Shown here: positions 1-64,000 of the stretch, piece after piece
How the letters are laid out: each line of letters starts with the position of its first letter
How positions within the stretch are numbered: position 1 is the stretch's first letter
NCBI RefSeq assembly: GCF_037976825.1
Contig: NZ_CP150269.1
Location: forward strand, 5,655,501-5,719,500
Length of the DNA stretch: 64,000 nt
Origin: Paenibacillus sp. FSL K6-1330
GTDB taxonomy: Bacteria > Bacillota > Bacilli > Paenibacillales > Paenibacillaceae
Direction: 5' to 3'
Notes under the pieces: model-generated
The model's input: the letters and a program-made list of their open reading frames with translations, nothing else
Told to the model about the DNA's origin: nothing
The model's database searches: none
Translations under genes and position numbers: made by a program

Positions 1-1
1 C

Positions 2-1117
2 GGTGAAATATATCAGATCGGTAGCGGACAGGACCGGGACCTAGAAGAACTATCCCGGCTAGCAGCGGCGAATGGACGCAGTCACGGTATTATTTCTAGG
101 GGTGTTTTGAAACATATCTTTTTTGTCTCCTTTCCATCCACCAAGTTTAATTTCAAATTCGTGAGCATCATCGATTTATCCATGCTCATCCGTCAGCATG
201 CCGGGATGCTGATCACCATCTTTCTGATCGTATTGACGGCCATGATTAGTGTGCTTCTGCTCATTGCATACAATATGCGGGATGATGCCCTTTTCCTGCG
301 CCGCATCATTCAATCGATTGGACGTGTGAAAATGGCTAATTTCACGCCTAACCGCCCTGCCCGTTACCGTCGGAATGAATACGGCATGATTGCCCGGGAA
401 TTGGACGATATGATTCAGCAGTTGGATAAGCATATCCGGAATGAATATCTGTTAAAGATCAAACAGCAGGAAACTGAAATGAAAGCGCTTCAACACCAAA
501 TCAACCCTCATTTTTTATACAACACGTTAGAGGTTATCCGCTCCACTGCTCTTGTCAATCAGGACAGGGATACCGCTGACGCCATTGCAACGCTGGGGAC
601 GCTCTATCGCGAAATCGTCAAAAAGGAAAATATCATTTCGATTGCAAGCGAGCTGGAATTGCTGCAGAAGTACTTGGAGATTATGGAGTTTAAGTATCCC
701 GAGCGCTTTTATTATCAAGTCAATGTAGAGCCGGCACTGCTCCTCATCCCTACCGTGAAATTCTGGATGCAGCCTTTGGCTGAGAACTTTTTCATCCATG
801 GCTTTAACGCGAATCATGAGTTTAATTTGTATGTCGTTAATGGCTTTGAAGCCGAAGACTGTTATGTACTGGAATTCGTGGACAACGGATGCGGTATTCC
901 TCCGGAGCGTTTACGTACCGTTCGAAGCACAATGTCTAACCATGATGAACCATCTTCCAATAGTATCGGGCTGCGCAACGTATATACGCGCCTTCACTTT
1001 TTCTACGGGGACGGCTTTTCGATCGAGATTGCGAATAATGAGGAATCTGGAGTCAACATTTCCGTGCGGATTTCAAAAGAGGTGATTGAACATGTACAAA
1101 CTGATGATTGTGGATGA
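2..1117 (+). CDS. Sensor histidine kinase, YesM/LytS-like, 5' end outside window
   Basis: The reading frame is open from base 2, so the gene starts upstream; the TTG at 107 is only an internal codon. Visible parts, numbered from that TTG: a membrane segment at about residues 33-55, a HAMP-like linker, then the His_kinase domain with the motif QINPHFLYN (131-139, presumed phospho-acceptor His135), an N-box (AENFFIHG) and a G-box (DNGCGIPPERL) of the ATPase. This is the class of kinase that senses extracytoplasmic sugars or cell-wall stress and phosphorylates a YesN-type regulator. Its stop overlaps the next gene, the expected partner. The missing N-terminal part is presumably a second membrane helix plus a dCache-like extracellular sensor. 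Confidence 0.93.
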   Translation, partial: GEIYQIGSGQDRDLEELSRLAAANGRSHGIISRGVLKHIFFVSFPSTKFNFKFVSIIDLSMLIRQHAGMLITIFLIVLTAMISVLLLIAYNMRDDALFLRRIIQSIGRVKMANFTPNRPARYRRNEYGMIARELDDMIQQLDKHIRNEYLLKIKQQETEMKALQHQINPHFLYNTLEVIRSTALVNQDRDTADAIATLGTLYREIVKKENIISIASELELLQKYLEIMEFKYPERFYYQVNVEPALLLIPTVKFWMQPLAENFFIHGFNANHEFNLYVVNGFEAEDCYVLEFVDNGCGIPPERLRTVRSTMSNHDEPSSNSIGLRNVYTRLHFFYGDGFSIEIANNEESGVNISVRISKEVIEHVQTDDCG

Positions 1118-1853
1118 CGAACCTCAGATTTTGGAGGGAATGAAGCGAATCCTGGATTGGAAGCAATACGGTTTTGGTCGGATCGAAACCTGCGAATCCA
1201 CGGAGGAGGCCATGTCCAAAATGGTCGACCTGCTGCCGGATGTCGCCATATTCGATGTTTGCATTGGCAAGGAGCTTGGATATGAAGCGATCCGCAGATT
1301 GAACGAATTTCAAATTCCTACGAAATATATCATTATGAGCGGTTATAGTGAATTTACATATGCCCAGGAAGCCATTCGCTGTGGCGTCAAAGACTATCTG
1401 CTCAAGCCTATAGAACGCACCAAGCTGCAGCAAGTGATTGAGAAGATCATCGTTGAGGATCTGGGCGGTTCGATAGGTAACAGGAATGGCGAAAGCCTGA
1501 ACACGGACCCGGTATTAGGTGTAAGCTATGACAGCTTATCCAAGCTGGTCAACCGTATTCTGCTGATGATCAGGACAGAGTATGCTCAGAATATAACCTT
1601 GAAGTCCGTAGCGGAGCGTTTCCAGATGAACAGCACCTACCTTGGACAATTGTTTCTTAAAGAAACCGCGATGAAGTTTTCCGAATATCTCATGGCTTAC
1701 CGAATGCTTCTTGCACAAGAGCGAATTCAATCGACAGATGAGAAGATTTCCTGCATCGCATTTTCCGTCGGCTACAACAATCTCAACTACTTCTATACGC
1801 ACTTTCACAGCTTTTTTGAAAAATCTCCTTCTGAACTGCGGGGAAAAGGGTAA
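1092..1853 (+). CDS. Response regulator, YesN type (REC + AraC HTH)
   Basis: N-terminal receiver domain with the acidic pocket (IVDDEP), the phosphorylatable Asp in AIFDVC and the conserved Lys in LLKPIE, followed by a C-terminal two-helix AraC DNA-binding domain (about residues 155-250, ending in the typical SPSELR). It should be phosphorylated by the upstream YesM-like kinase and activate transport genes, probably the adjacent solute-binding protein. The ATG at 1092 is preceded by GAGGTG at a 7-base distance and lies within the 3' end of the kinase gene, which implies translational coupling. At about 253 residues it is short for YesN proteins, which often carry a longer linker. Confidence 0.92.
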   Translation: MYKLMIVDDEPQILEGMKRILDWKQYGFGRIETCESTEEAMSKMVDLLPDVAIFDVCIGKELGYEAIRRLNEFQIPTKYIIMSGYSEFTYAQEAIRCGVKDYLLKPIERTKLQQVIEKIIVEDLGGSIGNRNGESLNTDPVLGVSYDSLSKLVNRILLMIRTEYAQNITLKSVAERFQMNSTYLGQLFLKETAMKFSEYLMAYRMLLAQERIQSTDEKISCIAFSVGYNNLNYFYTHFHSFFEKSPSELRGKG

Positions 1854-1883
1854 CAACAAACGCGGCGAAAAAGGAGGATACCG

Positions 1884-3410
1884 ATGATGTTTAAGCACCC
1901 AAGAAGGCCCAAACGCATCTTCATGATCATCAGTCTCATATTGCTGCTCACATCCTATACAACCGGCTGCTTCCGGCAGCCTGGATACAACGACGAAACA
2001 TATGATGGGGACACGGTAAACCTGATCTATTATACGATCGGAGAGCCTGACAAGGATCTGCAGCTCGTCAATGATAAAATCAATGAAATCATGGCTCGTA
2101 AAATCGGTGTGACGATCACTTATGTCAAGGTAAGCTGGCAGGAGTATGAAGATCGGCTGAACACGCTGATATCCGCCGGAAGTCCATTTGATATTGCTTT
2201 TGCACCCGATTATGCAACCACCGCTATGCGCGGCGCCTGGCTGAAGCTGGATGACTATCTTGCCGGCCTTGGCAAGGAAATGTACGATGCCATTGACCCC
2301 ACCTTTTGGCAAGGGGTACGTATGAACGATGGCAGCATTTACGGTGTGCCGACCAATAAAGAGTTAGCCGTGCTTGATCAGTGGATGTATCCCGCTTCCA
2401 TCGTGAGTAAATATAATATCGATATTACCAAGTACAATACGCTGGAATCGCTTGAACCGCTGCTTCGGATGATTCATCGGGAAGAGCCGACATACATCCC
2501 CATGGAATTGGATCGGGATTCCCACAATTTCTTCGCTCTCCATGGATACGAATATATTATGAACCATAAATTGCCCTTGATGATCAAATCACTGGACCCG
2601 AGCGCTCAGGTGGTGAATATCTTCGAAACCAAGGAAGCGCGGCAGGTGTTAGATACGTTGCGGCGTTATTACAAGGAAGGCTTCATTAATGAGGATGCCG
2701 CACTGCGAGAGCCTGGAGGACTTAAACGAGGGGCCAAAGTGTTCTGGAAGTCTTCAGGCGGCGGTCCGCTCTCGGAGACGACTTGGAGTAAGGATCGCGG
2801 CTACAAGATTGTAGCGAATCCCGTAACCCCAAGCACCGTCACAACGGAATCCGTCCGGGGCGGCATCATGACCGTGAACGCCAATACGAAGCATCCGGTG
2901 GAATGTATTAAATTCCTGAATTTGCTCAATACGGACCCGGAAATACGAAACTTATTTAACTATGGGATTGAAGGCGTGCACTATACACTGGATAAACAAG
3001 GGCAAGTCGTTCTAACTACGGACAAGGACAGCGATGGCAACCCGATTCCGGATGCGCCTGCAAGCCGCTATTCAGGAGTACAGTACACGCAGGGGAATTG
3101 GTTTATCCTGAAAACCATGGGCGGCGATAACCCGGACCCCCTCGACAAATGGGATCAATTTCGCAAATACAACGCAGGCGTCGTCAAGTCCAACGTGCTC
3201 GGCTTTACACCCGATCTATCCCAGCTGACCGCCCAAACCGATAACATCGAGATGGTCTGGCATAAATATTATCCGAGTCTCATGACAGGCTCCGTCGATG
3301 TGGATACAATCCTCCCCAAGTTTAATGAGGAGCTGAAGCAAGCCGGCATGGACGACGTACGACATGAAGTGCAGAAGCAGCTGGATGCTTGGCGGGGTGA
3401 GATGAAGTGA
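1884..3410 (+). CDS. Extracellular sugar-binding lipoprotein of an ABC importer
   Basis: 508 residues. A basic start and hydrophobic stretch end in a lipobox-like TTGC, so the mature protein should be a lipoprotein on the outer membrane face. The rest resembles the large family 1 solute-binding proteins (LplA/YtcQ type) that collect oligosaccharides for MalFG-like permeases. AAAGGAGG precedes the ATG. It follows the two-component pair by 30 bases and is followed by a terminator, with no permease genes next to it. It therefore either feeds permeases encoded elsewhere or acts as an accessory sensor for the kinase; the second role is inference. Confidence 0.88.
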   Translation: MMFKHPRRPKRIFMIISLILLLTSYTTGCFRQPGYNDETYDGDTVNLIYYTIGEPDKDLQLVNDKINEIMARKIGVTITYVKVSWQEYEDRLNTLISAGSPFDIAFAPDYATTAMRGAWLKLDDYLAGLGKEMYDAIDPTFWQGVRMNDGSIYGVPTNKELAVLDQWMYPASIVSKYNIDITKYNTLESLEPLLRMIHREEPTYIPMELDRDSHNFFALHGYEYIMNHKLPLMIKSLDPSAQVVNIFETKEARQVLDTLRRYYKEGFINEDAALREPGGLKRGAKVFWKSSGGGPLSETTWSKDRGYKIVANPVTPSTVTTESVRGGIMTVNANTKHPVECIKFLNLLNTDPEIRNLFNYGIEGVHYTLDKQGQVVLTTDKDSDGNPIPDAPASRYSGVQYTQGNWFILKTMGGDNPDPLDKWDQFRKYNAGVVKSNVLGFTPDLSQLTAQTDNIEMVWHKYYPSLMTGSVDVDTILPKFNEELKQAGMDDVRHEVQKQLDAWRGEMK

Positions 3411-3480
3411 GTATTGACAGCTTTTGCTTCCTGTGATCGGGTCGACCTTGGCCTCCACATTGAGACATGATCCTATTCAA

Positions 3481-3528
3481 AAGAGACCCTGAAGCGGATA
3501 GCTTCAGAGGTCTCTTTCGCCGTTTTTT
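3481..3528 (+). terminator. Intrinsic terminator after the lipoprotein gene
   Basis: Arms AAGAGACC-TGAAGC and GCTTCAGAGGTCTCTT pair around a 5-base loop (GGATA), followed by CGCCGTTTTTT. It ends the plus-strand three-gene unit and lies before the convergent gene at 3582. Confidence 0.85.
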
Positions 3529-3581
3529 CACTTGGTCCCCTATACGGTGACGGGGAAAAAGCACATTTTTGAAGTAAGTAG

Positions 3582-4013
3582 CTATTCCCATTTATCGTAG
3601 GCTGCGTGCAAATTAACTTCGGATAGGAGTCCTTTTTGCAGTTGTGGATTCGGAACCATTCGGTTGTACTTTATAATCTTTTGATTGATGGCCTCGAACG
3701 CTGTCTCCGGAATCGCAGTTGACTCCGGGCGGTCCAAGAGCCGCTTGATGTCGGCGGCGATTTCTTTTCTCAGCTCCACCCATGCTGGCTGGTAATTCGC
3801 ATTCTTCATGATCCCGGTTAGAACATCCCCGTCTTCGATCTTAATCGGCTTTCCCTTTAACGGTGAATCGTCAAAGCCGCCTTCTCTGGCAAATTTGTCG
3901 ACGGCCGATTCCAGAAGCCCGCTGCTGGTCGACATGTAGCGTCGTTCCTTTTCTTCACTTTGATCTTCTTCGGGAGCAAGAGCTGATTCTTTTGGGTCAT
4001 CGTTCAAATCCAT
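3582..4013 (-). CDS. DUF1992 (DnaJ-homologue C28-like) domain protein
   Basis: 143 residues with no membrane segment. The middle (about residues 30-105) has the DUF1992 pattern: a VDKFAREGGFDDSPLKGKPI stretch, then NYQPAWVELRKEIA and RPE. The family is widespread in bacteria and also occurs as DNAJC28 in animals; its biochemical role is not established. GGAGGTGA sits just before the ATG. The N-terminal 25 residues are acidic and low in complexity, so a start at the internal Met27 is possible but has a poorer ribosome site. Confidence 0.8.
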   Translation of the reverse strand: MDLNDDPKESALAPEEDQSEEKERRYMSTSSGLLESAVDKFAREGGFDDSPLKGKPIKIEDGDVLTGIMKNANYQPAWVELRKEIAADIKRLLDRPESTAIPETAFEAINQKIIKYNRMVPNPQLQKGLLSEVNLHAAYDKWE

Positions 4014-4197
4014 TCAGTCACCTCCGTCTTACATATCAGGGAAATAGATTCTATCCTTCGATGAAATGTTAACAAAATATTGAATTACCCAAAATATAAC
4101 ATACTGCGTCTGAAGTTAACAATTCCCTTGAGCGTGTATGATTACATCATTTGGGCTCGCCAGTAACGGCAAAAATCATTATGAATCCGCGGAGATT

Positions 4198-4824
4198 CTA
4201 TAGGTCTTTTCTAGTAAAGAGGCTTATCGTTAAGAAATAGGAAGCGATGAATACAACTACGATACCGATTAGGATAAGAAGTAATGTTTGATCGTTAATG
4301 AGACCTTTCTCACTCACCATATTCATTAGCACCGCTGCAGGTTGTGCCAGGATAATTAGGGAGACCATGAATACTGCATTGATAATTCCGGCTCCTTTTT
4401 TACTAAGTGCGTAAAAAAGAGGCATATAGATAGAAATGAGAACAAGCAGCATTCCTACTGAAACCAATAGGGACAGTACCGTATAGTCTGGCTTTTCAAG
4501 CTGTGGGAATGAAAGCTTAATGAGTCGGTGAATCCCGTAAGAAGCAATGACTCCAAACAATGTATAGATGATGGCTGTTATGTATTTGGCTTGCACAATA
4601 TGTTTGCGACTAATCGGCAGCGTGACCAGAAATTTATGATTATGGTTTTTGATATCGATCATCGTAGCTAGAATGATGGAGCCGAAAGCCGTATAGATTC
4701 CTACAAAATAAATGGACATTTCACTTTTGGGTATAAAAGCGAAACTGAATACAGCGAGATAAAGAAGAATCGTCCAAAGTGAGCTTTTTAAAGCGATAAA
4801 GTCTTTACGAAGCAAATTAAGCAT
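4198..4824 (-). CDS. ABC-2 type transporter permease
   Basis: 208 residues with about six hydrophobic segments, of the ABC2-membrane type found beside YtrB-like ATPases. It is expected to form the membrane part of a small exporter or stress-response ABC complex with the ATPase encoded just upstream. Its ATG lies 8 bases inside the end of the ATPase gene. Substrate unknown; such GntR-led cassettes in Bacillales often respond to cell-wall antibiotics, which is family knowledge and not shown here. Confidence 0.88.
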   Translation of the reverse strand: MLNLLRKDFIALKSSLWTILLYLAVFSFAFIPKSEMSIYFVGIYTAFGSIILATMIDIKNHNHKFLVTLPISRKHIVQAKYITAIIYTLFGVIASYGIHRLIKLSFPQLEKPDYTVLSLLVSVGMLLVLISIYMPLFYALSKKGAGIINAVFMVSLIILAQPAAVLMNMVSEKGLINDQTLLLILIGIVVVFIASYFLTISLFTRKDL

Positions 4825-5683
4825 GAACTCGTCCTCCCTTGGCCGTGAAATACATGATGTCTTCTAAGGATGGTTTTTCTAAAATAGCATTATTGCCGAA
4901 CAGCTTCGCGGCCTTGCGTCTATTATCTACTAAGCCCTCAAAACCAAGCGCCGTCTCACGAATCCCGATAAATTCCTTTCGAATATCCGAATCAATCAGT
5001 TGTAAGTCGCCCTTCACGATCGCGTATCTCTCAAGCACATCATCTTTTGCTTCATTGAATACGAGTTTTCCGTCATTGACGAAAGTAATATAGTCAGCAA
5101 TGCGATCCAAATCCGCTGTAATATGTGTCGAGAAGATAATCGTATTTTTTTCGTCCTGCATCATATCCGCCAGTAGATCGAGCATTTCCCTTCTGAACAC
5201 AGGATCGAGTCCGGAAGTCGGCTCATCCATGACCAGGAGCTCAGCCTCATGGGATAAGGCAATGGCAAGGGAGAGTTTGATCTTCATTCCCTTAGATAAA
5301 TCTTCAACCTTCTTCTTAGGAGACAATTCGAATTGTTCGAGGTGGCGGTTAAACTTCTTTTCATCCCAATGGCTGTAAAAAGGCGCAATCATTCTCTTCG
5401 TATCACGAATCGTAAGATGCTCATAATAGAAGCAATCATCTGTGACGATGCCAATGCGCTGTTTAATTTCGACTTCATGTTTAGGCATATCAAGGCCGAG
5501 TATTTTTACACTGCCGGAATCGGGACGGATCATGCCAAGCATCATCTTGATTAAGGTGCTTTTACCAACACCATTCGGACCAATGAGTCCGGTAATGTAG
5601 CCTTGTTTCACATCCAGTGAAACATGATCGACTTTAAAAAGAGGGTATGTTTTTGTTAAATTTCGTAATTCGATTGCATTCAT
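4817..5683 (-). CDS. ABC transporter ATP-binding protein
   Basis: 288 residues. Walker A GPNGVGKST (about 36-44), signature LSKGMKIKLSLA, Walker B LLVMDEPTSGLD, and an H-loop ending in STHIT. The last 80 residues are a C-terminal extension common in YtrB-like export ATPases. It overlaps the regulator gene upstream by ATGA and the permease gene downstream, so the three are one translationally coupled operon. Confidence 0.93.
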   Translation of the reverse strand: MNAIELRNLTKTYPLFKVDHVSLDVKQGYITGLIGPNGVGKSTLIKMMLGMIRPDSGSVKILGLDMPKHEVEIKQRIGIVTDDCFYYEHLTIRDTKRMIAPFYSHWDEKKFNRHLEQFELSPKKKVEDLSKGMKIKLSLAIALSHEAELLVMDEPTSGLDPVFRREMLDLLADMMQDEKNTIIFSTHITADLDRIADYITFVNDGKLVFNEAKDDVLERYAIVKGDLQLIDSDIRKEFIGIRETALGFEGLVDNRRKAAKLFGNNAILEKPSLEDIMYFTAKGGRVHA

Positions 5684-6072
5684 GGCGTTTGTTCCTCCTC
5701 GAACAGTAAAGTCAGATGATCGATTACATCTTGTTGGCTCATGTTTAATTCCTTGCTTTCTCGAATGATATTCATCATTTTCTCTTCTAATCGCTTCATG
5801 CGCTGCTCCCTGATGAAATCTTTATTCGCCCCTGATACGAAACACCCCTTACCTACGACCGAATCGATTAGTTTTTCGTTCTCCAATTCTTCATAGGCAC
5901 GCTTAGTCGTAATAACACTAACCTGCAAATCCTTAGCAAGTTGCCTTATAGAAGGGAGACTGTCACCTGCGCTCAATTCTCCGCTCAGAATACTCTGTCT
6001 AATCTGGTTCATAATCTGTATGTAAATCGGATCGCTCGATGCGTTGGATAATATGATTTTTATGCCGTTCAC
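5680..6072 (-). CDS. GntR-family regulator, YtrA subfamily
   Basis: Short GntR protein: a winged helix (IYIQIMNQIRQSILSGEL through the recognition helix region ending SVITTKRAYEELENEKLI) and a short helical dimerisation tail, with no ligand-binding domain. It should repress its own ABC-transporter operon. Start uncertain. The open frame reaches 6159, but that would translate the operator at 6096-6122. GTG at 6072 is given here; the codon best spaced from GAGGTG is ATA at 6063 (six bases), which would give IKIILSN as the first residues. Confidence 0.88.
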   Translation of the reverse strand: MNGIKIILSNASSDPIYIQIMNQIRQSILSGELSAGDSLPSIRQLAKDLQVSVITTKRAYEELENEKLIDSVVGKGCFVSGANKDFIREQRMKRLEEKMMNIIRESKELNMSQQDVIDHLTLLFEEEQTP

Positions 6073-6095
6073 CTCACTGCTGTTAATCAAGTATA

Positions 6096-6122
6096 TAGTG
6101 TATATATATAATATATACACTA
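6096..6122 (-). promoter_or_regulatory. Perfect palindromic operator of the GntR-ABC operon
   Basis: TAGTGTATATA and TATATACACTA are perfect 11-base inverted arms with a 5-base spacer. The site lies directly upstream of the GntR gene, where YtrA-type repressors usually bind their own promoter. The AT-rich centre could also contain the -10 region. Confidence 0.8.
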
Positions 6123-6378
6123 TTCTCTCTTGTGTCAATTCATCCATCTGGGCAGTCATTCTTGTCTACTTCGATTAAAAATAAAAAAGCCGCGGGTTAC
6201 GCAACTTTGTATGGGTGTATGTTCTTGTCTCCGACAGGGCCATCTTATGGCATACTCAACTTCATTTATTGTTACTGGAGTGCCGATGCATCCCGAATCA
6301 AATAGGCTGCTGCTTCAGCTGAAAATTTCCCCTTTTTCTTTTAAGAGCTGGAACGAACGGATTAGGGAATTTCGTCGA

Positions 6379-6407
6379 TTGACAATTGCCCCAGTTAGAA
6401 TTACATT
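6379..6407 (+). promoter_or_regulatory. Sigma-A-like promoter of the MarR gene
   Basis: TTGACA (6379-6384), 17-base spacer, TACATT (6402-6407). The predicted start of transcription falls in the palindrome at 6411-6432, so a bound MarR protein would block initiation. Confidence 0.6.
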
Positions 6408-6410
6408 GAA

Positions 6411-6432
6411 TATAGTTAAGCACTTAACTATA
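6411..6432 (+). promoter_or_regulatory. MarR operator 1 (22-bp palindrome)
   Basis: TATAGTTAAG and CTTAACTATA are perfect 10-base arms around CA. The same core, GTTAAG-CA-CTTAAC, recurs before the gene at 6955. This is the expected layout for MarR autoregulation plus control of a target gene. Confidence 0.8.
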
Positions 6433-6449
6433 TGGAAGGCGTGATCACT

Positions 6450-6896
6450 TTGAATGACCTGCAACAATACGTGCTGGATTTGCCGCTGCCTACCCTTGCT
6501 TTCTTCACACTGGTGGAAACAACGGCAAAACTGGTCGACGTATCCGAAAGCTACTGGAAAGCGCAAGGGCTGAACGGAGCCAGAATACGGATTTTAGTTG
6601 AACTTATGAAAGAAGGAGGGACCATGCTTCCCTCCAAGCTAGCACAAAAAATCGGTGTAACCAAACCCAATATCAGTCTGCTGCTTACCCCCTTGGAAAA
6701 TGAAGGCTTCATTCGTCGGGATAACCATCCCCAGGACGGTCGAAAGTTGGTCATCACCATTACAAGTGAAGGTCAGCGTCTATTGATCCAAAACCTGCCC
6801 GCGAACAGGCAGCGGATTTCCGATAAAATGAACGTGCTGAATGATCATGAATTAAAGCAGCTCCTAGACCTTCTCCAAAAATTAAAAGAAGCGTAA
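6450..6896 (+). CDS. MarR-family transcriptional regulator
   Basis: About 148 residues, winged helix in the centre (LPSKLAQKIGVTKPNISLLLTPLENEGFI with the wing residues RRDNHPQDGRK), flanked by dimerisation helices. The frame also contains an ATG at 6432, but that base is the last of the operator palindrome and lies where transcription should start. TTG at 6450 with AAGG ten bases upstream is more likely and matches the layout of the next gene. Probably represses itself and the NmrA-like gene; the ligand is unknown. Confidence 0.9.
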   Translation: MNDLQQYVLDLPLPTLAFFTLVETTAKLVDVSESYWKAQGLNGARIRILVELMKEGGTMLPSKLAQKIGVTKPNISLLLTPLENEGFIRRDNHPQDGRKLVITITSEGQRLLIQNLPANRQRISDKMNVLNDHELKQLLDLLQKLKEA

Positions 6897-6916
6897 CGGT
6901 CTTTTACGCCCATTTA

Positions 6917-6930
6917 GTTAAGCACTTAAC
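6917..6930 (+). promoter_or_regulatory. MarR operator 2, before the NmrA-like gene
   Basis: GTTAAG-CA-CTTAAC, identical over 14 bases to the core of the operator at 6411-6432. It lies 24 bases before the next start codon. Confidence 0.75.
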
Positions 6931-6954
6931 CCAATATGGAAAGGATGACATTCG

Positions 6955-7782
6955 ATGTCTACCGTAATTACAGGAGCCAATGGCCGGCTCGGCCGTTTCA
7001 TTATCAAAGAGCTTCTTCACCGTGTTCAGCCCGATCAAATCGTTGCTTGCGTTCGCCATATGGAGTCCGGAAAATCATTGAAGGAGCTGGGAGTTGCTGT
7101 CCGTTTCTGCGATTACGACGAACCTGCCTCCTTGAAGGAGGCATTCGCCGGCGCCTCGCGGCTGTTGTTCATTTCTAGCCCCCATCCCGATGATACCGTT
7201 CGTTTGCGGCAGCATGCCCATGTGGTTGAAGCTGCAAAAAAAGCGAACGTTGGCCATTTTTTATACACCGGCTTCGCCTTTCCTGAACATAGTGACATTT
7301 CAATGACTCATTTGCATTTGGCTACCGAGCATGCCATTCGCACAACCGGAATTCCTTATACTTTTCTTCGCAGTGGTTTGTACATGGACTTTATTGAAGC
7401 GCTGGATTTGAATACAGTCATGTCAACAGGGATTCTTCACATCCCTCCAGGATCGTGGAAATTCAACGCTGTTACGCGCTACGATCTGGCGGCCGCCATA
7501 GCGGGGGTAATACCCGGTGAGGACCATTGGAATAAGACTTATGAGCTTGTTGCGCCAGCCGCTTGGAGTTTCAACGATTTGGTCTCCACTCTTTCAGAGC
7601 TAACGGGCAAACCGATATCCCTATGTCCCACCTACGAGGTGCAACATTGGATATTTAGCTTTTTAAGAAAAATCGATACGGCTTCAACTTCTGGCGATCT
7701 GGAGAATTTGTTGGAACGTCCGGTAACAACGCTTAAAGAAATACTCAAATCTTATATCGGGACAGAAGTCAGATCTGACTGA
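6955..7782 (+). CDS. NmrA-like NAD(P)-binding oxidoreductase
   Basis: 275 residues, atypical short-chain dehydrogenase fold. The N-terminal nucleotide loop is TGANGRLGRFI (about residues 5-15); no complete YxxxK catalytic pair is evident, which is typical of NmrA/QorB-like proteins that sense or reduce quinones. SD GGAAAGGATG precedes the ATG. It shares its operator with the adjacent MarR gene, so it is probably induced by the same electrophile or quinone signal (inference). Confidence 0.87.
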   Translation: MSTVITGANGRLGRFIIKELLHRVQPDQIVACVRHMESGKSLKELGVAVRFCDYDEPASLKEAFAGASRLLFISSPHPDDTVRLRQHAHVVEAAKKANVGHFLYTGFAFPEHSDISMTHLHLATEHAIRTTGIPYTFLRSGLYMDFIEALDLNTVMSTGILHIPPGSWKFNAVTRYDLAAAIAGVIPGEDHWNKTYELVAPAAWSFNDLVSTLSELTGKPISLCPTYEVQHWIFSFLRKIDTASTSGDLENLLERPVTTLKEILKSYIGTEVRSD

Positions 7783-7927
7783 TGATAAAATCGGGACGAA
7801 AGTTTCTACGATGATCTCCATTTGGATTAACGATTAGCCCTTCACCATCGGACCGATACAGTATTAGTCACATTTGTCAGAACAAATTAATATTCTGAAT
7901 TAGTTCATTTCCAGAAGGAGTGCGTTA

Positions 7928-9538
7928 ATGAAGAAAAAATTAACCTATGATTACATTGTGGTAGGCACAGGCCCGGCAGGAGCCGTTATCGCAAAGTCAC
8001 TCACTGATGATATGCGAACTTCCGTGCTTGTATTAGAATCCGGTGGAAATCATGACAAAGACAAACCGATCAAGGATTCAACCTTTGCGCTTGAGCTTGA
8101 AGAAGATTTCTTTCCAAATTACTTTTGGCAGGGAGAAGGCAGTCCCCAAGAAGCACTTGATGGACGCGCATTCGAATGGACGACGGGGCGGCTCTCGGGC
8201 GGTGGCTCTTCAATAAACGGAGAGCAATATGTACGACCGACAGCTGCCGTGCTCCAAAAGTGGGAACGACTGCTCGGACCTCTATGGTCACCTGATAAAG
8301 CCACACGACGATTCAAAGCTTTGGAGAATTATAACGGTGATACTACAAATTTCGAAGCTCGGGGGTATCGAGGAAGAATCAACATTAGGCAAGCTCCTGA
8401 AACTCCAACACCGATGGCACACAAGCTGACATCTGCGATCGAACGGGCATCAGGTTTTCCCATCATTCTTGACTATAATAATCCGGATACTCCTCTGGGA
8501 CCGTTCACCCGTTGGCAATTATATCAACAACCTGATGGTCGTAGGGAGAGCTCTTCCACTGCCTTCCTGTCATCGGATATTATGACGCCAGCAGGTCGTG
8601 GTGTTAGTAACCGAAAATTAACTGTAATGTTTCGGACAACGGCTCTACGTATTCTCTTCTCCGGTAAACGTGCCGTTGGCGTTGAGTATTTGAAGGATGG
8701 CAAATGCATCCGTGCGTATTCGCGTAAAAAAGTTATTATATCTGCAGGGATAAATAGCCCTCAGTTGTTAATGTTGTCTGGAATTGGACCCGCTAAAAAA
8801 TTGAAAAAGGCTGGAATCCCTGTCATCTTCGATAACCCAAACGTTGGACAAAGGTTAAAAAACCATACGCTAAATTCCGCTGTATTTACTACCAATTCAG
8901 AAGATCGTCCCCTCCCTTCCCTAGATCCAAATGCACTTTATACGGGAGGAGCTTTCTTGCCAGATCCATCTGGTATCGACCCGGATGAACGGGCGGTTCA
9001 ACTCATTGGCATCGGATCTGAAGAAGAATTGACGATAGCGATTTTGTACTTGCGGCCAAAGAGCAACGGGGATATCCGCTTACAAAGCAAAGATCCGCTA
9101 AATATTGTATTGGCAGACGAAGGATTTCTCTCGAATCCAGACGACATGGAAGCTGTAAAAAGAATTTATCGAACGTATATCAGAGACATTGCCCTAGAGT
9201 TGGAAAAGATCGATTCTTCGTATCAGCTCCTATCCCCAACATTCGATGTGATTGATGATGATGACAGGCTTGAAGAATTTATTAAGGAAAATTTCGATCA
9301 CAATCACCATCAGCAAGGCTTTTTGCGTATGGCTCCTTTATCGAAAGGTGGAGTCGTTGACCGTAGAGGAAATGTGCATGGAGTTCAGGATTTGGTCGTT
9401 GCAGATGCGTCCATAGTTCCATTTACAGTCGATGGAAACACGTCTTCTGCTGCATATCTTATCGGCTATACCATAGCCAAGCAATTAGGTAAACGCAAAA
9501 AAAATCAACGAGGTTGTAAGGAAGTGGGGGATGAATAA
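7928..9538 (+). CDS. GMC-family FAD-dependent oxidoreductase
   Basis: 536 residues. N-terminal FAD-binding loop VGTGPAGAVIAKSL (about 12-25), the second GMC signature region with GRLSGGGSSING, the segment GINSPQLLMLSGIGP (GMC signature 2), and a C-terminal catalytic region with an HNHH cluster and the closing DGNTSSAAYLIGYTIAKQ. Family members oxidise alcohols or sugars. The C-terminal tail is basic (KRKKNQRG). No signal peptide and no cytochrome partner nearby, so the electron acceptor is unknown. AGAAGGAG precedes the ATG. Confidence 0.9.
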   Translation: MKKKLTYDYIVVGTGPAGAVIAKSLTDDMRTSVLVLESGGNHDKDKPIKDSTFALELEEDFFPNYFWQGEGSPQEALDGRAFEWTTGRLSGGGSSINGEQYVRPTAAVLQKWERLLGPLWSPDKATRRFKALENYNGDTTNFEARGYRGRINIRQAPETPTPMAHKLTSAIERASGFPIILDYNNPDTPLGPFTRWQLYQQPDGRRESSSTAFLSSDIMTPAGRGVSNRKLTVMFRTTALRILFSGKRAVGVEYLKDGKCIRAYSRKKVIISAGINSPQLLMLSGIGPAKKLKKAGIPVIFDNPNVGQRLKNHTLNSAVFTTNSEDRPLPSLDPNALYTGGAFLPDPSGIDPDERAVQLIGIGSEEELTIAILYLRPKSNGDIRLQSKDPLNIVLADEGFLSNPDDMEAVKRIYRTYIRDIALELEKIDSSYQLLSPTFDVIDDDDRLEEFIKENFDHNHHQQGFLRMAPLSKGGVVDRRGNVHGVQDLVVADASIVPFTVDGNTSSAAYLIGYTIAKQLGKRKKNQRGCKEVGDE

Positions 9539-9696
9539 AAGCAGGCTCTTTCGCAACCAACTTCACCCATGAGTGCCCCTCCTTTTCAACGTTATGATTC
9601 ATAATTATTCGAAATTTTATAAAGTTGACACGGCGATTTGTTATTTAGACACACCGGAAAACAAAGACCCTCTAACCGAATATAACGGGGGCTCTA

Positions 9697-9738
9697 TGCA
9701 AAGAACCCTGCAGAATAATACCGCAGGGTTTCTTTGCA
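9697..9738. terminator. Bidirectional terminator between convergent genes
   Basis: TGCAAAGAACCCTGC-G and GCAGGGTTTCTTTGCA pair with one bulged base around a short loop. It separates the plus-strand oxidoreductase from the minus-strand flippase. The rest of 9539-9817 holds no convincing gene; the 62-codon frame at 9573 has no ribosome site and runs through this stem. Confidence 0.75.
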
Positions 9739-9817
9739 CATATCCAATCAGAACCATGTGAAAGTGAAGAGCCGGATAAACTGGACTATTTCAACTTCGA
9801 AATCATGCAAATACCAG

Positions 9818-11296
9818 TTATGTATCAGACTTAAAACGAATAACCGCATAAATTAGACTGCAGCCGATATAAATGATCATTCCGATAACGATCTGTATTA
9901 TTTCAGATTCTGAATGATGAGTATAATGATTAACAAGAAACATTATGAATATTAGGACTAGCGCATCTATTATCAATCGACTCCATTTTATCCTCTTCAT
10001 CATAGGGATCATAGCAAGTAAATTACAGCATACTGCAATGAACTCCAAAGTGAGAATACCGACTGTTGCCCCCCTGTAATTTAACCCAGGTTTTGCTACA
10101 AGAAAGTAATGAACGATTAATGAAATACTTATTCCACTAATTAGACCAATTAACGGTACTTTTTTATACTCTTGGACCCAAAGTATGCTTGTGCTCACTT
10201 CACGTAAACCCACAAGCAATGGAACGATAAATAAAAATTGAATCGGTCTTGCCGCCTCAATTGTGCCAAATAAAATAAGTGAAATTTCCTTATTATAGAC
10301 ATAAAGAAACAGACTCGATATCCAGCCCCATATCCAGGATACCTTCAGTGCTATTCTGGTACGGAGATGAAAACGTTCATAGTTTCTTGCCTGCCAATCT
10401 GCTACCATTCTCATTGTTAATGTATGTGAAAGTGCAGCAGTGACCAGGGTTGGCATATAGGCTACAAGTGCAGCCATACCTGTAAGAACTCCAAATATTG
10501 CTGTTGCTTCTGCAGATGAATAACCCGCAGTTTGAAGTCTGTTAGGGATTATAATAGCGTCCAAAACATCAGAAAGCGGAATCAGCAATCTGGTAATGGA
10601 TATAATGAAAGAACTGTGTATAAACCACTTTAATCTCTTTTGAAATTTAATGTCTGAATAACGGATTGGGGCTTGATTACCTTGTCGATTCACATATAGG
10701 TAATATGAAATTAATACTAAAAAAGCAGAAATCGCACCAAGCGATGTACTCAACATGCTGTTACCGGTTGCAATTGCAGGACCTTGAGGCAGGAAAAGAA
10801 AAACGATAGCTAGCATGAACAACACTCGAACTGCTTGTTCAATAATTTCGGAGACAGCAATTACATTGTATAATTCGATGCCTTGTAAATAACCACGAAG
10901 TAGACTTAACAATGGAACTGCAAAGAAGGCCGGGGCCAGAAAGTGAATGAAATAATAAAGCTGCTCGTTACCAAGCATTCTTGCTACCGTATCTGAATAA
11001 TAAAAAGTAAGAGTAGTTGCGCATCCCCCTATAATGATTAAATAAATAGAAAAAATCTTGAACCATATCCAGCCTTGTGAGGGATGCTTCGCAGTGTACA
11101 AGGCTAATGCAGTTGGTAATCCGCCGGTTAGCAACATTAATCCTAACCCAAAATAGGAGTAAGCAATCTGAAAAAGCCCAATCCCCTCCGCACCAATAAG
11201 TCTTGTTAATGAGACTCTGCCGATTAAGCCGATTGCTTTTACCATCAAAATTGCACATATTCGGAATACCGTTTGTTTGATGAAAGAAGAGCTCAT
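9818..11296 (-). CDS. SpoVB-like polysaccharide/lipid flippase (MATE/MVF superfamily)
   Basis: About 492 residues with around fourteen membrane helices. The N-terminal block IGLIGRVSLTRLIGAEGIG is the typical start of SpoVB/PST exporters, which flip lipid-linked saccharides or peptidoglycan precursors. The frame is open further upstream to 11371, but GGAGG stands six bases before the ATG at 11296, giving the expected MSSSFIKQ start. It lies 100 bases after the Amidase_6 gene on the same strand and may be read with it. The exact lipid substrate cannot be told. Confidence 0.85.
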   Translation of the reverse strand: MSSSFIKQTVFRICAILMVKAIGLIGRVSLTRLIGAEGIGLFQIAYSYFGLGLMLLTGGLPTALALYTAKHPSQGWIWFKIFSIYLIIIGGCATTLTFYYSDTVARMLGNEQLYYFIHFLAPAFFAVPLLSLLRGYLQGIELYNVIAVSEIIEQAVRVLFMLAIVFLFLPQGPAIATGNSMLSTSLGAISAFLVLISYYLYVNRQGNQAPIRYSDIKFQKRLKWFIHSSFIISITRLLIPLSDVLDAIIIPNRLQTAGYSSAEATAIFGVLTGMAALVAYMPTLVTAALSHTLTMRMVADWQARNYERFHLRTRIALKVSWIWGWISSLFLYVYNKEISLILFGTIEAARPIQFLFIVPLLVGLREVSTSILWVQEYKKVPLIGLISGISISLIVHYFLVAKPGLNYRGATVGILTLEFIAVCCNLLAMIPMMKRIKWSRLIIDALVLIFIMFLVNHYTHHSESEIIQIVIGMIIYIGCSLIYAVIRFKSDT

Positions 11297-11397
11297 CATT
11301 TTCCTCCACTGCATAAGACTTGTCCGTATCATCCTATGACCATGAAGAAGGCGATATGAATGGTGCAACACTTTTATCTAGAATGCCAGTACATGTG

Positions 11398-12501
11398 CTA
11401 GTCGTTGATGTGAATCAAAATATATTTGGTATGTTTATCCCAGCCCAAATCAAAAGGCGCTCGGTAACGATCTGCAGTATGCGAATTAACCAGAGGATAA
11501 CCGTTGGCATCAAATCCGGTTACTACTGAAAAGTGGTCAACGTCATTGTCTACAACATGAGCAATTAAATCACCCGGTAACAGTTTTGCAAAAGCGGTAT
11601 CCGGATGTTTGCTTGTTGGTTTTATAAGTTCGGAGAAATATCCGGTTGCAATGACTTTTCCATAACCGGAGTGTACAATAAAGTTCTTAAAGGCATCCGT
11701 CTGAACCCAAGTTCGGGTCCCGCCTCCAGCATAGCGATAACGCCAAGGTCCCTTCATCTTGAGACCTCCACCCTCCGCCTGATCACCAACCACCTGGGAG
11801 GCAAAATTCGTGCAATCTCCACCTTTAACGTTATAATTCAAATATTTTGGATTGTACCGCCCATTATTGCCTGCACCCCAAGCAGTACCAGCATATTTAT
11901 TGGCATATTCAACGGCTTTCTTTCTTTTGTAATTTTTCCCATCCCTTATAATTTCATTGTGAAGAGGAAAATACACAGTGCCTCCTGAAGTCCCTCCAAT
12001 TAGTTTGGGGTTTTCTTCTATAGGATCAAGATACCACTCTTTAAACACAATCCAATTTCCATTCTTTTTTTTCAAAGTAATAGCATGCCAAGTACCAATA
12101 CCAAAAGATTGGGTAGGCAAGATTTTATCTACATATATGTAGCTTAATTTTTGGGAATGAGCTAACGATACTTTCGCTGTATCCCCTTCCATTTGAATTC
12201 GGGTAACACGAATATTACTTTGAGAATCCGTAAAATGAATTCCTCTATAATTTCCCCATGTATTTAGATAGGTCTTTCTTTTTTCCTCTACTCGATATGC
12301 ATTACGACTTGAATTATAAGCTTGATCGTAGTAACTCGTCATATTCGATGTTTTATTCACTAAAAAATTTGAACGAACAGCGAATAACTCGTTTAAATAC
12401 TTTTTTATCTCATCCTCTGAAGGATTAGTGTTTGTGATGTGTGAACTTCCAAAAAGCAGCACTATTGTTGTGTATATACTGAAATAAACAGTTTTCGTCA
12501 T
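11398..12501 (-). CDS. Secreted Amidase_6-domain protein
   Basis: 367 residues. A hydrophobic N-terminus (residues 4-22) acts as signal peptide. The middle has no recognised domain. The C-terminal 180 residues match the putative amidase domain family: RKKAVEYANKYA, then GGDCTNFASQ with the candidate catalytic Cys, and DHFSVVTGFDANGYPLVNSH with the candidate His. The fold is papain-like, related to NlpC/CHAP, so a role in cutting wall peptides is likely. It follows the sortase gene by 31 bases in the same operon. Confidence 0.85.
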   Translation of the reverse strand: MTKTVYFSIYTTIVLLFGSSHITNTNPSEDEIKKYLNELFAVRSNFLVNKTSNMTSYYDQAYNSSRNAYRVEEKRKTYLNTWGNYRGIHFTDSQSNIRVTRIQMEGDTAKVSLAHSQKLSYIYVDKILPTQSFGIGTWHAITLKKKNGNWIVFKEWYLDPIEENPKLIGGTSGGTVYFPLHNEIIRDGKNYKRKKAVEYANKYAGTAWGAGNNGRYNPKYLNYNVKGGDCTNFASQVVGDQAEGGGLKMKGPWRYRYAGGGTRTWVQTDAFKNFIVHSGYGKVIATGYFSELIKPTSKHPDTAFAKLLPGDLIAHVVDNDVDHFSVVTGFDANGYPLVNSHTADRYRAPFDLGWDKHTKYILIHIND

Positions 12502-12532
12502 TTTTTTCTCCCGTTTTCTCTACGTAGTATTG

Positions 12533-13213
12533 TTATTTTAACAACCGCGTATAAACGACTAGCCTCTTTTCATGCTCACCCTTTATTCGATCGTACTTTC
12601 CTGTACAAGTAATTAAATTTAACTGCTCTATATCGGTATCGCCGAATATTTTTTCGATAGGTGCTTGAGCTGTAGGGTAAGATTCTACCGCCACGACTTT
12701 GAAGACGAGATAATTCCCCTCATTGTCTGATAACACTACAGGTTCCCCAGGCTTTATCTTTTTAAGTGGGTAAAAAACAGCGGGGCCTGTATAATTGTCA
12801 ACATGCCCTGCCAAAATAGCATTCCCCTTTTGTCCAGGCAAAATGCCATCTACAAACACGCCAGCTACCTTGCTTGATACGGGAGCATCCATCTGCCCAT
12901 TCTCTAACAGTCCTACTGGTTCAACAGGGGCCTTTATACCAACCGATGGAACCCACACTTGGTTTGGTTTTATAAATACAGATTCTTCATCTTCATTTAT
13001 TATGTTCTCTTCGTCTTGCTGCTTTGAATTTTTTACGGTTACACTTGGTTCTGCTTTCCCCTCGGAAATTTTTTTAGAGTAAGGCGACCCGGTTTGACGC
13101 AGGGGGGGAGGCGCTTTTTCAGAAGACTGCGATGCATGATAATGACAACCTGATAATAACAAAACAGGAAGAGTCATAAATACTATGAGTGTTAATTTGC
13201 GTTTATCATTCAT
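12533..13213 (-). CDS. Sortase (class D/F-like) with a lipoprotein-type N-terminus
   Basis: About 226 residues. The start was chosen at 13213, nine bases after AAGG; an ATG three codons upstream is possible. The N-terminal hydrophobic stretch ends in LLSGC, a good lipobox, followed by a disordered linker of about 60 residues. The sortase beta-barrel begins at VWVPSVGIKAPV and has the three catalytic residues: His in AGHVDN, Cys in ITCTG and Arg in EKRLVVYT. Sortases normally keep their signal helix as an anchor; here lipidation would replace it. The neighbour upstream in the operon ends in LPKTG and is the obvious substrate. Confidence 0.9.
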   Translation of the reverse strand: MNDKRKLTLIVFMTLPVLLLSGCHYHASQSSEKAPPPLRQTGSPYSKKISEGKAEPSVTVKNSKQQDEENIINEDEESVFIKPNQVWVPSVGIKAPVEPVGLLENGQMDAPVSSKVAGVFVDGILPGQKGNAILAGHVDNYTGPAVFYPLKKIKPGEPVVLSDNEGNYLVFKVVAVESYPTAQAPIEKIFGDTDIEQLNLITCTGKYDRIKGEHEKRLVVYTRLLK

Positions 13214-13230
13214 TAGTATCATCCTTCGTT

Positions 13231-13265
13231 AAAAGAAAAGAGGAAAACCAAATTTCCCTCTTTTC
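13231..13265 (-). terminator. Attenuating hairpin between substrate and sortase genes
   Basis: On the minus strand, GAAAAGAGGGAA pairs with TTCCTCTTTTC (one bulge) and is followed by TTTT. It lies between the stop of the small LPKTG protein and the sortase start, so most transcripts of the substrate gene would stop here, with read-through giving less enzyme than substrate. Confidence 0.65.
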
Positions 13266-13275
13266 GATCTTGATC

Positions 13276-13554
13276 TTACTCGCTCACGCCACCATAACCT
13301 GTTTTCGGTAATGCTTTTGGCTTAATGCTCTTGGTGTGCACTTTATGTGCTTTGCTTTTAGCTCGCATTTTGTGCTCTTTTGCTTTGTGTTCTTTCGTTT
13401 TGTGTTCTTTCGCATGCAGTTTGTGTTCTTTAGCTTGGTGTTCTTTAACATGCATTTTGTGCTGATGACTTTCCACTGGTGCTGCAGATGCGGTGATTGC
13501 CGAAGCTGAAAGGAACAAACAAGTTGACAAGGCAAAAATTGCTGTTTTTTTCAT
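13276..13554 (-). CDS. Small secreted His/Lys-rich repeat protein ending in LPKTG
   Basis: 92 residues. Sec signal peptide (residues 1-24, ending ASA), then about 45 residues made of KEHK / KEHKxKA-type repeats very rich in Lys and His, then a C-terminus reading ALPKTG followed by only six more residues (YGGVSE) and a stop. The LPKTG motif fits a sortase site, but the hydrophobic helix and positive tail of a normal sorting signal are absent. AAAGGAGG lies before the ATG. The cationic His-rich repeats might bind metal or anionic wall polymers; that is inference. Confidence 0.85.
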   Translation of the reverse strand: MKKTAIFALSTCLFLSASAITASAAPVESHQHKMHVKEHQAKEHKLHAKEHKTKEHKAKEHKMRAKSKAHKVHTKSIKPKALPKTGYGGVSE

Positions 13555-13709
13555 GTAAATACCTCCTTTGTTTTTTCCCCAATTTAGTTATCTACACAGT
13601 GGGTTGGAGTTATTGATGGTAATTTTGACCTGTTAAATAATCCGTCAAAATGAGGTGCTTTTGTGTCATTAGACATGAGCATGGTCATCGATCGATTGAG
13701 GATGGATAA

Positions 13710-13761
13710 AAAGAATCCCCTTAAAGCAGCGTTTAATGCGCCTACTTCAAGGGGATTCTTT
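13710..13761. terminator. Terminator hairpin, 13-bp perfect arms
   Basis: AAAGAATCCCCTT and AAGGGGATTCTTT, with T-rich flanks on both strands. It should end the minus-strand gene at 13811 and protect the substrate-sortase operon from read-through. The 13555-13709 stretch holds the promoter region of that operon. Confidence 0.8.
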
Positions 13762-13810
13762 CTCGAATCTTCAGATGTTTATGTTTTATCATATTCAACC
13801 ACACGCTTTA

Positions 13811-14146
13811 TTACATGATCAGGACACCGTTCAAGTCAACCAGACCCAATTGATAAGCCCTCATAATCGCCTCATACCGATGACGAGTGATCATACTCTG
13901 ACCATTCTGTTGTTGATAAATGCGGTTATACTCTTCTTCATCAGACGGCGTCTGACGTGCAAAACCTGGATTAATCACGCGTTGATTATCAAGCGCTGTC
14001 ATAAACTCTTCAAAAGTCATTGAACGGGAAGATTGAGGTTGTGAGCTGCCATTCAATTCATTTTGTAGACGGTTGACCAAAGTCAACTTGGTATAGGCCG
14101 CAAACTCTGGCGTGAACTTTCCGTTTATTACAGCTTGGCTTGTCAT
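13811..14146 (-). CDS. Hypothetical protein, 111 aa
   Basis: Soluble, no signal peptide or membrane segment, Gln/Asn-rich (NELNGSSQPQSS) with a charged helical middle (TFEEFMTALDNQRVI). I do not recognise a family. It has GGAGATG before its start, its own terminator, and codon use like its neighbours, so it is probably real. No function can be offered. Confidence 0.65.
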   Translation of the reverse strand: MTSQAVINGKFTPEFAAYTKLTLVNRLQNELNGSSQPQSSRSMTFEEFMTALDNQRVINPGFARQTPSDEEEYNRIYQQQNGQSMITRHRYEAIMRAYQLGLVDLNGVLIM

Positions 14147-14206
14147 CTCATTTCATCTCCTTAATTATGATCATAGCTATACGTCTCTTTAGAAAATAGG
14201 AAGGTT

Positions 14207-14743
14207 TCAATCGCTTACCAACAATGAATACAGATCAAGATCGATCCATTGTCCCTTCGATTTTTCGGACTCTCGTAATGTTCCTTCAAGGGTAAACTTC
14301 AATTTTTTCAGGACCTTGGCGGAATTAATGTTTTCGGGTTGGACTTTTGCCTCTAATCTATGAAGCTTCAAATGATGAAAAGCGTTATCAATTAAACAAG
14401 AGATCGCCTCGGGAGCATACCCTTTACCCCAATAATCGAAATGGAGGTCATAGCCGATTTCTGCTTTGGCATGATCTAAGTCCAGGGAATTAAATCCACA
14501 TGAACCAATAATATCATTGGATTCAGTTTCAATGATCGAGTAGCGAATGGCTTTATGTTCCTCCGCCAGGTTGTTAAGCAATACGATCATGTCCCTTGCC
14601 TCAGTTTGATCCGTGAAATGATCGATATTCATAAACTTGGTCACTTCCGGATTCGACCAAATTTGAAATAGCATAGCTGCATCTGCTAATTCCATTTTCC
14701 TTAATGTCAAACGCTCCGTGCTTAACTGTGTTGTCCATTTCAT
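14207..14743 (-). CDS. GNAT-family N-acetyltransferase (RimJ-like)
   Basis: 178 residues. Starts with the TERLTLRKMELADA pattern of the RimJ/RimL branch; the acetyl-CoA loop lies near DYWGKGYAPEAISCL (about 128-142), and the C-terminal NINSAKVLKKLKF is the family's typical motif. Members acetylate protein N-termini or small amines. Single gene between unrelated neighbours; substrate unknown. Confidence 0.9.
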   Translation of the reverse strand: MKWTTQLSTERLTLRKMELADAAMLFQIWSNPEVTKFMNIDHFTDQTEARDMIVLLNNLAEEHKAIRYSIIETESNDIIGSCGFNSLDLDHAKAEIGYDLHFDYWGKGYAPEAISCLIDNAFHHLKLHRLEAKVQPENINSAKVLKKLKFTLEGTLRESEKSKGQWIDLDLYSLLVSD

Positions 14744-14805
14744 TTTTTTCGTTCCTTCTCCTTCATCATCTAGGTTTATAGCGCCTAGGTCTGCTGATTA
14801 CACAT

Positions 14806-15600
14806 TTAATGCTCTAGTCCATCAAGTAGATTTTGCTTTAAGGACTCGAGGCAGCTAAGAGGAATGCAACATCCCTTTAACAAATATTGTTCAATACTAC
14901 CATACTGTTTCATAATCTCGTTTAGTACTTCTTCCAAATAGTCACGGCGCACTTCCAACATAGGCTTAATGCGTTCTGGTGGAATTCGGTACAGGCTCAT
15001 TAATCGAATGAATTTCTCTATTTTTTTCATTTTAGGACCCATTCGTTCGTTGGAATACAAGTAGTCCATCATTACGGACTCATAATGTACCCCCAGAAAT
15101 AATTGAATTATAGCCGTGACAAAACCAGTACGGTCCTTCCCTCCAGTACAATGGATCAAGGCGGGGACATTCCCCGCATCGGACAGCAGGCAAAAGATCT
15201 CCTTCATTTTATCCTTGCTACTGAAAGCCATATGATGATACATATCTTTCATCATTTGTTCAAAGTCCAAATTCTCAGAGTTGCTAACAAGAAGTTTCAT
15301 GAATTCAAAATGGGTGAATTCCTGGCTCTTATCCTGAATGGATAGAGATTTAATCTCAATCCCCCGATTAAGCATTCGACTCTTTTTAGACTCTTGTTCT
15401 CTTACTGTTCTCAAATCACATATTAACTTCAGACGCAATTCATTCACGAGTTCGATATCACGTGTGGTCATACGTGATAACTCATCGGAACGAAATAGAA
15501 TTCCGGTTTTTATTCGTTTTCCATCCATTGTGTGATGCCCTCCGATGTCCCGAAAATTAGTTAGGGAATCGAAAGATATGATGTTATTAGTTACTTCCAC
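14806..15600 (-). CDS. Tyrosine-protein phosphatase, Y_phosphatase3 type
   Basis: 264 residues. N-terminal SLTNFRDIGGHHTMDGK is the usual opening of this DSP-like family (MptpB/Iphp type), and the P-loop HCTGGKDRTG (Cys151, Arg157) supplies the catalytic nucleophile and phosphate-binding Arg. Predicted to remove phosphate from Tyr or phosphoinositides. The GTG start has GGAAGGAAA upstream. Monocistronic as far as can be seen. Confidence 0.9.
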   Translation of the reverse strand: MEVTNNIISFDSLTNFRDIGGHHTMDGKRIKTGILFRSDELSRMTTRDIELVNELRLKLICDLRTVREQESKKSRMLNRGIEIKSLSIQDKSQEFTHFEFMKLLVSNSENLDFEQMMKDMYHHMAFSSKDKMKEIFCLLSDAGNVPALIHCTGGKDRTGFVTAIIQLFLGVHYESVMMDYLYSNERMGPKMKKIEKFIRLMSLYRIPPERIKPMLEVRRDYLEEVLNEIMKQYGSIEQYLLKGCCIPLSCLESLKQNLLDGLEH

Positions 15601-15751
15601 GTTTTTGGTTTTCCTTCCGCATTCGTTTTATTGTGATGTTATTATCAGACCGTGCTGCAATGAAACGTTTTGGTTGACAGCGATCCACTTCACTTTATCA
15701 TAGTAATATGACTAATTAGTTTTGTAAAGAACCAACGATTCAAACCAGCTT

Positions 15752-16038
15752 TTAGTGTTGATCTTTTTGCATCCAAAAGCCCATAATGTCTCTTTTATTA
15801 TTTACACTTAATGTAAACTTTGGGTCTTTCGTTTTCAAACCGGTCATATAGTTCAGAATCCTGTGCGGCATCATGACATCTAAAATGATCAGATCCACCT
15901 TTTGAACCCTAATAATTTCTAGAGCCTCTTGCCGCTATGAACGTAGAGAAGCGTAAAGCCTTCATTTTTCACATAGATTTCCATCAGTTTAATGATCGCG
16001 ATTTCATCGTCCACCATAAGGATGGTTACTTCCGACAT
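15752..16038 (-). pseudogene. Decayed response-regulator receiver domain
   Basis: AAGGAGG and an ATG at 16038 open a typical OmpR-type receiver: SEVTILMVDDEIAIIKLMEIYVKN and so on, to HSG. After about 39 codons the frame breaks at a stop; one base over it continues as EALEIIRVQKVDLIILDVMMPH with the phosphorylatable Asp. Beyond that the sequence is shortened and ends at a stop at 15752 with no DNA-binding domain. Frameshift plus internal deletion make it a pseudogene. Confidence 0.8.
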
Positions 16039-16080
16039 GGTTCCTCCTTAAAAAAGTGCTCCTAAACGTTATAGATCAAA

Positions 16081-16115
16081 CGCCGGTCCCTTCACCTATC
16101 GAGAAGAAACCGGCG
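16081..16115 (-). terminator. Hairpin after the beta-propeller gene
   Basis: CGCCGGT and ACCGGCG pair around a 21-base loop. The T-tract after it on the minus strand is short, so termination strength is uncertain. Confidence 0.5.
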
Positions 16116-16154
16116 CTTGCTTGATATTATTAAATGAAATGGAGCCTATTCGCA

Positions 16155-17366
16155 TTACCGGGAAGCGGCTGCTTTCTTCACACCGCTGATGTGTCCGCCA
16201 TGCTGAACGACAAGCACGTCTTGGCCAATGAGGGTCGGCAATGGAACGCCTTTGTAATGAACGGAGGCCAGTGTTCGTCCAGTGTCCGTCTCCAGTGTTA
16301 ACAGATTGCCATTCTCCAGCCTTATATAGGCGATGCCATTATCCCCGAGGGACCATTCGGACACCCCCGATTCAAACACGTAGGTTTTGTCCGGCTCGGA
16401 CTTGGATCGGCTATCCATCGGAAAGCGGGAAACAACGGCTTTCTTTTGATTCTCATCATACTTTTCAATCACATAGAAGTAGTTTCCATCTGAAACGACA
16501 TCGGATGCACTCTGAGCTTCCACGAAATCCACGGGTATGTAGGAATGGGTAGCCATTATTTTTCCGTTGTTCAGATTAATTTCATCGATATTGGCTGCAT
16601 ATCCGGCATCGATGCCTTCGGTTACATCACGCGTGTAGAACGACTTGCCATTCGAGAAGAGAATGTCCCGATGGTCTCCATCGGTCAGTGTCCATTTTAC
16701 TTTGCCTGTCTTGGCGTCGATCCCTTGTAACCCACTAGTGGTCAGGGCGCCATTGATGGTGGTGGATGCGACAAGGATATTTCCCGTTTGGAGTAGATTG
16801 TACCCATAGTTGCTGCCCTTCAATTTCCACTTCACCTTACCGCTTGATGCGTTGTAAGCCGTCAGCCCATATTCATCCCCAACATAGATAACCCCGTCGG
16901 CTGCATGCAAGCTGAGGCTCACGTAGCTTTCTTTCTTTCCTGGCTGGGATTGTGTTTTAACTTTCCACTGCAGCTTACCGGTAGCGGCATTCAGCTTAAT
17001 TAGCCGGCCTGTCGCATCTGTAAACCATACCGACTTATCATCCGTTACGGTCTGTGAGACGGCTGCGGCGGGATACGTCCAACGGGTTTTGCCTGCCAAC
17101 GCGTCAAAGGCAACATATTTCTTACCCACTGTATAGTATAAATTATTCTTAATTAATGTTGCTTGGGTGTTGAGCCGACTTGGTTCTCCCAACGTCTTCG
17201 TCCAAATCGGTTTCAGGTTCAAGGTAGACTTGTCCACAACAGGCGCAGCGGCTGCGACATGCTCGGGCCCACCCGACAGAATGGAAGAGACTGGCGATGC
17301 GAGAAGAGCCACTGCCATACTTGTTGCGACGAGACGAGAGGCGGTTTTCTTTTGAATAATATACAT
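16155..17366 (-). CDS. Secreted PQQ-like beta-propeller repeat protein
   Basis: About 403 residues from the ATG at 17366, chosen because AGGAGG lies nine bases before it. Signal peptide (residues 5-35). The mature part is built from repeated blades of the YxxxxGKxxWxxP / LNAATGKLQWKVK type (PQQ_2), giving an eight-bladed propeller like BamB or surface-layer accessory proteins. No PQQ-binding dehydrogenase residues are evident, so it is more likely a scaffold than an enzyme. Neighbours do not suggest a partner. Confidence 0.85.
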   Translation of the reverse strand: MYIIQKKTASRLVATSMAVALLASPVSSILSGGPEHVAAAAPVVDKSTLNLKPIWTKTLGEPSRLNTQATLIKNNLYYTVGKKYVAFDALAGKTRWTYPAAAVSQTVTDDKSVWFTDATGRLIKLNAATGKLQWKVKTQSQPGKKESYVSLSLHAADGVIYVGDEYGLTAYNASSGKVKWKLKGSNYGYNLLQTGNILVASTTINGALTTSGLQGIDAKTGKVKWTLTDGDHRDILFSNGKSFYTRDVTEGIDAGYAANIDEINLNNGKIMATHSYIPVDFVEAQSASDVVSDGNYFYVIEKYDENQKKAVVSRFPMDSRSKSEPDKTYVFESGVSEWSLGDNGIAYIRLENGNLLTLETDTGRTLASVHYKGVPLPTLIGQDVLVVQHGGHISGVKKAAASR

Positions 17367-17504
17367 GGATGTATTCCTCCTATGTCTAAATATACATATA
17401 AGACGATTAAACAAGGTTAAAGTTGCATTAAAATGATAAAAAAACCAAAAAAATATATGATTAACTCAAAATGGTTATTCGTTTGTTTCTTCTATACCTC
17501 AAAA

Positions 17505-17897
17505 TCAAGTGACTAACTCGAACAATTCAACTATAAGTATCGTATCGTCGTTCAACTCATGAATGCCGTGCCAATCAGACTTATGATTTTCCTGAAATTG
17601 CTTAACGTTCTCTCCATTACCTTCGCCTCGTACCAGTCTTAAGTCTGGGTTCCCAAAAGTGGTTTCAAAAACTTCTATCACCTTAACCTTACATCGGGCA
17701 TTCCCCTTTTTATCATAGACTGTCAACGTTTTCTTGACGGATTCGTACGTTTCATTTAGCTCCTCTGAAGAATATTCATCTTTTGGAGCGCAGGTCGCTG
17801 TTTTTTCGCCTCGCAATATTTGCTGAATCAACGTTTCGCCTAGGCCATTATCATCTTCCCAGCCAAAAATCATCTTATATTCCCTAGAATCAGACAT
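17505..17897 (-). CDS. ASCH-domain protein
   Basis: 130 residues covering one ASCH domain, with the conserved early GEKTAT loop (residues 31-36) and the IVELFELV strand at the end. ASCH proteins have a PUA-like fold and are thought to bind RNA or act as amidohydrolases on modified nucleosides (YqfB). Single gene; role unknown. Confidence 0.85.
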
Positions 17898-18069
17898 TGT
17901 TAACTCTCCTTAAAACTTGTAATTTAAAACTCAATTGAAATGTGATAGTTATATTTTAATTTTAATGTGACTTATAAGTTTTTTTCAAGAACTATTAAGT
18001 ATAGACGGATAATCTCCCCATTGGTCTGCAGCACTTCAGCATTGAATAAATAAGATATAAAAACAAATA

Positions 18070-18103
18070 GAAACCCGCCAGTCAACAAGGACAGGCGGGT
18101 TTC
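18070..18103 (-). terminator. Terminator of the M20-DUF3100 operon
   Basis: GAAACCCGCC-GTC and GAC-GGCGGGTTTC arms pair with a small internal mismatch; on the minus strand the stem is followed by CTATTTGTTTTT. It lies 18 bases after the last gene. Confidence 0.8.
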
Positions 18104-18121
18104 TAAAGAAATAGCATTCAT

Positions 18122-18604
18122 TTACTTATTAGATAAATAGAGGCCGAGCTCTGATAACAGTGCACTTCCCACGTACGTTCCCGTGAACACGAAAACCGCA
18201 ACGATTGCGACGCGCCACGATGTTTTGCGAAGATCAACCAGCCTGTCGGCAACGGAAATGCCGGCAAACGCCAAAATCGGGGTCGTAATGGACAAGAAAT
18301 TGACGTTGGCGATGGCTTCCACGAACACATCCGAAATCAGGCAGCAGATAAGCGACACGATCGATACCCAGCCGAGAACCGGGAAGTCCTGCAAGAATTT
18401 CACCGGAGTCTTTTTCATGAGTAATGAGATCAAAACGCCAATGAATGAAAAAAGCCACAGCACGGCCAAGCCGGCAATCGTCCCTAACGTAATATGGCCT
18501 TCGCCGTTTTTGATGAACTTCATTTGCTCCGTAAATAAAATAAGACCAACGCTAAGCAGCAGGACGAGGGCGTATTTAGCGTATTTATTCAAACCGGTGC
18601 TCAT
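18122..18604 (-). CDS. Small integral membrane protein, DUF3100 partner
   Basis: 160 residues, four to five hydrophobic helices, no signal cleavage site. Its ATG overlaps the stop of the previous gene by four bases, which suggests a two-subunit membrane complex. I know no characterised homologue. The clear operon with an M20 amidohydrolase suggests uptake or export of that enzyme's substrate or product. Confidence 0.75.
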   Translation of the reverse strand: MSTGLNKYAKYALVLLLSVGLILFTEQMKFIKNGEGHITLGTIAGLAVLWLFSFIGVLISLLMKKTPVKFLQDFPVLGWVSIVSLICCLISDVFVEAIANVNFLSITTPILAFAGISVADRLVDLRKTSWRVAIVAVFVFTGTYVGSALLSELGLYLSNK

Positions 18605-19398
18605 TTCTTCTCACCTCTGACCATTAATTTGTACATAAACCGCTGCAGCGGCACCGCGAGAAATACCATCGTATACGTTCCGAGAAAGCTGGTAAGCAGC
18701 TGGCTCGCAGCAGCGTAGCTGTTAATGGTCTCCGTCATCTCAGGAGAATGCGCAACTAACGCGGAAGAAGAGCCTGTCATCATACTGGCGGAGCCGACGC
18801 CAGAGGACATGGCGAGCGCTTCGATTGAGAAGCCAGCGGCAAGCATGACAGGCGCAAGAATGCTGAAGAACAGCGTACCGAATAGGGTACCTATAATATA
18901 GAGGGACAGCACCCCACGGCCTTCGTCGGAGTCAAGTGTATATTTCTCGGATATGTAGGCGAGTTCCCCTTCCCTCCCGAGTCCAAGCGTAGCGCCGATA
19001 GCTTCCCTTCTCAGACCGAGCAGAATGGCGATTGGAAGTCCGAGCAGTATCGTACCCAAGTTACCGATTTCCTGAATGATGAACACCCAGCCTACTTTTA
19101 ATATTTCTTCAATTTTGGGAGCGACATCAGCACCGTATCTCGCCATAAGTGGCAGCATAATGAAGATCAGATACTTGCTGGAGAAACCGACATTCTCCTT
19201 GCTGTAAATCTTCCTCATAAAACCTTTCCGGAATATCGACAAGCCGAGCACCATCGTGATCACAATGGCGAATACGAGCGGGAGCAGGCTTATTTTCACG
19301 GAGCCAACCTGGATCGACTGAATGCCGATAAATTCGGCAACCGCAATTACAATGAGCACGAATGCAAGCAAATATATATACTGTAGTTTTAACTTCAT
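18601..19398 (-). CDS. DUF3100-family membrane protein
   Basis: About 265 residues from the ATG at 19398 (AGAGGA upstream); the frame is open further but that part overlaps the upstream gene. Around eight membrane helices, with two Gly/Ser-rich re-entrant-like segments (GVGSASMMTGSSSALV) as seen in secondary transporters. Candidate transporter for an acylated amino acid or aminobenzoyl-glutamate-like compound, based only on its partner enzyme. Confidence 0.8.
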   Translation of the reverse strand: MKLKLQYIYLLAFVLIVIAVAEFIGIQSIQVGSVKISLLPLVFAIVITMVLGLSIFRKGFMRKIYSKENVGFSSKYLIFIMLPLMARYGADVAPKIEEILKVGWVFIIQEIGNLGTILLGLPIAILLGLRREAIGATLGLGREGELAYISEKYTLDSDEGRGVLSLYIIGTLFGTLFFSILAPVMLAAGFSIEALAMSSGVGSASMMTGSSSALVAHSPEMTETINSYAAASQLLTSFLGTYTMVFLAVPLQRFMYKLMVRGEKK

Positions 19399-19420
19399 GC
19401 CATGTCCTCTTTTCTGTTTC

Positions 19421-20683
19421 TTAGTTAGAGCCAACAATCGACGCAAGGAGCTGCTCGTATTCAGCGAATGTACGGCGGTACAGCTTCGATCGGTCGATAC
19501 GTCCGCTCATTCGCTCCAGAACCTGGGTTAAGAATCTCGGAAACACTTCGTAAATAAACTCGGGATCGATATCTTTAAAATCGTCGCCGTGAATCGTTCC
19601 TGTAAAGCCGCTGTATCCGATTTGAATACAAGGCATCATGAAGGCTAGGTCGCCAATGTCTCCTGCTGCGCTGATGGCGTTGTTGTTCCAAACCTTAGAG
19701 ATCTCCTCGTTATCTTGGAACGCCTCCAGGACGAATTCGGACAAATACCGGTCCTGTACGAACGGCAAATATCCCATCTGCGTCTTAATCTCGACCTCGC
19801 CTTGAAGAGCCAGCGAGCTGCCCCTGGCCGCATCATCCATCTTGGAGGCCGCTTCCTTCATGTAGTCGACCGACTGAGTACGCAGATCGCTGCCAACCGT
19901 AATCCGATTAGGAATGACGTTTGTCGACATGTCGGACTCCAGAACGATCGGATTCATGCGGACCTTCTCACTGTCCTTCATTTGCTGCCTGCTCAGGCCT
20001 AACGCCACATTGAACAGGGTCGACATGCTGTAGGCATTTTTGGCGGAGAAGGGATCGAAACCCGCATGGGTTGCTTTTCCGGTAAACGTATAATGCTTGT
20101 ATAGGAATCCAGCCAGGTCGCAGTTGATTTCTATCGTCCGTTCCGCAAACTCTCCACCCATGGCGTGTACGCATAGCCCAATGTCGATATCGTCGAACAC
20201 GCCGAGTTTCATCGCTTCGGGTTTCCCTCCGTAATAGGAGATCTTACCGCTGGCGAGCAGCTTGTCCCTATAGGCGAGATCCAAATACTCCTCAGCAGGA
20301 ATGAAAATAAACGTTATTCTATAATCCAGAGCTTCGTACGCCTTAGATTCAAAATAATGTTTGTATAAAGCCAGGGCGATCGCCACCTGCGTATAATGAC
20401 CGCAATTGTGTGCCGCTCCCGTCGCCTTGTCTGATCGCCAATGAGTTGGAGCATATACGGCGTCCAACTCCGCAATAAAAGCGATGTTCAGCGGCTTGCC
20501 GCTGCCGAGGGTTGTCCGAAGCCCGGTTGTGCTGAATGATTGCAGCTCGATATCCGGATTAACCTTCTTCAGAAAATCCGACACCGTTTTATTGGTTTTA
20601 AATTCCTTGTAGCCAAGCTCAGGATTATCGAATATGGTTCGTGCTACATCTGCAATTTCTTCGTATTGTTCTTTAAAGTTCAT
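19421..20683 (-). CDS. M20-family amidohydrolase/aminoacylase
   Basis: 420 residues, metal-dependent hydrolase. Zinc ligands are visible in GAAHNCGHYTQ, the catalytic Glu pair in IPAEEY, further ligands in CVHAMGG and near the C-terminus GTIHGDDF. The lid/dimerisation domain (about 185-300) contains the usual GKATHAGFDPF. It resembles AbgB/HipO-type amidohydrolases that cleave N-acyl or aminobenzoyl amino acids. First gene of a three-gene operon with two membrane proteins. GAAGGAGG precedes its start. Confidence 0.92.
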   Translation of the reverse strand: MNFKEQYEEIADVARTIFDNPELGYKEFKTNKTVSDFLKKVNPDIELQSFSTTGLRTTLGSGKPLNIAFIAELDAVYAPTHWRSDKATGAAHNCGHYTQVAIALALYKHYFESKAYEALDYRITFIFIPAEEYLDLAYRDKLLASGKISYYGGKPEAMKLGVFDDIDIGLCVHAMGGEFAERTIEINCDLAGFLYKHYTFTGKATHAGFDPFSAKNAYSMSTLFNVALGLSRQQMKDSEKVRMNPIVLESDMSTNVIPNRITVGSDLRTQSVDYMKEAASKMDDAARGSSLALQGEVEIKTQMGYLPFVQDRYLSEFVLEAFQDNEEISKVWNNNAISAAGDIGDLAFMMPCIQIGYSGFTGTIHGDDFKDIDPEFIYEVFPRFLTQVLERMSGRIDRSKLYRRTFAEYEQLLASIVGSN

Positions 20684-20834
20684 AGCTGCCTCCTTCTTGT
20701 TGAAAATAATTCTAATGTTATTTTAGTTTTCTTAGTTATGTCAATAAAAATCACTTTATATTATTTTCCTATAAAAGTGATTATGATTTGATATAACTCT
20801 ATCTTCCGCTTCATCTTCAATTCAACTGGTTGTT

Positions 20835-20917
20835 GACTCTTGCTGCCAAAGCAAAAACACCTCCAAGGTTGTCTCCATATCTCATGACATGGTTGCAATC
20901 TCTTGAAAGTGTTTTAA
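20835..20917 (-). mobile_element. Remnant of an IS3-type element, start-region fragment
   Basis: About 80 bases nearly identical to 45045-45126, the leader and start codon of a transposase gene (minus strand: GGAGGTGTTTTTGC, then TTG start, then codons A-A-R-V). The similarity ends right after these codons, so the rest of the element has been lost here. Confidence 0.65.
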
Positions 20918-20996
20918 TTTGTTTCACCTTATGGGGTCAGTCCCAGGGAACCCTTCAGGCTTTTTTTGTTGAGAGAATTGTTGAAGGATTTCAGTA

Positions 20997-21854
20997 TTAC
21001 AGGTACTGCACGGCGATGAAGAAGAACATACCGTCCGAATTGAAGTTACCTATAATAGTAGGGGCTCCTTTTTTCTCAAAAACAACGCGGTCAGATGGGA
21101 AAGCATCCTTCGTTGCTTCGTATCCGGTCAGATTAAGACCAAGCCAAGCTTCAGCCTGCTCTGTTGCTTTTGCCAACAGCTGCTTTTCGGTGAGCGCTTT
21201 GATGCTTTCTTCATATTTATCAATAACATCCTGATCCTTGCCATACAGATCATCTGCCAGGGCTCTAGCGTTCACACTCAGTACATCAAGAGTGTTTTTG
21301 TCGATCCCTATCCACGTTCCGAAATCACCGTCTACGAACATGAACTCATACACTTGTTTAGTCCCTTTTTTAATAAGAGAGACATTGGCCAACTCTCCTT
21401 GCTCCACACCCTCCAGTTTGTCGAAAACAGCTTCCGCAGCTTGTTGTATAGAAGAGTCTACCGCTTCCAGTTGGATTGACTCGGAGGTGTGACTGAGCTT
21501 GTCCTCATTGATGTGGTAGGTCAGATTGTCAGTGCTAATGCTAGCTCTACTAATTTTTCCTTTTGCATCCAAGATAACTTGGCTAAAAGGGGAATTTTTA
21601 ACGGAATAGGACCATTCCTTCGTGCCGAAGGACTCACCTTTGTTAAGTTTATAGGCAGTCCCTGTTATTTTCTTTAATGTTTGCTCGGCTTTCTTGACTG
21701 CCGCAGCAGGTGCAGTTGTTGCAGCTTTTTCAGTTGCAGTAACCGTTGTTCCGACACTGGCTGCACTTGCCTGTGTTTGATAATATCCCATAGAAGTGGT
21801 ACCAATGATTCCTGCTAGCGCTACTGAGCTGAGTACTTTGTAAACCTTTTTCAT
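20997..21854 (-). CDS. Secreted protein with PepSY/YcdB-like repeats
   Basis: 285 residues. Signal peptide (1-32, ending ASA), an Ala/Thr linker (33-55), then two alpha-beta repeats of about 100 residues (KKAEQTLKKITG and EKQLLAKATEQAEAWLGLNLTGYEA are their helix starts). This resembles YcdB/PepSY-type inhibitory or lipoprotein domains, though the match is loose. It has its own promoter region after a stable hairpin and lies behind the sigma-factor operon, with the same MKK-YKVxSSVALA leader as the two proteins upstream, which suggests a common origin of the leader or shared secretion. Confidence 0.7.
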   Translation of the reverse strand: MKKVYKVLSSVALAGIIGTTSMGYYQTQASAASVGTTVTATEKAATTAPAAAVKKAEQTLKKITGTAYKLNKGESFGTKEWSYSVKNSPFSQVILDAKGKISRASISTDNLTYHINEDKLSHTSESIQLEAVDSSIQQAAEAVFDKLEGVEQGELANVSLIKKGTKQVYEFMFVDGDFGTWIGIDKNTLDVLSVNARALADDLYGKDQDVIDKYEESIKALTEKQLLAKATEQAEAWLGLNLTGYEATKDAFPSDRVVFEKKGAPTIIGNFNSDGMFFFIAVQYL

Positions 21855-21991
21855 AATGGTTCCTCCATATTGTGTGATTTGTTTTACACCTATATAACAA
21901 TCAAGAACCTGTCGATTGTGACACGGATTATTTTTGTTCCTAAAAGCATGCTTTTTGGAAGGCTAGAGTCCTTTCAGAGCCGTGAAACCAA

Positions 21992-22025
21992 GGGTGCCCC
22001 GCGATTCATAGATTGCGGGGCACCC
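21992..22025. terminator. Strong hairpin after the sigma-factor operon
   Basis: GGGTGCCCCGC and GCGGGGCACCC, 11 perfect pairs. The T-tract (TCTTTTTT) follows on the plus strand, although the flanking genes are on the minus strand, so the direction of termination is not certain. Confidence 0.7.
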
Positions 22026-22056
22026 TCTTTTTTAGGCAATAAGTTTCAGTATAGAA

Positions 22057-23028
22057 TTACTTCACAGGAACGGTCATTTCGAGTTCTTGAATATAGTTTT
22101 TGACAATCTCACCATTGCTGTCTAATTTGAATTCGCCGTGTGTTGCATTTGGCTCCTTAAATTCAGGTGTGAACGTTTTGATTGTAATCGACTTCGCGTC
22201 TTTATCCAGAGCATCAAGAATGAAGTCGTAATAGTAATCGCCGTTGGTGTTATTCTCGTCGGTACCTTTTCCAGAAATCAGGTCAAGCTTGTTTCCTTTG
22301 TCATCAACAAAATCATGGAGGATCGTTGAATTTTTTTCTTGTCCTGTCAGGACGAGCTGAAGTCTTGAAGAAGTAGACGTTGCATGGACTTGTTTTAGCG
22401 TCATGCTCAGGTTACCTGATTTTTTGGTCAAGTTAGGCTTCATAACAACCGGATTGCCCGCGCTTTTTTGGATCGGAATCTCCAGCGTATATGGTTTGTC
22501 TACACCTTCCAGGCTGATTTTGGCCGTGACCTTAAACTTGTCCGGGAAAGCTTCGAGGTTGCCGCCAAGCTGGGAAGCATCCGAGATAATCATAAACGCT
22601 GAATCCGCATTTGCACCCGGTTTTGTGCCTAAGCTCGGTCTCTTGGCTAATTCTCCTCCACCATACTCGTAAATGGATTTACCGTCGATGAAGACTTCCA
22701 TATTATTGATGGCGCCTTTCTCCTGGACATACTCTTTAGTCTTTTCATCCCATTTCCCACCGGTAATACTGCCGGTAAGTTTTTTACCGCTTCGTTGAAG
22801 CGCAATGCTGACATAGTTCCCGTCATATAACGCCTCAGACACTCCCAGTGTGATGCCACCTTGGGTAACGCTGGCTATGGTTTTGGATACGTTCTGTGTT
22901 GAGCTGCTCGTGGATACTTGGGCTTTAGTCGCGGTTTGGCTCGCGGCTTGAACGGTCCCCCAAGCTGCACCGCCTAAAATCATACTAGCCAACGCCACAG
23001 AACTCATCACTTTATACATTGTTTTCAT
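22057..23028 (-). CDS. Secreted paralogue of the anti-sigma ectodomain (1)
   Basis: 323 residues: signal peptide (1-29), Ser/Thr linker, then a domain running from VTQGGITLGVSEALYDGNYVSI to the C-terminus NGEIVKNYIQELEMTVPVK. This aligns by eye with the DUF4179/DUF5643 extracellular part of the anti-sigma factor two genes upstream (TLEGxxxPYTLEIPI, DSNGEIVK and other motifs in the same order), but there is no cytoplasmic or transmembrane part. It lies 24 bases after its close paralogue and is read with the sigma operon. Confidence 0.82.
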   Translation of the reverse strand: MKTMYKVMSSVALASMILGGAAWGTVQAASQTATKAQVSTSSSTQNVSKTIASVTQGGITLGVSEALYDGNYVSIALQRSGKKLTGSITGGKWDEKTKEYVQEKGAINNMEVFIDGKSIYEYGGGELAKRPSLGTKPGANADSAFMIISDASQLGGNLEAFPDKFKVTAKISLEGVDKPYTLEIPIQKSAGNPVVMKPNLTKKSGNLSMTLKQVHATSTSSRLQLVLTGQEKNSTILHDFVDDKGNKLDLISGKGTDENNTNGDYYYDFILDALDKDAKSITIKTFTPEFKEPNATHGEFKLDSNGEIVKNYIQELEMTVPVK

Positions 23029-23052
23029 TGTTAATTCCTCCTCATAAATGTT

Positions 23053-24012
23053 CTATTTCACAGAAACTGTCATTTCAAAGTTTTTCATGTAATTTTTAAC
23101 GATCTCGCCATTACTGTCCACTTTATAACGACCGGAATCATCATCCATGTACTCCGCTTTGTACGGTTTAATTGTAAATGACTTTGCATTTTTGCCGAGT
23201 CCATCAAGGAGAAAGTCGTAGTAGAAATCACCATTCTTGTTGTTCTCGTCCGAACCATTACCGGAGATCATGTTAAGTTGGTTGCCTTGGTTATCGACAA
23301 AATCATAATTAATGTTCGAGTTCTTATCTTGACCCCTCAGTATGAGTTGCAGTCTTGTGGAAGAAGATGTGAGGCTAACTCTGTTCAATATCATGCTTAG
23401 GTTACCTGATTTTTTGGTTAAGTTAGGCTTCAGGACAACTGGCTTGGTTGCGCTTTTTTGGATCAGAATATCCAGACTGTACGGCTTGCTTACACCCTCC
23501 AGGGTGATTTTGGCCGTGACCTTGAATTTGTCCGGGAAGGCTGCTATATTTCCTCCAAGCTGGGAGGCATCCGTTAAGGTAATGAGCGCAGTGTCCGAAT
23601 TGGCGCCTGCTCTCCATTGTACGCTTGGTCTTGTTCCCATGCTATTACCAAACGTTTTTGTGGATTTACCGTCAATCAAGATATCTAAATTACTGATGGC
23701 GCCCTTCGGTTGAATATACTCGTTGGTCTTACTGTCATATTTCCCATCGGTAATCCCGCCGGTAAGTCCTTTGGCGCTCCGTTTGACAGTAATGCTGACA
23801 TAGTTGCCGTCATATATCGCCTTTGATAATCCAAGCGTAATGCCGGATTGGGTCACACTGGCTGAGTTGAATGCTTTTTGTGCGGAACTGCTCGATGCCG
23901 TGTTCTTCACAGTTGTTTTTGCGGTGGCCGATTCAGCGTTACCCCAGGCAGCACCGCCTAGCAGCATGGCTGCTAGTGTCGCAGAAGACATGACTTTATA
24001 TATTTTTTTCAT
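23053..24012 (-). CDS. Secreted paralogue of the anti-sigma ectodomain (2)
   Basis: 319 residues, closely similar to the gene at 22057 over the whole length: signal peptide, linker, then the VTQSGITLGLSKAIYDGNYV domain and the DSNGEIVKNYMKNFEMTV end. It lies 34 bases after the anti-sigma gene. Tandem duplication of the ectodomain with loss of the membrane part is the simplest origin. Function unknown: a soluble binding partner or a competitor for the signal seen by the anti-sigma factor are both possible. Confidence 0.82.
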   Translation of the reverse strand: MKKIYKVMSSATLAAMLLGGAAWGNAESATAKTTVKNTASSSSAQKAFNSASVTQSGITLGLSKAIYDGNYVSITVKRSAKGLTGGITDGKYDSKTNEYIQPKGAISNLDILIDGKSTKTFGNSMGTRPSVQWRAGANSDTALITLTDASQLGGNIAAFPDKFKVTAKITLEGVSKPYSLDILIQKSATKPVVLKPNLTKKSGNLSMILNRVSLTSSSTRLQLILRGQDKNSNINYDFVDNQGNQLNMISGNGSDENNKNGDFYYDFLLDGLGKNAKSFTIKPYKAEYMDDDSGRYKVDSNGEIVKNYMKNFEMTVSVK

Positions 24013-24046
24013 AGTGATCTCCTTGGGTATTTCCTTTTATGGTTAG

Positions 24047-25246
24047 TTATTGGTGACTGTCATACAGCTTTTCTAGGCTTGTGCGGTCTACCGGAATGGT
24101 GATCTCCAGATCCTTAAGGTACTTCTTGACAATTTCTCCATTGCTGTCGACTGCAAATAATCCGGAATTGGCCGATGGGTCTTGAAATACAGGCATGAAC
24201 GGCTTGAGCGTAATGGTATCTGGTGCATCTTCAAATCGGTCAAACATCATTTCCGTATGATATTGTCCATCCTTGTTGTAGATACCCATGCCAGCTACCA
24301 ATCCCAGCACCCTCCCACGATCATCCCATACCTCGTACGACAAATTTTTATGGTCTATTTTTTCCGATTTGCTGCTTGGCTCAATATTAATGATAAGGTC
24401 TGTCGTTAATGGAGTGAGTTTAAGCTGCTCGAGAGTCAATTTAAGACCGCCCCACTCCCTTGTCTCTTCAGATGGTACAACGATCTGGTCTGTGCTTTTA
24501 TGAACAGGAAGATCGATGATAAATGGCTCTTCAATTCCTTCAAGCGTGATTTTGGCTGTTAAAAGGAATTGATCCGGCATGGTTAGAGCCCCTTCGCCCA
24601 GATGGGAAAAGGCAGTTAATTGGTATAGCATCGCATTAGGATCCGAGGTTGGGTTCCCCATTAAACCGGGTCTTTTACCTCCGCTATAGTCATAAAGTGA
24701 GGTACCGTCTACAAACATCTCGATATTCGTTATGGCACCTCTTTGATATAAATGCTTGATATTTTCGCCTTCCTGTACGATCTCATAGTCCGATATGCCA
24801 CCAATAAGTCCATTGCCCTCCCGCTTAACTGCCAGGGACAAACGGGATCCGTCATACACAACCTGAGGTATTCGGATGGTCACCCCTTCATGGGTAACGC
24901 TGGCGTTCGGGTCTGCTACCAGCCCGCGTTCCTCCGCTGTCTGAAGTCCCAGGTCACTTGCAAGCTTAAAGATGCTGCCGACAAGTGGAATATTCTTTAA
25001 TGACTCCGCCATAATCGGGGATACAAACGCGCTGCTCATCACCCCAATGATGGCTGCGGCCGCTGTTGCTCCCACAAATCTGCGTATCTTTTTGGAGTGG
25101 TATTGATGATCGGTTCTGCTTTGCATCGGAAGGTCGGCCAAGGAAGCATAGACTTCGTCCTGACGATGGCGAATGATGTCCGGAACCTCAAGCCGTAGCT
25201 CCTTCCCGGTCTCCCGAAGTTCTTTATCCAAGTCAAAAGGATTCAT
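24047..25246 (-). CDS. Anti-sigma factor with DUF4179 and DUF5643 domains
   Basis: 399 residues. N-terminal cytoplasmic region of about 55 residues (no zinc-binding HxxxCxxC), one membrane helix at about 56-80 (FVGATAAAAIIGVMSSAF), then a large extracellular part with the DUF4179 region and a C-terminal DUF5643 region. Such proteins are encoded directly after SigV/SigY-like ECF sigma factors and hold them inactive at the membrane. Its start overlaps the sigma gene by 14 bases. Confidence 0.88.
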   Translation of the reverse strand: MNPFDLDKELRETGKELRLEVPDIIRHRQDEVYASLADLPMQSRTDHQYHSKKIRRFVGATAAAAIIGVMSSAFVSPIMAESLKNIPLVGSIFKLASDLGLQTAEERGLVADPNASVTHEGVTIRIPQVVYDGSRLSLAVKREGNGLIGGISDYEIVQEGENIKHLYQRGAITNIEMFVDGTSLYDYSGGKRPGLMGNPTSDPNAMLYQLTAFSHLGEGALTMPDQFLLTAKITLEGIEEPFIIDLPVHKSTDQIVVPSEETREWGGLKLTLEQLKLTPLTTDLIINIEPSSKSEKIDHKNLSYEVWDDRGRVLGLVAGMGIYNKDGQYHTEMMFDRFEDAPDTITLKPFMPVFQDPSANSGLFAVDSNGEIVKKYLKDLEITIPVDRTSLEKLYDSHQ

Positions 25247-25778
25247 AGGCCAGCTTCCCCTTCCGATTTTGTTTTACTTGATCAGACAGTATTCCCCGTG
25301 CTCTGTGAAGACGTGCCCTTACGGCTCCATCCGAAATATCTAGCACACTTGAGATTTCCTTAATAGGCAAATCTTGAAAATAAAATAAATGGATGACGAT
25401 TCGAAGCGATTCATCTAATTTTTCTACCGCTTCACGAAGATCAAACTTGTGGCTGTCTTCGTAATAGTTGGATGCTCGTGTGTGCTCCGGCACTTCAGCC
25501 ATGACCACGATTCGTTCTCTGCTCCGAAGCAACTGATTGCATTCATTAATTAGAATCCGAATCACCCAAGTTTTAAAATACTTCGGTTTTTGTAATGTAG
25601 ATAAAGATTTATATGCTTTAAGTGTTGTTTCCTGAAAAGCATCCGCACAATCTTCATCGCGTTTCAGAATGGACTTCGCCAAGCCGTACAGTTCGGGTTC
25701 CAGCCTCCGGAAGAGCTGGATAAACGCTTCACGATCTCCTCGCTGTGCTCTCTTGACTTCATGCTCCAATTCTTGCAC
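25233..25778 (-). CDS. ECF-type RNA polymerase sigma factor
   Basis: About 181 residues with region 2 (ELYGLAKSILKRDEDCADAFQET, including the -10 recognition helix KPKYFKTWVIRIL) and region 4 (LPIKEISSVLDISDGAVRARLHRAR). The ATG at 25787 directly touches AAGGAG, so the GTG at 25778, nine bases after it, is preferred. Regulated by the membrane anti-sigma factor encoded next. I could not recognise an ECF-type promoter (TGAAAC-like plus CGTC) before the gene, so autoregulation is unproven. Confidence 0.92.
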   Translation of the reverse strand: MQELEHEVKRAQRGDREAFIQLFRRLEPELYGLAKSILKRDEDCADAFQETTLKAYKSLSTLQKPKYFKTWVIRILINECNQLLRSRERIVVMAEVPEHTRASNYYEDSHKFDLREAVEKLDESLRIVIHLFYFQDLPIKEISSVLDISDGAVRARLHRARGILSDQVKQNRKGKLAYESF

Positions 25779-25873
25779 GATATTCATCTCCTTTTGAGGG
25801 CCCTCTATAAGATTAGATGGACGAGTATACTGAAATGTTATATTTCTCGATAAGAAACTTGATGGATACCCGT

Positions 25874-25902
25874 TTGACACAGAATACGTTCATCGTTACT
25901 AT
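25874..25902 (+). promoter_or_regulatory. Sigma-A promoter of the efflux operon
   Basis: TTGACA (25874-25879), 17-base spacer, TACTAT (25897-25902), the best promoter match in this region. It lies about 140 bases before the DHA2 gene and so leaves a leader long enough for regulation. Confidence 0.75.
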
Positions 25903-26040
25903 TATAAATGACTTATTGGTTTTATTAAAAACCATCAGTTTAAGGGGCGGAATATCGCGGCAAATTTACGATATTGGAGAGAGCAATACTCCGCTCCGCA
26001 AATCTTCTTGCAAAATTTTAAAGAAAGTAGGTTCACCATC

Positions 26041-27489
26041 ATGTCAGATCCATCAACTATTATCCGTAACGCCTCAGAAGAAAGACCTTTTACGATCAAA
26101 GACATTATTGCTCCACTACTTGCCGTCATCATCGGTACCTTCATGGTCCTGTTGGACAGCACGGTCGTTAATGTCGCCGTACCTACGCTAGTTCAATATT
26201 TTGATAGCCCCTTACACACCATTCAATGGTCGATAGCCGCCTATACGCTTGCTTTGTCAGCGGTTATCCCTCTCGCCGGGTGGATGTCAGACAAATTTCA
26301 GCCCAAGCGGGTGTTTCTAATGTCCATTGGATTGTTTACGCTCGGATCGGTGTTATGTGCTTTTGCCCAGACAGCCGAGCAATTAATCGCCTTCCGGGTT
26401 ATTCAGGGAATGGGTGGCGGCATGGTATCGCCGATTGGTATGGCGATGGTGTATCGCCTAGCACCTCCGGATAAAAGAGGTTCTATTATAGGAATGTTTG
26501 GAATTCCTTTACTGCTCGCGCCAGCGCTTGGCCCCGTCATTTCCGGATGGTTGATTGAGTTTGTCAGCTGGCAGTGGATATTTCTGATCAATCTCCCCAT
26601 TGGAGTAATCGGGTTATTCGTGGGGTTAAAACATCTACCTTCCTTTCCAGAAAAGGAAGCTCCGTCTCTGGACATTGTCGGCATGATTCTTGGACCATTA
26701 GCTTTTGCGATGATCACCTTTGGAGTCAGTGAAGGAGGGGTAGACTGGACTTCTGCCAAGACTTTATCCGGTCTTATCATTGGTGCGATAGCGCTTGTTC
26801 TTTTCATATGGTCTTGCTTGAGACAAGAACAGCCTTTGCTTGAGCTGCGTGCATTCAAATCCGTTGATTTTACACGAGGTATTATCATTTCCTGGATCAT
26901 GCAAACCGCCATGTACGGCTCGGCACTTCTCTTCCCGCTGCTTCTTCAACAGATTAGAGACTTTACACCGCTGACGACAGGGCTTATCCTGCTTCCTCAG
27001 GCGGTCGGTTCCATGATCTTTATGCCTATGGCAGGCAAATTATTTGATAGAGTTGGAGCGCGTCCCCCACTTCTGGCCGGGATGACATTAATGACGGTAG
27101 CCTTGTTTACGATGTCCTTTGTTCGAACCGACACTTCGTTAGCACTCATTATGGGCGTATTATTTTTAATGGGTTCCGGTATGGGATTATCGATGATGTC
27201 TTTGAACACGCATGTATTAAATGCAACACCAAAGAACCTTGTAAGTAGAGTTACTCCACTCACAAGCGCTTCACAGCAGGTAATCGCTTCATTTGCCGTA
27301 GCCGGCTTCACGGGGTACTTGTCCTCTCAGATGACATCAAACCTGCCGAGTAACCCTGTTGGAACCAACGCTCTGGAATCCCATGCAGCATCCTTTGCGG
27401 ACACCTTTTTCCTGGCTGCTTGCATTGCATGTATAGGTCTAGTTCTTAGTTTTTTTCTTAGAAAACCAAAACAAACAACTAACAACTAA
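26041..27489 (+). CDS. DHA2-family (EmrB/QacA) multidrug efflux MFS transporter
   Basis: About 482 residues with 14 predicted helices. Helix 1 carries LLDSTVVNVAVPTL (motif D1 of the DHA2 group) and the loop 2-3 motif A is GWMSDKFQPKRVF; motif C lies at GPVISGWLIEFVSWQWIFLI. Proton-driven export of toxic organic compounds is the family function. The ATG at 26041 has GTAGG upstream and fits better than the one at 26008. It leads an operon with two small-to-medium genes and is probably controlled by the TetR gene at 29517. Confidence 0.92.
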   Translation: MSDPSTIIRNASEERPFTIKDIIAPLLAVIIGTFMVLLDSTVVNVAVPTLVQYFDSPLHTIQWSIAAYTLALSAVIPLAGWMSDKFQPKRVFLMSIGLFTLGSVLCAFAQTAEQLIAFRVIQGMGGGMVSPIGMAMVYRLAPPDKRGSIIGMFGIPLLLAPALGPVISGWLIEFVSWQWIFLINLPIGVIGLFVGLKHLPSFPEKEAPSLDIVGMILGPLAFAMITFGVSEGGVDWTSAKTLSGLIIGAIALVLFIWSCLRQEQPLLELRAFKSVDFTRGIIISWIMQTAMYGSALLFPLLLQQIRDFTPLTTGLILLPQAVGSMIFMPMAGKLFDRVGARPPLLAGMTLMTVALFTMSFVRTDTSLALIMGVLFLMGSGMGLSMMSLNTHVLNATPKNLVSRVTPLTSASQQVIASFAVAGFTGYLSSQMTSNLPSNPVGTNALESHAASFADTFFLAACIACIGLVLSFFLRKPKQTTNN

Positions 27490-27514
27490 TGCACCATTAA
27501 AAGGAGGTACTGAA

Positions 27515-27793
27515 TTGAAACTCTATCTTCATCCTAAAATGCTGCTGTCAGTCACTGTCCTCTCGGTCCTTGCCTCATGTATTGTTAGTTTTTATTGTTC
27601 TCCAGACATTCCGATCCATTTTAGCGGAGGACACGCGGACCAGTTTGTGAACAAATATATTGGACTATTTATTATACCGGCAATAATGCTCATTACGCTT
27701 TTCATCCACAGGATTTATAACCAGGCTGCCTGGCTGATCTACTTTTTGACTTGCCTGCATCTTTTTATCTTGTACAGCGCTTTGGTTTATTAA
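27515..27793 (+). CDS. DUF1648-domain small membrane protein
   Basis: 92 residues with two to three membrane helices and the DUF1648 pattern (PDIPIHFSGGHADQFVNKY). The TTG start has AAAGGAGG nine bases upstream. The domain is often joined to or placed beside transport genes; no defined function. Confidence 0.82.
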   Translation: MKLYLHPKMLLSVTVLSVLASCIVSFYCSPDIPIHFSGGHADQFVNKYIGLFIIPAIMLITLFIHRIYNQAAWLIYFLTCLHLFILYSALVY

Positions 27794-27870
27794 AGTTACC
27801 TTGAGCAGCTAGCAGATTTCAAACTATTAAACAAAAACAATAATAACCGTTAAACATAGGAGGAACTTTC

Positions 27871-29322
27871 TTGAGATTCGGAGAAATGGTTATCATTATT
27901 TTCATTATCGTATTAGCATTAGCCACCATTTGGGGACAAAAGACAAAAAAAAGCTGGCTGATTTACTCGTTAATCGCTTTATACGCGGTAACGCTTGTAC
28001 AGATTATTGTAGGAGATTGCCGTTGGCAAATGATTCCTTGTTATGCGGCTTCGGTTATCCTTACGATTTGTATCATTTTTAGAAAAAACAACAGAAAACA
28101 ACGCCCCAGAAACAGGAGATATTTCATAGCCTCGTTGTGGACCACAATGTTGATCCTCTACACGTCAGTCATGGTCGCACTACCTGTCCTACTGCCTGTG
28201 TTTAGCTTCAATCAACCCCAGGGGCCCTATTCTATAGGAACAACAGTATACCACTTTATTGACAAGGAACGGCCTGATGAATACTCTGCCGATCCAACGG
28301 ACAACCGGGAGCTGATGGTACAGATCTGGTATCCTTCCGAACAAGAAACAACGGAAGAAACCGCACCCTACATTCACGATGTATCAGCTATTACGCAAGG
28401 TCTCGAGCATGCGCTGTCATTTCCAGCTTGGACGCTAAGCCATCTGGGCCTTGTTAAGACCCATGCTTATAGCAATATCCATCTGTCTTCAGCAGAGCAG
28501 AAATATCCGATCTTGATTTTCTCGCATGGTATGACGGGTTTCCGTAATCAGAATACCTTCCAAGTTGAAGAGCTGGCCAGCTATGGTTATATCGTCGTAG
28601 GGATCGACCATCCCTATGATGCAGCTGCAACGGTATATCCAGACGGCCGAGAGATTTTGATACAAATGAATAATCTTTCAGGTTTTGAAAAGCTTGACGC
28701 GCACATGCCATTATGGACCGAGGATGTATCCTTTATTTTGGATCGACTCGAACAATTGAATAAACAGGATGAACAGAACCTTTTTACCGGCCGTCTTGAT
28801 TTAGACCGAATCGGCATGTTCGGACATTCTTACGGCGGGGCCACCGCTGCCCAGATGTTAATGAAGGATGCCCGGATTAAAGCTGCGATCAATATGGATG
28901 GAACCTTATATGGAGACCCTATGCCTGTCACTGGACTAACGAAGCCATATTTACAGATGAATGGTGAAAAGAGCATCGATAAGGCCGTATTCGACAATAA
29001 ACTGGATCAAGCAATAGCCCAGAGTGATAAAACTAAAGAGGAATACGAAGAATTTTGGGAAGAGACCGTGAGACGGCGCACGAATGCGCTGCAGGGAGGC
29101 GGATATACGATGACGATACCGCATACTTCCCATATGAGTTATACGGATTTCCATCTATTTTCCCCGTTATTGCCTAACCCGGGAGAAGATCCGAGATTGG
29201 TTCATCGCATCATTAATGAGGTAAGCGTTACTTTTTTTGATCAGTATCTAAAAGGTACCCCGAATAGCGATATGGATCGACTCGCGGAGAAATATCCCGA
29301 TATCGAATGGGTTCATGATTAA
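27871..29322 (+). CDS. Alpha/beta hydrolase, PAF-acetylhydrolase/lipase type
   Basis: 483 residues. Four N-terminal membrane helices (1-120), then an alpha/beta hydrolase domain: oxyanion region FSHGMTGFR, nucleophile elbow GHSYGG, and a His near the end in IPHTSHMSYTDF. Resembles the plasma platelet-activating-factor acetylhydrolase group (PF03403) that cleaves short acyl chains. TTG start with AGGAGG upstream. Position behind an efflux pump suggests detoxification of an ester-type compound, which is inference. Confidence 0.87.
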   Translation: MRFGEMVIIIFIIVLALATIWGQKTKKSWLIYSLIALYAVTLVQIIVGDCRWQMIPCYAASVILTICIIFRKNNRKQRPRNRRYFIASLWTTMLILYTSVMVALPVLLPVFSFNQPQGPYSIGTTVYHFIDKERPDEYSADPTDNRELMVQIWYPSEQETTEETAPYIHDVSAITQGLEHALSFPAWTLSHLGLVKTHAYSNIHLSSAEQKYPILIFSHGMTGFRNQNTFQVEELASYGYIVVGIDHPYDAAATVYPDGREILIQMNNLSGFEKLDAHMPLWTEDVSFILDRLEQLNKQDEQNLFTGRLDLDRIGMFGHSYGGATAAQMLMKDARIKAAINMDGTLYGDPMPVTGLTKPYLQMNGEKSIDKAVFDNKLDQAIAQSDKTKEEYEEFWEETVRRRTNALQGGGYTMTIPHTSHMSYTDFHLFSPLLPNPGEDPRLVHRIINEVSVTFFDQYLKGTPNSDMDRLAEKYPDIEWVHD

Positions 29323-29516
29323 GTACTTGTTCAAAGTGTCTGGATTAGTTCCTAAAATCACGATATGATCAATATGTATTGTCGAAAGAATATGATCGCC
29401 GAGGAAATCGGTAAGTGCTTTCTGGCATGGGTGTGTATAATATCCATGTATCCATTAATGTGACCTGATTTTGTTCTGAATCCAGCTTATGTGTATATCG
29501 TTAAGGGGGCTGCTCT

Positions 29517-30410
29517 ATGAGCTTGTTAAAGGAAAAAATATTGCAATCGGCCATTCGTTTTTTTGCTGAAAAAGGATACCAGGCTACGTCGATTCAAGAT
29601 ATCGCGGATGATTGCAGCATTGCAAAAGGCTCAATCTATAAATTCTATGGCTCCAAAGAAGAACTGTATATCAGTATTCTGCATAAACGCCAGCAAGATA
29701 TGATTGATGCTGTCGAGAGAATCCGCAAAAGAGAATTGCCCAAAAGGGAAACATTTCTTGAGGAGATCGCTTACCAGTTCGATTTTTTCATCGAGCATGG
29801 TTATTATATTTCGCGTGATCACAACGAGCTTCCACCGGCGAACAGTGATAAAATCGGCTCCGTCATTCATCAGCTCCAATTAAATATGTTCCGGTATTAC
29901 CAAGATATCTTGATCCGTCATTATGGGGATGCGATATCCGAATGGAAATGGGATGCCACAGCCATATTTAATGGATTGATCCGAGAGTATACCTTTCATG
30001 TATTGTTTGGGTTCAAACCACTGGTTCAAAAGGAATTAACCGTTTTTATTGCTGAACGAATGGATGGTCTCGTAGAGGGATTAGCACAACGTCCTCCCCG
30101 TCCCCTGCTCACCGATGAACTCATGAAGGAATATTCCATGATTAATTTAGAAGCACTTACTTATACACAAGAGATACGAAGAACCGCATTGATGGATATG
30201 ATCGAGTCCATAATCCCGGATCTGTCAATTACGAACTCCAGAAAAAAAGATTTGTCTGATGTAGCGGCAATGCTGCGGGAAGAATTCATCAAAGAACAAC
30301 CAAGGAGCTTCCTAATCCAAGCGCTGCTGCGGGATCTATCCTCAGAGACTGAGCTTGGCTTTTACACCAGTCAGCTGCAGCAATTAATTCGGGACAACAA
30401 AATAAATTAG
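29517..30410 (+). CDS. TetR-family regulator of the efflux operon
   Basis: 297 residues, longer than usual. The N-terminal HTH is canonical (IRFFAEKGYQATSIQDIADD, then AKGSIYKFYGSKEELY). The C-terminal ligand-binding part is about 100 residues longer than in typical TetR proteins and shows no known motif. It lies 195 bases after the hydrolase gene on the same strand; control of the DHA2 operon is inferred from position only. Confidence 0.9.
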   Translation: MSLLKEKILQSAIRFFAEKGYQATSIQDIADDCSIAKGSIYKFYGSKEELYISILHKRQQDMIDAVERIRKRELPKRETFLEEIAYQFDFFIEHGYYISRDHNELPPANSDKIGSVIHQLQLNMFRYYQDILIRHYGDAISEWKWDATAIFNGLIREYTFHVLFGFKPLVQKELTVFIAERMDGLVEGLAQRPPRPLLTDELMKEYSMINLEALTYTQEIRRTALMDMIESIIPDLSITNSRKKDLSDVAAMLREEFIKEQPRSFLIQALLRDLSSETELGFYTSQLQQLIRDNKIN

Positions 30411-30419
30411 TGTTTGACC

Positions 30420-30560
30420 AACTGATACTATCCCCTCAAAGTAGACGCTCGAAAAAAGTCTTATGTTATCATGAGAAGCGAGCAACTTGGAGGGGATATT
30501 TTTATGGCTAAAAAGGGCCCCGTTTTTCAAGCCCTGATCCGAATGGAGCACGGGTTCTGA
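30420..30560 (+). mobile_element. Truncated IS3-type left end with transposase start
   Basis: ACTATCCCCTCAAAGTAGAC resembles the outer end of IS3/IS150-type elements, followed by a ribosome site (TTGGAGGGG) and an ATG at 30504 for a 18-codon frame beginning MAKKG, as in the transposase OrfA of such elements. The frame stops at 30560, just before the first tandem array, and no other end is seen. Family assignment is from memory of typical sequences. Confidence 0.5.
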
Positions 30561-30594
30561 GACGTCTTCTTTTTCGTGTCCATAGCTCGGCGGT

Positions 30595-30993
30595 GTCGAC
30601 GTTGGAATGGGGCGCCGATCTCGAATATGCGCACCGGCGACGTTCGAATGGAGAACCGATCTCGAATATACGCACCGTCGACGTTCGAATGGAGAACCGA
30701 TCTCGAATATACGCACCGTCGACATTCGAATGGAGAACCGATCTCGATATGCGCACCGTCGACGTTCGAATGGGGCCGATCTCGAATATACGCACCGTCG
30801 ACGTTCGGAGAACCGATCTCGAATATACGCACCGTCGACGTCGAATGGAGAACCGATCTCGAATATACGCACCGTCGACGTTCGAATGGGGCCGATCTCG
30901 AATATGCGCACCGGCGACGTTGGAATGGAGAACCGAACTCGAATATACGCACCCGTCGACGTTGGAATGGGGCCGATCTCGAATACGCGCACC
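30595..30993. repeat. Tandem array 1: ten units of 37-42 bp
   Basis: Each unit reads GTCGACGTTCGAATGG, then either AGAACC or GGCC, then GATCTCGAATATACGCACC, with point changes. Unit starts: 30595, 30636, 30677, 30718, 30758, 30797, 30834, 30874, 30913, 30955. Units are joined head to tail without spacers, so it is not a CRISPR array. The length differences (37, 39, 40, 41, 42) shift all reading frames, which argues that the open frames across it are not genes. Confidence 0.95.
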
Positions 30994-31072
30994 GTCACGT
31001 CTGCATCGTGTGGTAACAGACATTGGACAGATCGAGCGTTCGTCTACCTGATTCACAGGCCTCTGAAGTTGT

Positions 31073-31762
31073 TTACAAAAGATCGGGACTTTGAATCGAT
31101 CCGATGTACTCGTATCGATATATCTTGCCAGCAGTACCTGTCGGTATTGCTCGGAACTTGCCTTGTTCCACCAATTTACGGCAATACTTGATGACCGTTT
31201 GCTTGTGAATCTCCAGTTCTTTCGCTGCTTGCGGAGGGCAAATGATACGATCATGCCGGATGGCCAGACGCATCAGTTGACGCTCGATTTTTCCGAATCT
31301 TCGATAGACGGTTCCGCTCTCATCTTGGATTGCCGCAAGATAAGGGGCTAAAATGCTCCGTACCATGGCCAGCACGAACGATGGATTTTCTTTCATCTCA
31401 TCCAATGAAATGGAGATTACGTAACATTCTTGCGATTGCAGGAACAACCCTCGATTTAAATCCAATCGATATTTCGAACGATCTTTGCCATGCGAACCAT
31501 AATCCATGATTTCAAATACGAACCGGAGCCCACCCACGATCCAAATAAAGTCCACAAAATATGACCGTCCTCTCCAGTCCTTCACCTCATATTCCGGATG
31601 CAAACCCGTAAAATGTCCCATGAGCGTCCACCATATTTTTTCTGCAAACATGTGATTACCGTACCCATGCCCCCTTCTCAGTGCATCTTTCCGCTCCCCG
31701 CGGCGGTTCGACAAGTGTTTCTTTATCCATTTTTCATGTTCGATTTCAAAACTCAATTCCAT
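31073..31762 (-). CDS. PD-(D/E)XK-like domain fused to a winged helix (uncharacterised)
   Basis: 229 residues. The central part (about 55-122) has the DUF559/Vsr-like layout of restriction-endonuclease folds: VDFIW (Asp71), FVFEIMDYGSH (Glu84), then DRSKYRLDLNRGLFLQ. In most such enzymes the Glu is followed by x-Lys; here position 86 is Met. The C-terminus (about 155-218) looks like a winged helix, with ICPPQAAKELEIHKQTVIKYC as its HTH. The gene has its own promoter, leader terminator and G-rich ribosome site. It stands alone between two tandem arrays. I recall relatives in other Paenibacillus genomes, but know of no assigned function. Confidence 0.75.
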   Translation of the reverse strand: MELSFEIEHEKWIKKHLSNRRGERKDALRRGHGYGNHMFAEKIWWTLMGHFTGLHPEYEVKDWRGRSYFVDFIWIVGGLRFVFEIMDYGSHGKDRSKYRLDLNRGLFLQSQECYVISISLDEMKENPSFVLAMVRSILAPYLAAIQDESGTVYRRFGKIERQLMRLAIRHDRIICPPQAAKELEIHKQTVIKYCRKLVEQGKFRAIPTGTAGKIYRYEYIGSIQSPDLL

Positions 31763-31786
31763 GCCCCTCTCTAAGGCAGAACAAAA

Positions 31787-31829
31787 ACGCCCCGACTTCG
31801 CTTCCGCTCTGGAAGAAAGTACGGGGCGT
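31787..31829 (-). terminator. Intrinsic terminator in the leader of the nuclease-like gene
   Basis: On the minus strand, ACGCCCCG and CGGGGCGT arms, loop of 27 bases, followed directly by TTTTT. It lies between the predicted promoter (31844-31887) and the start codon at 31762, so it acts either as an attenuator of the gene or as a stop for transcripts coming out of array 2. Confidence 0.8.
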
Positions 31830-31843
31830 GCTTCGCCGCGCTG

Positions 31844-31887
31844 ATTATAATTATGTATATCTTAACTAAATCGCTCCCAGGTTGCAA
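31844..31887 (-). promoter_or_regulatory. Predicted promoter of the nuclease-like gene
   Basis: Minus strand: TTGCAA (31882-31887), 17-base spacer, TAAGAT (31859-31864); a second perfect TATAAT lies at 31844-31849 without a good -35. Either would start transcription upstream of the leader terminator. Confidence 0.55.
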
Positions 31888-31922
31888 GGAAATGAGCCAA
31901 ACACGCCATCATTGAATTTTGG

Positions 31923-32453
31923 ACGATTTTTCGTGCAAGTTTCCTTCGGAGATCGCTTCACGCTGGTTTTTTGAACGATTTTTCGTGCAAATTTCCTACT
32001 AGTATCGCTTCATGCTCGTTTTTAGATGATTTTTCGTACAAAATTCCTTCCAGGATCGCTTCACTCTCGTTGTTGAACGATTTTTCGTGCAATTTCCCTT
32101 CTAGAATCGCTTCACTCTCGTTTTTGTACGATTTTTCGTACAAAATTCCTTCTAGGATCGCTCCATAATCGTTTTCGAACGATTTTTCGTACAAGTTTCC
32201 TACTAGGAATCGCTCCACGCTCATTTTTGTACGATTTTTCGTTCAAAACTTCTTCCAGGATCCCTTCACGCTCATTTTTGTACGATTTTTCGTACAAAAT
32301 TCCTTCCAGGATCGCTTCATGCTCATTTTTATACGATTTTTCGTACAAATTTCTGAAATTGTATCCTCGGGTATTCGTTTTTGTACGTTTTTTCGTACAA
32401 CTCTCTTACAACAAATGACTGTGTACATGCTTTTGTACGATTTTTCATACAAA
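31923..32453. repeat. Tandem array 2: eleven units of 51-52 bp with hairpin cores
   Basis: Core TTGTACGATTTTTCGTACAA in the best copies: 8-base perfect arms around TTTT. Between cores: AATTCCTTCCAGGATCGCTT and then CACTCTCGTTTT, variable. Cores (ACGATTTTTCGT) start at 31923, 31975, 32026, 32077, 32128, 32179, 32231, 32282, 32333, 32385 and 32437. The spacing is five helical turns. Because it is 51 or 52, frames stay open over several units, giving spurious repeat peptides (YEKSYKNE) with no ribosome site. The right-hand units are more degenerate. Confidence 0.95.
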
Positions 32454-32563
32454 TCAGGTATCCGATATTACGGTCGGGTAGCGCGTCTAGGTAACAATCT
32501 TGCTTCGGATCACAATAACCATAGGTACTATACAATTCCATTTCCGCACTACCACCTAACTCA

Positions 32564-32604
32564 AAAAAACGGCGAACCTCCCCCCAGCTATAACTGCCGG
32601 TTCG
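32564..32604 (-). terminator. Terminator of the DMT transporter gene
   Basis: CGAACC (32573-32578) and GGTTCG (32599-32604) arms, with a T-run on the minus strand after the stem. It stops minus-strand transcription before array 2. Confidence 0.65.
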
Positions 32605-32623
32605 TGAAAGTCCACCGCACGCT

Positions 32624-33514
32624 TTATATTTTCGCCACCTTGCTGCCTTTCACCTTAACGTTCACGAGCAGAATACTGGCTACAATCATGACCAGACCTG
32701 CAATCAGATTGATTGTCACCGACTCCCCAAGGAACAGCACGCTGCACAGCAGGGCAATCAGCGGAATCAGAAACGTGAATGATCCCACCTTGCTCGCTTC
32801 ACCAGAACTAACCAGTTTGAAGAACGCAAGCCATCCCAGTGCAATGACAAACACTGAAATAAACAGCATATCCAATATAAATGGAAGCACCCACTGCACG
32901 TCAACCCAGCTCTCTGTAGCGGTACCCGTCAATGTCAGTACAACCCCACCAATCAAAATTGGGATGGCAGTCATCCAGATCCCGTCGACCTTCGCAGAAG
33001 TCCTCTTCATGTATACCGTTCCGATCGCCCAGCTTATCGCACTGAACAACCCGAGCACAACCCCTTCGGGTGATACCATGCCTGTCATGCCGCCAATACT
33101 GATGGTAGCGACGCCTGCAAAACCGAGGACTAATCCAGCAATTTTCAATCCATACATCGACTCGCCCAACCACAACCAGGCCCCGATTCCGAGCAGCACG
33201 GGCTGTAGGAACACGATGGAGGAAAATAACCCTGCCGGTACTTCCGTCAATCCCATGGTCTGAAAGCCATAGAAGAAAATAATGTTGAGCACTGCAGAGA
33301 TGACATAGATATGCCAGGTTTCCCGGAGCCGTAGCGTTTTGTACCGTGGAAAAGCATATAGTCCAAGCACCAAACCTCCAATTAATAGACGCATGCCTGC
33401 AAATAAAAGCGGTGGTGTGTAATTTAATGCGTATTTGGTCAGGGGCCAGTTCACTCCCCACATGAGTACCAGAAAAGCTAGGACCCAGCCTGCTTTTGAA
33501 CGTGATAAAGCCAT
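32624..33514 (-). CDS. EamA/DMT-family transporter
   Basis: 296 residues, ten predicted helices in two EamA repeats (first starting WVLAFLVLMWGVNWPLTKYAL, second around AISWAIGTVYMKR). These carry amino acids, nucleosides or small metabolites across the membrane. Divergent from a LysR gene 190 bases away, which probably controls it. Confidence 0.9.
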   Translation of the reverse strand: MALSRSKAGWVLAFLVLMWGVNWPLTKYALNYTPPLLFAGMRLLIGGLVLGLYAFPRYKTLRLRETWHIYVISAVLNIIFFYGFQTMGLTEVPAGLFSSIVFLQPVLLGIGAWLWLGESMYGLKIAGLVLGFAGVATISIGGMTGMVSPEGVVLGLFSAISWAIGTVYMKRTSAKVDGIWMTAIPILIGGVVLTLTGTATESWVDVQWVLPFILDMLFISVFVIALGWLAFFKLVSSGEASKVGSFTFLIPLIALLCSVLFLGESVTINLIAGLVMIVASILLVNVKVKGSKVAKI

Positions 33515-33704
33515 TATGTTTGTCTCCTATCCGGCACATGTCGAACTCGAACCCTTTCACTCGTGCTCTGTGCCTGCGTATGCATTTGGACTTCGATCCG
33601 AATCGGGCTAGAGCAGCCCGTTGATCGTTCCGTGTCTCCATGATACAATAATCATCGAAATAATAGAAATGCATGTTATTCATAAGGAGCATACCATATT
33701 TGTT

Positions 33705-34595
33705 ATGAACAATTCACAACTGCAGTTATTCGTAAAAATTGCCGAGACAGGAAGTTTTACGCGCGCAGGTCAGGAACTGAATATGACGCAGCCCGCAGTC
33801 AGCCGGGCCATCTCTTCCCTGGAGAATGAACTGGATGTCACCCTAATCATTCGGGATCGGCGGAACGGCATTGCGCTCACGGATGTGGGACAGCGAATTC
33901 TGGTCATTTTCCGCCGGATTTTGCAGCAGTATGATAAAATCCAACAGGTCGTTGCCGCCGAAAAAGGATTGGAGATTGGTACGATTCGTGTCGGCTCTTT
34001 CCCCATGTCCTCCGCCCATCTGCTGCCGAAGATTATCCGTTCCATCCGGGACCGCTACCCTCAGATTCAGTTTGAACTGCACGAGGGAAATATCCATGAG
34101 ATTCAGGAGTGGCTCAATTCAAGGACCATCGATGTGGCTCTCATCATCGTCACGGACAAAGAACCAATAGATATAGCCTATGAGACGCTTCCGCTGTATA
34201 ACGAAGAGATGCTAGCGGTGTTCCGTGACGATGAACCGTTTGCGGATCAGGAGGTATTGCCTGTACGGATGCTGGACCAGCATCCGATGATCATATGCAA
34301 CGGTGGGTATGAAGTACCGATTGTCGACCTGTTCAAACGTGCAGGAGCCGAGCTGCAATTCGGGTTTGTTGTGCATAATGTCAACACTTGCCTCAGCATG
34401 ATCGAGCAGGGGCTTGGTACAGCCTTATTACCCGCGATCTCCTTGTCCTGGCTGCCTCCCGGTGTAAAAGCAGTCCCTACCAACCCGAAGGCCTATCGCA
34501 ACATCGAGATTGCCGTCCCTTCCCTGATGGAAGCTTCCCCCGCAGCCCGTTTGTTTATCGAAACGGCGCAGCAATTGTTTGGACACCTTAGCTGA
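33705..34595 (+). CDS. LysR-family transcriptional regulator
   Basis: About 296 residues: N-terminal HTH (LQLFVKIAETGSFTRAGQ... QPAVSRAISSLE) and a periplasmic-binding-like effector domain (about 90-290). The ATG at 33705 gives the family's normal start, but the nearest ribosome site, AAGGAG at 33684-33689, is 15 bases away; the codon at the ideal distance is ATA at 33696. Divergent from the DMT transporter gene. Confidence 0.9.
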   Translation: MNNSQLQLFVKIAETGSFTRAGQELNMTQPAVSRAISSLENELDVTLIIRDRRNGIALTDVGQRILVIFRRILQQYDKIQQVVAAEKGLEIGTIRVGSFPMSSAHLLPKIIRSIRDRYPQIQFELHEGNIHEIQEWLNSRTIDVALIIVTDKEPIDIAYETLPLYNEEMLAVFRDDEPFADQEVLPVRMLDQHPMIICNGGYEVPIVDLFKRAGAELQFGFVVHNVNTCLSMIEQGLGTALLPAISLSWLPPGVKAVPTNPKAYRNIEIAVPSLMEASPAARLFIETAQQLFGHLS

Positions 34596-34759
34596 TTAGA
34601 AGATTTAGATTGGCAGTCTTCAGCCCTGCAGCTCTCTGAGCGCCTTAATATCGCGGTCAAAAAACATTCTGCAGTTATCGTAAGTACGGCTAAAGCTGTA
34701 TCCGGCAACCTCCAGCTTATAAAGTAACCAAAGCATGGACGAGTCATAATGGCTTTTAC

Positions 34760-34853
34760 TAAAGCAAAAAACCCTTGATAATATATCATCAAGGGTTTTC
34801 TTTATATGGAGCCTAGGGGGATCGAACCCCTGACCTCATCGCTGCCAGCGATG
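34760..34853. repeat. Left attachment repeat: tRNA-Ala 3' fragment and terminator
   Basis: 94 bases matching 52184-52277 with only a few differences: an intrinsic terminator (AACCCTTGAT-ATATATCATCAAGGGTT type) and the last 47 bases of tRNA-Ala (34807-34853, from the T arm back to the anticodon stem). The rest of the tRNA is missing, so this is the displaced 3' end left by an insertion. Confidence 0.9.
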
Positions 34854-34917
34854 GATATAGGGTAGGAGCTAATGGGCATTTCCGAATTTGCTTATGCCAC
34901 AATTGGTGGCTTAATGA

Positions 34918-34975
34918 CTATTGGAGACGAATTTGTTCCCCAATCCGTCCCCAACGTCCGTCAGACGCCTCCCTA
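34918..34975 (-). pseudogene. Possible integrase C-terminal remnant (left)
   Basis: Minus strand, about 19 codons ending GRWGRIGEQIRLQ and a stop, 65 bases inside the left repeat. WGRIG-type tails are common at the end of tyrosine integrases of Firmicutes, and the position next to att fits. Too short for certainty. Nothing else is recognised in 34976-35143. Confidence 0.3.
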
Positions 34976-35143
34976 GTTTTGTAATAAACATCCAACATTT
35001 TTGAACAACTTAATCGTTTGCTGTTACTTTCCAATTTTATCTCTTGGATTCTGTATTTGTTACGTTATTAAAGTCTACGTAGTTGTTACTTCCGGCACTT
35101 CATCCCACAATCGTATTAAGAAATCTGTTTCTTTTAGTTTATT

Positions 35144-36872
35144 TCATTGTTCTTTAGCTTCTCTCATCTCACTCCAATCGTACTGCTGTACTAAAATTTC
35201 GTTCCTATGGTCTGGTACAATTTCAGCCACTCCATAAGAAGCCTTTACTATGTCTAGAAGTCCGATCGGCAACTCATCGAGTTCTTTTGTGTTTAGATAC
35301 TCATATGCCGAGAAAGACTTTGATGACCCCTTTTCATAATCATGTGGCATCTCAGCCTCAAATGTATGACGGAGAACAAACTTTTTATTTCCTCGGGCAA
35401 ATGCTAGTTTTTCTAATTTGTGATTCAAAGTCAAGGTCGACTTTAATGAAACACTACTTCTTCTGCTACCTTTTCTATCTAGTTCAGTTATGTCGTAATC
35501 ATGAATAATCGTATAGGTAATACCAAAATTATTCAAGATGTTCAACAAAACATACATTGTTCCTTTTCCGTTACAGTTAACTACACTAGTTTTATAATAA
35601 TCTTCTGAGTTTAGCTGACCGTTTTCAACTAACTTTTCCCCTATGACTTTTAGAGCGATTACTTCCGTATCCCCCTCAACTAATATTACTCTATCAGCAA
35701 AAAAGACTTCGTTTACATAAGGATTAAACCTTAGAAGAGCTTGAAGCCTCTCTTTTTCGTGTCCTGGTAAGCCATAAACGTCTGAATTAACTTGATTTTA
35801 GACCAACTTCATTCTCCTGATTTATATAAACTTTTGATAATGTTCTATTTGGCTTTGATAAATCCACAAAATTAGGAGAATGTGAGGTAGCAATTACTTG
35901 AAAAAAACCATCATCTGCTAAGCTATACAGAGTATCTTTAAATACTCTTGCCAAATGTGGATGTAAGTATAATTCTGGTTCTTCAAGTGCAATAATTAAA
36001 TGTCTACTGTTTTCAATATTGTCTGATTCAAACCGTCGTTTGTATTTCCTAAACCCTTTGAAAACGGACAAAATAAACGTCCTTTGTACGCCATTCCCTT
36101 GATGGTTTAACTCTGTATCTAAACCATTATAATTAAAATTTGTTGAGAGGGAAGTGCTTACTATTTCATCTAAAGGACTAACATTCACTTTAAACTTAAC
36201 ATCTGTTGAAGTAACTTCATTTAGAAATTCCCTCACTTCAGTTTCAAAGTACCTTATCTTTTCATCATTATGTTCATTGATTTTTTGCTGGAGCAACTGA
36301 GTTTTCTCATATGCTTCAATGTACTCTGGCAACCCTGCTACAACATTTTTATATAGACTATACAGCGTTTTCATGTGAGCAGACTTATTGGTTAGCTCAT
36401 CATTGGCATCCTTAACTGCAGGTATGTATATAACTTCTGGAAAAACATTTAGGAAGTGAGTTCCGTTTCTACCACCTCCAAGTCTTCCTTCCCAGCCTTC
36501 TTGTCCTAAGTCATGGGTTAGAGGTCCAGAAATTTTGGCAGCACGTTCAACATTTGAACCTTCCTTATATATAGCTCTTACAATGAAATTACCTGATTCT
36601 CTATGTATAGAGTTTCGAATTCCGTGCATCTCGATCTCGTCTTCTGTCAAATTTGAGAAGGTAGCATGAAAACTAATAGGCTGAGACATATCATGTTTAT
36701 GATAAAAATTTTTACTTAGCTGAAGTTCTTTACTTCCAAATTGATTCAGCGCTTGCAGAATGGTACTTTTACTGCAATTGTTTGGCCCAATAATGACAGA
36801 GATATTCTCTATGTCAATTGAAAGTTCTTTTATACCTTTATAATTCCGAATAGTAAATTTCCTTAATTTCAT
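35144..36872 (-). pseudogene. OLD-family ATP-dependent nuclease, frameshifted
   Basis: N-terminal half (from ATG 36872, AAGGAGG eight bases upstream): SMC-like ATPase with Walker A GPNNCSKST (Lys-binding region slightly unusual) and, later, an ABC-like end with LIIALEEPELYLHPHLARVF and ATSHSPNFVDLS. At about 35788 the frame stops after GLKSS; one base over it continues as VNSDVYGLPGHEKERLQ and then the TOPRIM domain (VILVEGDTE, then HDYDITELDR), to a stop at 35144. OLD proteins degrade foreign DNA and act in anti-phage defence. A single-base loss is the simplest cause; programmed frameshifting at CTAAAAT is possible but not supported by other signals. Confidence 0.82.
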
Positions 36873-36965
36873 TTTCATTCCCTCCTTGTTACGTGATTCT
36901 TTACTCTTCCTAAAATACCTCCCAAGTATATCAAGCAAATTTCGACATTAAACGGGGCTGCAAAT

Positions 36966-38927
36966 TTAGATCGATTTCACTTCTTTTTCATCCTCGAATT
37001 TACGCTTGAAACTACATATTTCCTTATCCATTAGCATCTTGATAAACACCCCGCCTTGTACCGATCTGTTCTGGAAACCAACCATCTTAGCATCGGTCGT
37101 CGAATACCAGTCAGTCATTGGAACACGGCTCTGCGACTGGTCGTAAGCAAGCCATAAGAGATCAATAATGGCATTGAAATCCTCCTTGCTCTCACACAAT
37201 GCGGCGCTCCACACAAGCCAATCGGATTTGGTATACGTGTCGCGGTTATCGAGCATCAGGCCGTAGGGTCCCGAATGCTTTTCGATATAGGCCTGCGTCT
37301 CTGCCTTAAACGTATCATCAGGGAATAAGTTCAGACCGAAGATTCGAGCCCAAATGGCATTATACTTCATACTAAAAGTGCCGGGACGGTCGAATGCCAG
37401 GCGGAACGTACCGTCATCATTTGCAGCCATGGACATCCATTGTTCCGCCATTGATTGGGCGATCTCCATGAGTTCCTCCGCCTTCTCCCCGTTTCCTGCC
37501 ATGTGGTTCAAGATGGAGAAGCTGGCTATCCCCATGATCGCTTTGAGCGACAAGTTACAGTTATGAGCCAAATGACCTGCAAAATCGTCTGTACACAGCT
37601 GATTATCCGGATCGATGCCGTTTTTGATCAAGTAATTGCACCATGTTTCAAGATATCCCCAGTTCTCTTGGGCAAACGATACATCCTGCTCCGCAATCGC
37701 GACGGCAGTGACGCAAATCAGCATGTTTCCGCATTCTTCAACCGGCATTTGCCAGTTGGGCGTAGTTCCATTGCTATATACCTGTCCGTTCAGAAGAGGG
37801 TAGGTACCCACATCGTGGGGAGCAAAGTCATAGTACCAAATATCGGTTGAAGCGTACTTGAAAATCGGTCGTAGCATCCCCTTCACCAACTCGGGATTAT
37901 AAAGCAGGAATTGAGGGATGGACGGGTAAGTTACATCGAGCGTGGCGGCGCAACCATTACTGAAATTTTCCTTGGAGACGAACAACACTTCTCCTTCAGG
38001 ACCCGCAACAATTTTATGTGCGGCAATAGCTTGCCGGTAGGCCAAGGATACCAGGTCTGCATACTTTTCACTTCCGGATTCCGCGGCGTCTTGATACAAT
38101 TTCTTTGCAAACTGCTCACATTTCTCATGCAACGTATCGTATTCGCACAGAGCCTGCTTAATCGCCTCTTCGATCGTTTCTCCGTCTTTCTTCCAATAGG
38201 CATCAAGCGGTTGGTGAAAATACTCGATCGATTTTATATCGTCATATGCGACTGCAAATAGTCCTTCTACGTCCTGATCCGTATCCAGGTCAATAGACAG
38301 CCGCATAGTATGGTTTATTGTCCCGTAGACGTTTACATCCTCGGCAGCGGTTACTGCAGCTCGACTATGGTTTGATGCCAGATATACGTAACCCCAGTTA
38401 ATTCTGAGGTCGTCCCCGCTTCTAGTTAACATATGCTGAATTCTGCTGCCCACCTTACCGCAAGTAAAACCGGGTTCACTGATATCCGAGTACACAGTAG
38501 GAAACTCGTATTTCATGTTTTGGCATAGTTCCCCATCTACCGTAATGGTAACCGTCACGTCATGTTTCATCTTGTCATTCGATTCGGTTTGCACGTGAAT
38601 ATAGGATACCGGTCTGGACGTCAGCTTCAAATCATTTAGCAATAGCGGAGTCGTGAACGTAACGGTTAAACAAATTTCATTGCAGACAAACTGGTATTGG
38701 CTTGAGAGCGCATGAATATCTAGCTTTGTCTGTTCCATGATCAGGCTGTCCGGGTTAACCCCCATGAATGTATACTCTTTCCCATCAACCAGCGCGGTGC
38801 CTGTCATCCGGTGAGGTTTACCCGTCCAATGCTTGGTGTCCGATTCATTGAGCTTATCCGCCATCGACCAGACAGAAAAGTACGGATCTACGGTTATCAG
38901 CGGAACAGCTGGAGCACGTAAAATCAT
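36966..38927 (-). CDS. Glycoside-hydrolase-like protein (DUF4965/DUF5127/DUF1793 type)
   Basis: About 653 residues from ATG 38927 (AGGGAGGG six bases upstream). N-terminal DUF5127-like beta region starting ILRAPAVPLITVDPYFSVWS, then the DUF4965 and (alpha/alpha)6 DUF1793 regions with WYDFAPHDVGTYPLLNGQ and AGHLAHNCNLSLKAIMGIA. Fungal relatives were described as glutaminase A; bacterial ones are now seen as possible glycosidases. No signal peptide, so it works inside the cell, probably on sugars imported by the nearby ABC system. Divergent from the AraC gene. Confidence 0.85.
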   Translation of the reverse strand: MILRAPAVPLITVDPYFSVWSMADKLNESDTKHWTGKPHRMTGTALVDGKEYTFMGVNPDSLIMEQTKLDIHALSSQYQFVCNEICLTVTFTTPLLLNDLKLTSRPVSYIHVQTESNDKMKHDVTVTITVDGELCQNMKYEFPTVYSDISEPGFTCGKVGSRIQHMLTRSGDDLRINWGYVYLASNHSRAAVTAAEDVNVYGTINHTMRLSIDLDTDQDVEGLFAVAYDDIKSIEYFHQPLDAYWKKDGETIEEAIKQALCEYDTLHEKCEQFAKKLYQDAAESGSEKYADLVSLAYRQAIAAHKIVAGPEGEVLFVSKENFSNGCAATLDVTYPSIPQFLLYNPELVKGMLRPIFKYASTDIWYYDFAPHDVGTYPLLNGQVYSNGTTPNWQMPVEECGNMLICVTAVAIAEQDVSFAQENWGYLETWCNYLIKNGIDPDNQLCTDDFAGHLAHNCNLSLKAIMGIASFSILNHMAGNGEKAEELMEIAQSMAEQWMSMAANDDGTFRLAFDRPGTFSMKYNAIWARIFGLNLFPDDTFKAETQAYIEKHSGPYGLMLDNRDTYTKSDWLVWSAALCESKEDFNAIIDLLWLAYDQSQSRVPMTDWYSTTDAKMVGFQNRSVQGGVFIKMLMDKEICSFKRKFEDEKEVKSI

Positions 38928-39030
38928 ATTATTCCCTCCCTTTAAATGTTGTTTCATACAAGATATAATTTATCATGCACCTAGGCGCTTTATAATAGGA
39001 TAAATCATCATGAATGTGAGGATTATCATC

Positions 39031-39840
39031 ATGCACGAAACCATATTCAATTTCTGGCATTTGAATGACCCTAAGCTTCCACTCAATGTTCTCATGTCGG
39101 GTATCTCTTATTGCGACAAAAATTACCGGATTGAACGACACGGCGAGAACCTGTTTTCGTTCGAATATATCATCGACGGCAGCGGCGTCCTAGAGATCAA
39201 TTCACAAACGTTGTATCCTCAGAAAAACGACGTTTACATACTGACCAAACACAGCGATCACACCTATTATTCCAGCGAAGAGCACCCATGGAATAAAATT
39301 TGGATCATCTTTAATGGTGACTTCGCCGAATCTTTGTTCAAACAATATATCCCCGAAAATACGTATCTTATCAAGGACTGCAACATTCTTTCCTATATGA
39401 AAGAATTGATCAACCTTTCGTCTGCCAGGCAGATTGACTATTCCGGTTTTATTGACGAAGTGACTGTTATTCTACTGAAAATCGTATTGCGCTTAAAGAA
39501 CCAATTGGAACATAAGGAGGCACCCACCGTAGCTGAGCAGATCAAGTTTTGTCTGGACGGTAACATCGAGAATAGAATAGATTTAGACGACCTTTGCGTA
39601 CAACTCGGCTATTCGAAAAATCACTTGATCAAGCTGTTTCGGGAAAAGTACGGAATTACGCCATACGCCTATTTTCGAAAACACAAAATTGAAGCGGCCG
39701 AGCGATATTTGCTGAACACACATCTTAGCATCAATGAAATCTCCTCCAAACTGAACTTCGCAGACCAGCACTATTTCTCTTCAGTCTTCAAAGCCATCGT
39801 CGGCGTTTCCCCTTCAGAGTACCGACAGAATAAGAAATAA
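39031..39840 (+). CDS. AraC-family transcriptional regulator
   Basis: About 269 residues: cupin-like sugar-sensing N-terminus (residues 15-110, with the IERHGENLFSFEYIIDG strand pattern) and C-terminal double HTH (CVQLGYSKNHLIKLFREKYG and NEISSKLNFADQHYFSSVFKA). The ATG at 39031 has GAGGAT eight bases upstream; the frame also contains an ATG at 39010. Probably activates the divergent glycosidase-like gene. Confidence 0.9.
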   Translation: MHETIFNFWHLNDPKLPLNVLMSGISYCDKNYRIERHGENLFSFEYIIDGSGVLEINSQTLYPQKNDVYILTKHSDHTYYSSEEHPWNKIWIIFNGDFAESLFKQYIPENTYLIKDCNILSYMKELINLSSARQIDYSGFIDEVTVILLKIVLRLKNQLEHKEAPTVAEQIKFCLDGNIENRIDLDDLCVQLGYSKNHLIKLFREKYGITPYAYFRKHKIEAAERYLLNTHLSINEISSKLNFADQHYFSSVFKAIVGVSPSEYRQNKK

Positions 39841-39894
39841 GGAAAAACGGTAACCATCAGACGTGTCCTCCGATCATTCATAGGTAGTTGAACA

Positions 39895-39925
39895 AATGCA
39901 GCCGATCACTTTGACCGGCTGCATT
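39895..39925 (+). terminator. Terminator after the AraC gene
   Basis: AATGCAGCCG and CGGCTGCATT arms, loop of 11 bases, then TCTTGTCTTT. Confidence 0.8.
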
Positions 39926-39960
39926 CTTGTCTTTATAGGGCTTATCCTAGATGGGATTTT

Positions 39961-40149
39961 TTAGATCTTAATGTTCATACAAAAAGCCATTAGCTTCACA
40001 TACAGCGAGTTTACCATGTAGCCGGTCGGGTCCACCAAATATCTTGTCCCTGTGTCCAACCGTTGGATGCGCCCCATTTCTTCATTAGTCAGTTCAAAGT
40101 CGAAAATGCTCACCTCCATTTGGACACAGCAACTCATCCCTCTGATCAT
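39961..40149 (-). pseudogene. C-terminal remnant of an aldo-keto reductase
   Basis: Frame of 62 codons whose middle (SIFDFELTNEEMGRIQRLDTG) is the typical last helix of aldo-keto reductases (2,5-diketo-gluconate reductase type). The catalytic barrel is gone. It lies just after the sugar permease gene. Confidence 0.65.
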
Positions 40150-40165
40150 ATTCGTAATTTCTTAT

Positions 40166-41008
40166 TTAACCCTTAATTCCTGATAACGTTACACCCTTGA
40201 CGATATACTTTTGGAAAATGATAAAGATGATAATGATCGGGATCGAAGCATACGCATTCACCGCCATTGGCAAGGTTTCATCCTGGTTATACGAGCTCAT
40301 GAAAAACGGGATACCGATGGGAAGCGTAAACAAGACTTCCGATTGAATCGCCAGAAATGGCCACAAGAAATCGTTCCAGGTGCCTAGGAAAGAAAAGATC
40401 ATCAAGGTAGCCAGCACCGGTTTGGATAATGGAATAAAAATGTTCCACCACACCCGAAATAAACTGCAACCGTCTATTTTCGCAGCTTCCACCAGCTCAT
40501 TCGGCATCCCGTCGAAAAATTGCTTCATGATTAGTACACCAAGCGGTCCTGCGAGCCCCGGCAAAATGAGGGCTGCATAGGAATCCAGAATCCCCAAGCT
40601 GTTAGCTACCATATACAAGGAAACAATCGTCGCTTCGCCGGGAATCATCATTCCACTGAGAATGAGCCAGAAAGCTAACTTCCTATAACTGAAATCGATC
40701 CGCGATAAAGCAAATGCGGCGAGTGAAGCCATGGTCAAGCTGAGTACAGGCACAATAACAGCGATGGTTAAGCTGTTCATGGTCCATTTGATCACCGGCG
40801 CATTCTCAAAAATATAAGCGTAGTTTTCGAACGAAAACGGCGGCAGGAAACGGTCCATCAGATCGCCCATCGCACTACCCTGCGGTTTTAGAGATGTGAA
40901 TATCATGTAGATCACCGGAACGACAAAGATCGTTGCCAAACCGTAAGCTATGATGTGCAGCAGTATTTTTGGACCCGTCCACCGTTTAGAGCCAGCGAAA
41001 TCACCCAT
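40166..41008 (-). CDS. Sugar ABC transporter permease, MalG type
   Basis: 280 residues, six helices, with the EAA loop ELVEAAKIDGCSLFRVWWNIFIPLSKP (coupling helix to the ATPase). Inner-membrane half of a carbohydrate importer with the gene at 41021. No ATPase gene is present in the cluster; such importers usually share an MsmX-like ATPase encoded elsewhere. Confidence 0.93.
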   Translation of the reverse strand: MGDFAGSKRWTGPKILLHIIAYGLATIFVVPVIYMIFTSLKPQGSAMGDLMDRFLPPFSFENYAYIFENAPVIKWTMNSLTIAVIVPVLSLTMASLAAFALSRIDFSYRKLAFWLILSGMMIPGEATIVSLYMVANSLGILDSYAALILPGLAGPLGVLIMKQFFDGMPNELVEAAKIDGCSLFRVWWNIFIPLSKPVLATLMIFSFLGTWNDFLWPFLAIQSEVLFTLPIGIPFFMSSYNQDETLPMAVNAYASIPIIIIFIIFQKYIVKGVTLSGIKG

Positions 41009-41020
41009 TTCCTCATCACC

Positions 41021-41956
41021 TCATTCACTTTTTTTACCGAAAATTTTAAACTGCAAGAATGAAAGTACCGTCAGAAAGACAAAGAAAATAAATGACATCG
41101 AGGTTGATAATCCAAGATCGTTGGCGGTAAAGCCGGTTTCATAAATGTATTGAATCATCGTCCGGGTTTCATTCCCTGGCCCGCCGCGGGTAACGAGCCA
41201 TACCTGGCCGAATACTTTAAAGGACGCTATCACTTGAAGCACAGTAATTAGTACGAGAAGGCCTCGCATCGCAGGCAATGTGATAAATTTGAGTCTTTGC
41301 CAAGCATTGGCTCCATCCAGTGTCGCTGCCTCGTAATGTTCAGCAGGAATATCTTGCAGCCCTGCGAGTAGCACGATCATGTTAAAGCCCTGTGTCCACC
41401 AAAGCGTAATCATCACGATGGAAATCCAGGCAAGCTGCGGTTCATTCAACCAGAAAATTTCGGATTCCGGACTGAGAATCCCGAGATTATGCAGCACCGT
41501 GTTCACTAAGCCTGAGTAAGGCGCAAGAAGAAATATCCAGACAAAGCTAACCACCGCTACGGACAATACATTTGGCATGAAAAACACGGTTCTCAGAAAG
41601 GTCTTTCCTTTTACCTTTGAATCAAGAATTAAGGCAAGCAGGAAAGGCGTTACGATCATAAATGGTGTGGAGATTAAGGCGAAGTAGGTCGTATTCCAAA
41701 GAGAAGCCCAGAAATCCGAATCTTTCAGTGCATAGAGGTAATTTTGAAGGCCGACAAAGCCTTCTTTGCCAATCAGCGCCCAATCATGAAAGCTGACGAA
41801 CAGTCCGTAGAAAATCGGCACAATCGAAAAGAGAATAAAGAAAAAGAAATACGGGGCAAGAAAACCGGTTGCCAGCAATTCGTTCTGCAGCTTTCTTTTC
41901 CGCTTGCCTATGGACATATCAACCAGACTAGGATCTTTTACCGTTACCGGATTCAT
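41021..41956 (-). CDS. Sugar ABC transporter permease, MalF type
   Basis: 311 residues, six helices, EAA loop EHYEAATLDGANAWQRLKFITLPAM. Lies 12 bases upstream of the MalG-type gene and 63 bases after the binding protein. Confidence 0.93.
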   Translation of the reverse strand: MNPVTVKDPSLVDMSIGKRKRKLQNELLATGFLAPYFFFFILFSIVPIFYGLFVSFHDWALIGKEGFVGLQNYLYALKDSDFWASLWNTTYFALISTPFMIVTPFLLALILDSKVKGKTFLRTVFFMPNVLSVAVVSFVWIFLLAPYSGLVNTVLHNLGILSPESEIFWLNEPQLAWISIVMITLWWTQGFNMIVLLAGLQDIPAEHYEAATLDGANAWQRLKFITLPAMRGLLVLITVLQVIASFKVFGQVWLVTRGGPGNETRTMIQYIYETGFTANDLGLSTSMSFIFFVFLTVLSFLQFKIFGKKSE

Positions 41957-42019
41957 GATTCAACCTCCCAAAGTGCATCGGAGTTACATCCTCGGTAACT
42001 CCGATGCAAATGCAACAGC

Positions 42020-43348
42020 CTATCGTTTCAGAAGCTTTTCCATGCTTTGTACCGCTGCGTCCAATCCTTTATCGACAGGTGCTTTACCAGACCAGATCGT
42101 ATCTAATGCCTGCACAAGCTGGTCTTTTGCCGGCCACATTTTTGGCGATCTTGGCAAATACACACCATCGTTGCCAGCCTGCAAATAATCCTGGCGATAA
42201 GGCATATTTTTGAACGCTTCTGACTCGACAGCCGTTGTGGAAGGTGGAATATGTCCGGCCTTGGACCATTCAGCCGCGTTGTCTGTCACCCATTTTGCAA
42301 ACGTGATCGACGCTTTTACCTTGTTTTCGTCCTGCCCTTTTTTCTGGACCGGCAAAATGAAGTTGTGTGAATCAATCCAGGTTGCAGGCTTATCATAAAT
42401 TTGCGGGAAAGGAATGGCTCCGAATTCCAGTCCTTTTGTTCCTTCCAGTGTGCTCGTAAACCAGACCCCCGTTGGCATCACAGCACCCTTCCCCGCTTGG
42501 AATGTCTCGCCGATTTTAGGAAGGTTTCTTGGTATCAAGCCGCTCTCAAACCAGCTGCTAATATATTCTGCAGCCTGTTTGCCCTGCGGATTATTTAACG
42601 TCACCTTTTGGCCGGATTCATCAAACAGGCCCTCTCCTCCAAGCTGGTTGTAAAGCGCCCACCAGATCCGGTATGGATCCTCGCCTGTGGAGCCGAGCAG
42701 CATATTCACATTACCTTTGGGAACACCGTCTTTGATTTTTTGCAGAAAGCTGTTGAAGCCTTCCGGACCAGGTTCAATGATTGGCTTTTCATTTTCGTCC
42801 AGCAAATTCAACTCACGCAATATTTTTTTGTTGTAATACAGGATGAGCGGATGAGCATCCAGCGGCAAGGCATATTGCTGATCGTTAAATAACGTTGCGT
42901 TTACCATGTTTTCATTGAATCCGCTTAGATCAATACCCATCGAATCGATATATGGATCCAATGGCTCGATGATTTTCAGTTCTACCAGCTCGCTTAATTT
43001 GGACGTGTGGGATACCGCAAGATCAGGCGCATTGCCGCCTGCGACAGCGGTTTGCAGCTTGGTATAAAACTGGCCCCAATCCTGCGTCAATGCCTTCACT
43101 TCGATTTTACCTTTATGTTCATCGTTAAATTTTTTCACCAGTTCGTTCATAATGGCGCCGTCACCTCCGCCGAACATGTTCCAGTAGGTGATGGTGACCT
43201 TCTCACCGGGAGCGGTTCCCGGCCCTTTTGAAGCGTTTTCATTTCCGTTATCGGTTTTACCTTCATTGCCTAATGAGCATGCACTTAACACGAATGACAT
43301 AACAAGCAGCATCCCTAATGCGACTTTATAGAGCTTGGAAGTTTTCAT
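42020..43348 (-). CDS. Sugar-binding lipoprotein of the ABC importer
   Basis: 442 residues. Signal peptide with lipobox LSAC (Cys24), then a family 1 solute-binding fold (TYWNMFGGGDGAIMNELVKKFN, AVAGGNAPDLAVSHTSK). First gene of the three-gene importer operon with a good promoter upstream. The sugar is unknown; the glycosidase-like gene nearby suggests an oligosaccharide. Confidence 0.92.
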   Translation of the reverse strand: MKTSKLYKVALGMLLVMSFVLSACSLGNEGKTDNGNENASKGPGTAPGEKVTITYWNMFGGGDGAIMNELVKKFNDEHKGKIEVKALTQDWGQFYTKLQTAVAGGNAPDLAVSHTSKLSELVELKIIEPLDPYIDSMGIDLSGFNENMVNATLFNDQQYALPLDAHPLILYYNKKILRELNLLDENEKPIIEPGPEGFNSFLQKIKDGVPKGNVNMLLGSTGEDPYRIWWALYNQLGGEGLFDESGQKVTLNNPQGKQAAEYISSWFESGLIPRNLPKIGETFQAGKGAVMPTGVWFTSTLEGTKGLEFGAIPFPQIYDKPATWIDSHNFILPVQKKGQDENKVKASITFAKWVTDNAAEWSKAGHIPPSTTAVESEAFKNMPYRQDYLQAGNDGVYLPRSPKMWPAKDQLVQALDTIWSGKAPVDKGLDAAVQSMEKLLKR

Positions 43349-43481
43349 AAAAATCCCCCTTATAAAGTGATAAAACTAAACAAAACTCCGCTTAAATTCT
43401 TCGTTGGTTAAGTGTTCTCGTTACCGCTCTCCTCTCCCTCTTAATAATTGGATATAGCAAGAACCGGTAAAGATAAACCAA

Positions 43482-43510
43482 ACATTAAACAATCTAAATC
43501 CATTCGTCAA
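43482..43510 (-). promoter_or_regulatory. Promoter of the sugar importer operon
   Basis: Minus strand TTGACG (43505-43510), 17-base spacer, TAATGT (43482-43487). The AT-rich stretch 43349-43700 otherwise holds only this promoter and the terminator at 43592. Confidence 0.6.
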
Positions 43511-43591
43511 TACTTTTTTATCGTTTTTTTAATTAAAACAAAATACTTGCAATGAATAAATTTATAACCATCAAACCTAAATCTAATTCAT

Positions 43592-43624
43592 AAAAAAGAG
43601 GCTTCCCTGTACAGGAAAAGCCCC
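43592..43624 (-). terminator. Terminator of the ArsR-type gene
   Basis: On the minus strand GGGGCTTTTCCTGT pairs imperfectly with ACAGGGAAGCC, followed by TCTTTTTT. Confidence 0.65.
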
Positions 43625-43718
43625 TGATCCGACCCGTTTCGACTGTTTTACAAACATCAGCAGCATTTTTCAAATCCGACTTTATATCTCGATTCTACAA
43701 TCCTTGCGATGCTATGAT

Positions 43719-44636
43719 TCAGTAGATGATTCTCATTATGATATCTTGATCATAATCACCAAACTGCTTGCCGAAAATATTGATGCCTCCAATATGCTCT
43801 GCATCCGGCTTGATCCCGATTCGTAAACTAATCAACTTATTCTCGAGCAGACGGAGATCATCTAGATTCACCTCAGAAACAGCAACGTCGTCGAGGAAGC
43901 TCCCTGAGTTATCAACTTTCCAGGTTTTCAGCAGCCCGTATTGCGTATGACTATCGGGTAGCCACGGCGGGTTCAGCTTTCCCCTGCGGTCCCCAAAGTC
44001 ACCAGGAGAAGTCCATGTTCCGATTTCTACATCATTGATCCAAATCGTAATATCAGACGGCCAGTTATGATCGTAAAGAAATGCTTCTGAACATAGCTCC
44101 ATCGAAAACTGAATGGATTTAATGTCTACGTCTCTCTCTGAAAACAGAGGAAATTTATATTCTACATATCCGCGGGAAAACCAGATCAGCTGTGCAGAAA
44201 TTCGGCTCGGATGAAAAAAGTAGGCCGGCTCGTCCGGCGGTTGAACCATTCCGGATTCAGTGATCAAGCCGCATGTCGGATGGATTTCGCAATCCGTATA
44301 ACAGCCAACGGGCATCTCAATCTGGTGCAGATTGGTCGGACTGTAGATTCCGTTGGTTAATTTCAAACTCATACGTAAATCATCAAACGTTCGTGTGCAA
44401 ACCTTCATTGTGCCTCTGGATGCGGGCAGTACCTCCGTCGCGATAATGCCCGCATTTTCCAGCACCCGAACATTGAAGGCGACCGTCGATACAGGCAGAT
44501 CTAATTTTTCAGCAATATCGACAATATTTTCTCGGCTGTGATTCAAAAGCTTTAAAATGTTTATCCGGACTTCCGAAGCCAATGCATGTGCCACTTTTCT
44601 CAGTCGTTCCGATTCATCGATTGACAACTCCAACAT
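43719..44636 (-). CDS. ArsR-type HTH regulator with a large C-terminal domain
   Basis: 305 residues. N-terminal 70 residues form an ArsR-like winged helix (ALASEVRINILKLLNHS, then LDLPVSTVAFNVRVLENAGII). The remaining 230 residues have a Cys-containing segment (CYTDCEIHPTCGLI) and Trp-rich beta-strands (ITIWINDVEIGTWTSPGDFGDRRGKL) that look like a sugar- or ligand-binding beta-sandwich. Far longer than standard ArsR proteins (about 100). It precedes the sugar importer operon on the same strand and probably regulates it. Confidence 0.85.
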   Translation of the reverse strand: MLELSIDESERLRKVAHALASEVRINILKLLNHSRENIVDIAEKLDLPVSTVAFNVRVLENAGIIATEVLPASRGTMKVCTRTFDDLRMSLKLTNGIYSPTNLHQIEMPVGCYTDCEIHPTCGLITESGMVQPPDEPAYFFHPSRISAQLIWFSRGYVEYKFPLFSERDVDIKSIQFSMELCSEAFLYDHNWPSDITIWINDVEIGTWTSPGDFGDRRGKLNPPWLPDSHTQYGLLKTWKVDNSGSFLDDVAVSEVNLDDLRLLENKLISLRIGIKPDAEHIGGINIFGKQFGDYDQDIIMRIIY

Positions 44637-44739
44637 TTTGCCCTTTTCCCCCTATTGCGAGTTTTATCTGCATAGCTGGTTATCATTATACGTTACAACA
44701 ACCATATCTCCGCAACTCCCTAAGAGCACCAGATGTGAT

Positions 44740-45126
44740 AACACATAGGCCCTTAACTGCAGCTGTTATATTGGGCATCGGCGTTGAATTGGCGCTTAAG
44801 CCTGTGCTGCCTGCAGAGTTCACGAATCTTCTCTACCATGTGATTTGTATTTGCTCCCGTAGGCGTCTTTCCAGCGATAGTAGGTGGCACGAGGAAGCCC
44901 GATCCATGCACTTGCTTGGTTACACTGACTTCCCCTCGAATGGACTCCATCCACTCCACTACAATCGTTGGAATTAACTTCGCTCACAGGAATACCCGTT
45001 AATTTCATTTCAATGGCTTTTCTCTTCACTTCTACAGGGTAGCTTACTCTTGTTGCCAACGCAAAAACACCTCCAAGCTTGTCTCCATATCTTACGACAT
45101 GGTTGCATTCTCTTGAAGGTGTTTAA
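44740..45126 (-). mobile_element. Decayed IS3-family element
   Basis: TTG start at about 45057 with GGAGG upstream begins an OrfA: MATRVSYPVEVKRKAIEMKL, typical of IS3 elements. After about 28 codons the frame passes into what looks like the start of OrfB (WIGLPRATYYRWKDAYGSKYK), i.e. an internal deletion joined the two. No integrase core remains. The leader matches 20835-20917. Confidence 0.75.
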
Positions 45127-45400
45127 ATTACCGAACGATGGCTCAAGGATGAAATCTCTCTTGCCTTCCTGTGCCGCTTAAACCAGTCTACCTACTATAA
45201 TGACCGGTTTGTATTGCAGCAGCCATCATTACACCGCGTGCTAGGAGAGGCTCGAAGCGTTCGCAGTGGACAAGCCTGTATTGAACTCCGCTCCGGCTTC
45301 GACGCCCTACTGCTTCGATCACTTGTTGCCTTGGTAGTCTACACTGCCCCTAACTTGCCAGCCATGTGTTATAAACACTGACTTCATAATAGATTCTTCC
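45127..45400. other. No recognised gene; an open plus-strand stretch
   Basis: A frame without start codon runs from about 45135 (WLKDEISLAFLCRLNQSTYY and onward) but matches nothing I know. It may be the decayed end of another element. Confidence 0.3.
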
Positions 45401-45590
45401 TCATCTTCTATTGAGCAGTAGCGAACTCACGAGTGATGTTCCTATACTTTGTAGGTGAAATTCCTTTTTAGCTTTAAATTGCTTAATAAAGTAAGTGTCA
45501 TACTCAAATTCGGTATCACGTGCAATTTCATCAAGGTTCATACTGCGGCCAGTTTCGTTCCGATATAGACAAACTCTCAATGAGTCATTG
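45401..45590 (-). pseudogene. Remnant of an AraC-family regulator
   Basis: NLDEIARDTEFEYDTYFIKQFKAKK is the second helix-turn-helix of an AraC protein; the expected continuation GISPTKYRNITREFA is present one base out of frame. The rest of the protein is absent. It lies 8 bases after the ABC ATPase gene. Confidence 0.75.
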
Positions 45591-45597
45591 CTTCGTC

Positions 45598-46368
45598 TTA
45601 TACATACTGCTTCCACGCAGTTTCAAGCATTTCGGTTGATTTAACCAAATTCATGGTGTAGCTGTCTCGCTCTCTCTCATGACGGAGGGAAGAAGAACGG
45701 AACTCCTCGACCATCTTCCCCTCTTTCATAACCAAAATATCCGTACACAATCCGGGTACAAGCGAGAGATCATGCGTAATGAACAGAAGAGACAACCCCT
45801 CTTCCTTCTGAAAGGACATAAGTAGTTCGATGATCTGCTGTTGTAATATCATATCAAGGTTGGAGACGATTTCATCGCAAATCAATAGTTTGGGATGAAT
45901 GATCAATGCTTTTGCCAGGCAAGCCCTTTGATATTGTCCTCCGCTTAGCCTGCCTGGCCGATTTCTGAGCAGGCCCTCATGAAGGCCGACCTTGCATGAA
46001 TATTCCATAACCCTCTCTTTACGCTCCTTTTTTTTCAAATCTGTAAAGTTAATTAATGGCTCTTCCAGGCACTGAAACAAGCTCATCGAAGGATTCAACG
46101 TTGAGGCTGAATTCTGAAAAACAATCTGAATATCGCGATACCATTCTTTATACGATTTAATTCCTTTGCTAGGTAACCCTCGCCCATTGAATAGAATTTG
46201 ACCTGATGTCGGCTGCTTCAATGCCATAATCAGTTGGGTCAGCGTAGATTTTCCACTGCCGCTCTCACCTACAATGGCCAGAGAGCCTCCATCTTTTATA
46301 GTAAATTGGATGTCTTTCAGAATCTCCCTTCCATTGATTTCTTTATGTAACTGATGCACTTGAAGCAT
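45598..46368 (-). CDS. ABC importer ATPase 2 (OppF/NikE type)
   Basis: About 256 residues from ATG 46368. Walker A GESGSGKST, signature LSGGQYQRACLA, Walker B LLICDEI, where the usual Asp-Glu-Pro is Asp-Glu-Ile. The ribosome site AAGGAGG lies in the last codons of the previous gene, which suggests coupling. Last complete gene of the five-gene importer. Confidence 0.9.
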   Translation of the reverse strand: MLQVHQLHKEINGREILKDIQFTIKDGGSLAIVGESGSGKSTLTQLIMALKQPTSGQILFNGRGLPSKGIKSYKEWYRDIQIVFQNSASTLNPSMSLFQCLEEPLINFTDLKKKERKERVMEYSCKVGLHEGLLRNRPGRLSGGQYQRACLAKALIIHPKLLICDEIVSNLDMILQQQIIELLMSFQKEEGLSLLFITHDLSLVPGLCTDILVMKEGKMVEEFRSSSLRHERERDSYTMNLVKSTEMLETAWKQYV

Positions 46369-46372
46369 GAGC

Positions 46373-47167
46373 TCATACGCCTCCTTTGCTAAGAAACCTC
46401 TGCGATCGATGCATGCATAACCGTTGGGTATATTCATGCTCAGGTTGCCCCAGGACTTTATCCGGGCTTCCCTGCTCAATGATTTCGCCGGCACGCATGA
46501 CACCAATCCGATCCGCAAGATAAGCGGCAAGGAGTAAGTCATGCGTAATAAACAACATACTCATGTCCAGTTCTTGTACTAGAGAACTCATAAGAGATAT
46601 GATTTCTGCTTGTGTTGTGACATCGAGTGCACTCGTGGGCTCATCGGCTATGATGACTTCAGGTTTTAACAGCAGCGCCATCGCGATCATGACACGTTGA
46701 TTCATTCCGCCGCTCAGCTCATGAGCATAACGTTTCATCACATGTGCCGGTTCTTTCAAGAGCACTTGAGATAGCATCTGCTCCGCTTGCTTCTCAGCCT
46801 CATATCTCGAAACGGGCAAGTGGCTCCGCATCAAATCACTCAATTGCTTTCCGATAGGAATAGAAGGGTGCAAGGCTTGTTCAGGATGCTGAAAAATGGC
46901 ACCTATATGTCTCCCCCTGATTTTCCGCCAGTTCCGCTTGGATAAACGATTCAGTTTTTGGCCGCGTAACAGGACATCACCAGACATTTGCAGATTAGCA
47001 GGAAGCAACCCTAACATGGCTTTGCTTGTTAACGTTTTACCGCTCCCGCTCTCTCCGATTAAACAGTACGTCTTCCCCGATTCCAAAGAAAAGCTGCTGT
47101 TATTCACCAGAGTTAGACCCTCCGCATTTCGAATGTTCAGATGATTTACTTCGACTATGACCTCCAT
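46373..47167 (-). CDS. ABC importer ATPase 1 (OppD/NikD type)
   Basis: 264 residues. Walker A GESGSGKT, signature ELSGGMNQRVMIAMALL, Walker B VIIADEPTSALD, H-loop FITHD. It begins directly after the stop of the permease gene. Confidence 0.93.
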   Translation of the reverse strand: MEVIVEVNHLNIRNAEGLTLVNNSSFSLESGKTYCLIGESGSGKTLTSKAMLGLLPANLQMSGDVLLRGQKLNRLSKRNWRKIRGRHIGAIFQHPEQALHPSIPIGKQLSDLMRSHLPVSRYEAEKQAEQMLSQVLLKEPAHVMKRYAHELSGGMNQRVMIAMALLLKPEVIIADEPTSALDVTTQAEIISLMSSLVQELDMSMLFITHDLLLAAYLADRIGVMRAGEIIEQGSPDKVLGQPEHEYTQRLCMHRSQRFLSKGGV

Positions 47168-47980
47168 TTACTTCTCCCTCCTTAGCCGTTCGCCTACAAT
47201 CTGGAAGGAACAGGCTGTCAGAAAAATCATGAACCCCGGAAAGAAACCCATCCACGATGCAACCTGCAAGTAATTTATCCCATCCAGCAACATAACCCCC
47301 CATTCAGGTGACGGAGGCTGCGCGCCAATCCCTAGAAAGGATAGACCCGATAATGTCAATATCACCTTGCTTACATCAAGGATCAGCATGGTTCCAATCT
47401 GAGGCGCGATATTCGGTATCATATGCCTTATCATCGTTCTCATTCCAAAGGATCCGCTTACCCTGCTAGCAATGATATACGGTTCCTTCTTAACGTCATG
47501 GATCAAACCCCGTATTAATCTCACGTACTTGGCCCACCAGGACAGTATCACAGCAAAATAGACATGTTCCATGCCGAAACCAAGAAAACCGACAATCACG
47601 ATCGTGAGCAGGATATTCGGCAATGCCGTAAATGTATCCGTCACGCTCATCATGAACATATCAAGTTTTTTTCCAAAAAAAGCGCTCGCCGTACCAACAA
47701 AAAGCCCGATCAGCATGACAACGCCGAGAACGATGAAAACAGGGAACACCGATTCACTGATGCCGTGGATCACGCGACTGAACAAGTCCCTTCCTAAATA
47801 ATCCGTTCCAAAGGGATGAGCAAGGCTTGGAGGAAGAAGCTTTTGCTCATGATTCGTATGGAGCGGGTCATAGGGTGAAACCCATGGGGCGGTGAGTCCT
47901 GTAATCATAAGAATCGCGATAAACAGCAACGCTGCTGCCGGAAGTTTATTGACCCGGATGAGACGAATCATAGTTCCCAC
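47168..47980 (-). CDS. ABC importer permease 2 (OppC/NikC type)
   Basis: 270 residues, about five to six helices. N-terminal region HPFGTDYLGRDLFSRVIHG is the hallmark of OppC/NikC permeases. Overlaps the NikB-type gene by 13 bases. Confidence 0.92.
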   Translation of the reverse strand: MGTMIRLIRVNKLPAAALLFIAILMITGLTAPWVSPYDPLHTNHEQKLLPPSLAHPFGTDYLGRDLFSRVIHGISESVFPVFIVLGVVMLIGLFVGTASAFFGKKLDMFMMSVTDTFTALPNILLTIVIVGFLGFGMEHVYFAVILSWWAKYVRLIRGLIHDVKKEPYIIASRVSGSFGMRTMIRHMIPNIAPQIGTMLILDVSKVILTLSGLSFLGIGAQPPSPEWGVMLLDGINYLQVASWMGFFPGFMIFLTACSFQIVGERLRREK

Positions 47981-48945
47981 CTCTGCTTGTCCAGATGAAT
48001 GCGTGGATCGGCTAAGAAGTACAGCATATCGGTCACAAAATGAAACACAAAGATAAACGCAGCCACTAGAAGCGCGCTCCCTTGAATGACTGGAAAATCA
48101 CGGCGATATATAGCCTCAAGCATATATTTACTGAACCCAGGGAAACTAAAGATCGTTTCCGTTATGATCGAAGCCCCGAAAAAACTTGGCAGACTCGTCG
48201 TGATTAACGTCAGGACCGGTACGAGCATTGAGCGAAATAAATAGGATGGATATAAGATCGAGTTACGCAAACCTCTGGCCCTTGCAGCCTCGATATACGA
48301 GAATTTGCTGTACTGAACGGTATAGGAACGTACCATTCGAATGAAATAAACGCTTTGTACCAGCGAAATGGCCGTCACCGGAAGTACATAATGCAGCAAG
48401 GTAGAACTGCCAATAACCGGAAGGACGGGCCATATGACGCCAAACGCATACATTAGAAGAATAGCGAGCCAATATAAAGGAACGGACAATCCCAAGATGG
48501 TTAACGAGTATACGACTCGATCAGGAATCGAACCCTCATTTAGCCCCAGCCATATCCCGACCGGTATGGAAATGATGATCGTTAGTACAAAAGAGCCTGC
48601 AATGAGTCTATACGTCGGCTCTAAACGACTTATAATTTCATGTAACACCGGTTCCCCCGACATGAAGGAATGTCCCAGTTCTCCTTGAACAATCTGAAAC
48701 ACCCAGGCCATGTATTGCTGAAGGAACGATTGGTCGAGTCCCCATTGTTCCTGTAGATCAGCCACCAACGACTGCTCCGGTACCGCTCCGATCTCTAACA
48801 GCATCATGGACGCCGGATCGCCCGGCGCCAGACGCATCAATGCGAACACGAACAACGAAAACAGGACAAAGGTAATCATCAGCATCAGCAGGCGATGGAT
48901 CATGGAACGCAGCATTACTGGTCTTCTTTCTTCAAGCGATGCCAT
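47968..48945 (-). CDS. ABC importer permease 1 (OppB/NikB type)
   Basis: 325 residues, six helices, with the EAA-like loop YIEAARARGL and the typical start VLFSLFVFALMRLAPGDPA. Overlaps the binding-protein gene by 31 bases. Confidence 0.92.
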   Translation of the reverse strand: MASLEERRPVMLRSMIHRLLMLMITFVLFSLFVFALMRLAPGDPASMMLLEIGAVPEQSLVADLQEQWGLDQSFLQQYMAWVFQIVQGELGHSFMSGEPVLHEIISRLEPTYRLIAGSFVLTIIISIPVGIWLGLNEGSIPDRVVYSLTILGLSVPLYWLAILLMYAFGVIWPVLPVIGSSTLLHYVLPVTAISLVQSVYFIRMVRSYTVQYSKFSYIEAARARGLRNSILYPSYLFRSMLVPVLTLITTSLPSFFGASIITETIFSFPGFSKYMLEAIYRRDFPVIQGSALLVAAFIFVFHFVTDMLYFLADPRIHLDKQRWEL

Positions 48946-50510
48946 TTCAACGGATCGTCCTCGATTGCATTGAATGCAAAGCCAATCACATCGCTCGTAT
49001 GAACAAAGGTTTGCTTGGTATAGTATATGGGTACCGACATAGCTTCCTCATTCATTCGAAGAAACACTTGGTCGAACAGGGCTTGCTGTTTCTCGACGGA
49101 AACCGTAGCCGCAATTTGATCCAGCAAATCCGACAAAGGACGATCTTGAAAGGCAACCCCCGGCGTAGATGGCGAGCTGTGGAATAACGAGGATAAGAAT
49201 CGATACGGCAGTTGAGCATCCGTATAGGTCCGGTACATCAGCAGGTCATAATCCTTGCTGCCCCACAGCGTATCGTAGTATGCCGCCCTTTCCTGATTCA
49301 CAATGTGGATTTGGATTCCGATCTGCTTCATGTTGTCTTGGAAAATCTCCGCCATCTCTTTCCATTCTGGATATTCTTCCGTTTGAATGACCAACCGCAA
49401 CTGCAGGACTTGCCCGCCTTTCTCGTAAAGACGCTTCTTTTCGTTCCATTCGTAGCCCGAGGCTTCGATCAGTTGTTTGGCCTTCTCGGGATTGTAAGGA
49501 TAGGAAGGCTGATTATCATCGGTTACAAACGCAACTTTCTCTTGAAACAATCCTCTGACGGCATCGCCGGTGCCATCGGCATATTTGCTCGTATCGTTTC
49601 CGTAATTGACGGCCTGGCGAATGTTCTTGTCCGATAGAAACGCCTGGTTTTGGTTGATGACCAAAAAGTAGGACATCGTACTCGCCCCGGTCTCCACCAT
49701 GTACTTATCGTTATTTAGGAAAACACTTAGACTTTCTGCTGGAACATTACCAAGTTCCCCGCCTGCAAGATCGACCTCTCCGGATTGCAGCGCCATCACC
49801 CTTGCCTGAGGATCTGTAATCACTCTAAAAACGAGTGAATACGCTGACGGTTCCTCTAACCAATAATGTTCATTTGCTATCAGTATGGTCTCCACCCCTT
49901 GTCGGTAACTGCCTATTTTCCAAGGGCCCGTGCCGATCGCTTGCTGAAAGGTTCCGTTCGCGTCTCCCGCTGGAGTTACCGAGTTTGGACTCATAATCCG
50001 AAACGGCCTTGCCTGGCTGAGCTCATACAGCACTTGAGTTGCGGTATGTTTAAAAGAAAGCACGACAGTGTCATCATCCGGTGTTTCTATGTTTGCAATC
50101 AAACGGGATATTTCCAGCGTGGCATTCTCTTCCCTGCTGACCGCCCTCTCCAAGGAAAACTTAACCGCCGTTGAATTCAATGGGCTGCCGTCTGAGAATT
50201 GCACCTGATTCCTTAAATGAAAAGTGTACATCTTACCGTCTTCGGAGACCTGCCAGAATTCAGCCAGGCTGGGAACAAGCTCCCCTTCTCCTTCATATTC
50301 CACAAGCGCGTCATATACAGCGGCATGCGTATGTCTTGATCCATTGTAGGTCGAAGCATCGAGCTTATCTCCCTCAGCGTCCTGCGTTACGGCAACAACG
50401 ATTTGCTTGTCTTCTGCTTTGCCAGGGACCGGGTCTGTTTCTTTCGAACACCCCATAAGCAAAGATAATGCGACAAGTCCTGCAACTCCGAATCTAAATC
50501 TCCCCAACAT
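48915..50510 (-). CDS. Substrate-binding lipoprotein, NikA/DppA type, Zur-controlled
   Basis: 531 residues. Signal peptide with lipobox LMGC, then a family 5 solute-binding protein (DALVEYEGEGELVPSLAEFW, YTFHLRNQVQFSDGSPL). By homology it would be called a nickel-binding protein, but a perfect Zur box lies 94 bases upstream, so zinc or a zinc-metallophore complex is the more likely cargo. First gene of the importer operon; divergent from the methyltransferase gene. Confidence 0.88.
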   Translation of the reverse strand: MLGRFRFGVAGLVALSLLMGCSKETDPVPGKAEDKQIVVAVTQDAEGDKLDASTYNGSRHTHAAVYDALVEYEGEGELVPSLAEFWQVSEDGKMYTFHLRNQVQFSDGSPLNSTAVKFSLERAVSREENATLEISRLIANIETPDDDTVVLSFKHTATQVLYELSQARPFRIMSPNSVTPAGDANGTFQQAIGTGPWKIGSYRQGVETILIANEHYWLEEPSAYSLVFRVITDPQARVMALQSGEVDLAGGELGNVPAESLSVFLNNDKYMVETGASTMSYFLVINQNQAFLSDKNIRQAVNYGNDTSKYADGTGDAVRGLFQEKVAFVTDDNQPSYPYNPEKAKQLIEASGYEWNEKKRLYEKGGQVLQLRLVIQTEEYPEWKEMAEIFQDNMKQIGIQIHIVNQERAAYYDTLWGSKDYDLLMYRTYTDAQLPYRFLSSLFHSSPSTPGVAFQDRPLSDLLDQIAATVSVEKQQALFDQVFLRMNEEAMSVPIYYTKQTFVHTSDVIGFAFNAIEDDPLKWHRLKKEDQ

Positions 50511-50603
50511 CCATGCTCCTCCTAATTTTCTTCTAGTTGTTTGTGATTAAACAGCCGCTATGATCTTGACCGCTTGCATACTGAGTAATCTTTGTATATT
50601 ATT

Positions 50604-50622
50604 AATCGTAATAATTACGATT
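50604..50622. promoter_or_regulatory. Zur box between the importer and methyltransferase genes
   Basis: AATCGTAAT-A-ATTACGATT, a perfect palindrome that contains the Bacillus Zur consensus TCGTAATNATTACGA (50606-50620) without mismatch. It differs from the Fur (TGATAAT) and PerR (TTATAAT) sites. It lies 34 bases before the methyltransferase start and 94 bases before the binding-protein start, so one bound Zur dimer could repress both. Confidence 0.85.
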
Positions 50623-50656
50623 TGCAACATTTTTTTAAAAAAAGGAGATCTGAATA

Positions 50657-51412
50657 ATGACCGAGCATAAACTTGCGCAGCAATATCGTGACTATTGGGA
50701 CAAAGGAGCTGCTGTCTATGATGAAATTGTAGATACGGAATTTGCAACCGACTCCTATGATCAATGGAAAGCGATCTTGAATCATCAGTTATCCGGAAAA
50801 CAAAATTTGAAAATCCTAGATGTGGGAACAGGTCCCGGCTTCTTCGGGGTTTTGCTTAGTTGGATGGGGCATGAGGTTACCGCCATTGACTCCTCGTCTG
50901 AAATGGTGGCTAGAGCTAATAAAAATGCGAAAAAGCACAACTGCAATTTCAAAGTAATAGAAACCGATATTATCGATTACAAGACGGAAGAAAGATATGA
51001 TATCATCATTTCCAGAAACGTCACCTGGTTCCTATATAATCCTGTTGCCGCATATCAAAATTGGCATGGCATGCTGAACGACGGCGGACAAGTGATGATC
51101 TTCGATGCCAACTGGAATTTGTTTTTGAGTAATCCCCAAGAGGCGGAGCTGTTCAGAAAAGCTAAAGAAGAGGCAATTGATCAAGGTTACTTGCCTTATC
51201 GCGAAGAGAAGGATATCGAAGAAGGGGATCAATTGGCGCTTACCTTGCCATTGACCTACGTAAGAAGGCCGGGATGGGACGCCGAAATGCTGCGATATAT
51301 CGGATTTGCCAAAATCCAAGTCCATGAAGGTTTCGATGCCGATTTTTATCGCGCAGGAGAAAAAATTCTCAATCGCCATAGGCCCATGTTTGCCATCGTT
51401 GCTGAAAAATAA
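50657..51412 (+). CDS. Class I SAM-dependent methyltransferase
   Basis: 251 residues. Motif I LDVGTGPGFFGVLLS (about 54-68), acidic residue in AIDSS (motif II), and post-motif region IISRNVTW. AAAGGAG precedes the ATG. Shares the Zur box with the importer, so it may help to make or modify a zinc-binding metabolite (for example a metallophore), or it belongs to zinc-starvation physiology. No nicotianamine-synthase-like or opine dehydrogenase gene is in the window. Confidence 0.87.
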   Translation: MTEHKLAQQYRDYWDKGAAVYDEIVDTEFATDSYDQWKAILNHQLSGKQNLKILDVGTGPGFFGVLLSWMGHEVTAIDSSSEMVARANKNAKKHNCNFKVIETDIIDYKTEERYDIIISRNVTWFLYNPVAAYQNWHGMLNDGGQVMIFDANWNLFLSNPQEAELFRKAKEEAIDQGYLPYREEKDIEEGDQLALTLPLTYVRRPGWDAEMLRYIGFAKIQVHEGFDADFYRAGEKILNRHRPMFAIVAEK

Positions 51413-51428
51413 GTATACATCCTAAAAA

Positions 51429-51470
51429 AGACGTCCAGCCAACCTTGATGAGAAAGCTGGCTGGACGTCT
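51429..51470. terminator. Terminator after the methyltransferase gene
   Basis: AGACGTCCAGCCA and TGGCTGGACGTCT, 13 perfect pairs, then CTGTTTT. Confidence 0.9.
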
Positions 51471-51583
51471 CTGTTTTACAGCCGGGTAAATTCTGCCCGG
51501 TCAAAGTTTCCGATATATTTATAGGTGGAATCGGTTGACCTATCAAAACAAAATACACATCGTGAACGCCGATGAGTCCTCCG

Positions 51584-51769
51584 TCAGCTGTCCGGTGGCG
51601 ATTTTGTAGGGGCGCACCCGCTTGCCGTTGGAGGCACCGGTATCGTTCCGATCAAGGTGCCGTCCACTCCGCCTAGCCGAACCTCTACGGCGGAATACGG
51701 GGCACAGTTCGTGCTGTTGCCGGAATACTCGATGGACAGCTGGTTACGACAATTAGGGTCACACGGGTG
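51584..51769 (-). pseudogene. CBM6-like carbohydrate-binding domain remnant
   Basis: The frame reads about 60 residues with LSIEYSGNST and AVEVRLGGVDGTLIGTIPVP, close to the middle strands of family 6 carbohydrate-binding modules. No signal peptide, enzyme domain or start is left. Confidence 0.45.
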
Positions 51770-52100
51770 TTTTCCTCCCCCAATGGTCCCCTCTGAAAAT
51801 CGTCCCAGGAATCGTATTAGTACGGTGGAAACCTTGGAGCACCTGGTTACCAATGATATAAGTGGGTACGGCTCGAACTCCGCTTTCATAGTATGCATGA
51901 TGCAGCGCTTTCTGATGAGCTTCTTGGTAACGTCTTGTCTCCAATGCTTGCTTGAACTCCTTTTCATCCAGACCAAGTTCAGCGGCCAAAGATGTTAGTA
52001 CGGAGACTTTACCGATGTCTTTTTCCTCCTGATAGTAAGCGCTAAAGACACGTTGAATATATGCTCCTCCCTTGCGCTGCATGTTCTCATGACCTAATGA
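51759..52100 (-). pseudogene. DsbA/FrnE-type thiol oxidoreductase, C-terminal remnant
   Basis: HENMQRKGGAYIQRVFSAYY, LGLDEKEFKQALE and GVRAVPTYIIGNQVLQG match the helical insertion and the cis-Pro region of FrnE-like DsbA proteins. The N-terminal CxxC part is missing; the frame instead runs upstream into island-end sequence. Confidence 0.7.
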
Positions 52101-52160
52101 ATGGCCATGCATGTTTCTCCATATTAATTTCGTCCCCAATTCGTCCCCAAATCCATTTAA
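52087..52160 (-). pseudogene. Possible integrase C-terminal remnant (right)
   Basis: Minus strand, about 20 codons including WGRIGDEI and ending at a stop at 52087. The WGRIG(D/E) stretch is like that at 34918-34975. Assigned from motif and position only. Confidence 0.3.
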
Positions 52161-52183
52161 ATATGTATTTAAAACCGTCCTAA

Positions 52184-52277
52184 TAAAGCAAAAAACCCTT
52201 GATGATATATCATCAAGGGTTTTCTTATTATGGAGCCTAGGGGGATCGAACCCCTGACCTCATCGCTGCCAGCGATG
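52184..52277. repeat. Right attachment repeat
   Basis: 94-base direct copy of 34760-34853. It covers the tRNA terminator (AAACCCTTGATGATA / TATCATCAAGGGTTT, near-perfect stem) and the 3' part of the intact tRNA-Ala gene up to its anticodon stem. Confidence 0.9.
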
Positions 52278-52303
52278 CGCTCTCCCAGCTGAGCTAAGGC
52301 CCC
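52231..52303 (-). tRNA. tRNA-Ala, anticodon GGC
   Basis: 73 bases with all four arms: acceptor GGGGCCT / AGGCTCC (one G-U), D arm GCTC...GAGC, anticodon stem CATCG / CGATG around CTGGCAG, T arm AGGGG-TTCGATC-CCCCT, discriminator A. CCA is not encoded. The island insertion left this gene whole because the repeat restores its 3' half. Confidence 0.97.
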
Positions 52304-52318
52304 GTAAGCGACTTCTAT

Positions 52319-52347
52319 ATCATATAAAAAATCAGCAGGCATGTCAA
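52319..52347 (-). promoter_or_regulatory. Promoter of tRNA-Ala
   Basis: Minus strand TTGACA (52342-52347), 17-base spacer, TATGAT (52319-52324). The truncated left copy has no such promoter. Confidence 0.8.
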
Positions 52348-52480
52348 CATGTTTTTCACATTTTTTGATGACGTGCTGTATCCCTTTTACTTCTCTATAT
52401 AATGTCACTTAGCGATGATGATAATGGGCCCTATGAGAGCACCAGAAGAGCACCTGGATCGTGCGGAACCATGGGCGCTC

Positions 52481-52954
52481 TTACAACTCCGAAACGTCCG
52501 TACCCTTGGACAGCAGGCTTTTCAGTTCCTTCATAAACATATTGATATCCTTGAATTGGCGATACACGGATGCAAAGCGGACGTAAGCTACCTCATCGAC
52601 CGGATATAACCGCTCCATCAGAAGCTCCCCGATCTGGCGGCTCTCCACCTCTGCTGCTGCGGTATTGCGCAGTGCTTTCTCTACATCCGAGACAATCATA
52701 TCCAGCTGGTCCACGGATACCGGACGCTTCTCGCATGCCCGGATCAAACCGCGGAGCACCTTCTCCCGGCTGAATTCTTCGCGGCTTCCGTCCTTTTTCA
52801 CGACGATCAGCGGCGTTTCCTCCACCATCTCAAAGGTTGTGAATCTCTTGCTGCACTGCTCGCATTCCCTGCGGCGGCGGATGGATTTATTCTCGTTGGC
52901 CGGCCTGGAATCAAGCACTTTCGTTCCGGCATAACTGCAATATGGACACTTCAT
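52481..52954 (-). CDS. nrdR: Transcriptional repressor NrdR
   Basis: 157 residues. N-terminal zinc ribbon (CPYC at 3-6, CEQC further on) and ATP-cone domain ([20 protein letters not shown]). Represses ribonucleotide reductase genes when dATP/ATP is bound. GGAAGTGA lies before the ATG. Confidence 0.97.
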
Positions 52955-53102
52955 AAAGTCATCTTCACTTCCTTCGTTTCAGCGTATTTCGCCTTGAATG
53001 GCGCTACAGAAAAATTTACCAGCAAAACTTTGTTCTTTTATGTTATGAAAATGCGAAACCCGAGACATAATACTTTTACCAACCCAAGGAGGTGAACTTA
53101 AC

Positions 53103-53330
53103 ATGGCACAAAGCAACAACAACTCCAACAACCTGGTTGTTCCTCGCGCAAACGCTGCTCTTGAGCAATTGAAGTACGAGGTAGCTCAAGAACTTGGTAT
53201 CTCCATTCCACAAGACGGATACCAAGGTAACATGACTTCCTACGAGAACGGTTCGATCGGGGGATACATCACAAAGCGTCTTGTAACCCTGGCCGAGCAA
53301 CAATTGGCTGGTCAATTCTCCGGTCAATAA
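53103..53330 (+). CDS. Alpha/beta-type small acid-soluble spore protein
   Basis: 75 residues, Asn/Gln-rich start, then the conserved blocks KYEVAQELGI (containing the germination-protease site) and GSIGGYITKRLV. Coats spore DNA against UV and heat. AAGGAGGTGA precedes the ATG; expected under sigma-G control, but I did not identify that promoter with confidence. Confidence 0.97.
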   Translation: MAQSNNNSNNLVVPRANAALEQLKYEVAQELGISIPQDGYQGNMTSYENGSIGGYITKRLVTLAEQQLAGQFSGQ

Positions 53331-53351
53331 TCGATTCTTCCTTAAAAAAGG

Positions 53352-53397
53352 AGTGTTGGACGGCTCGATGTAAGAGCCTGTCCAGCGCTCTTTTTTG
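53352..53397 (+). terminator. Terminator of the spore protein gene
   Basis: GAGTGTTGGACGGCTC pairs with GAGCCTGTCCAGCGCTC (two mismatches), then TTTTTTG. Confidence 0.85.
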
Positions 53398-53964
53398 TTA
53401 AAAGCCGTCCTTATACACATCTGTATACTGATTATAATAATAAATCACGCGCTGTACATAGTGACGGGTTTCCCCGATAGGAATACTCTTCACATTCTCG
53501 TAGGTTCCATCCCACATGCCCTTGTTGATCCAATTCTTCACGTTCCCGGGGCCTGCATTGTAAGCGGCGATGGCGGCAATCGGATTGCCGTCCATTTCCT
53601 TGTGCAGATTCTGAATATACCAGGTGCCCAACTGGATATTCGCATCTACTTCATTCTTCACGTTCAGCAGGTTCACCGATGGCAGCTTGGCCATTTCCAT
53701 CGCCCAATTCGCCGTATCCGGCATCAACTGCATAATGCCCAGCGCGCCTCTCTTGGATTCCTTGCCTGGCTTGAAGTTCGTCTCCACTCGAATGATGGAA
53801 GCCACCAGGAAGGGATCGACCTCATAGTAAGCGGCATGCTTCCGGATTTCATCCTTATAATGAATCGGATACAGCAAGGTCATCCAGTTCGAGCTCAGAA
53901 ACAGCAGCGCTACAAAAGAGACAAACAACAGAAGCAGCACTCTTTTTTTACGGAGCCACCTCAT
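53398..53964 (-). CDS. Lytic transglycosylase (SLT domain)
   Basis: About 188 residues. One membrane helix or signal anchor (10-28), then the SLT domain: ESKRGALGIMQLMPDTANWA with the catalytic Glu at its start, and AIAAYNAGPGNVKNW. Cleaves peptidoglycan between MurNAc and GlcNAc, probably during spore or wall formation. ATG overlaps the coaE stop as ATGA, so the two are coupled. Confidence 0.92.
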   Translation of the reverse strand: MRWLRKKRVLLLLFVSFVALLFLSSNWMTLLYPIHYKDEIRKHAAYYEVDPFLVASIIRVETNFKPGKESKRGALGIMQLMPDTANWAMEMAKLPSVNLLNVKNEVDANIQLGTWYIQNLHKEMDGNPIAAIAAYNAGPGNVKNWINKGMWDGTYENVKSIPIGETRHYVQRVIYYYNQYTDVYKDGF

Positions 53965-54560
53965 AACCGAACCAGCCTGCCCCACAGGTTGTCCACCTGC
54001 TGCTGTGTTTCGGCCAATGTTCCGCTGTTATCAATAAGGATATCCGCCAGACGCTTCTTCTCCTCGATATCCATCTGGCTGTTTAAACGCGCTTCTGCCG
54101 CTTCCCTGTTAAGATCATCGCGCACCATCAGACGCTCTAGCTGCAGCTCTCGCGGTACATAAACGACAGCGATCTGGTCAAGATAAGAATAATGCTCCTT
54201 AGCCTCAAGCAGCAGCGGTATATCCGCTACCACGAGCCGGTCCGGATACTGCCGCTCATACGCTTCCGTCCGTTCCCGGATTTCCTGCCGGATCGCCGGA
54301 TGCGTGATCTCATTCAACACCGTTCTCTGCTCGGGATGATGGAAGATCATCTCCCCGAGTTTTTTTCGATTCAACGTACCGTCCTCAAACAGGATCGCTT
54401 GTCCAAAATGTTCGGTCACTTTACCCAGCACCGGATGACCCGGGAGCATCACTTCCCGGGCGATGAGATCCGCATCGACGAGAAGTGCTCCCTTCATGGT
54501 CAACATGGAGGACACGGTGCTCTTGCCTGTTGCAATTCCTCCGGTTAAACCGATATTCAT
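53961..54560 (-). CDS. coaE: Dephospho-CoA kinase
   Basis: 199 residues. P-loop GGIATGKST (7-15), the family motif DADLIAREV and NRKKLGEMIF. Last step of coenzyme A synthesis. Confidence 0.97.
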   Translation of the reverse strand: MNIGLTGGIATGKSTVSSMLTMKGALLVDADLIAREVMLPGHPVLGKVTEHFGQAILFEDGTLNRKKLGEMIFHHPEQRTVLNEITHPAIRQEIRERTEAYERQYPDRLVVADIPLLLEAKEHYSYLDQIAVVYVPRELQLERLMVRDDLNREAAEARLNSQMDIEEKKRLADILIDNSGTLAETQQQVDNLWGRLVRL

Positions 54561-54569
54561 GACTTCACC

Positions 54570-55310
54570 TCATAACAGCTTCATTATACCCATGACGATT
54601 AACAAAAAAGCAGGCAAATAAGAGATAAAACGCATGCCGCCTTTGGACGCAAAGCGTAAACCAACCCTCATACCCAGCACCAGGAATATCCCGCTAAACA
54701 AGGAAACAACCGTTGCGGTACCTAACGGTGAGAAGCCCAGCATGGCTGCGCCAAGTCCTGCCCCGAACGCATCGAGCGATAGCGCGATCCCGAGCCACAT
54801 CGCCTCCCACGGAGAGATGCTGCCGGAGTCGTCCAGATCCGCCTTCGAGGGACTGCGGAGAATTTGAATGACAACGCCGATCTTCGGAATCTCAAGAGAA
54901 AATACCGCCCGCTGAAGATGCTCTTGACCTGCCGTGTTAACCTCACGTCGTAATTTTACTTGATGGTCAGCCCCCTGCGTTTCTATAAGAGACTTTGTAA
55001 TAACCTTATTGGAAACCGGCTGCACATCAGACTCGTTTTTTCTGCGAACTTGCTGGCATAGAGACCACAAGCCCAGCAGAATCAAAATGGCGGCTCCGAT
55101 CACGGACGCCACAGATGGGGATAAGAACCGCTGTAACAGCGCGCCTGCCTGCATGGAGGCGCCAAGCACCAAGCCGGAACATAGCGAGATGATCAATACA
55201 GACAGCAGCGGTATCCTGGTTTTGCGCAGACCGTATGTAACCCCCGCCCCAAATCCGTCCAGGCTTAATGCCATAGCCAGCAGCACAGACGAGAAAATAT
55301 GACTGAGCAC
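54570..55310 (-). CDS. ytaF: Sporulation membrane protein YtaF
   Basis: About 246 residues from GTG 55310 (GAGGAGGG upstream). Two halves of three helices each, related to MntP-like exporters, each beginning with ALSLDGFGAG / ALSLDAFGAG. Between them lies a hydrophilic loop of about 60 residues. Needed for normal sporulation in Bacillus; conserved next to coaE and mutM. Confidence 0.92.
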   Translation of the reverse strand: MLSHIFSSVLLAMALSLDGFGAGVTYGLRKTRIPLLSVLIISLCSGLVLGASMQAGALLQRFLSPSVASVIGAAILILLGLWSLCQQVRRKNESDVQPVSNKVITKSLIETQGADHQVKLRREVNTAGQEHLQRAVFSLEIPKIGVVIQILRSPSKADLDDSGSISPWEAMWLGIALSLDAFGAGLGAAMLGFSPLGTATVVSLFSGIFLVLGMRVGLRFASKGGMRFISYLPAFLLIVMGIMKLL

Positions 55311-55432
55311 CCTTTTCCCTCCTCGTAAGCTCCACATCAAGCGGCTCATTCATGAAGAAGAGCAGCTCCATGCGCTCCACATATGTTCCACATTATATGT
55401 GTGAGGAAAGGAATGGGTGCACGCCTATTGGA

Positions 55433-56266
55433 TTACTTCCTTAACGGCTGACACTTCGGGCAGAAGTGGGTCCCCCGTCCGCCAACCACGATCTTATGAA
55501 TCGGTCCTCCGCATGTATTACACGGCTCGTCCTTCCGTCCGTAAATCTGATGACTGTGCTGGAACATCCCCATTTCACCCTGTCCATTGACATAGGATTT
55601 AATGGAAGAACCACCCGCGTCAACGGCTTCGGACAGTGTATCCACAATCGCATGAAACAATCGCTTGAGCTCGGCATCCTTCAGGCTGTTAGCATTGCGC
55701 TCCGGATGAATCCCGGCTCGAAACAATGCCTCATCGACATATATATTGCCGATACCGACCACATATGCCTGATTCAGCAGCACCGCCTTGATCTTCGTTT
55801 TCTTGCTGCCGATGACTTCCTTAAAGGTTCCGAACGTAAACGTCTCATCCAGCGGCTCATAACCCAGCTTGGCAAGAGGAGCGTGCTGGAACTCTTCCCC
55901 CGTTGCAAAAAGATGCATCGTTCCGAATTGGCGTACGTCCTTATAGCGCAGCTCCGTGCCATCCGAGAAATGAAAGATGACATGGGTATGCTTCTCCACC
56001 GGCTCCTCAGCAGGGTACACCCCGTAACGCCCTTCCATCCGAAGATGCGAGACGAGGACTAGCCCATCCAGCAATATCCGTAAAAATTTCCCGCGGCGCT
56101 CTACACCTTCCACGGTATGATCCTTCAGCATAAACGCAAATGCCTCAATATCGTCGGGACGCTGAATGATCCGCGGCAGATGTACGGATACGTGATCTAT
56201 ATGCTTACCTTTAATCAATTGGTTCAGTGTTCGTTTCACGGTTTCTACTTCCGGCAATTCCGGCAT
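55433..56266 (-). CDS. mutM: Formamidopyrimidine-DNA glycosylase
   Basis: 277 residues. PELPEVET start (Pro2 Schiff-base nucleophile, Glu3), GRRGKF-like Lys region (VERRGKFLRI), H2TH region and C-terminal zinc finger (CNTCGG...CPKC). Removes 8-oxoguanine. Usual position beside polA and coaE. Confidence 0.97.
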   Translation of the reverse strand: MPELPEVETVKRTLNQLIKGKHIDHVSVHLPRIIQRPDDIEAFAFMLKDHTVEGVERRGKFLRILLDGLVLVSHLRMEGRYGVYPAEEPVEKHTHVIFHFSDGTELRYKDVRQFGTMHLFATGEEFQHAPLAKLGYEPLDETFTFGTFKEVIGSKKTKIKAVLLNQAYVVGIGNIYVDEALFRAGIHPERNANSLKDAELKRLFHAIVDTLSEAVDAGGSSIKSYVNGQGEMGMFQHSHQIYGRKDEPCNTCGGPIHKIVVGGRGTHFCPKCQPLRK

Positions 56267-56411
56267 AATGACTTCACCTCATTTCCCATTATACCGGAAG
56301 TTGGGACAGAGCGGGACCATGGTTTTGTGGAAAGGTATGGTGCATATCGCGCCCCTCTTCACGCCATGATCCCTATAAAAGATCTTCTATTAACTGACAC
56401 AATGTGCAACT

Positions 56412-59072
56412 TTACTTCGCTTCGTACCAGTTCTCGCCATAGCTGACTTCCGACTTCAGCGGTACCGACAGTTTTAGTGCCTGGCTCATCACTTCCGGAA
56501 CCAGTTCCTTCATGATCTCCAGTTCATCCTCCGGCACCTCAAACACCAATTCATCATGCACTTGAAGCAGCATGCGGCTCTTCAATTGACGATCATACAA
56601 TGCCTTGTCCATATGGACCATGGCCAGCTTGATAATGTCGGCGGCCGTTCCCTGAATCGGCGTATTCATCGCCGTCCGCTCCGCAAAGGACCGCAGATTA
56701 AAGTTGCTGGCATTAATCTCCGGCAGATACCGTCTGCGTTCAAGCAACGTTTTCACATAGCCATCTTGCTTCGCCTGCTTGACGATCACGTCCATATAAC
56801 GCCGCACACCTTGGAACACCTCGAAATACTGGTCAATGAATGCCGCGGCTTCCTTCCGGGTAATGTTCAGGTTCTGGGACAAGCCATAATCGCTGATTCC
56901 ATACACGATGCCGAAGTTAACCGCCTTGGCGGACCGCCGCATATTGGAGTCCACCTCATCCACGCCGACTCCAAACACATCCATCGCGGTCTTGGTGTGG
57001 ATGTCCATATCGTGAACAAAAGCTTCCTTCAGCCGTTCATCATCCGAGATATGCGCAAGCACACGCAGCTCGATCTGGGAGTAGTCCGCTGCCAAAATGC
57101 TCCAGCCCGGCTCGGACGGAACGAAAACCTTACGCAGCTTGCGACCTTCCTCCAGACGGATCGGAATGTTCTGCAAATTCGGAAATTGGCTGCTCAGACG
57201 TCCCGTTGCGGCAATCGTCTGGCGATAATAGGTGTGCACTTTGCCAGTCTGTGACGAAATCTCCTTCAGAAGACCTTCCACATAAGTGGATTGCAGCTTG
57301 GCCAAGGTACGGTACTTCAGGATCAGACGGACAATATCATGATAAGGAGCGAGCTTCTCCAGCACCTCGGCATCGGTAGAATAACCGGTTTTGGTCTTCT
57401 TGATGACCGGAAGTTCCAGTTTCACAAACAGAATCTCGCCCAGCTGTTTAGGGGAATTGAGATTGAATTCCGTTCCAGCGATCTCATAAATCTCATGAAC
57501 CAGCTTCGCGATCTGACCTTCAAACTCGCGACCCAGCTCTTTCAGATCCTCCGCATTCACGGCAATTCCCTGTTTCTCCATATCGGCCAAAATGCGGGAC
57601 AGCGGCATCTCCAGCTCATGGAACAGCGGCAGCATTTCATTAGCAGCCAGTTCCTTCTCCTGAACGGGAACCAGTTCGGATACAGCCAGACATTTTCTGG
57701 CCATGTGCTCGCTGAGCTTCTCCACATCGGGAACCTTGTATTTGGCCCCTTTACCGAACACATCCTCATCGGCTTGAAGATACGCAAGCCCGTATTTGGA
57801 GGCCAGCCCGCTAAGGCTTTGATTCGCTTCCGTCGGGTCGAGCAGGTATGCAGCCAGATGAACGTCGAATGCTGCGCCGGCAAAAGCGATACCCTGCCAG
57901 TGGAGAGCCAGATCAATGCGGTGCAGATCATACCCGCGTTTCGGGATCCCGCTATCGGCAAGCCAAGTACGGACAGGCTCGGCCTCTTCCGACTTCAGAA
58001 CCTCAAAAGGAATGAAGTACTGTCGTTCCTCTGTAGCGAGTGCAAGCCCGATCACCTCAGCATGATGAGGGTTTTCCCCATGCGTCTCAACATGGAGCAC
58101 GGTCACCTGGGCCAGGTTATCCGCAACCTCCGCAAGTTCCTTCGTGTCCACAAGGGTCACTTCAATCTTCGCTTCGGGCTTCGACTCAGCCGGATCTCCG
58201 CCCATTCCGCTTGTGCTCAGGTTTAACCGTTCAATCAGCGATTTAAACTCCAGCTTCGCCAGTGCAGGTCCTGCCGTCTCTTCATTCAGGCCTGTAAACG
58301 CCATGTCATCCAGCGACTGCTCCAGTGGTACTTCGCGGAAGATCGTGGCCAGCTTCTTGCTGAGTATGGCGGAATCGGCATGCTCTTCGATCTTCTCTTT
58401 CATCTTGCCCTTCAGCTCATCTGTACGTGACACCACGGCCTCTACGGATCCAAATTCATGAAGCAGCTTCAGAGCCGTCTTCTCACCCACTCCTGGAACG
58501 CCGGGAATGTTATCGGAAGCATCGCCCATCAGCCCCTTAAGATCGATAATCTGATCAGGCGTCAGGTTATAACGTTCCTTAATCTGTTCAGGTCCGTAAT
58601 ACTCAATATCAGTAACGCCCTTGCGGACCATCGCGATCGTGGTATGTTCCGAAGCCAACTGCAGCATATCCTTATCCCCGGATACGACCATCACCTTGCG
58701 GCCAGCTTCGTCAGCTTGACGGGTAATGGTCCCGATAATGTCATCGGCCTCATAACCGCCAATTTCGAACTGGGAGACGCCAAGACCCTTCAGCAGCTCT
58801 TTCAGCAGCGGGAATTGTCCGGAGAGCTCAGGAGGAGTCTTTTGACGGCCACCTTTGTAATCCTGAAAATCCGCATGCCGGAACGTTTCCTTGCCGGCAT
58901 CGAATGCCACCATCATATGGGTCGGTTTATGCTCCTCAATTAAGCGAAGCAGCATGGTCGTAAAACCGTAAACTGCATTCGTCTGCTGTCCGCTGGCATT
59001 GGTCAACGGCGGCATCGCAAAGAATGCGCGGTAAATGATATTATTTCCATCAATCAAAATCAGCTTGTCCAT
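56412..59072 (-). CDS. polA: DNA polymerase I
   Basis: 886 residues from ATG 59072 (AGGTG upstream); the open frame extends further but that part is not conserved. N-terminal 5'-3' exonuclease (LILIDGNNIIYRAFFA ... DKDMLQLA). The 3'-5' exonuclease domain is degenerate: VLHVETHG where active enzymes have Asp-x-Glu. Polymerase domain with motif A DYSQIELRVLAH, motif B RRSAKAVNFGIVYG and motif C HDELVFEVPEDE. Confidence 0.97.
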   Translation of the reverse strand: MDKLILIDGNNIIYRAFFAMPPLTNASGQQTNAVYGFTTMLLRLIEEHKPTHMMVAFDAGKETFRHADFQDYKGGRQKTPPELSGQFPLLKELLKGLGVSQFEIGGYEADDIIGTITRQADEAGRKVMVVSGDKDMLQLASEHTTIAMVRKGVTDIEYYGPEQIKERYNLTPDQIIDLKGLMGDASDNIPGVPGVGEKTALKLLHEFGSVEAVVSRTDELKGKMKEKIEEHADSAILSKKLATIFREVPLEQSLDDMAFTGLNEETAGPALAKLEFKSLIERLNLSTSGMGGDPAESKPEAKIEVTLVDTKELAEVADNLAQVTVLHVETHGENPHHAEVIGLALATEERQYFIPFEVLKSEEAEPVRTWLADSGIPKRGYDLHRIDLALHWQGIAFAGAAFDVHLAAYLLDPTEANQSLSGLASKYGLAYLQADEDVFGKGAKYKVPDVEKLSEHMARKCLAVSELVPVQEKELAANEMLPLFHELEMPLSRILADMEKQGIAVNAEDLKELGREFEGQIAKLVHEIYEIAGTEFNLNSPKQLGEILFVKLELPVIKKTKTGYSTDAEVLEKLAPYHDIVRLILKYRTLAKLQSTYVEGLLKEISSQTGKVHTYYRQTIAATGRLSSQFPNLQNIPIRLEEGRKLRKVFVPSEPGWSILAADYSQIELRVLAHISDDERLKEAFVHDMDIHTKTAMDVFGVGVDEVDSNMRRSAKAVNFGIVYGISDYGLSQNLNITRKEAAAFIDQYFEVFQGVRRYMDVIVKQAKQDGYVKTLLERRRYLPEINASNFNLRSFAERTAMNTPIQGTAADIIKLAMVHMDKALYDRQLKSRMLLQVHDELVFEVPEDELEIMKELVPEVMSQALKLSVPLKSEVSYGENWYEAK

Positions 59073-59302
59073 AGAACACCTCGCACCAATATTACTTCCT
59101 TTCCACATGATAACATAGGTTACTCCCAATTCCGAACAATCCGTTCGATTAACGATGAATTCTTGATGAAACGCAAAATAACCCCACAAAGTGGAGCCTG
59201 TGCTTCGATGCTATTCCAAATACTTTGCGGGGACCCCAAATATATAAATGCGATTAAAGAATGGTTTCCGCTTCGCTGGAGTTTTCTAAATTCTCGCAAA
59301 AA

Positions 59303-59324
59303 AACGCCAGCTTTCGCCAGCGTT
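59303..59324 (-). terminator. Terminator of the pst-phoU operon
   Basis: Minus strand AACGCTGGC-GAAA-GCTGGCGTT: nine pairs including two G-U, GNRA loop, then TTTTTT. Confidence 0.85.
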
Positions 59325-59338
59325 AGGCTGTCATGATG

Positions 59339-59998
59339 CTATTGATTGAGGTCGGGACGGTGACCTGTTACGAGGTACACGGTGCTCTCGCCAATGTTCG
59401 TGGCATGGTCGGCGATCCGTTCAATGTAACGGCCCACCATGATCAGCAGCATCGCTTGATTGGCCGAGTCCGGATCAGAGGTCAGATGCGAATACAGATC
59501 CTGCAGAATGACGCTGTACAAATGATCGACCTGATCGTCATCCTGGGCCATTTTATAAGCCAGATCCGTGTTTTCCATCAGATAGGATTCGATGGATTCC
59601 GAGACCATCGCACGCACCAAATCCGACATCCGCGGAAGATCCACTAAGGGCTTGATCAGCTTCTGGCCTTGCAGACGGATCGTGACTTTAGCGACATCAC
59701 GAGCCAAGTCGCCCATCCGCTCCAAATCGCTGGCAATTCGGAAAGCAACCAATATCCGGCGCAAATCCTTCGCCACAGGCTGCTGGGTTACGATCAAGCG
59801 GGAGCCGATCTCCATGATCTGCTCTTCCATTGTGTTTAACTGCACATCGTTCTTGATAACCGCCTGCGCTTTCTCCGCATCCAGGGTCTGGAGAGACTCT
59901 ACACTGCTCGCCAGTGCCTCCTCCATATGCTTGCCCATATCCTGCAGCAAGGTTTTCAGCTCATTAAGCTGCTGATCAAACTCAATTCTCCGGATCAT
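59339..59998 (-). CDS. phoU: Phosphate uptake regulator PhoU
   Basis: 219 residues in two PhoU helical repeats, each with the (D/E)xxxD metal motif region (ASDLERMGDLARDVA; GRYIERIADHATNIGE). Links PstB to the PhoR kinase and limits uptake. Last gene of the operon. Confidence 0.97.
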   Translation of the reverse strand: MIRRIEFDQQLNELKTLLQDMGKHMEEALASSVESLQTLDAEKAQAVIKNDVQLNTMEEQIMEIGSRLIVTQQPVAKDLRRILVAFRIASDLERMGDLARDVAKVTIRLQGQKLIKPLVDLPRMSDLVRAMVSESIESYLMENTDLAYKMAQDDDQVDHLYSVILQDLYSHLTSDPDSANQAMLLIMVGRYIERIADHATNIGESTVYLVTGHRPDLNQ

Positions 59999-60047
59999 GT
60001 GTGATGTTCCTCCTATCTACTTTTAAGAAAGATCATATGAGTGTGGG

Positions 60048-60803
60048 TTAACCAAATCGACCCGAGATATAGTCCTCGGTACGTGCATCCGACGGCGTCG
60101 AGAACAGCGTATCGGTGCTTGCCGATTCAACCACTTCGCCATTCAGGAAAAATACCGTCTGCCCGGATACGCGGGCGGCCTGATGCATATTGTGCGTTAC
60201 CATAACGATGGTGTATTTGCTCTTCAGCTCTTGTACCAGCTCTTCGATTTTCAGGGTCGAAATCGGGTCCAGCGCGGAAGTAGCTTCGTCCATAAGCAGA
60301 ATATCCGGCTGTACGGCAAGTGCCCGGGCAATGCACAGACGCTGCTGTTGACCCCCGGACAAGCTCAGCGCGGACCGCTTGAGATAATCCTTGACTTCAT
60401 CCCACAGCACGGCCTGCTTCAAACTCTGTTCCACAATTTGGTCAAGCTCCGCTTTACTGCGGATACCGTGGAGTCGCGGACCGTAGGCGATATTATCATA
60501 AATCGATTTAGGAAACGGATTCGGCTGCTGGAATACCATCCCTACCTGCTTGCGCAGGGCTTCAACGTGGACTTCCTCGCTGTAGATTTCCGTCCCGCCG
60601 ATTTGCACGCTGCCTTCAATCCGGGTGGAAGGAATCATGTCATTCATCCGATTCAGCGTACGCAGCAGTGTGGATTTACCGCAGCCCGACGGACCGATGA
60701 ACGCCGTCACCGTTTTTTCCGGAATGTCCAGATCCACGTTTTTAAGCGCATGATACGTATCATAGTAAAGGTTTAATTTCTTAATCTGTATGATGGAATC
60801 CAT
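60048..60803 (-). CDS. pstB: Phosphate ABC transporter ATPase
   Basis: 251 residues. Walker [10 protein letters not shown], signature [12 protein letters not shown], Walker [12 protein letters not shown]. Confidence 0.98.
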
Positions 60804-60851
60804 ATCTTATTCATGTCTCCTTTTTCACGATTAGATCTGCTTAAGCGTCTC

Positions 60852-61727
60852 TTAGATGTTCTTCGAATACTTGTTCCGGATCCACACGGCGATGATGTTC
60901 ATGATGAACAGCATGATGAGCAACAGAATAATACCCGAAGCCGCCAGCTCGTGGAAAGCCTCACTTGGTCTTGATATCCAGTTAAAGATCTGGATCGGCA
61001 TGACAGTAAACGAATCGAGCAGATTTTCCGGCAAGAAGGCCACGTACGTTAAGGCACCGATCATGATCAGCGGTGCGGTTTCGCCAATCGCACGAGACAA
61101 GGCCAGGATAACCCCGGTCATGATTCCTGGAATCGCTGAAGGCAGTACAGCGCTGGATACCGTTTGCCATTTTGTTGCGCCCAGCGCATAAGAAGCATCG
61201 CGCCGGTTCTTAGGCACGGCGCGAAGCGCCTCCTGAGCGGCAACGATAATAATTGGCAGCACCAGCAGCGTCATCGTTAATACCCCGGAGAGCAGACTGC
61301 GGCCCAGATTCATCCCACGTACGAAAATAGCGAGCCCCAGGATACCATATATAATAGAAGGAACCCCTGCAAGCGTACTGATATTCAGCTGAATCAGCCG
61401 AACCCAGCGGCTGCGGCCCGCATACTCTTCAAGAAAGATCGCTGCGCCAACGCCTAGTATGAAGGACAGCGGAGCCATGAGCAGAAGCAAGTAAATCGTG
61501 CCGACAATCGGCGACTTCAGTCCTGCTTTATCCGCGATACGTGACGGATAGTTGGTGAACAGATCAGGCGATAGTCTGAAAATGCCATCCGTCACAATCG
61601 TAACAATCAAAGCCATCAAGGCAAGAATACCGATACTGGTACAAGCCAGAAATATAATGTGCAGCGTCTGGTCACTACGGCGTCTCCGGTTGATTCCTTT
61701 GCTGTCTCCCAGATTCAATTGTTCCAT
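60852..61727 (-). CDS. pstA: Phosphate ABC permease PstA
   Basis: 291 residues, six helices, coupling loop RDASYALGATKWQTVSSAVLP. Its ATG follows the pstC stop with no gap; GAGGAAT overlaps the end of pstC. Confidence 0.97.
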   Translation of the reverse strand: MEQLNLGDSKGINRRRRSDQTLHIIFLACTSIGILALMALIVTIVTDGIFRLSPDLFTNYPSRIADKAGLKSPIVGTIYLLLLMAPLSFILGVGAAIFLEEYAGRSRWVRLIQLNISTLAGVPSIIYGILGLAIFVRGMNLGRSLLSGVLTMTLLVLPIIIVAAQEALRAVPKNRRDASYALGATKWQTVSSAVLPSAIPGIMTGVILALSRAIGETAPLIMIGALTYVAFLPENLLDSFTVMPIQIFNWISRPSEAFHELAASGIILLLIMLFIMNIIAVWIRNKYSKNI

Positions 61728-62660
61728 CTAGTATTCCTCCCTGAAGCGGCGAGCGACCCACTGCGCCAATATATTAAGCAAGAAGGTGATGACAAACAAG
61801 GTCAGACCTACCGCAAAAATCGTGCCGTATTCAATCGTTCCGCGCGGAACATCACCCATACTTACCTGAACGATATAAGAAGTCATGGTCTGGATGCTTT
61901 CCAGCGGATTCAGCGTCAGCTGCGGCGTAGCACCAGCAGCCACCGTTACGATCATCGTCTCGCCAATCGCACGCGAGAATGCCAATACGAAGGACGACAC
62001 GACCCCCGACAGAGCGGCAGGCAGCACAATTTTCAGTGCAACCTCAAATCGGGTAGCACCGAGCGCGTAGGCACCGTGACGAAGACTCTTGGGTACTGCA
62101 CGCATCGCGTCTTCACTTAAAGATGAAATCATCGGCAGGACCATGATCCCTACCACGATACCCGCGCTAAGCGCATTGAATATACCCATGTTGGGAAAAA
62201 TCTTTTGAAGGAATGGCGTTACCGTTTCAAGCGCAAAATATCCATAAACAATCGTTGGTACACCAGCCAATACTTCAAGCACTGGCTTTACAACCCCCCG
62301 AACCCGGGCAGGAGCGTATTCATTGAGATAAATAGCGCATGCCAAGCCGATAGGCACTGCGAATAGAATCGCAATGCCTGTAATCAGCAATGTGCCGCCC
62401 AGCAGGGGCAGCACGCCGAATTCTTTTGGAGGGAGAATCGGACTCCATGTCGTTCCAGTCAGAAAGGACCATACCGGTACTTCCTTGAAGAAGATCACGG
62501 ATTCCTGCAGAAGCGTATATACAATACCGATGGTAGTAAACACCGAAAGCAGGGCACACAAGCCGAGTAAGATTGGAATGATTTTGTCTGAGATGCGTGT
62601 TTTGCTTCGACGGAATGTCATGCTTTTTGTGTTTACCGCCACGGGTGAAGTTTTGTTCAT
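61728..62660 (-). CDS. pstC: Phosphate ABC permease PstC
   Basis: 310 residues, six helices, coupling loop RHGAYALGATRFEVALKIVLP. AAGAGGAG precedes the ATG. Confidence 0.97.
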   Translation of the reverse strand: MNKTSPVAVNTKSMTFRRSKTRISDKIIPILLGLCALLSVFTTIGIVYTLLQESVIFFKEVPVWSFLTGTTWSPILPPKEFGVLPLLGGTLLITGIAILFAVPIGLACAIYLNEYAPARVRGVVKPVLEVLAGVPTIVYGYFALETVTPFLQKIFPNMGIFNALSAGIVVGIMVLPMISSLSEDAMRAVPKSLRHGAYALGATRFEVALKIVLPAALSGVVSSFVLAFSRAIGETMIVTVAAGATPQLTLNPLESIQTMTSYIVQVSMGDVPRGTIEYGTIFAVGLTLFVITFLLNILAQWVARRFREEY

Positions 62661-62685
62661 TCTCCTCTTCCCTTTCTATGGGTCA

Positions 62686-62705
62686 CCCGGAGGATTCCCT
62701 CCGGG
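62686..62705 (-). promoter_or_regulatory. Hairpin between pstS and pstC
   Basis: CCCGGAGG-ATTC-CCTCCGGG, a perfect stem with no T-run behind it. Probably protects the 3' end of an abundant pstS message rather than ending transcription. Confidence 0.6.
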
Positions 62706-62719
62706 CATCTAGTCTTTAA

Positions 62720-63721
62720 TTATTTTGCCAACTTGTCTTTTTCTGCTTTGTACTGATCATCTTGAAGCGGTACGAATCCGACTTCGCCAGCAAGACTAGC
62801 GGCATTCTCAAGGTAGAAGTTCATGAATGCACTCACTTCTGGACGCTCAAGCTCTTTATCGTTAACATAGAGCAGCAGCGGACGGGACAATGGAGCGTAG
62901 CTGTTATCCTTGATCGTTTCCATGCTTGGAGCTACTGTAGCCGTACCGTTATCAATCGGAACCAGCTTCAACTTGTCTTGGTTCTCTTCATAGAAGGAGA
63001 ATCCGAAGTATCCGATGGAGTTCTTGTCACCAGCTACCCCTTGTACGACTGCGTTTGTATCGGCACTGAACGTAATTTGGCTATCGTTTCTGCTTGCTTG
63101 CGCTTCACCGTTAATTGCTTCTGTGAAGTAATCAAATGTACCGTGGTCAGTACCTGGCGAGTAAATCTTGATTTCCTCTGCCGGCCATCCTTCACGAACG
63201 TCAGCCCATGTTTTTACGGTGCTGTTTGGCTCGTAAATTTTCTTGAGCTCATCCACGGTCAATTTATCTACGAATTCATTGCTTGGATTAACAACGACGG
63301 ACAGTCCGTCATAAGCTACCAGAACCTCATGATAGGTAATGCCATTGGCTTTTGCTTCCTCAGCTTCGCTGTCTTTAATTGGACGGGAAGCATTGGACAC
63401 TGCGATCTCGCTGTTGTTAAAACGTTTGAAGCCAGCGCCTGTTCCGCCTGTTCCGATTGGAATACGGACATCAGGGTTAGCTGCACCGAACTCTTCAGCA
63501 ACCGCTTCGGTTAATGGATGCAGTGTACTTGAACCATCAATTTCAATTGTTCCTGTCAAAGCTGTTGAGGTATTTTCCTCTGTTTGCTGTGCTGAACCAT
63601 TCTCTTTATTTTCTCCTGAAGCACCGCCGGAAGTTCCTCCTCCGCATGCTGCCAAAAGTGTGCTCAGCATTAACACCAATACGAGAATACCTGCTGGTTT
63701 ACGACCCCTTCTTCTAAACAA
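62720..63721 (-). CDS. pstS: Phosphate-binding lipoprotein PstS
   Basis: About 333 residues. TTG at 63721 has AAGGAG eight bases upstream and gives a start with a basic N-terminus (FRRRGRKP), hydrophobic stretch and lipobox LLAAC. Phosphate-binding loops: DGSSTLHPL and GTGGTGAGFKRF. First gene of the operon. Confidence 0.96.
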   Translation of the reverse strand: MFRRRGRKPAGILVLVLMLSTLLAACGGGTSGGASGENKENGSAQQTEENTSTALTGTIEIDGSSTLHPLTEAVAEEFGAANPDVRIPIGTGGTGAGFKRFNNSEIAVSNASRPIKDSEAEEAKANGITYHEVLVAYDGLSVVVNPSNEFVDKLTVDELKKIYEPNSTVKTWADVREGWPAEEIKIYSPGTDHGTFDYFTEAINGEAQASRNDSQITFSADTNAVVQGVAGDKNSIGYFGFSFYEENQDKLKLVPIDNGTATVAPSMETIKDNSYAPLSRPLLLYVNDKELERPEVSAFMNFYLENAASLAGEVGFVPLQDDQYKAEKDKLAK

Positions 63722-63790
63722 ACGAATCCACTCCTTCAAAATGGTTGTTGTCTCTACTTCCTGCTTACAATATTGATAATAATCCCGGAA

Positions 63791-63829
63791 TGTAATAGCA
63801 GTTTCTTAGAAATGTAAACGCAGTGTAAA
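63791..63829 (-). promoter_or_regulatory. PhoP box before pstS
   Basis: Minus strand TTTACA-N5-TTTACA (63813-63829), an 11-base period direct repeat as in Bacillus PhoP sites; a further ATTACA (63791-63796) lies two periods downstream. Expected to bring about phosphate-starvation induction. Confidence 0.8.
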
Positions 63830-63849
63830 ATATTTTAATAAAAGTAGAG

Positions 63850-63999
63850 TTATAGATTCGATCTTTCTTCCTTGATCGAAGATTCGCCGGTGTTCATTCC
63901 AGCAAGCTCATCCTTAACCCGCTCCACACGCCTAACGGTTTCCTCGGCCAGTTGATAAACCTGGCTCCCGGATTTCTCCACCTCTTGAACGGCGTTGTC
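63850..63999 (-). CDS. C-terminus of an unidentified protein, cut by the window end
   Basis: 49 codons of an open frame entering from the right end and ending at TAA (63850-63852). The visible part is one charged helix (VEKSGSQVYQLAEETVRRVE and so on), like the tail of a coiled-coil or YtxH/DUF948-type protein. Product unknown. Confidence 0.55.
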   Translation of the reverse strand, partial: DNAVQEVEKSGSQVYQLAEETVRRVERVKDELAGMNTGESSIKEERSNL

Positions 64000-64000
64000 C

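Follow-up and report, generated by a model that had tools for sequence, protein, structure and literature searches.

The closest described counterparts of the locus reported here are the RAYTs, relatives of the IS200/IS605 transposases that are paired with REP, BIME or REPIN repeats (PMC2817692), and for the IS200/IS605 elements themselves strand-specific copying on the lagging-strand template has been described (PMC6006769). A pairing of a protein with a set of palindromic repeats is also suggested by a locus in Paenibacillus sp. FSL K6-1330, where a gene of a different protein family stands beside a phased tandem array of palindromes. No description of phased arrays together with a DUF559-winged-helix protein was found in the open-access literature searched, subscription journals lying mostly outside that search, and the main text of a transcriptome paper on P. 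riograndensis (PMC5670726) mentions neither palindromes nor tandem repeats nor DUF559.

The window, by which we mean the whole stretch of 64,000 nucleotides that was analysed, had initially been annotated as holding one gene between two unrelated tandem arrays, at distances of 80 and 160 bases. This layout was recovered: the gene at 31073-31762 is flanked by ten units on one side and eleven on the other, array 1 lying 72 bp and array 2 about 155 bp away, and the two arrays have no evident sequence in common. The features are the following.

31073..31762, minus strand: gene for a 229-aa protein, an open reading frame with a putative DUF559/Vsr-like N-terminal part and a predicted MarR-type winged helix
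31917..32453, plus strand: array 2, eleven palindromes of the form TTTGTACGA-N4-TCGTACAAA at 51/52-bp intervals (TRF and palindrome scan)
30595..31000, no strand: array 1, ten units of 37-41 bp (TRF)
31766..31839, minus strand: conserved leader, a stem GGCG-AAGCA-CGCC and a terminator-like hairpin with a T run (fold, motif and covariation)
29517..30410, plus strand: neighbouring gene for a TetR-family regulator (Pfam PF00440), flank only
32624..33514, minus strand: neighbouring gene for an EamA-family transporter (Pfam PF00892), flank only

Comparison of the two arrays shows that they differ in kind. Array 1 (30595-31000 by TRF, period 41, 10.2 copies) has adjacent units that are 84-98% identical and yet vary in length from 37 to 41 bp, and thus tolerates insertions and deletions. 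Array 2 was placed by TRF at 31917-32353 (period 51, 8.5 copies) and was lengthened by the palindrome scan to eleven units from 31918 to 32453, with successive intervals of 52, 51, 51, 51, 51, 52, 51, 51, 52 and 52 bp; it is phase-constrained, its adjacent spacers being merely 40-86% identical with the palindrome step constant at 51 or 52 bp, and its final two intervals still measuring 52 bp with spacers only 40 and 47% identical to the preceding one. The initial suggestion that the units follow the turns of the helix fits array 2, which keeps a step of about five turns as its spacers diverge. Array 1 as a second target of the protein was not supported, its 41-bp unit occurring at this locus only among 60 genomes and showing no phase constraint; the analysis reported no inverted repeats within it. 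At locus L079, where a close homologue of the gene lies, an unrelated 41-bp array occupies the same 3' place, so that a link between array 1 and the protein keeps a small probability. In 15 stretches of 20 kb, spaced evenly over the window's genome, TRF detected no arrays of period 50-53; this control is not fully sensitive, since the diverged phased array L058 went undetected in the same run.

The protein appears to combine a DUF559/Vsr-like domain with a winged helix. The nuclease fold proposed in the initial annotation is weakly suggested by relatives of the protein, DUF559 (PF04480) matching 8 of 26 aligned homologues in Pfam (best E 2.1e-5); the window protein itself gives no DUF559 match up to E 0.01 and just weak helix-turn-helix matches in Pfam and NCBIfam. 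Its proposed C-terminal winged helix is borne out by the family profile, which against the PDB finds mainly MarR-like winged helices (best AdcR, 3tgn, over residues 158-216, E 0.0015). Several winged-helix families also match some of the 26 homologues in Pfam (HTH_24 in three, best E 4.1e-5), and the window protein on its own gives weak winged-helix matches, with E from 0.034 to 0.22. A TnsA-like reading was considered, and no TnsA profile is among the Pfam hits. At an E cut-off of 0.001 the family counts 1402 proteins in the database, and some relatives are named DUF559 or very-short-patch-repair endonuclease by database sources. Homologues are present in 46 of 60 genomes, the protein's own included, with up to ten in one genome, and the nearest outside its own genome among the 60 (84%) is in another family. 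In the alignment of 223 homologues, from which L079, L086, L111, L134, L138 and L145 were left out (short or interrupted simple translation), D62, D71, E84, H91, R95 and R104 are invariant, and position 86 is K in 160 sequences and M in 63, the window protein among the latter. This difference amounts to one change on a fast tree of 103 loci. Arrays are present in 39 of the 63 members of the Met clade, to which the window protein belongs, and the retention of arrays there argues against cleavage by the residue at position 86, a possible catalytic residue of an E-x-K motif.

The connection between gene and phased array extends well beyond this chromosome. From 395 confirmed stretches in species genomes the best 80 were kept, corresponding to 79 loci titled Paenibacillus, Cohnella, Thermobacillus, one Bacillus and one Paenibacillaceae bacterium. 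TRF found an array of the 51/52 type, or of multiples of it, at 39 of the 79 loci in the 226,628 bp that lie no more than 1.5 kb from the gene, compared with 51/52-type arrays at 3 of the 79 in the other 931,117 bp. By period, 51 bp is represented by 23 arrays near the gene and 1 far from it and 52 bp by 17 near and 3 far, and no other period exceeds four arrays near the gene. A de novo count of imperfect-palindrome pairs near the gene, made without TRF, reached at least six pairs solely at spacings of 51, 52, 102-104, 153, 155, 156, 204, 208 and 255 bp. With 30 loci from further genomes added, a set that overlaps the first in six pairs of proteins that are identical in the tree, an array was present by either test at 66 of 109 loci. 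It was absent by either test at 43, which counts against the explanation that we favour below, and 11 of the 12 loci of the most distant clade are without one. The expectation that arrays would flank homologues of the gene beyond chance was thus strongly upheld for the 51/52-bp type, and the protein-repeat link originally proposed can be retained for these phased arrays and is not supported for array 1.

Arrays elsewhere on the same chromosome show which features are under selection. Of the 47 palindromes in the five arrays of the window's genome, one array in cis and four in trans, two are poor, with six mismatches; all 42 of 42 intervals measure 50-52 bp, and mean palindrome arm identity is 0.87-0.91. 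Between arrays, spacer identity is 17-38% in nine of ten comparisons. Since both the dyad and the five-turn phase hold while the spacers diverge, they are the selected features.

Each clade of the protein has its own palindrome, with half-sites such as TTTGTACGA, TTCTATATGA, ATGTATTCGA, AACAACGGCA and ATCAGAGGTA, each accompanied by a mirror arm. The more distant two proteins are, the more distant are their palindromes (Spearman 0.81, both for 49 loci and for a thinned set of 31; 0 of 2000 permutations as high). The GC-rich palindrome chains L019, L022, L023 and L084 were excluded from the thinned correlation and from the palindrome label of the tree; L019, L022 and L084 are retained among the 49. 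This correlation is weaker evidence than the trans arrays, because a gene and an array linked in cis co-diverge by descent alone.

Abundance of the palindrome tracks the gene in the AACAACGGCA family as well as in the correlation. Sites of the form AACAACGGCA-4-TGCCGTTGTT number 237 in G015, 452 in G027, 202 in G028, 425 in G031 and 247 in G034, and between 0 and 10 in nine other genomes; the tree places a protein of the AACAACGGCA clade in four of the five high-count genomes (L010, L011, L012 and L014), and in the fifth, G028, a AACAACGGCA palindrome lies 46 bp after the gene copy at 2236409. The separation is not absolute, as six of the ten sites of G009 are related palindromes set 51 bp apart and the low-count genome G022 has nine palindromes at 51-bp steps with five mismatches allowed. 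The window palindrome is found in its strict form (2 mismatches) in 8 of 60 genomes, and at 3 mismatches, in a search run in six of these eight with a reversed control of 0-4, it has 46 sites in its own genome, 100 in G047, 22 in G021, 31 in G039, 41 in G040 and 12 in G042. It thus also occurs where homologues are distant or absent: a close homologue of the window protein is found only in its own genome and in G047, distant ones in G039, G040 and G042, and none was found in G021. The tie between palindrome and clade is therefore looser for the window motif, through gene loss or through distant members that read a similar site. Repeats spread through genomes lacking the gene had been named at the outset as evidence against a link; such a case occurs in part, the window palindrome being present in G021, where no gene was detectable, yet there it sits beside a leader-like relic, which a gap of 9 bp separates from a set of four palindromes spaced by 51-52 bp. 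G031 carries two or more paralogues whose palindromes differ, and so does G028; the second G031 paralogue has its own AGAGGTA-type palindrome beside the gene, and a similar half-site occurs in two arrays elsewhere.

The explanation that we favour, and which we regard as evenly balanced between being right and wrong, is that the gene and array 2 form a cognate pair of a protein-repeat family in Paenibacillus, Cohnella and relatives, with repeats that spread by protein-promoted, fork-coupled and largely selfish copying. The protein likely binds the phased palindromes cooperatively: dimers of the winged-helix protein would occupy the palindromes, and neighbouring dimers would line up along a single face of the DNA, given that the sites stand five helical turns apart and insertions and deletions are purged. 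Through its nuclease-like domain or through phased binding, the protein may help array units to be copied from one template strand at replication forks, and such strand-specific copying would both spread the arrays and fix their direction. The arrays would spread as a largely selfish population of sequences, in the manner of REPs but with an unrelated protein, the level of which may be held by an attenuator in the structurally conserved leader. The selfish reading gains weight from the coexistence in one genome of paralogues that have different motifs, from the loss of the gene and from the large differences in copy number.

The palindromes are slightly asymmetric, and the arrays therefore have a direction, which can be compared with GC skew as the customary stand-in for the direction of replication. 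The arrays fetched for this comparison come from listings of about 100 places per genome and are part of all arrays; among those listed, the orientation of 49 of 49, from two motif families, follows GC skew. In G031, the purine-rich loop is on the plus strand in 12 of 12 listed arrays of positive skew and on the minus strand in 9 of 9 of negative skew, and from array to array the 27-nt spacers are related and in the same orientation. Agreement was likewise complete among the listed arrays of G028 (14 and 2, in total 16 of 16), of which at least five are not independent because they occupy the same place as G031 arrays. With another motif, 12 of 12 listed arrays of G001 and G007 follow the skew, one G001 array giving a weaker opposite-strand reading too (6 sites vs 22); the skew of G007 changes at 0.42-0.70 and 4.0-4.7 Mb, and the arrays track skew, not coordinate. 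The direction of adjoining ORFs does not explain the orientation in G031, where the arrays at 560068, 746602, 3743042 and 6290386 keep the rule with both nearest ORFs on the opposite strand, these ORFs being crudely called and two of the four arrays lying also within a longer called frame. Among the matches listed for G034, sites at 0.65-0.84 Mb are mostly reversed relative to those at 2.19-4.02 Mb, and one unit of the 654-kb array reads the other way. In the window's own genome the polarity is thin: the trans arrays L057, L058 and L060 agree, L057 and L058 being related to each other, L059 is ambiguous (6 palindromes best on the minus strand, 5 on the plus), and the cis array runs opposite to the three trans arrays, which counts against our favoured explanation.

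Polarity of this kind would also be expected of a host chromosome-organising system. The arrays, phased and aligned with replication, would then be coated by the protein and serve as marks of chromosome direction or topology, be it for fork control, segregation or condensation, and host selection would keep them. We consider this unlikely, though it accommodates much of the data: the agreement with skew in all 49 listed arrays of both motif families, its persistence where the assembly origin is offset (G007) and in the four G031 arrays that run against both nearest ORFs as crudely called, the phase kept despite spacer divergence, and the retention of arrays in the clade with Met at position 86. 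It would fit, too, with the array places common to two species, G031 (P. graminis) and G028 (P. riograndensis), which carry 17 v 3, 10 v 4, 17 v 2, 10 v 4 and 5 v 2 units at the same places and 9 v 1 at one further place with one flank aligned only; such places are stable and not freely mobile, and this counts against the selfish spreading that we favour. The strong difference in copy number between the two species nevertheless speaks against a host function, as does a polarity that is not established in the window's genome, and a single marking job has no need of the two or more paralogues with different palindromes in G031 and G028. Moreover, 14 of the 60 genomes yielded no family gene. Broken copies, in each case following a leader, are present in one of these 14, G006, and in G040, which also has other copies. 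The system can thus be lost, leaving relics. One of the places common to the two species, that of the G031 array at 1050707, has no array in G015, G034 and G027; because the flanking sequence differs as well, with no clean insertion, gain and loss are indistinguishable at this place, and this too counts against the explanation that we favour.

Beyond the single pair, we tentatively suggest that more than one set of phased palindrome arrays per Paenibacillaceae chromosome, each with its own DUF559-winged-helix protein, may mark replication direction chromosome-wide, either because they are laid down at forks by a replication-coupled repeat replicator or because they constitute a host polarity code; this is offered as a conjecture, and we would sooner expect it to fail than to hold.

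If the protein were an ordinary local regulator, a transcription factor with the arrays as operator clusters or insulators for their neighbours and for its own gene, then the MarR-type winged helix, the intergenic position of the arrays, one of them beside the gene itself, and an attenuator-like leader suggestive of regulated expression would all find a place. In the leader, the 4-bp stem GGCG-AAGCA-CGCC has a 3' arm that also starts an intrinsic-terminator-like hairpin with a T run, just before the ribosome-binding site, and the fold of 31763-31880 has a z of -3.11. A GRCRAAGNAYGYC-type motif is found within 170 bases before the gene at 105 of 108 loci, and at 92 of 108 the bases immediately ahead of the start contain a hairpin and a trailing T run, compared with 111 of 1082 other ATG frames. 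The covariation test used 45 of the 105 leaders, picked out by a search pattern which itself limits the letters allowed in the stem, and for this reason only double changes, not the full pairing (180 of 180 cells), count as evidence for the stem: the 28 cells changed on both sides lie above all 500 shuffles (mean 9.5), and the number of stem pairs with double changes (2) does not exceed the shuffles. Matches to an RNA model with E below 1e-8 in ten genomes, with 150 candidates scored per genome, lie directly before a gene copy in 10 of 11 cases, the exception, G047:C41, having no gene copy alongside. Rfam gave no match to the leader, whether at the gathering threshold or with E up to 1. From its layout it looks like an attenuator, with a probable regulatory role, and it is a candidate new regulatory RNA. 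Local regulation by the protein as the purpose of the arrays nonetheless seems to us improbable, given that all four trans arrays of the window's genome are intergenic and lie 75-255 bp after gene 3' ends, two of them between convergent genes, that some genomes have hundreds of sites, and that arrays agree with the skew even where the nearest ORFs run opposite.

Still harder to sustain is a defence or anti-mobile-element module, with the nuclease-like protein kept on the arrays as a decoy or a store and acting on invading DNA; DUF559/Vsr-like matches in some members and the patchy, multi-copy distribution could be accounted for in this way, but up to E 0.01 PADLOC left the window protein without a match and gave weak ones in relatives (SoFic in 2 of 26, best E 3.1e-4, PDC-S01 and CARF3), and we judge it very unlikely. 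Passive satellite DNA, that is, slippage-born tandem repeats kept near the gene by descent with the protein irrelevant, suits array 1 (near-identical units with insertions and deletions, found only here), the tendency of linked sequences to co-diverge without interaction, and the G031 inter-array spacers, which are related and equally oriented as copies of one unit would be, but it is scarcely credible for phased arrays in which dyad symmetry survives complete sequence change between clades, phase persists after spacer divergence, and the AACAACGGCA palindrome is abundant solely in five genomes of its clade among fourteen.

With a protein and its cognate phased array as the favoured explanation, an unstudied protein family gains a concrete partner in the palindrome array beside many of its genes, and because this array can be read beside so many of them, binding and specificity can be put to direct test in a wide range of natural variants. 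A functional polarity would represent a new way of marking chromosome direction; a polarity that results from spreading at forks would represent a second, unrelated invention of the activity supposed for RAYT-REP systems and a natural record of strand-specific DNA copying.

How does such a system relate to those already described? With the DUF559 (PF04480) and Vsr-like proteins it shares the profile match in 8 of 26 members, and it differs from them in the extra C-terminal winged helix and in an E-x-K or E-x-M in place of E-x-D, the motif of DUF559. KOPS/SRS and Tus-Ter are likewise oriented non-randomly relative to replication; these chromosome motifs are short single sites, unlike the palindromic five-turn arrays described here with their cognate array-linked gene. 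CRISPR was rejected, since spacers are related within arrays and the two neighbouring genes encode TetR and EamA proteins. The TAACTGA direct repeats of the Beggiatoaceae (PMC4679880) resemble the arrays in their many sets per genome and unproven role, but they are heptamers, mostly upstream of start codons, and the parts of that paper used here mention no cognate flanking gene. The GTAG/CGTC-tagged palindromic repeats (PMC3733652) are similarly short, intergenic and present in many copies, but occur mainly as dimers and not as phased arrays, with no dedicated enzyme reported for the CGTC type in the parts of the paper used here; Paenibacillus is unmentioned in its main text.

Membership among the RAYT-REP systems as described in the sections drawn on here (PMC2817692) was rejected, because both enzyme class and repeat orientation differ. 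The protein is DUF559-like with a winged helix, no IS200/IS605-type domain being found and no Y1 transposase appearing in the Pfam scan of the 26 homologues (DUF559, HTH and a few weak others). In place of inverted flanking REPs, palindromes stand as direct repeats on one or both sides of the gene, in tandem units at a fixed 51/52 bp instead of in alternating orientations, and in two families they are oriented by GC skew. There is nevertheless a resemblance to RAYT-REP in general organisation: palindromes flank the gene, motif and protein appear to co-evolve, the arrays are intergenic, and, here for one motif family though not cleanly for the window palindrome, the number of palindromes tracks the presence of the gene.

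Arrays near the gene, defined as lying within 1.5 kb of it, include two that are unusually distant and were scored as near under this rule:
L090, 51-bp array on the upstream side, 1292 bp from the gene
L123, 51-bp array on the downstream side, 1171 bp from the gene

At L079, the locus of a close homologue, a 41-bp array of 11.4 copies starts 48 bp past the gene, matching the 41-bp-type array 1 of the window in position (3' of the gene) and unrelated to it in sequence. In the window itself, a small tandem repeat, TTTGTGTTCTTT, with periods 15 and 36, occupies 13369-13461.

G040, a genome whose known family homologues are all distant ones, carries many short runs of two to four window-type palindromes at steps of 51/52 bp, for example:
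C9:41424-41601
C11:39323-39396
C31:48062-48134

A further dispersed element, without a match in an Rfam search, was seen in P. graminis (G031). It is built of GTGGAAAAAGG sites, which in the fetched stretches are frequently ordered + + - - with a spacing of 51/52 bp; at least two sites are present in 14 of the 20 stretches, a raw count that may include chance occurrences. Examples are:
L158:18228-18412
L160:10900-11084
L161:9184-9317
The element also has copies in P. riograndensis (G028), where, among the matches listed, those up to 3.9 Mb lie on the + strand and those from 4.85 Mb on the - strand.

Leader-like elements are also found where the gene is broken or absent:
L206, broken gene copy behind a leader
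L202:5072-5760, broken gene copy behind a leader
L196:7114-7370 (G021), gene absent, four phased palindromes together with a leader-like element
The last of these is likely the relic of a lost gene copy. The leader itself, conserved and attenuator-like (window 31766-31839), occurs also at distant homologues without arrays, and is a candidate for a new class of regulatory RNA.
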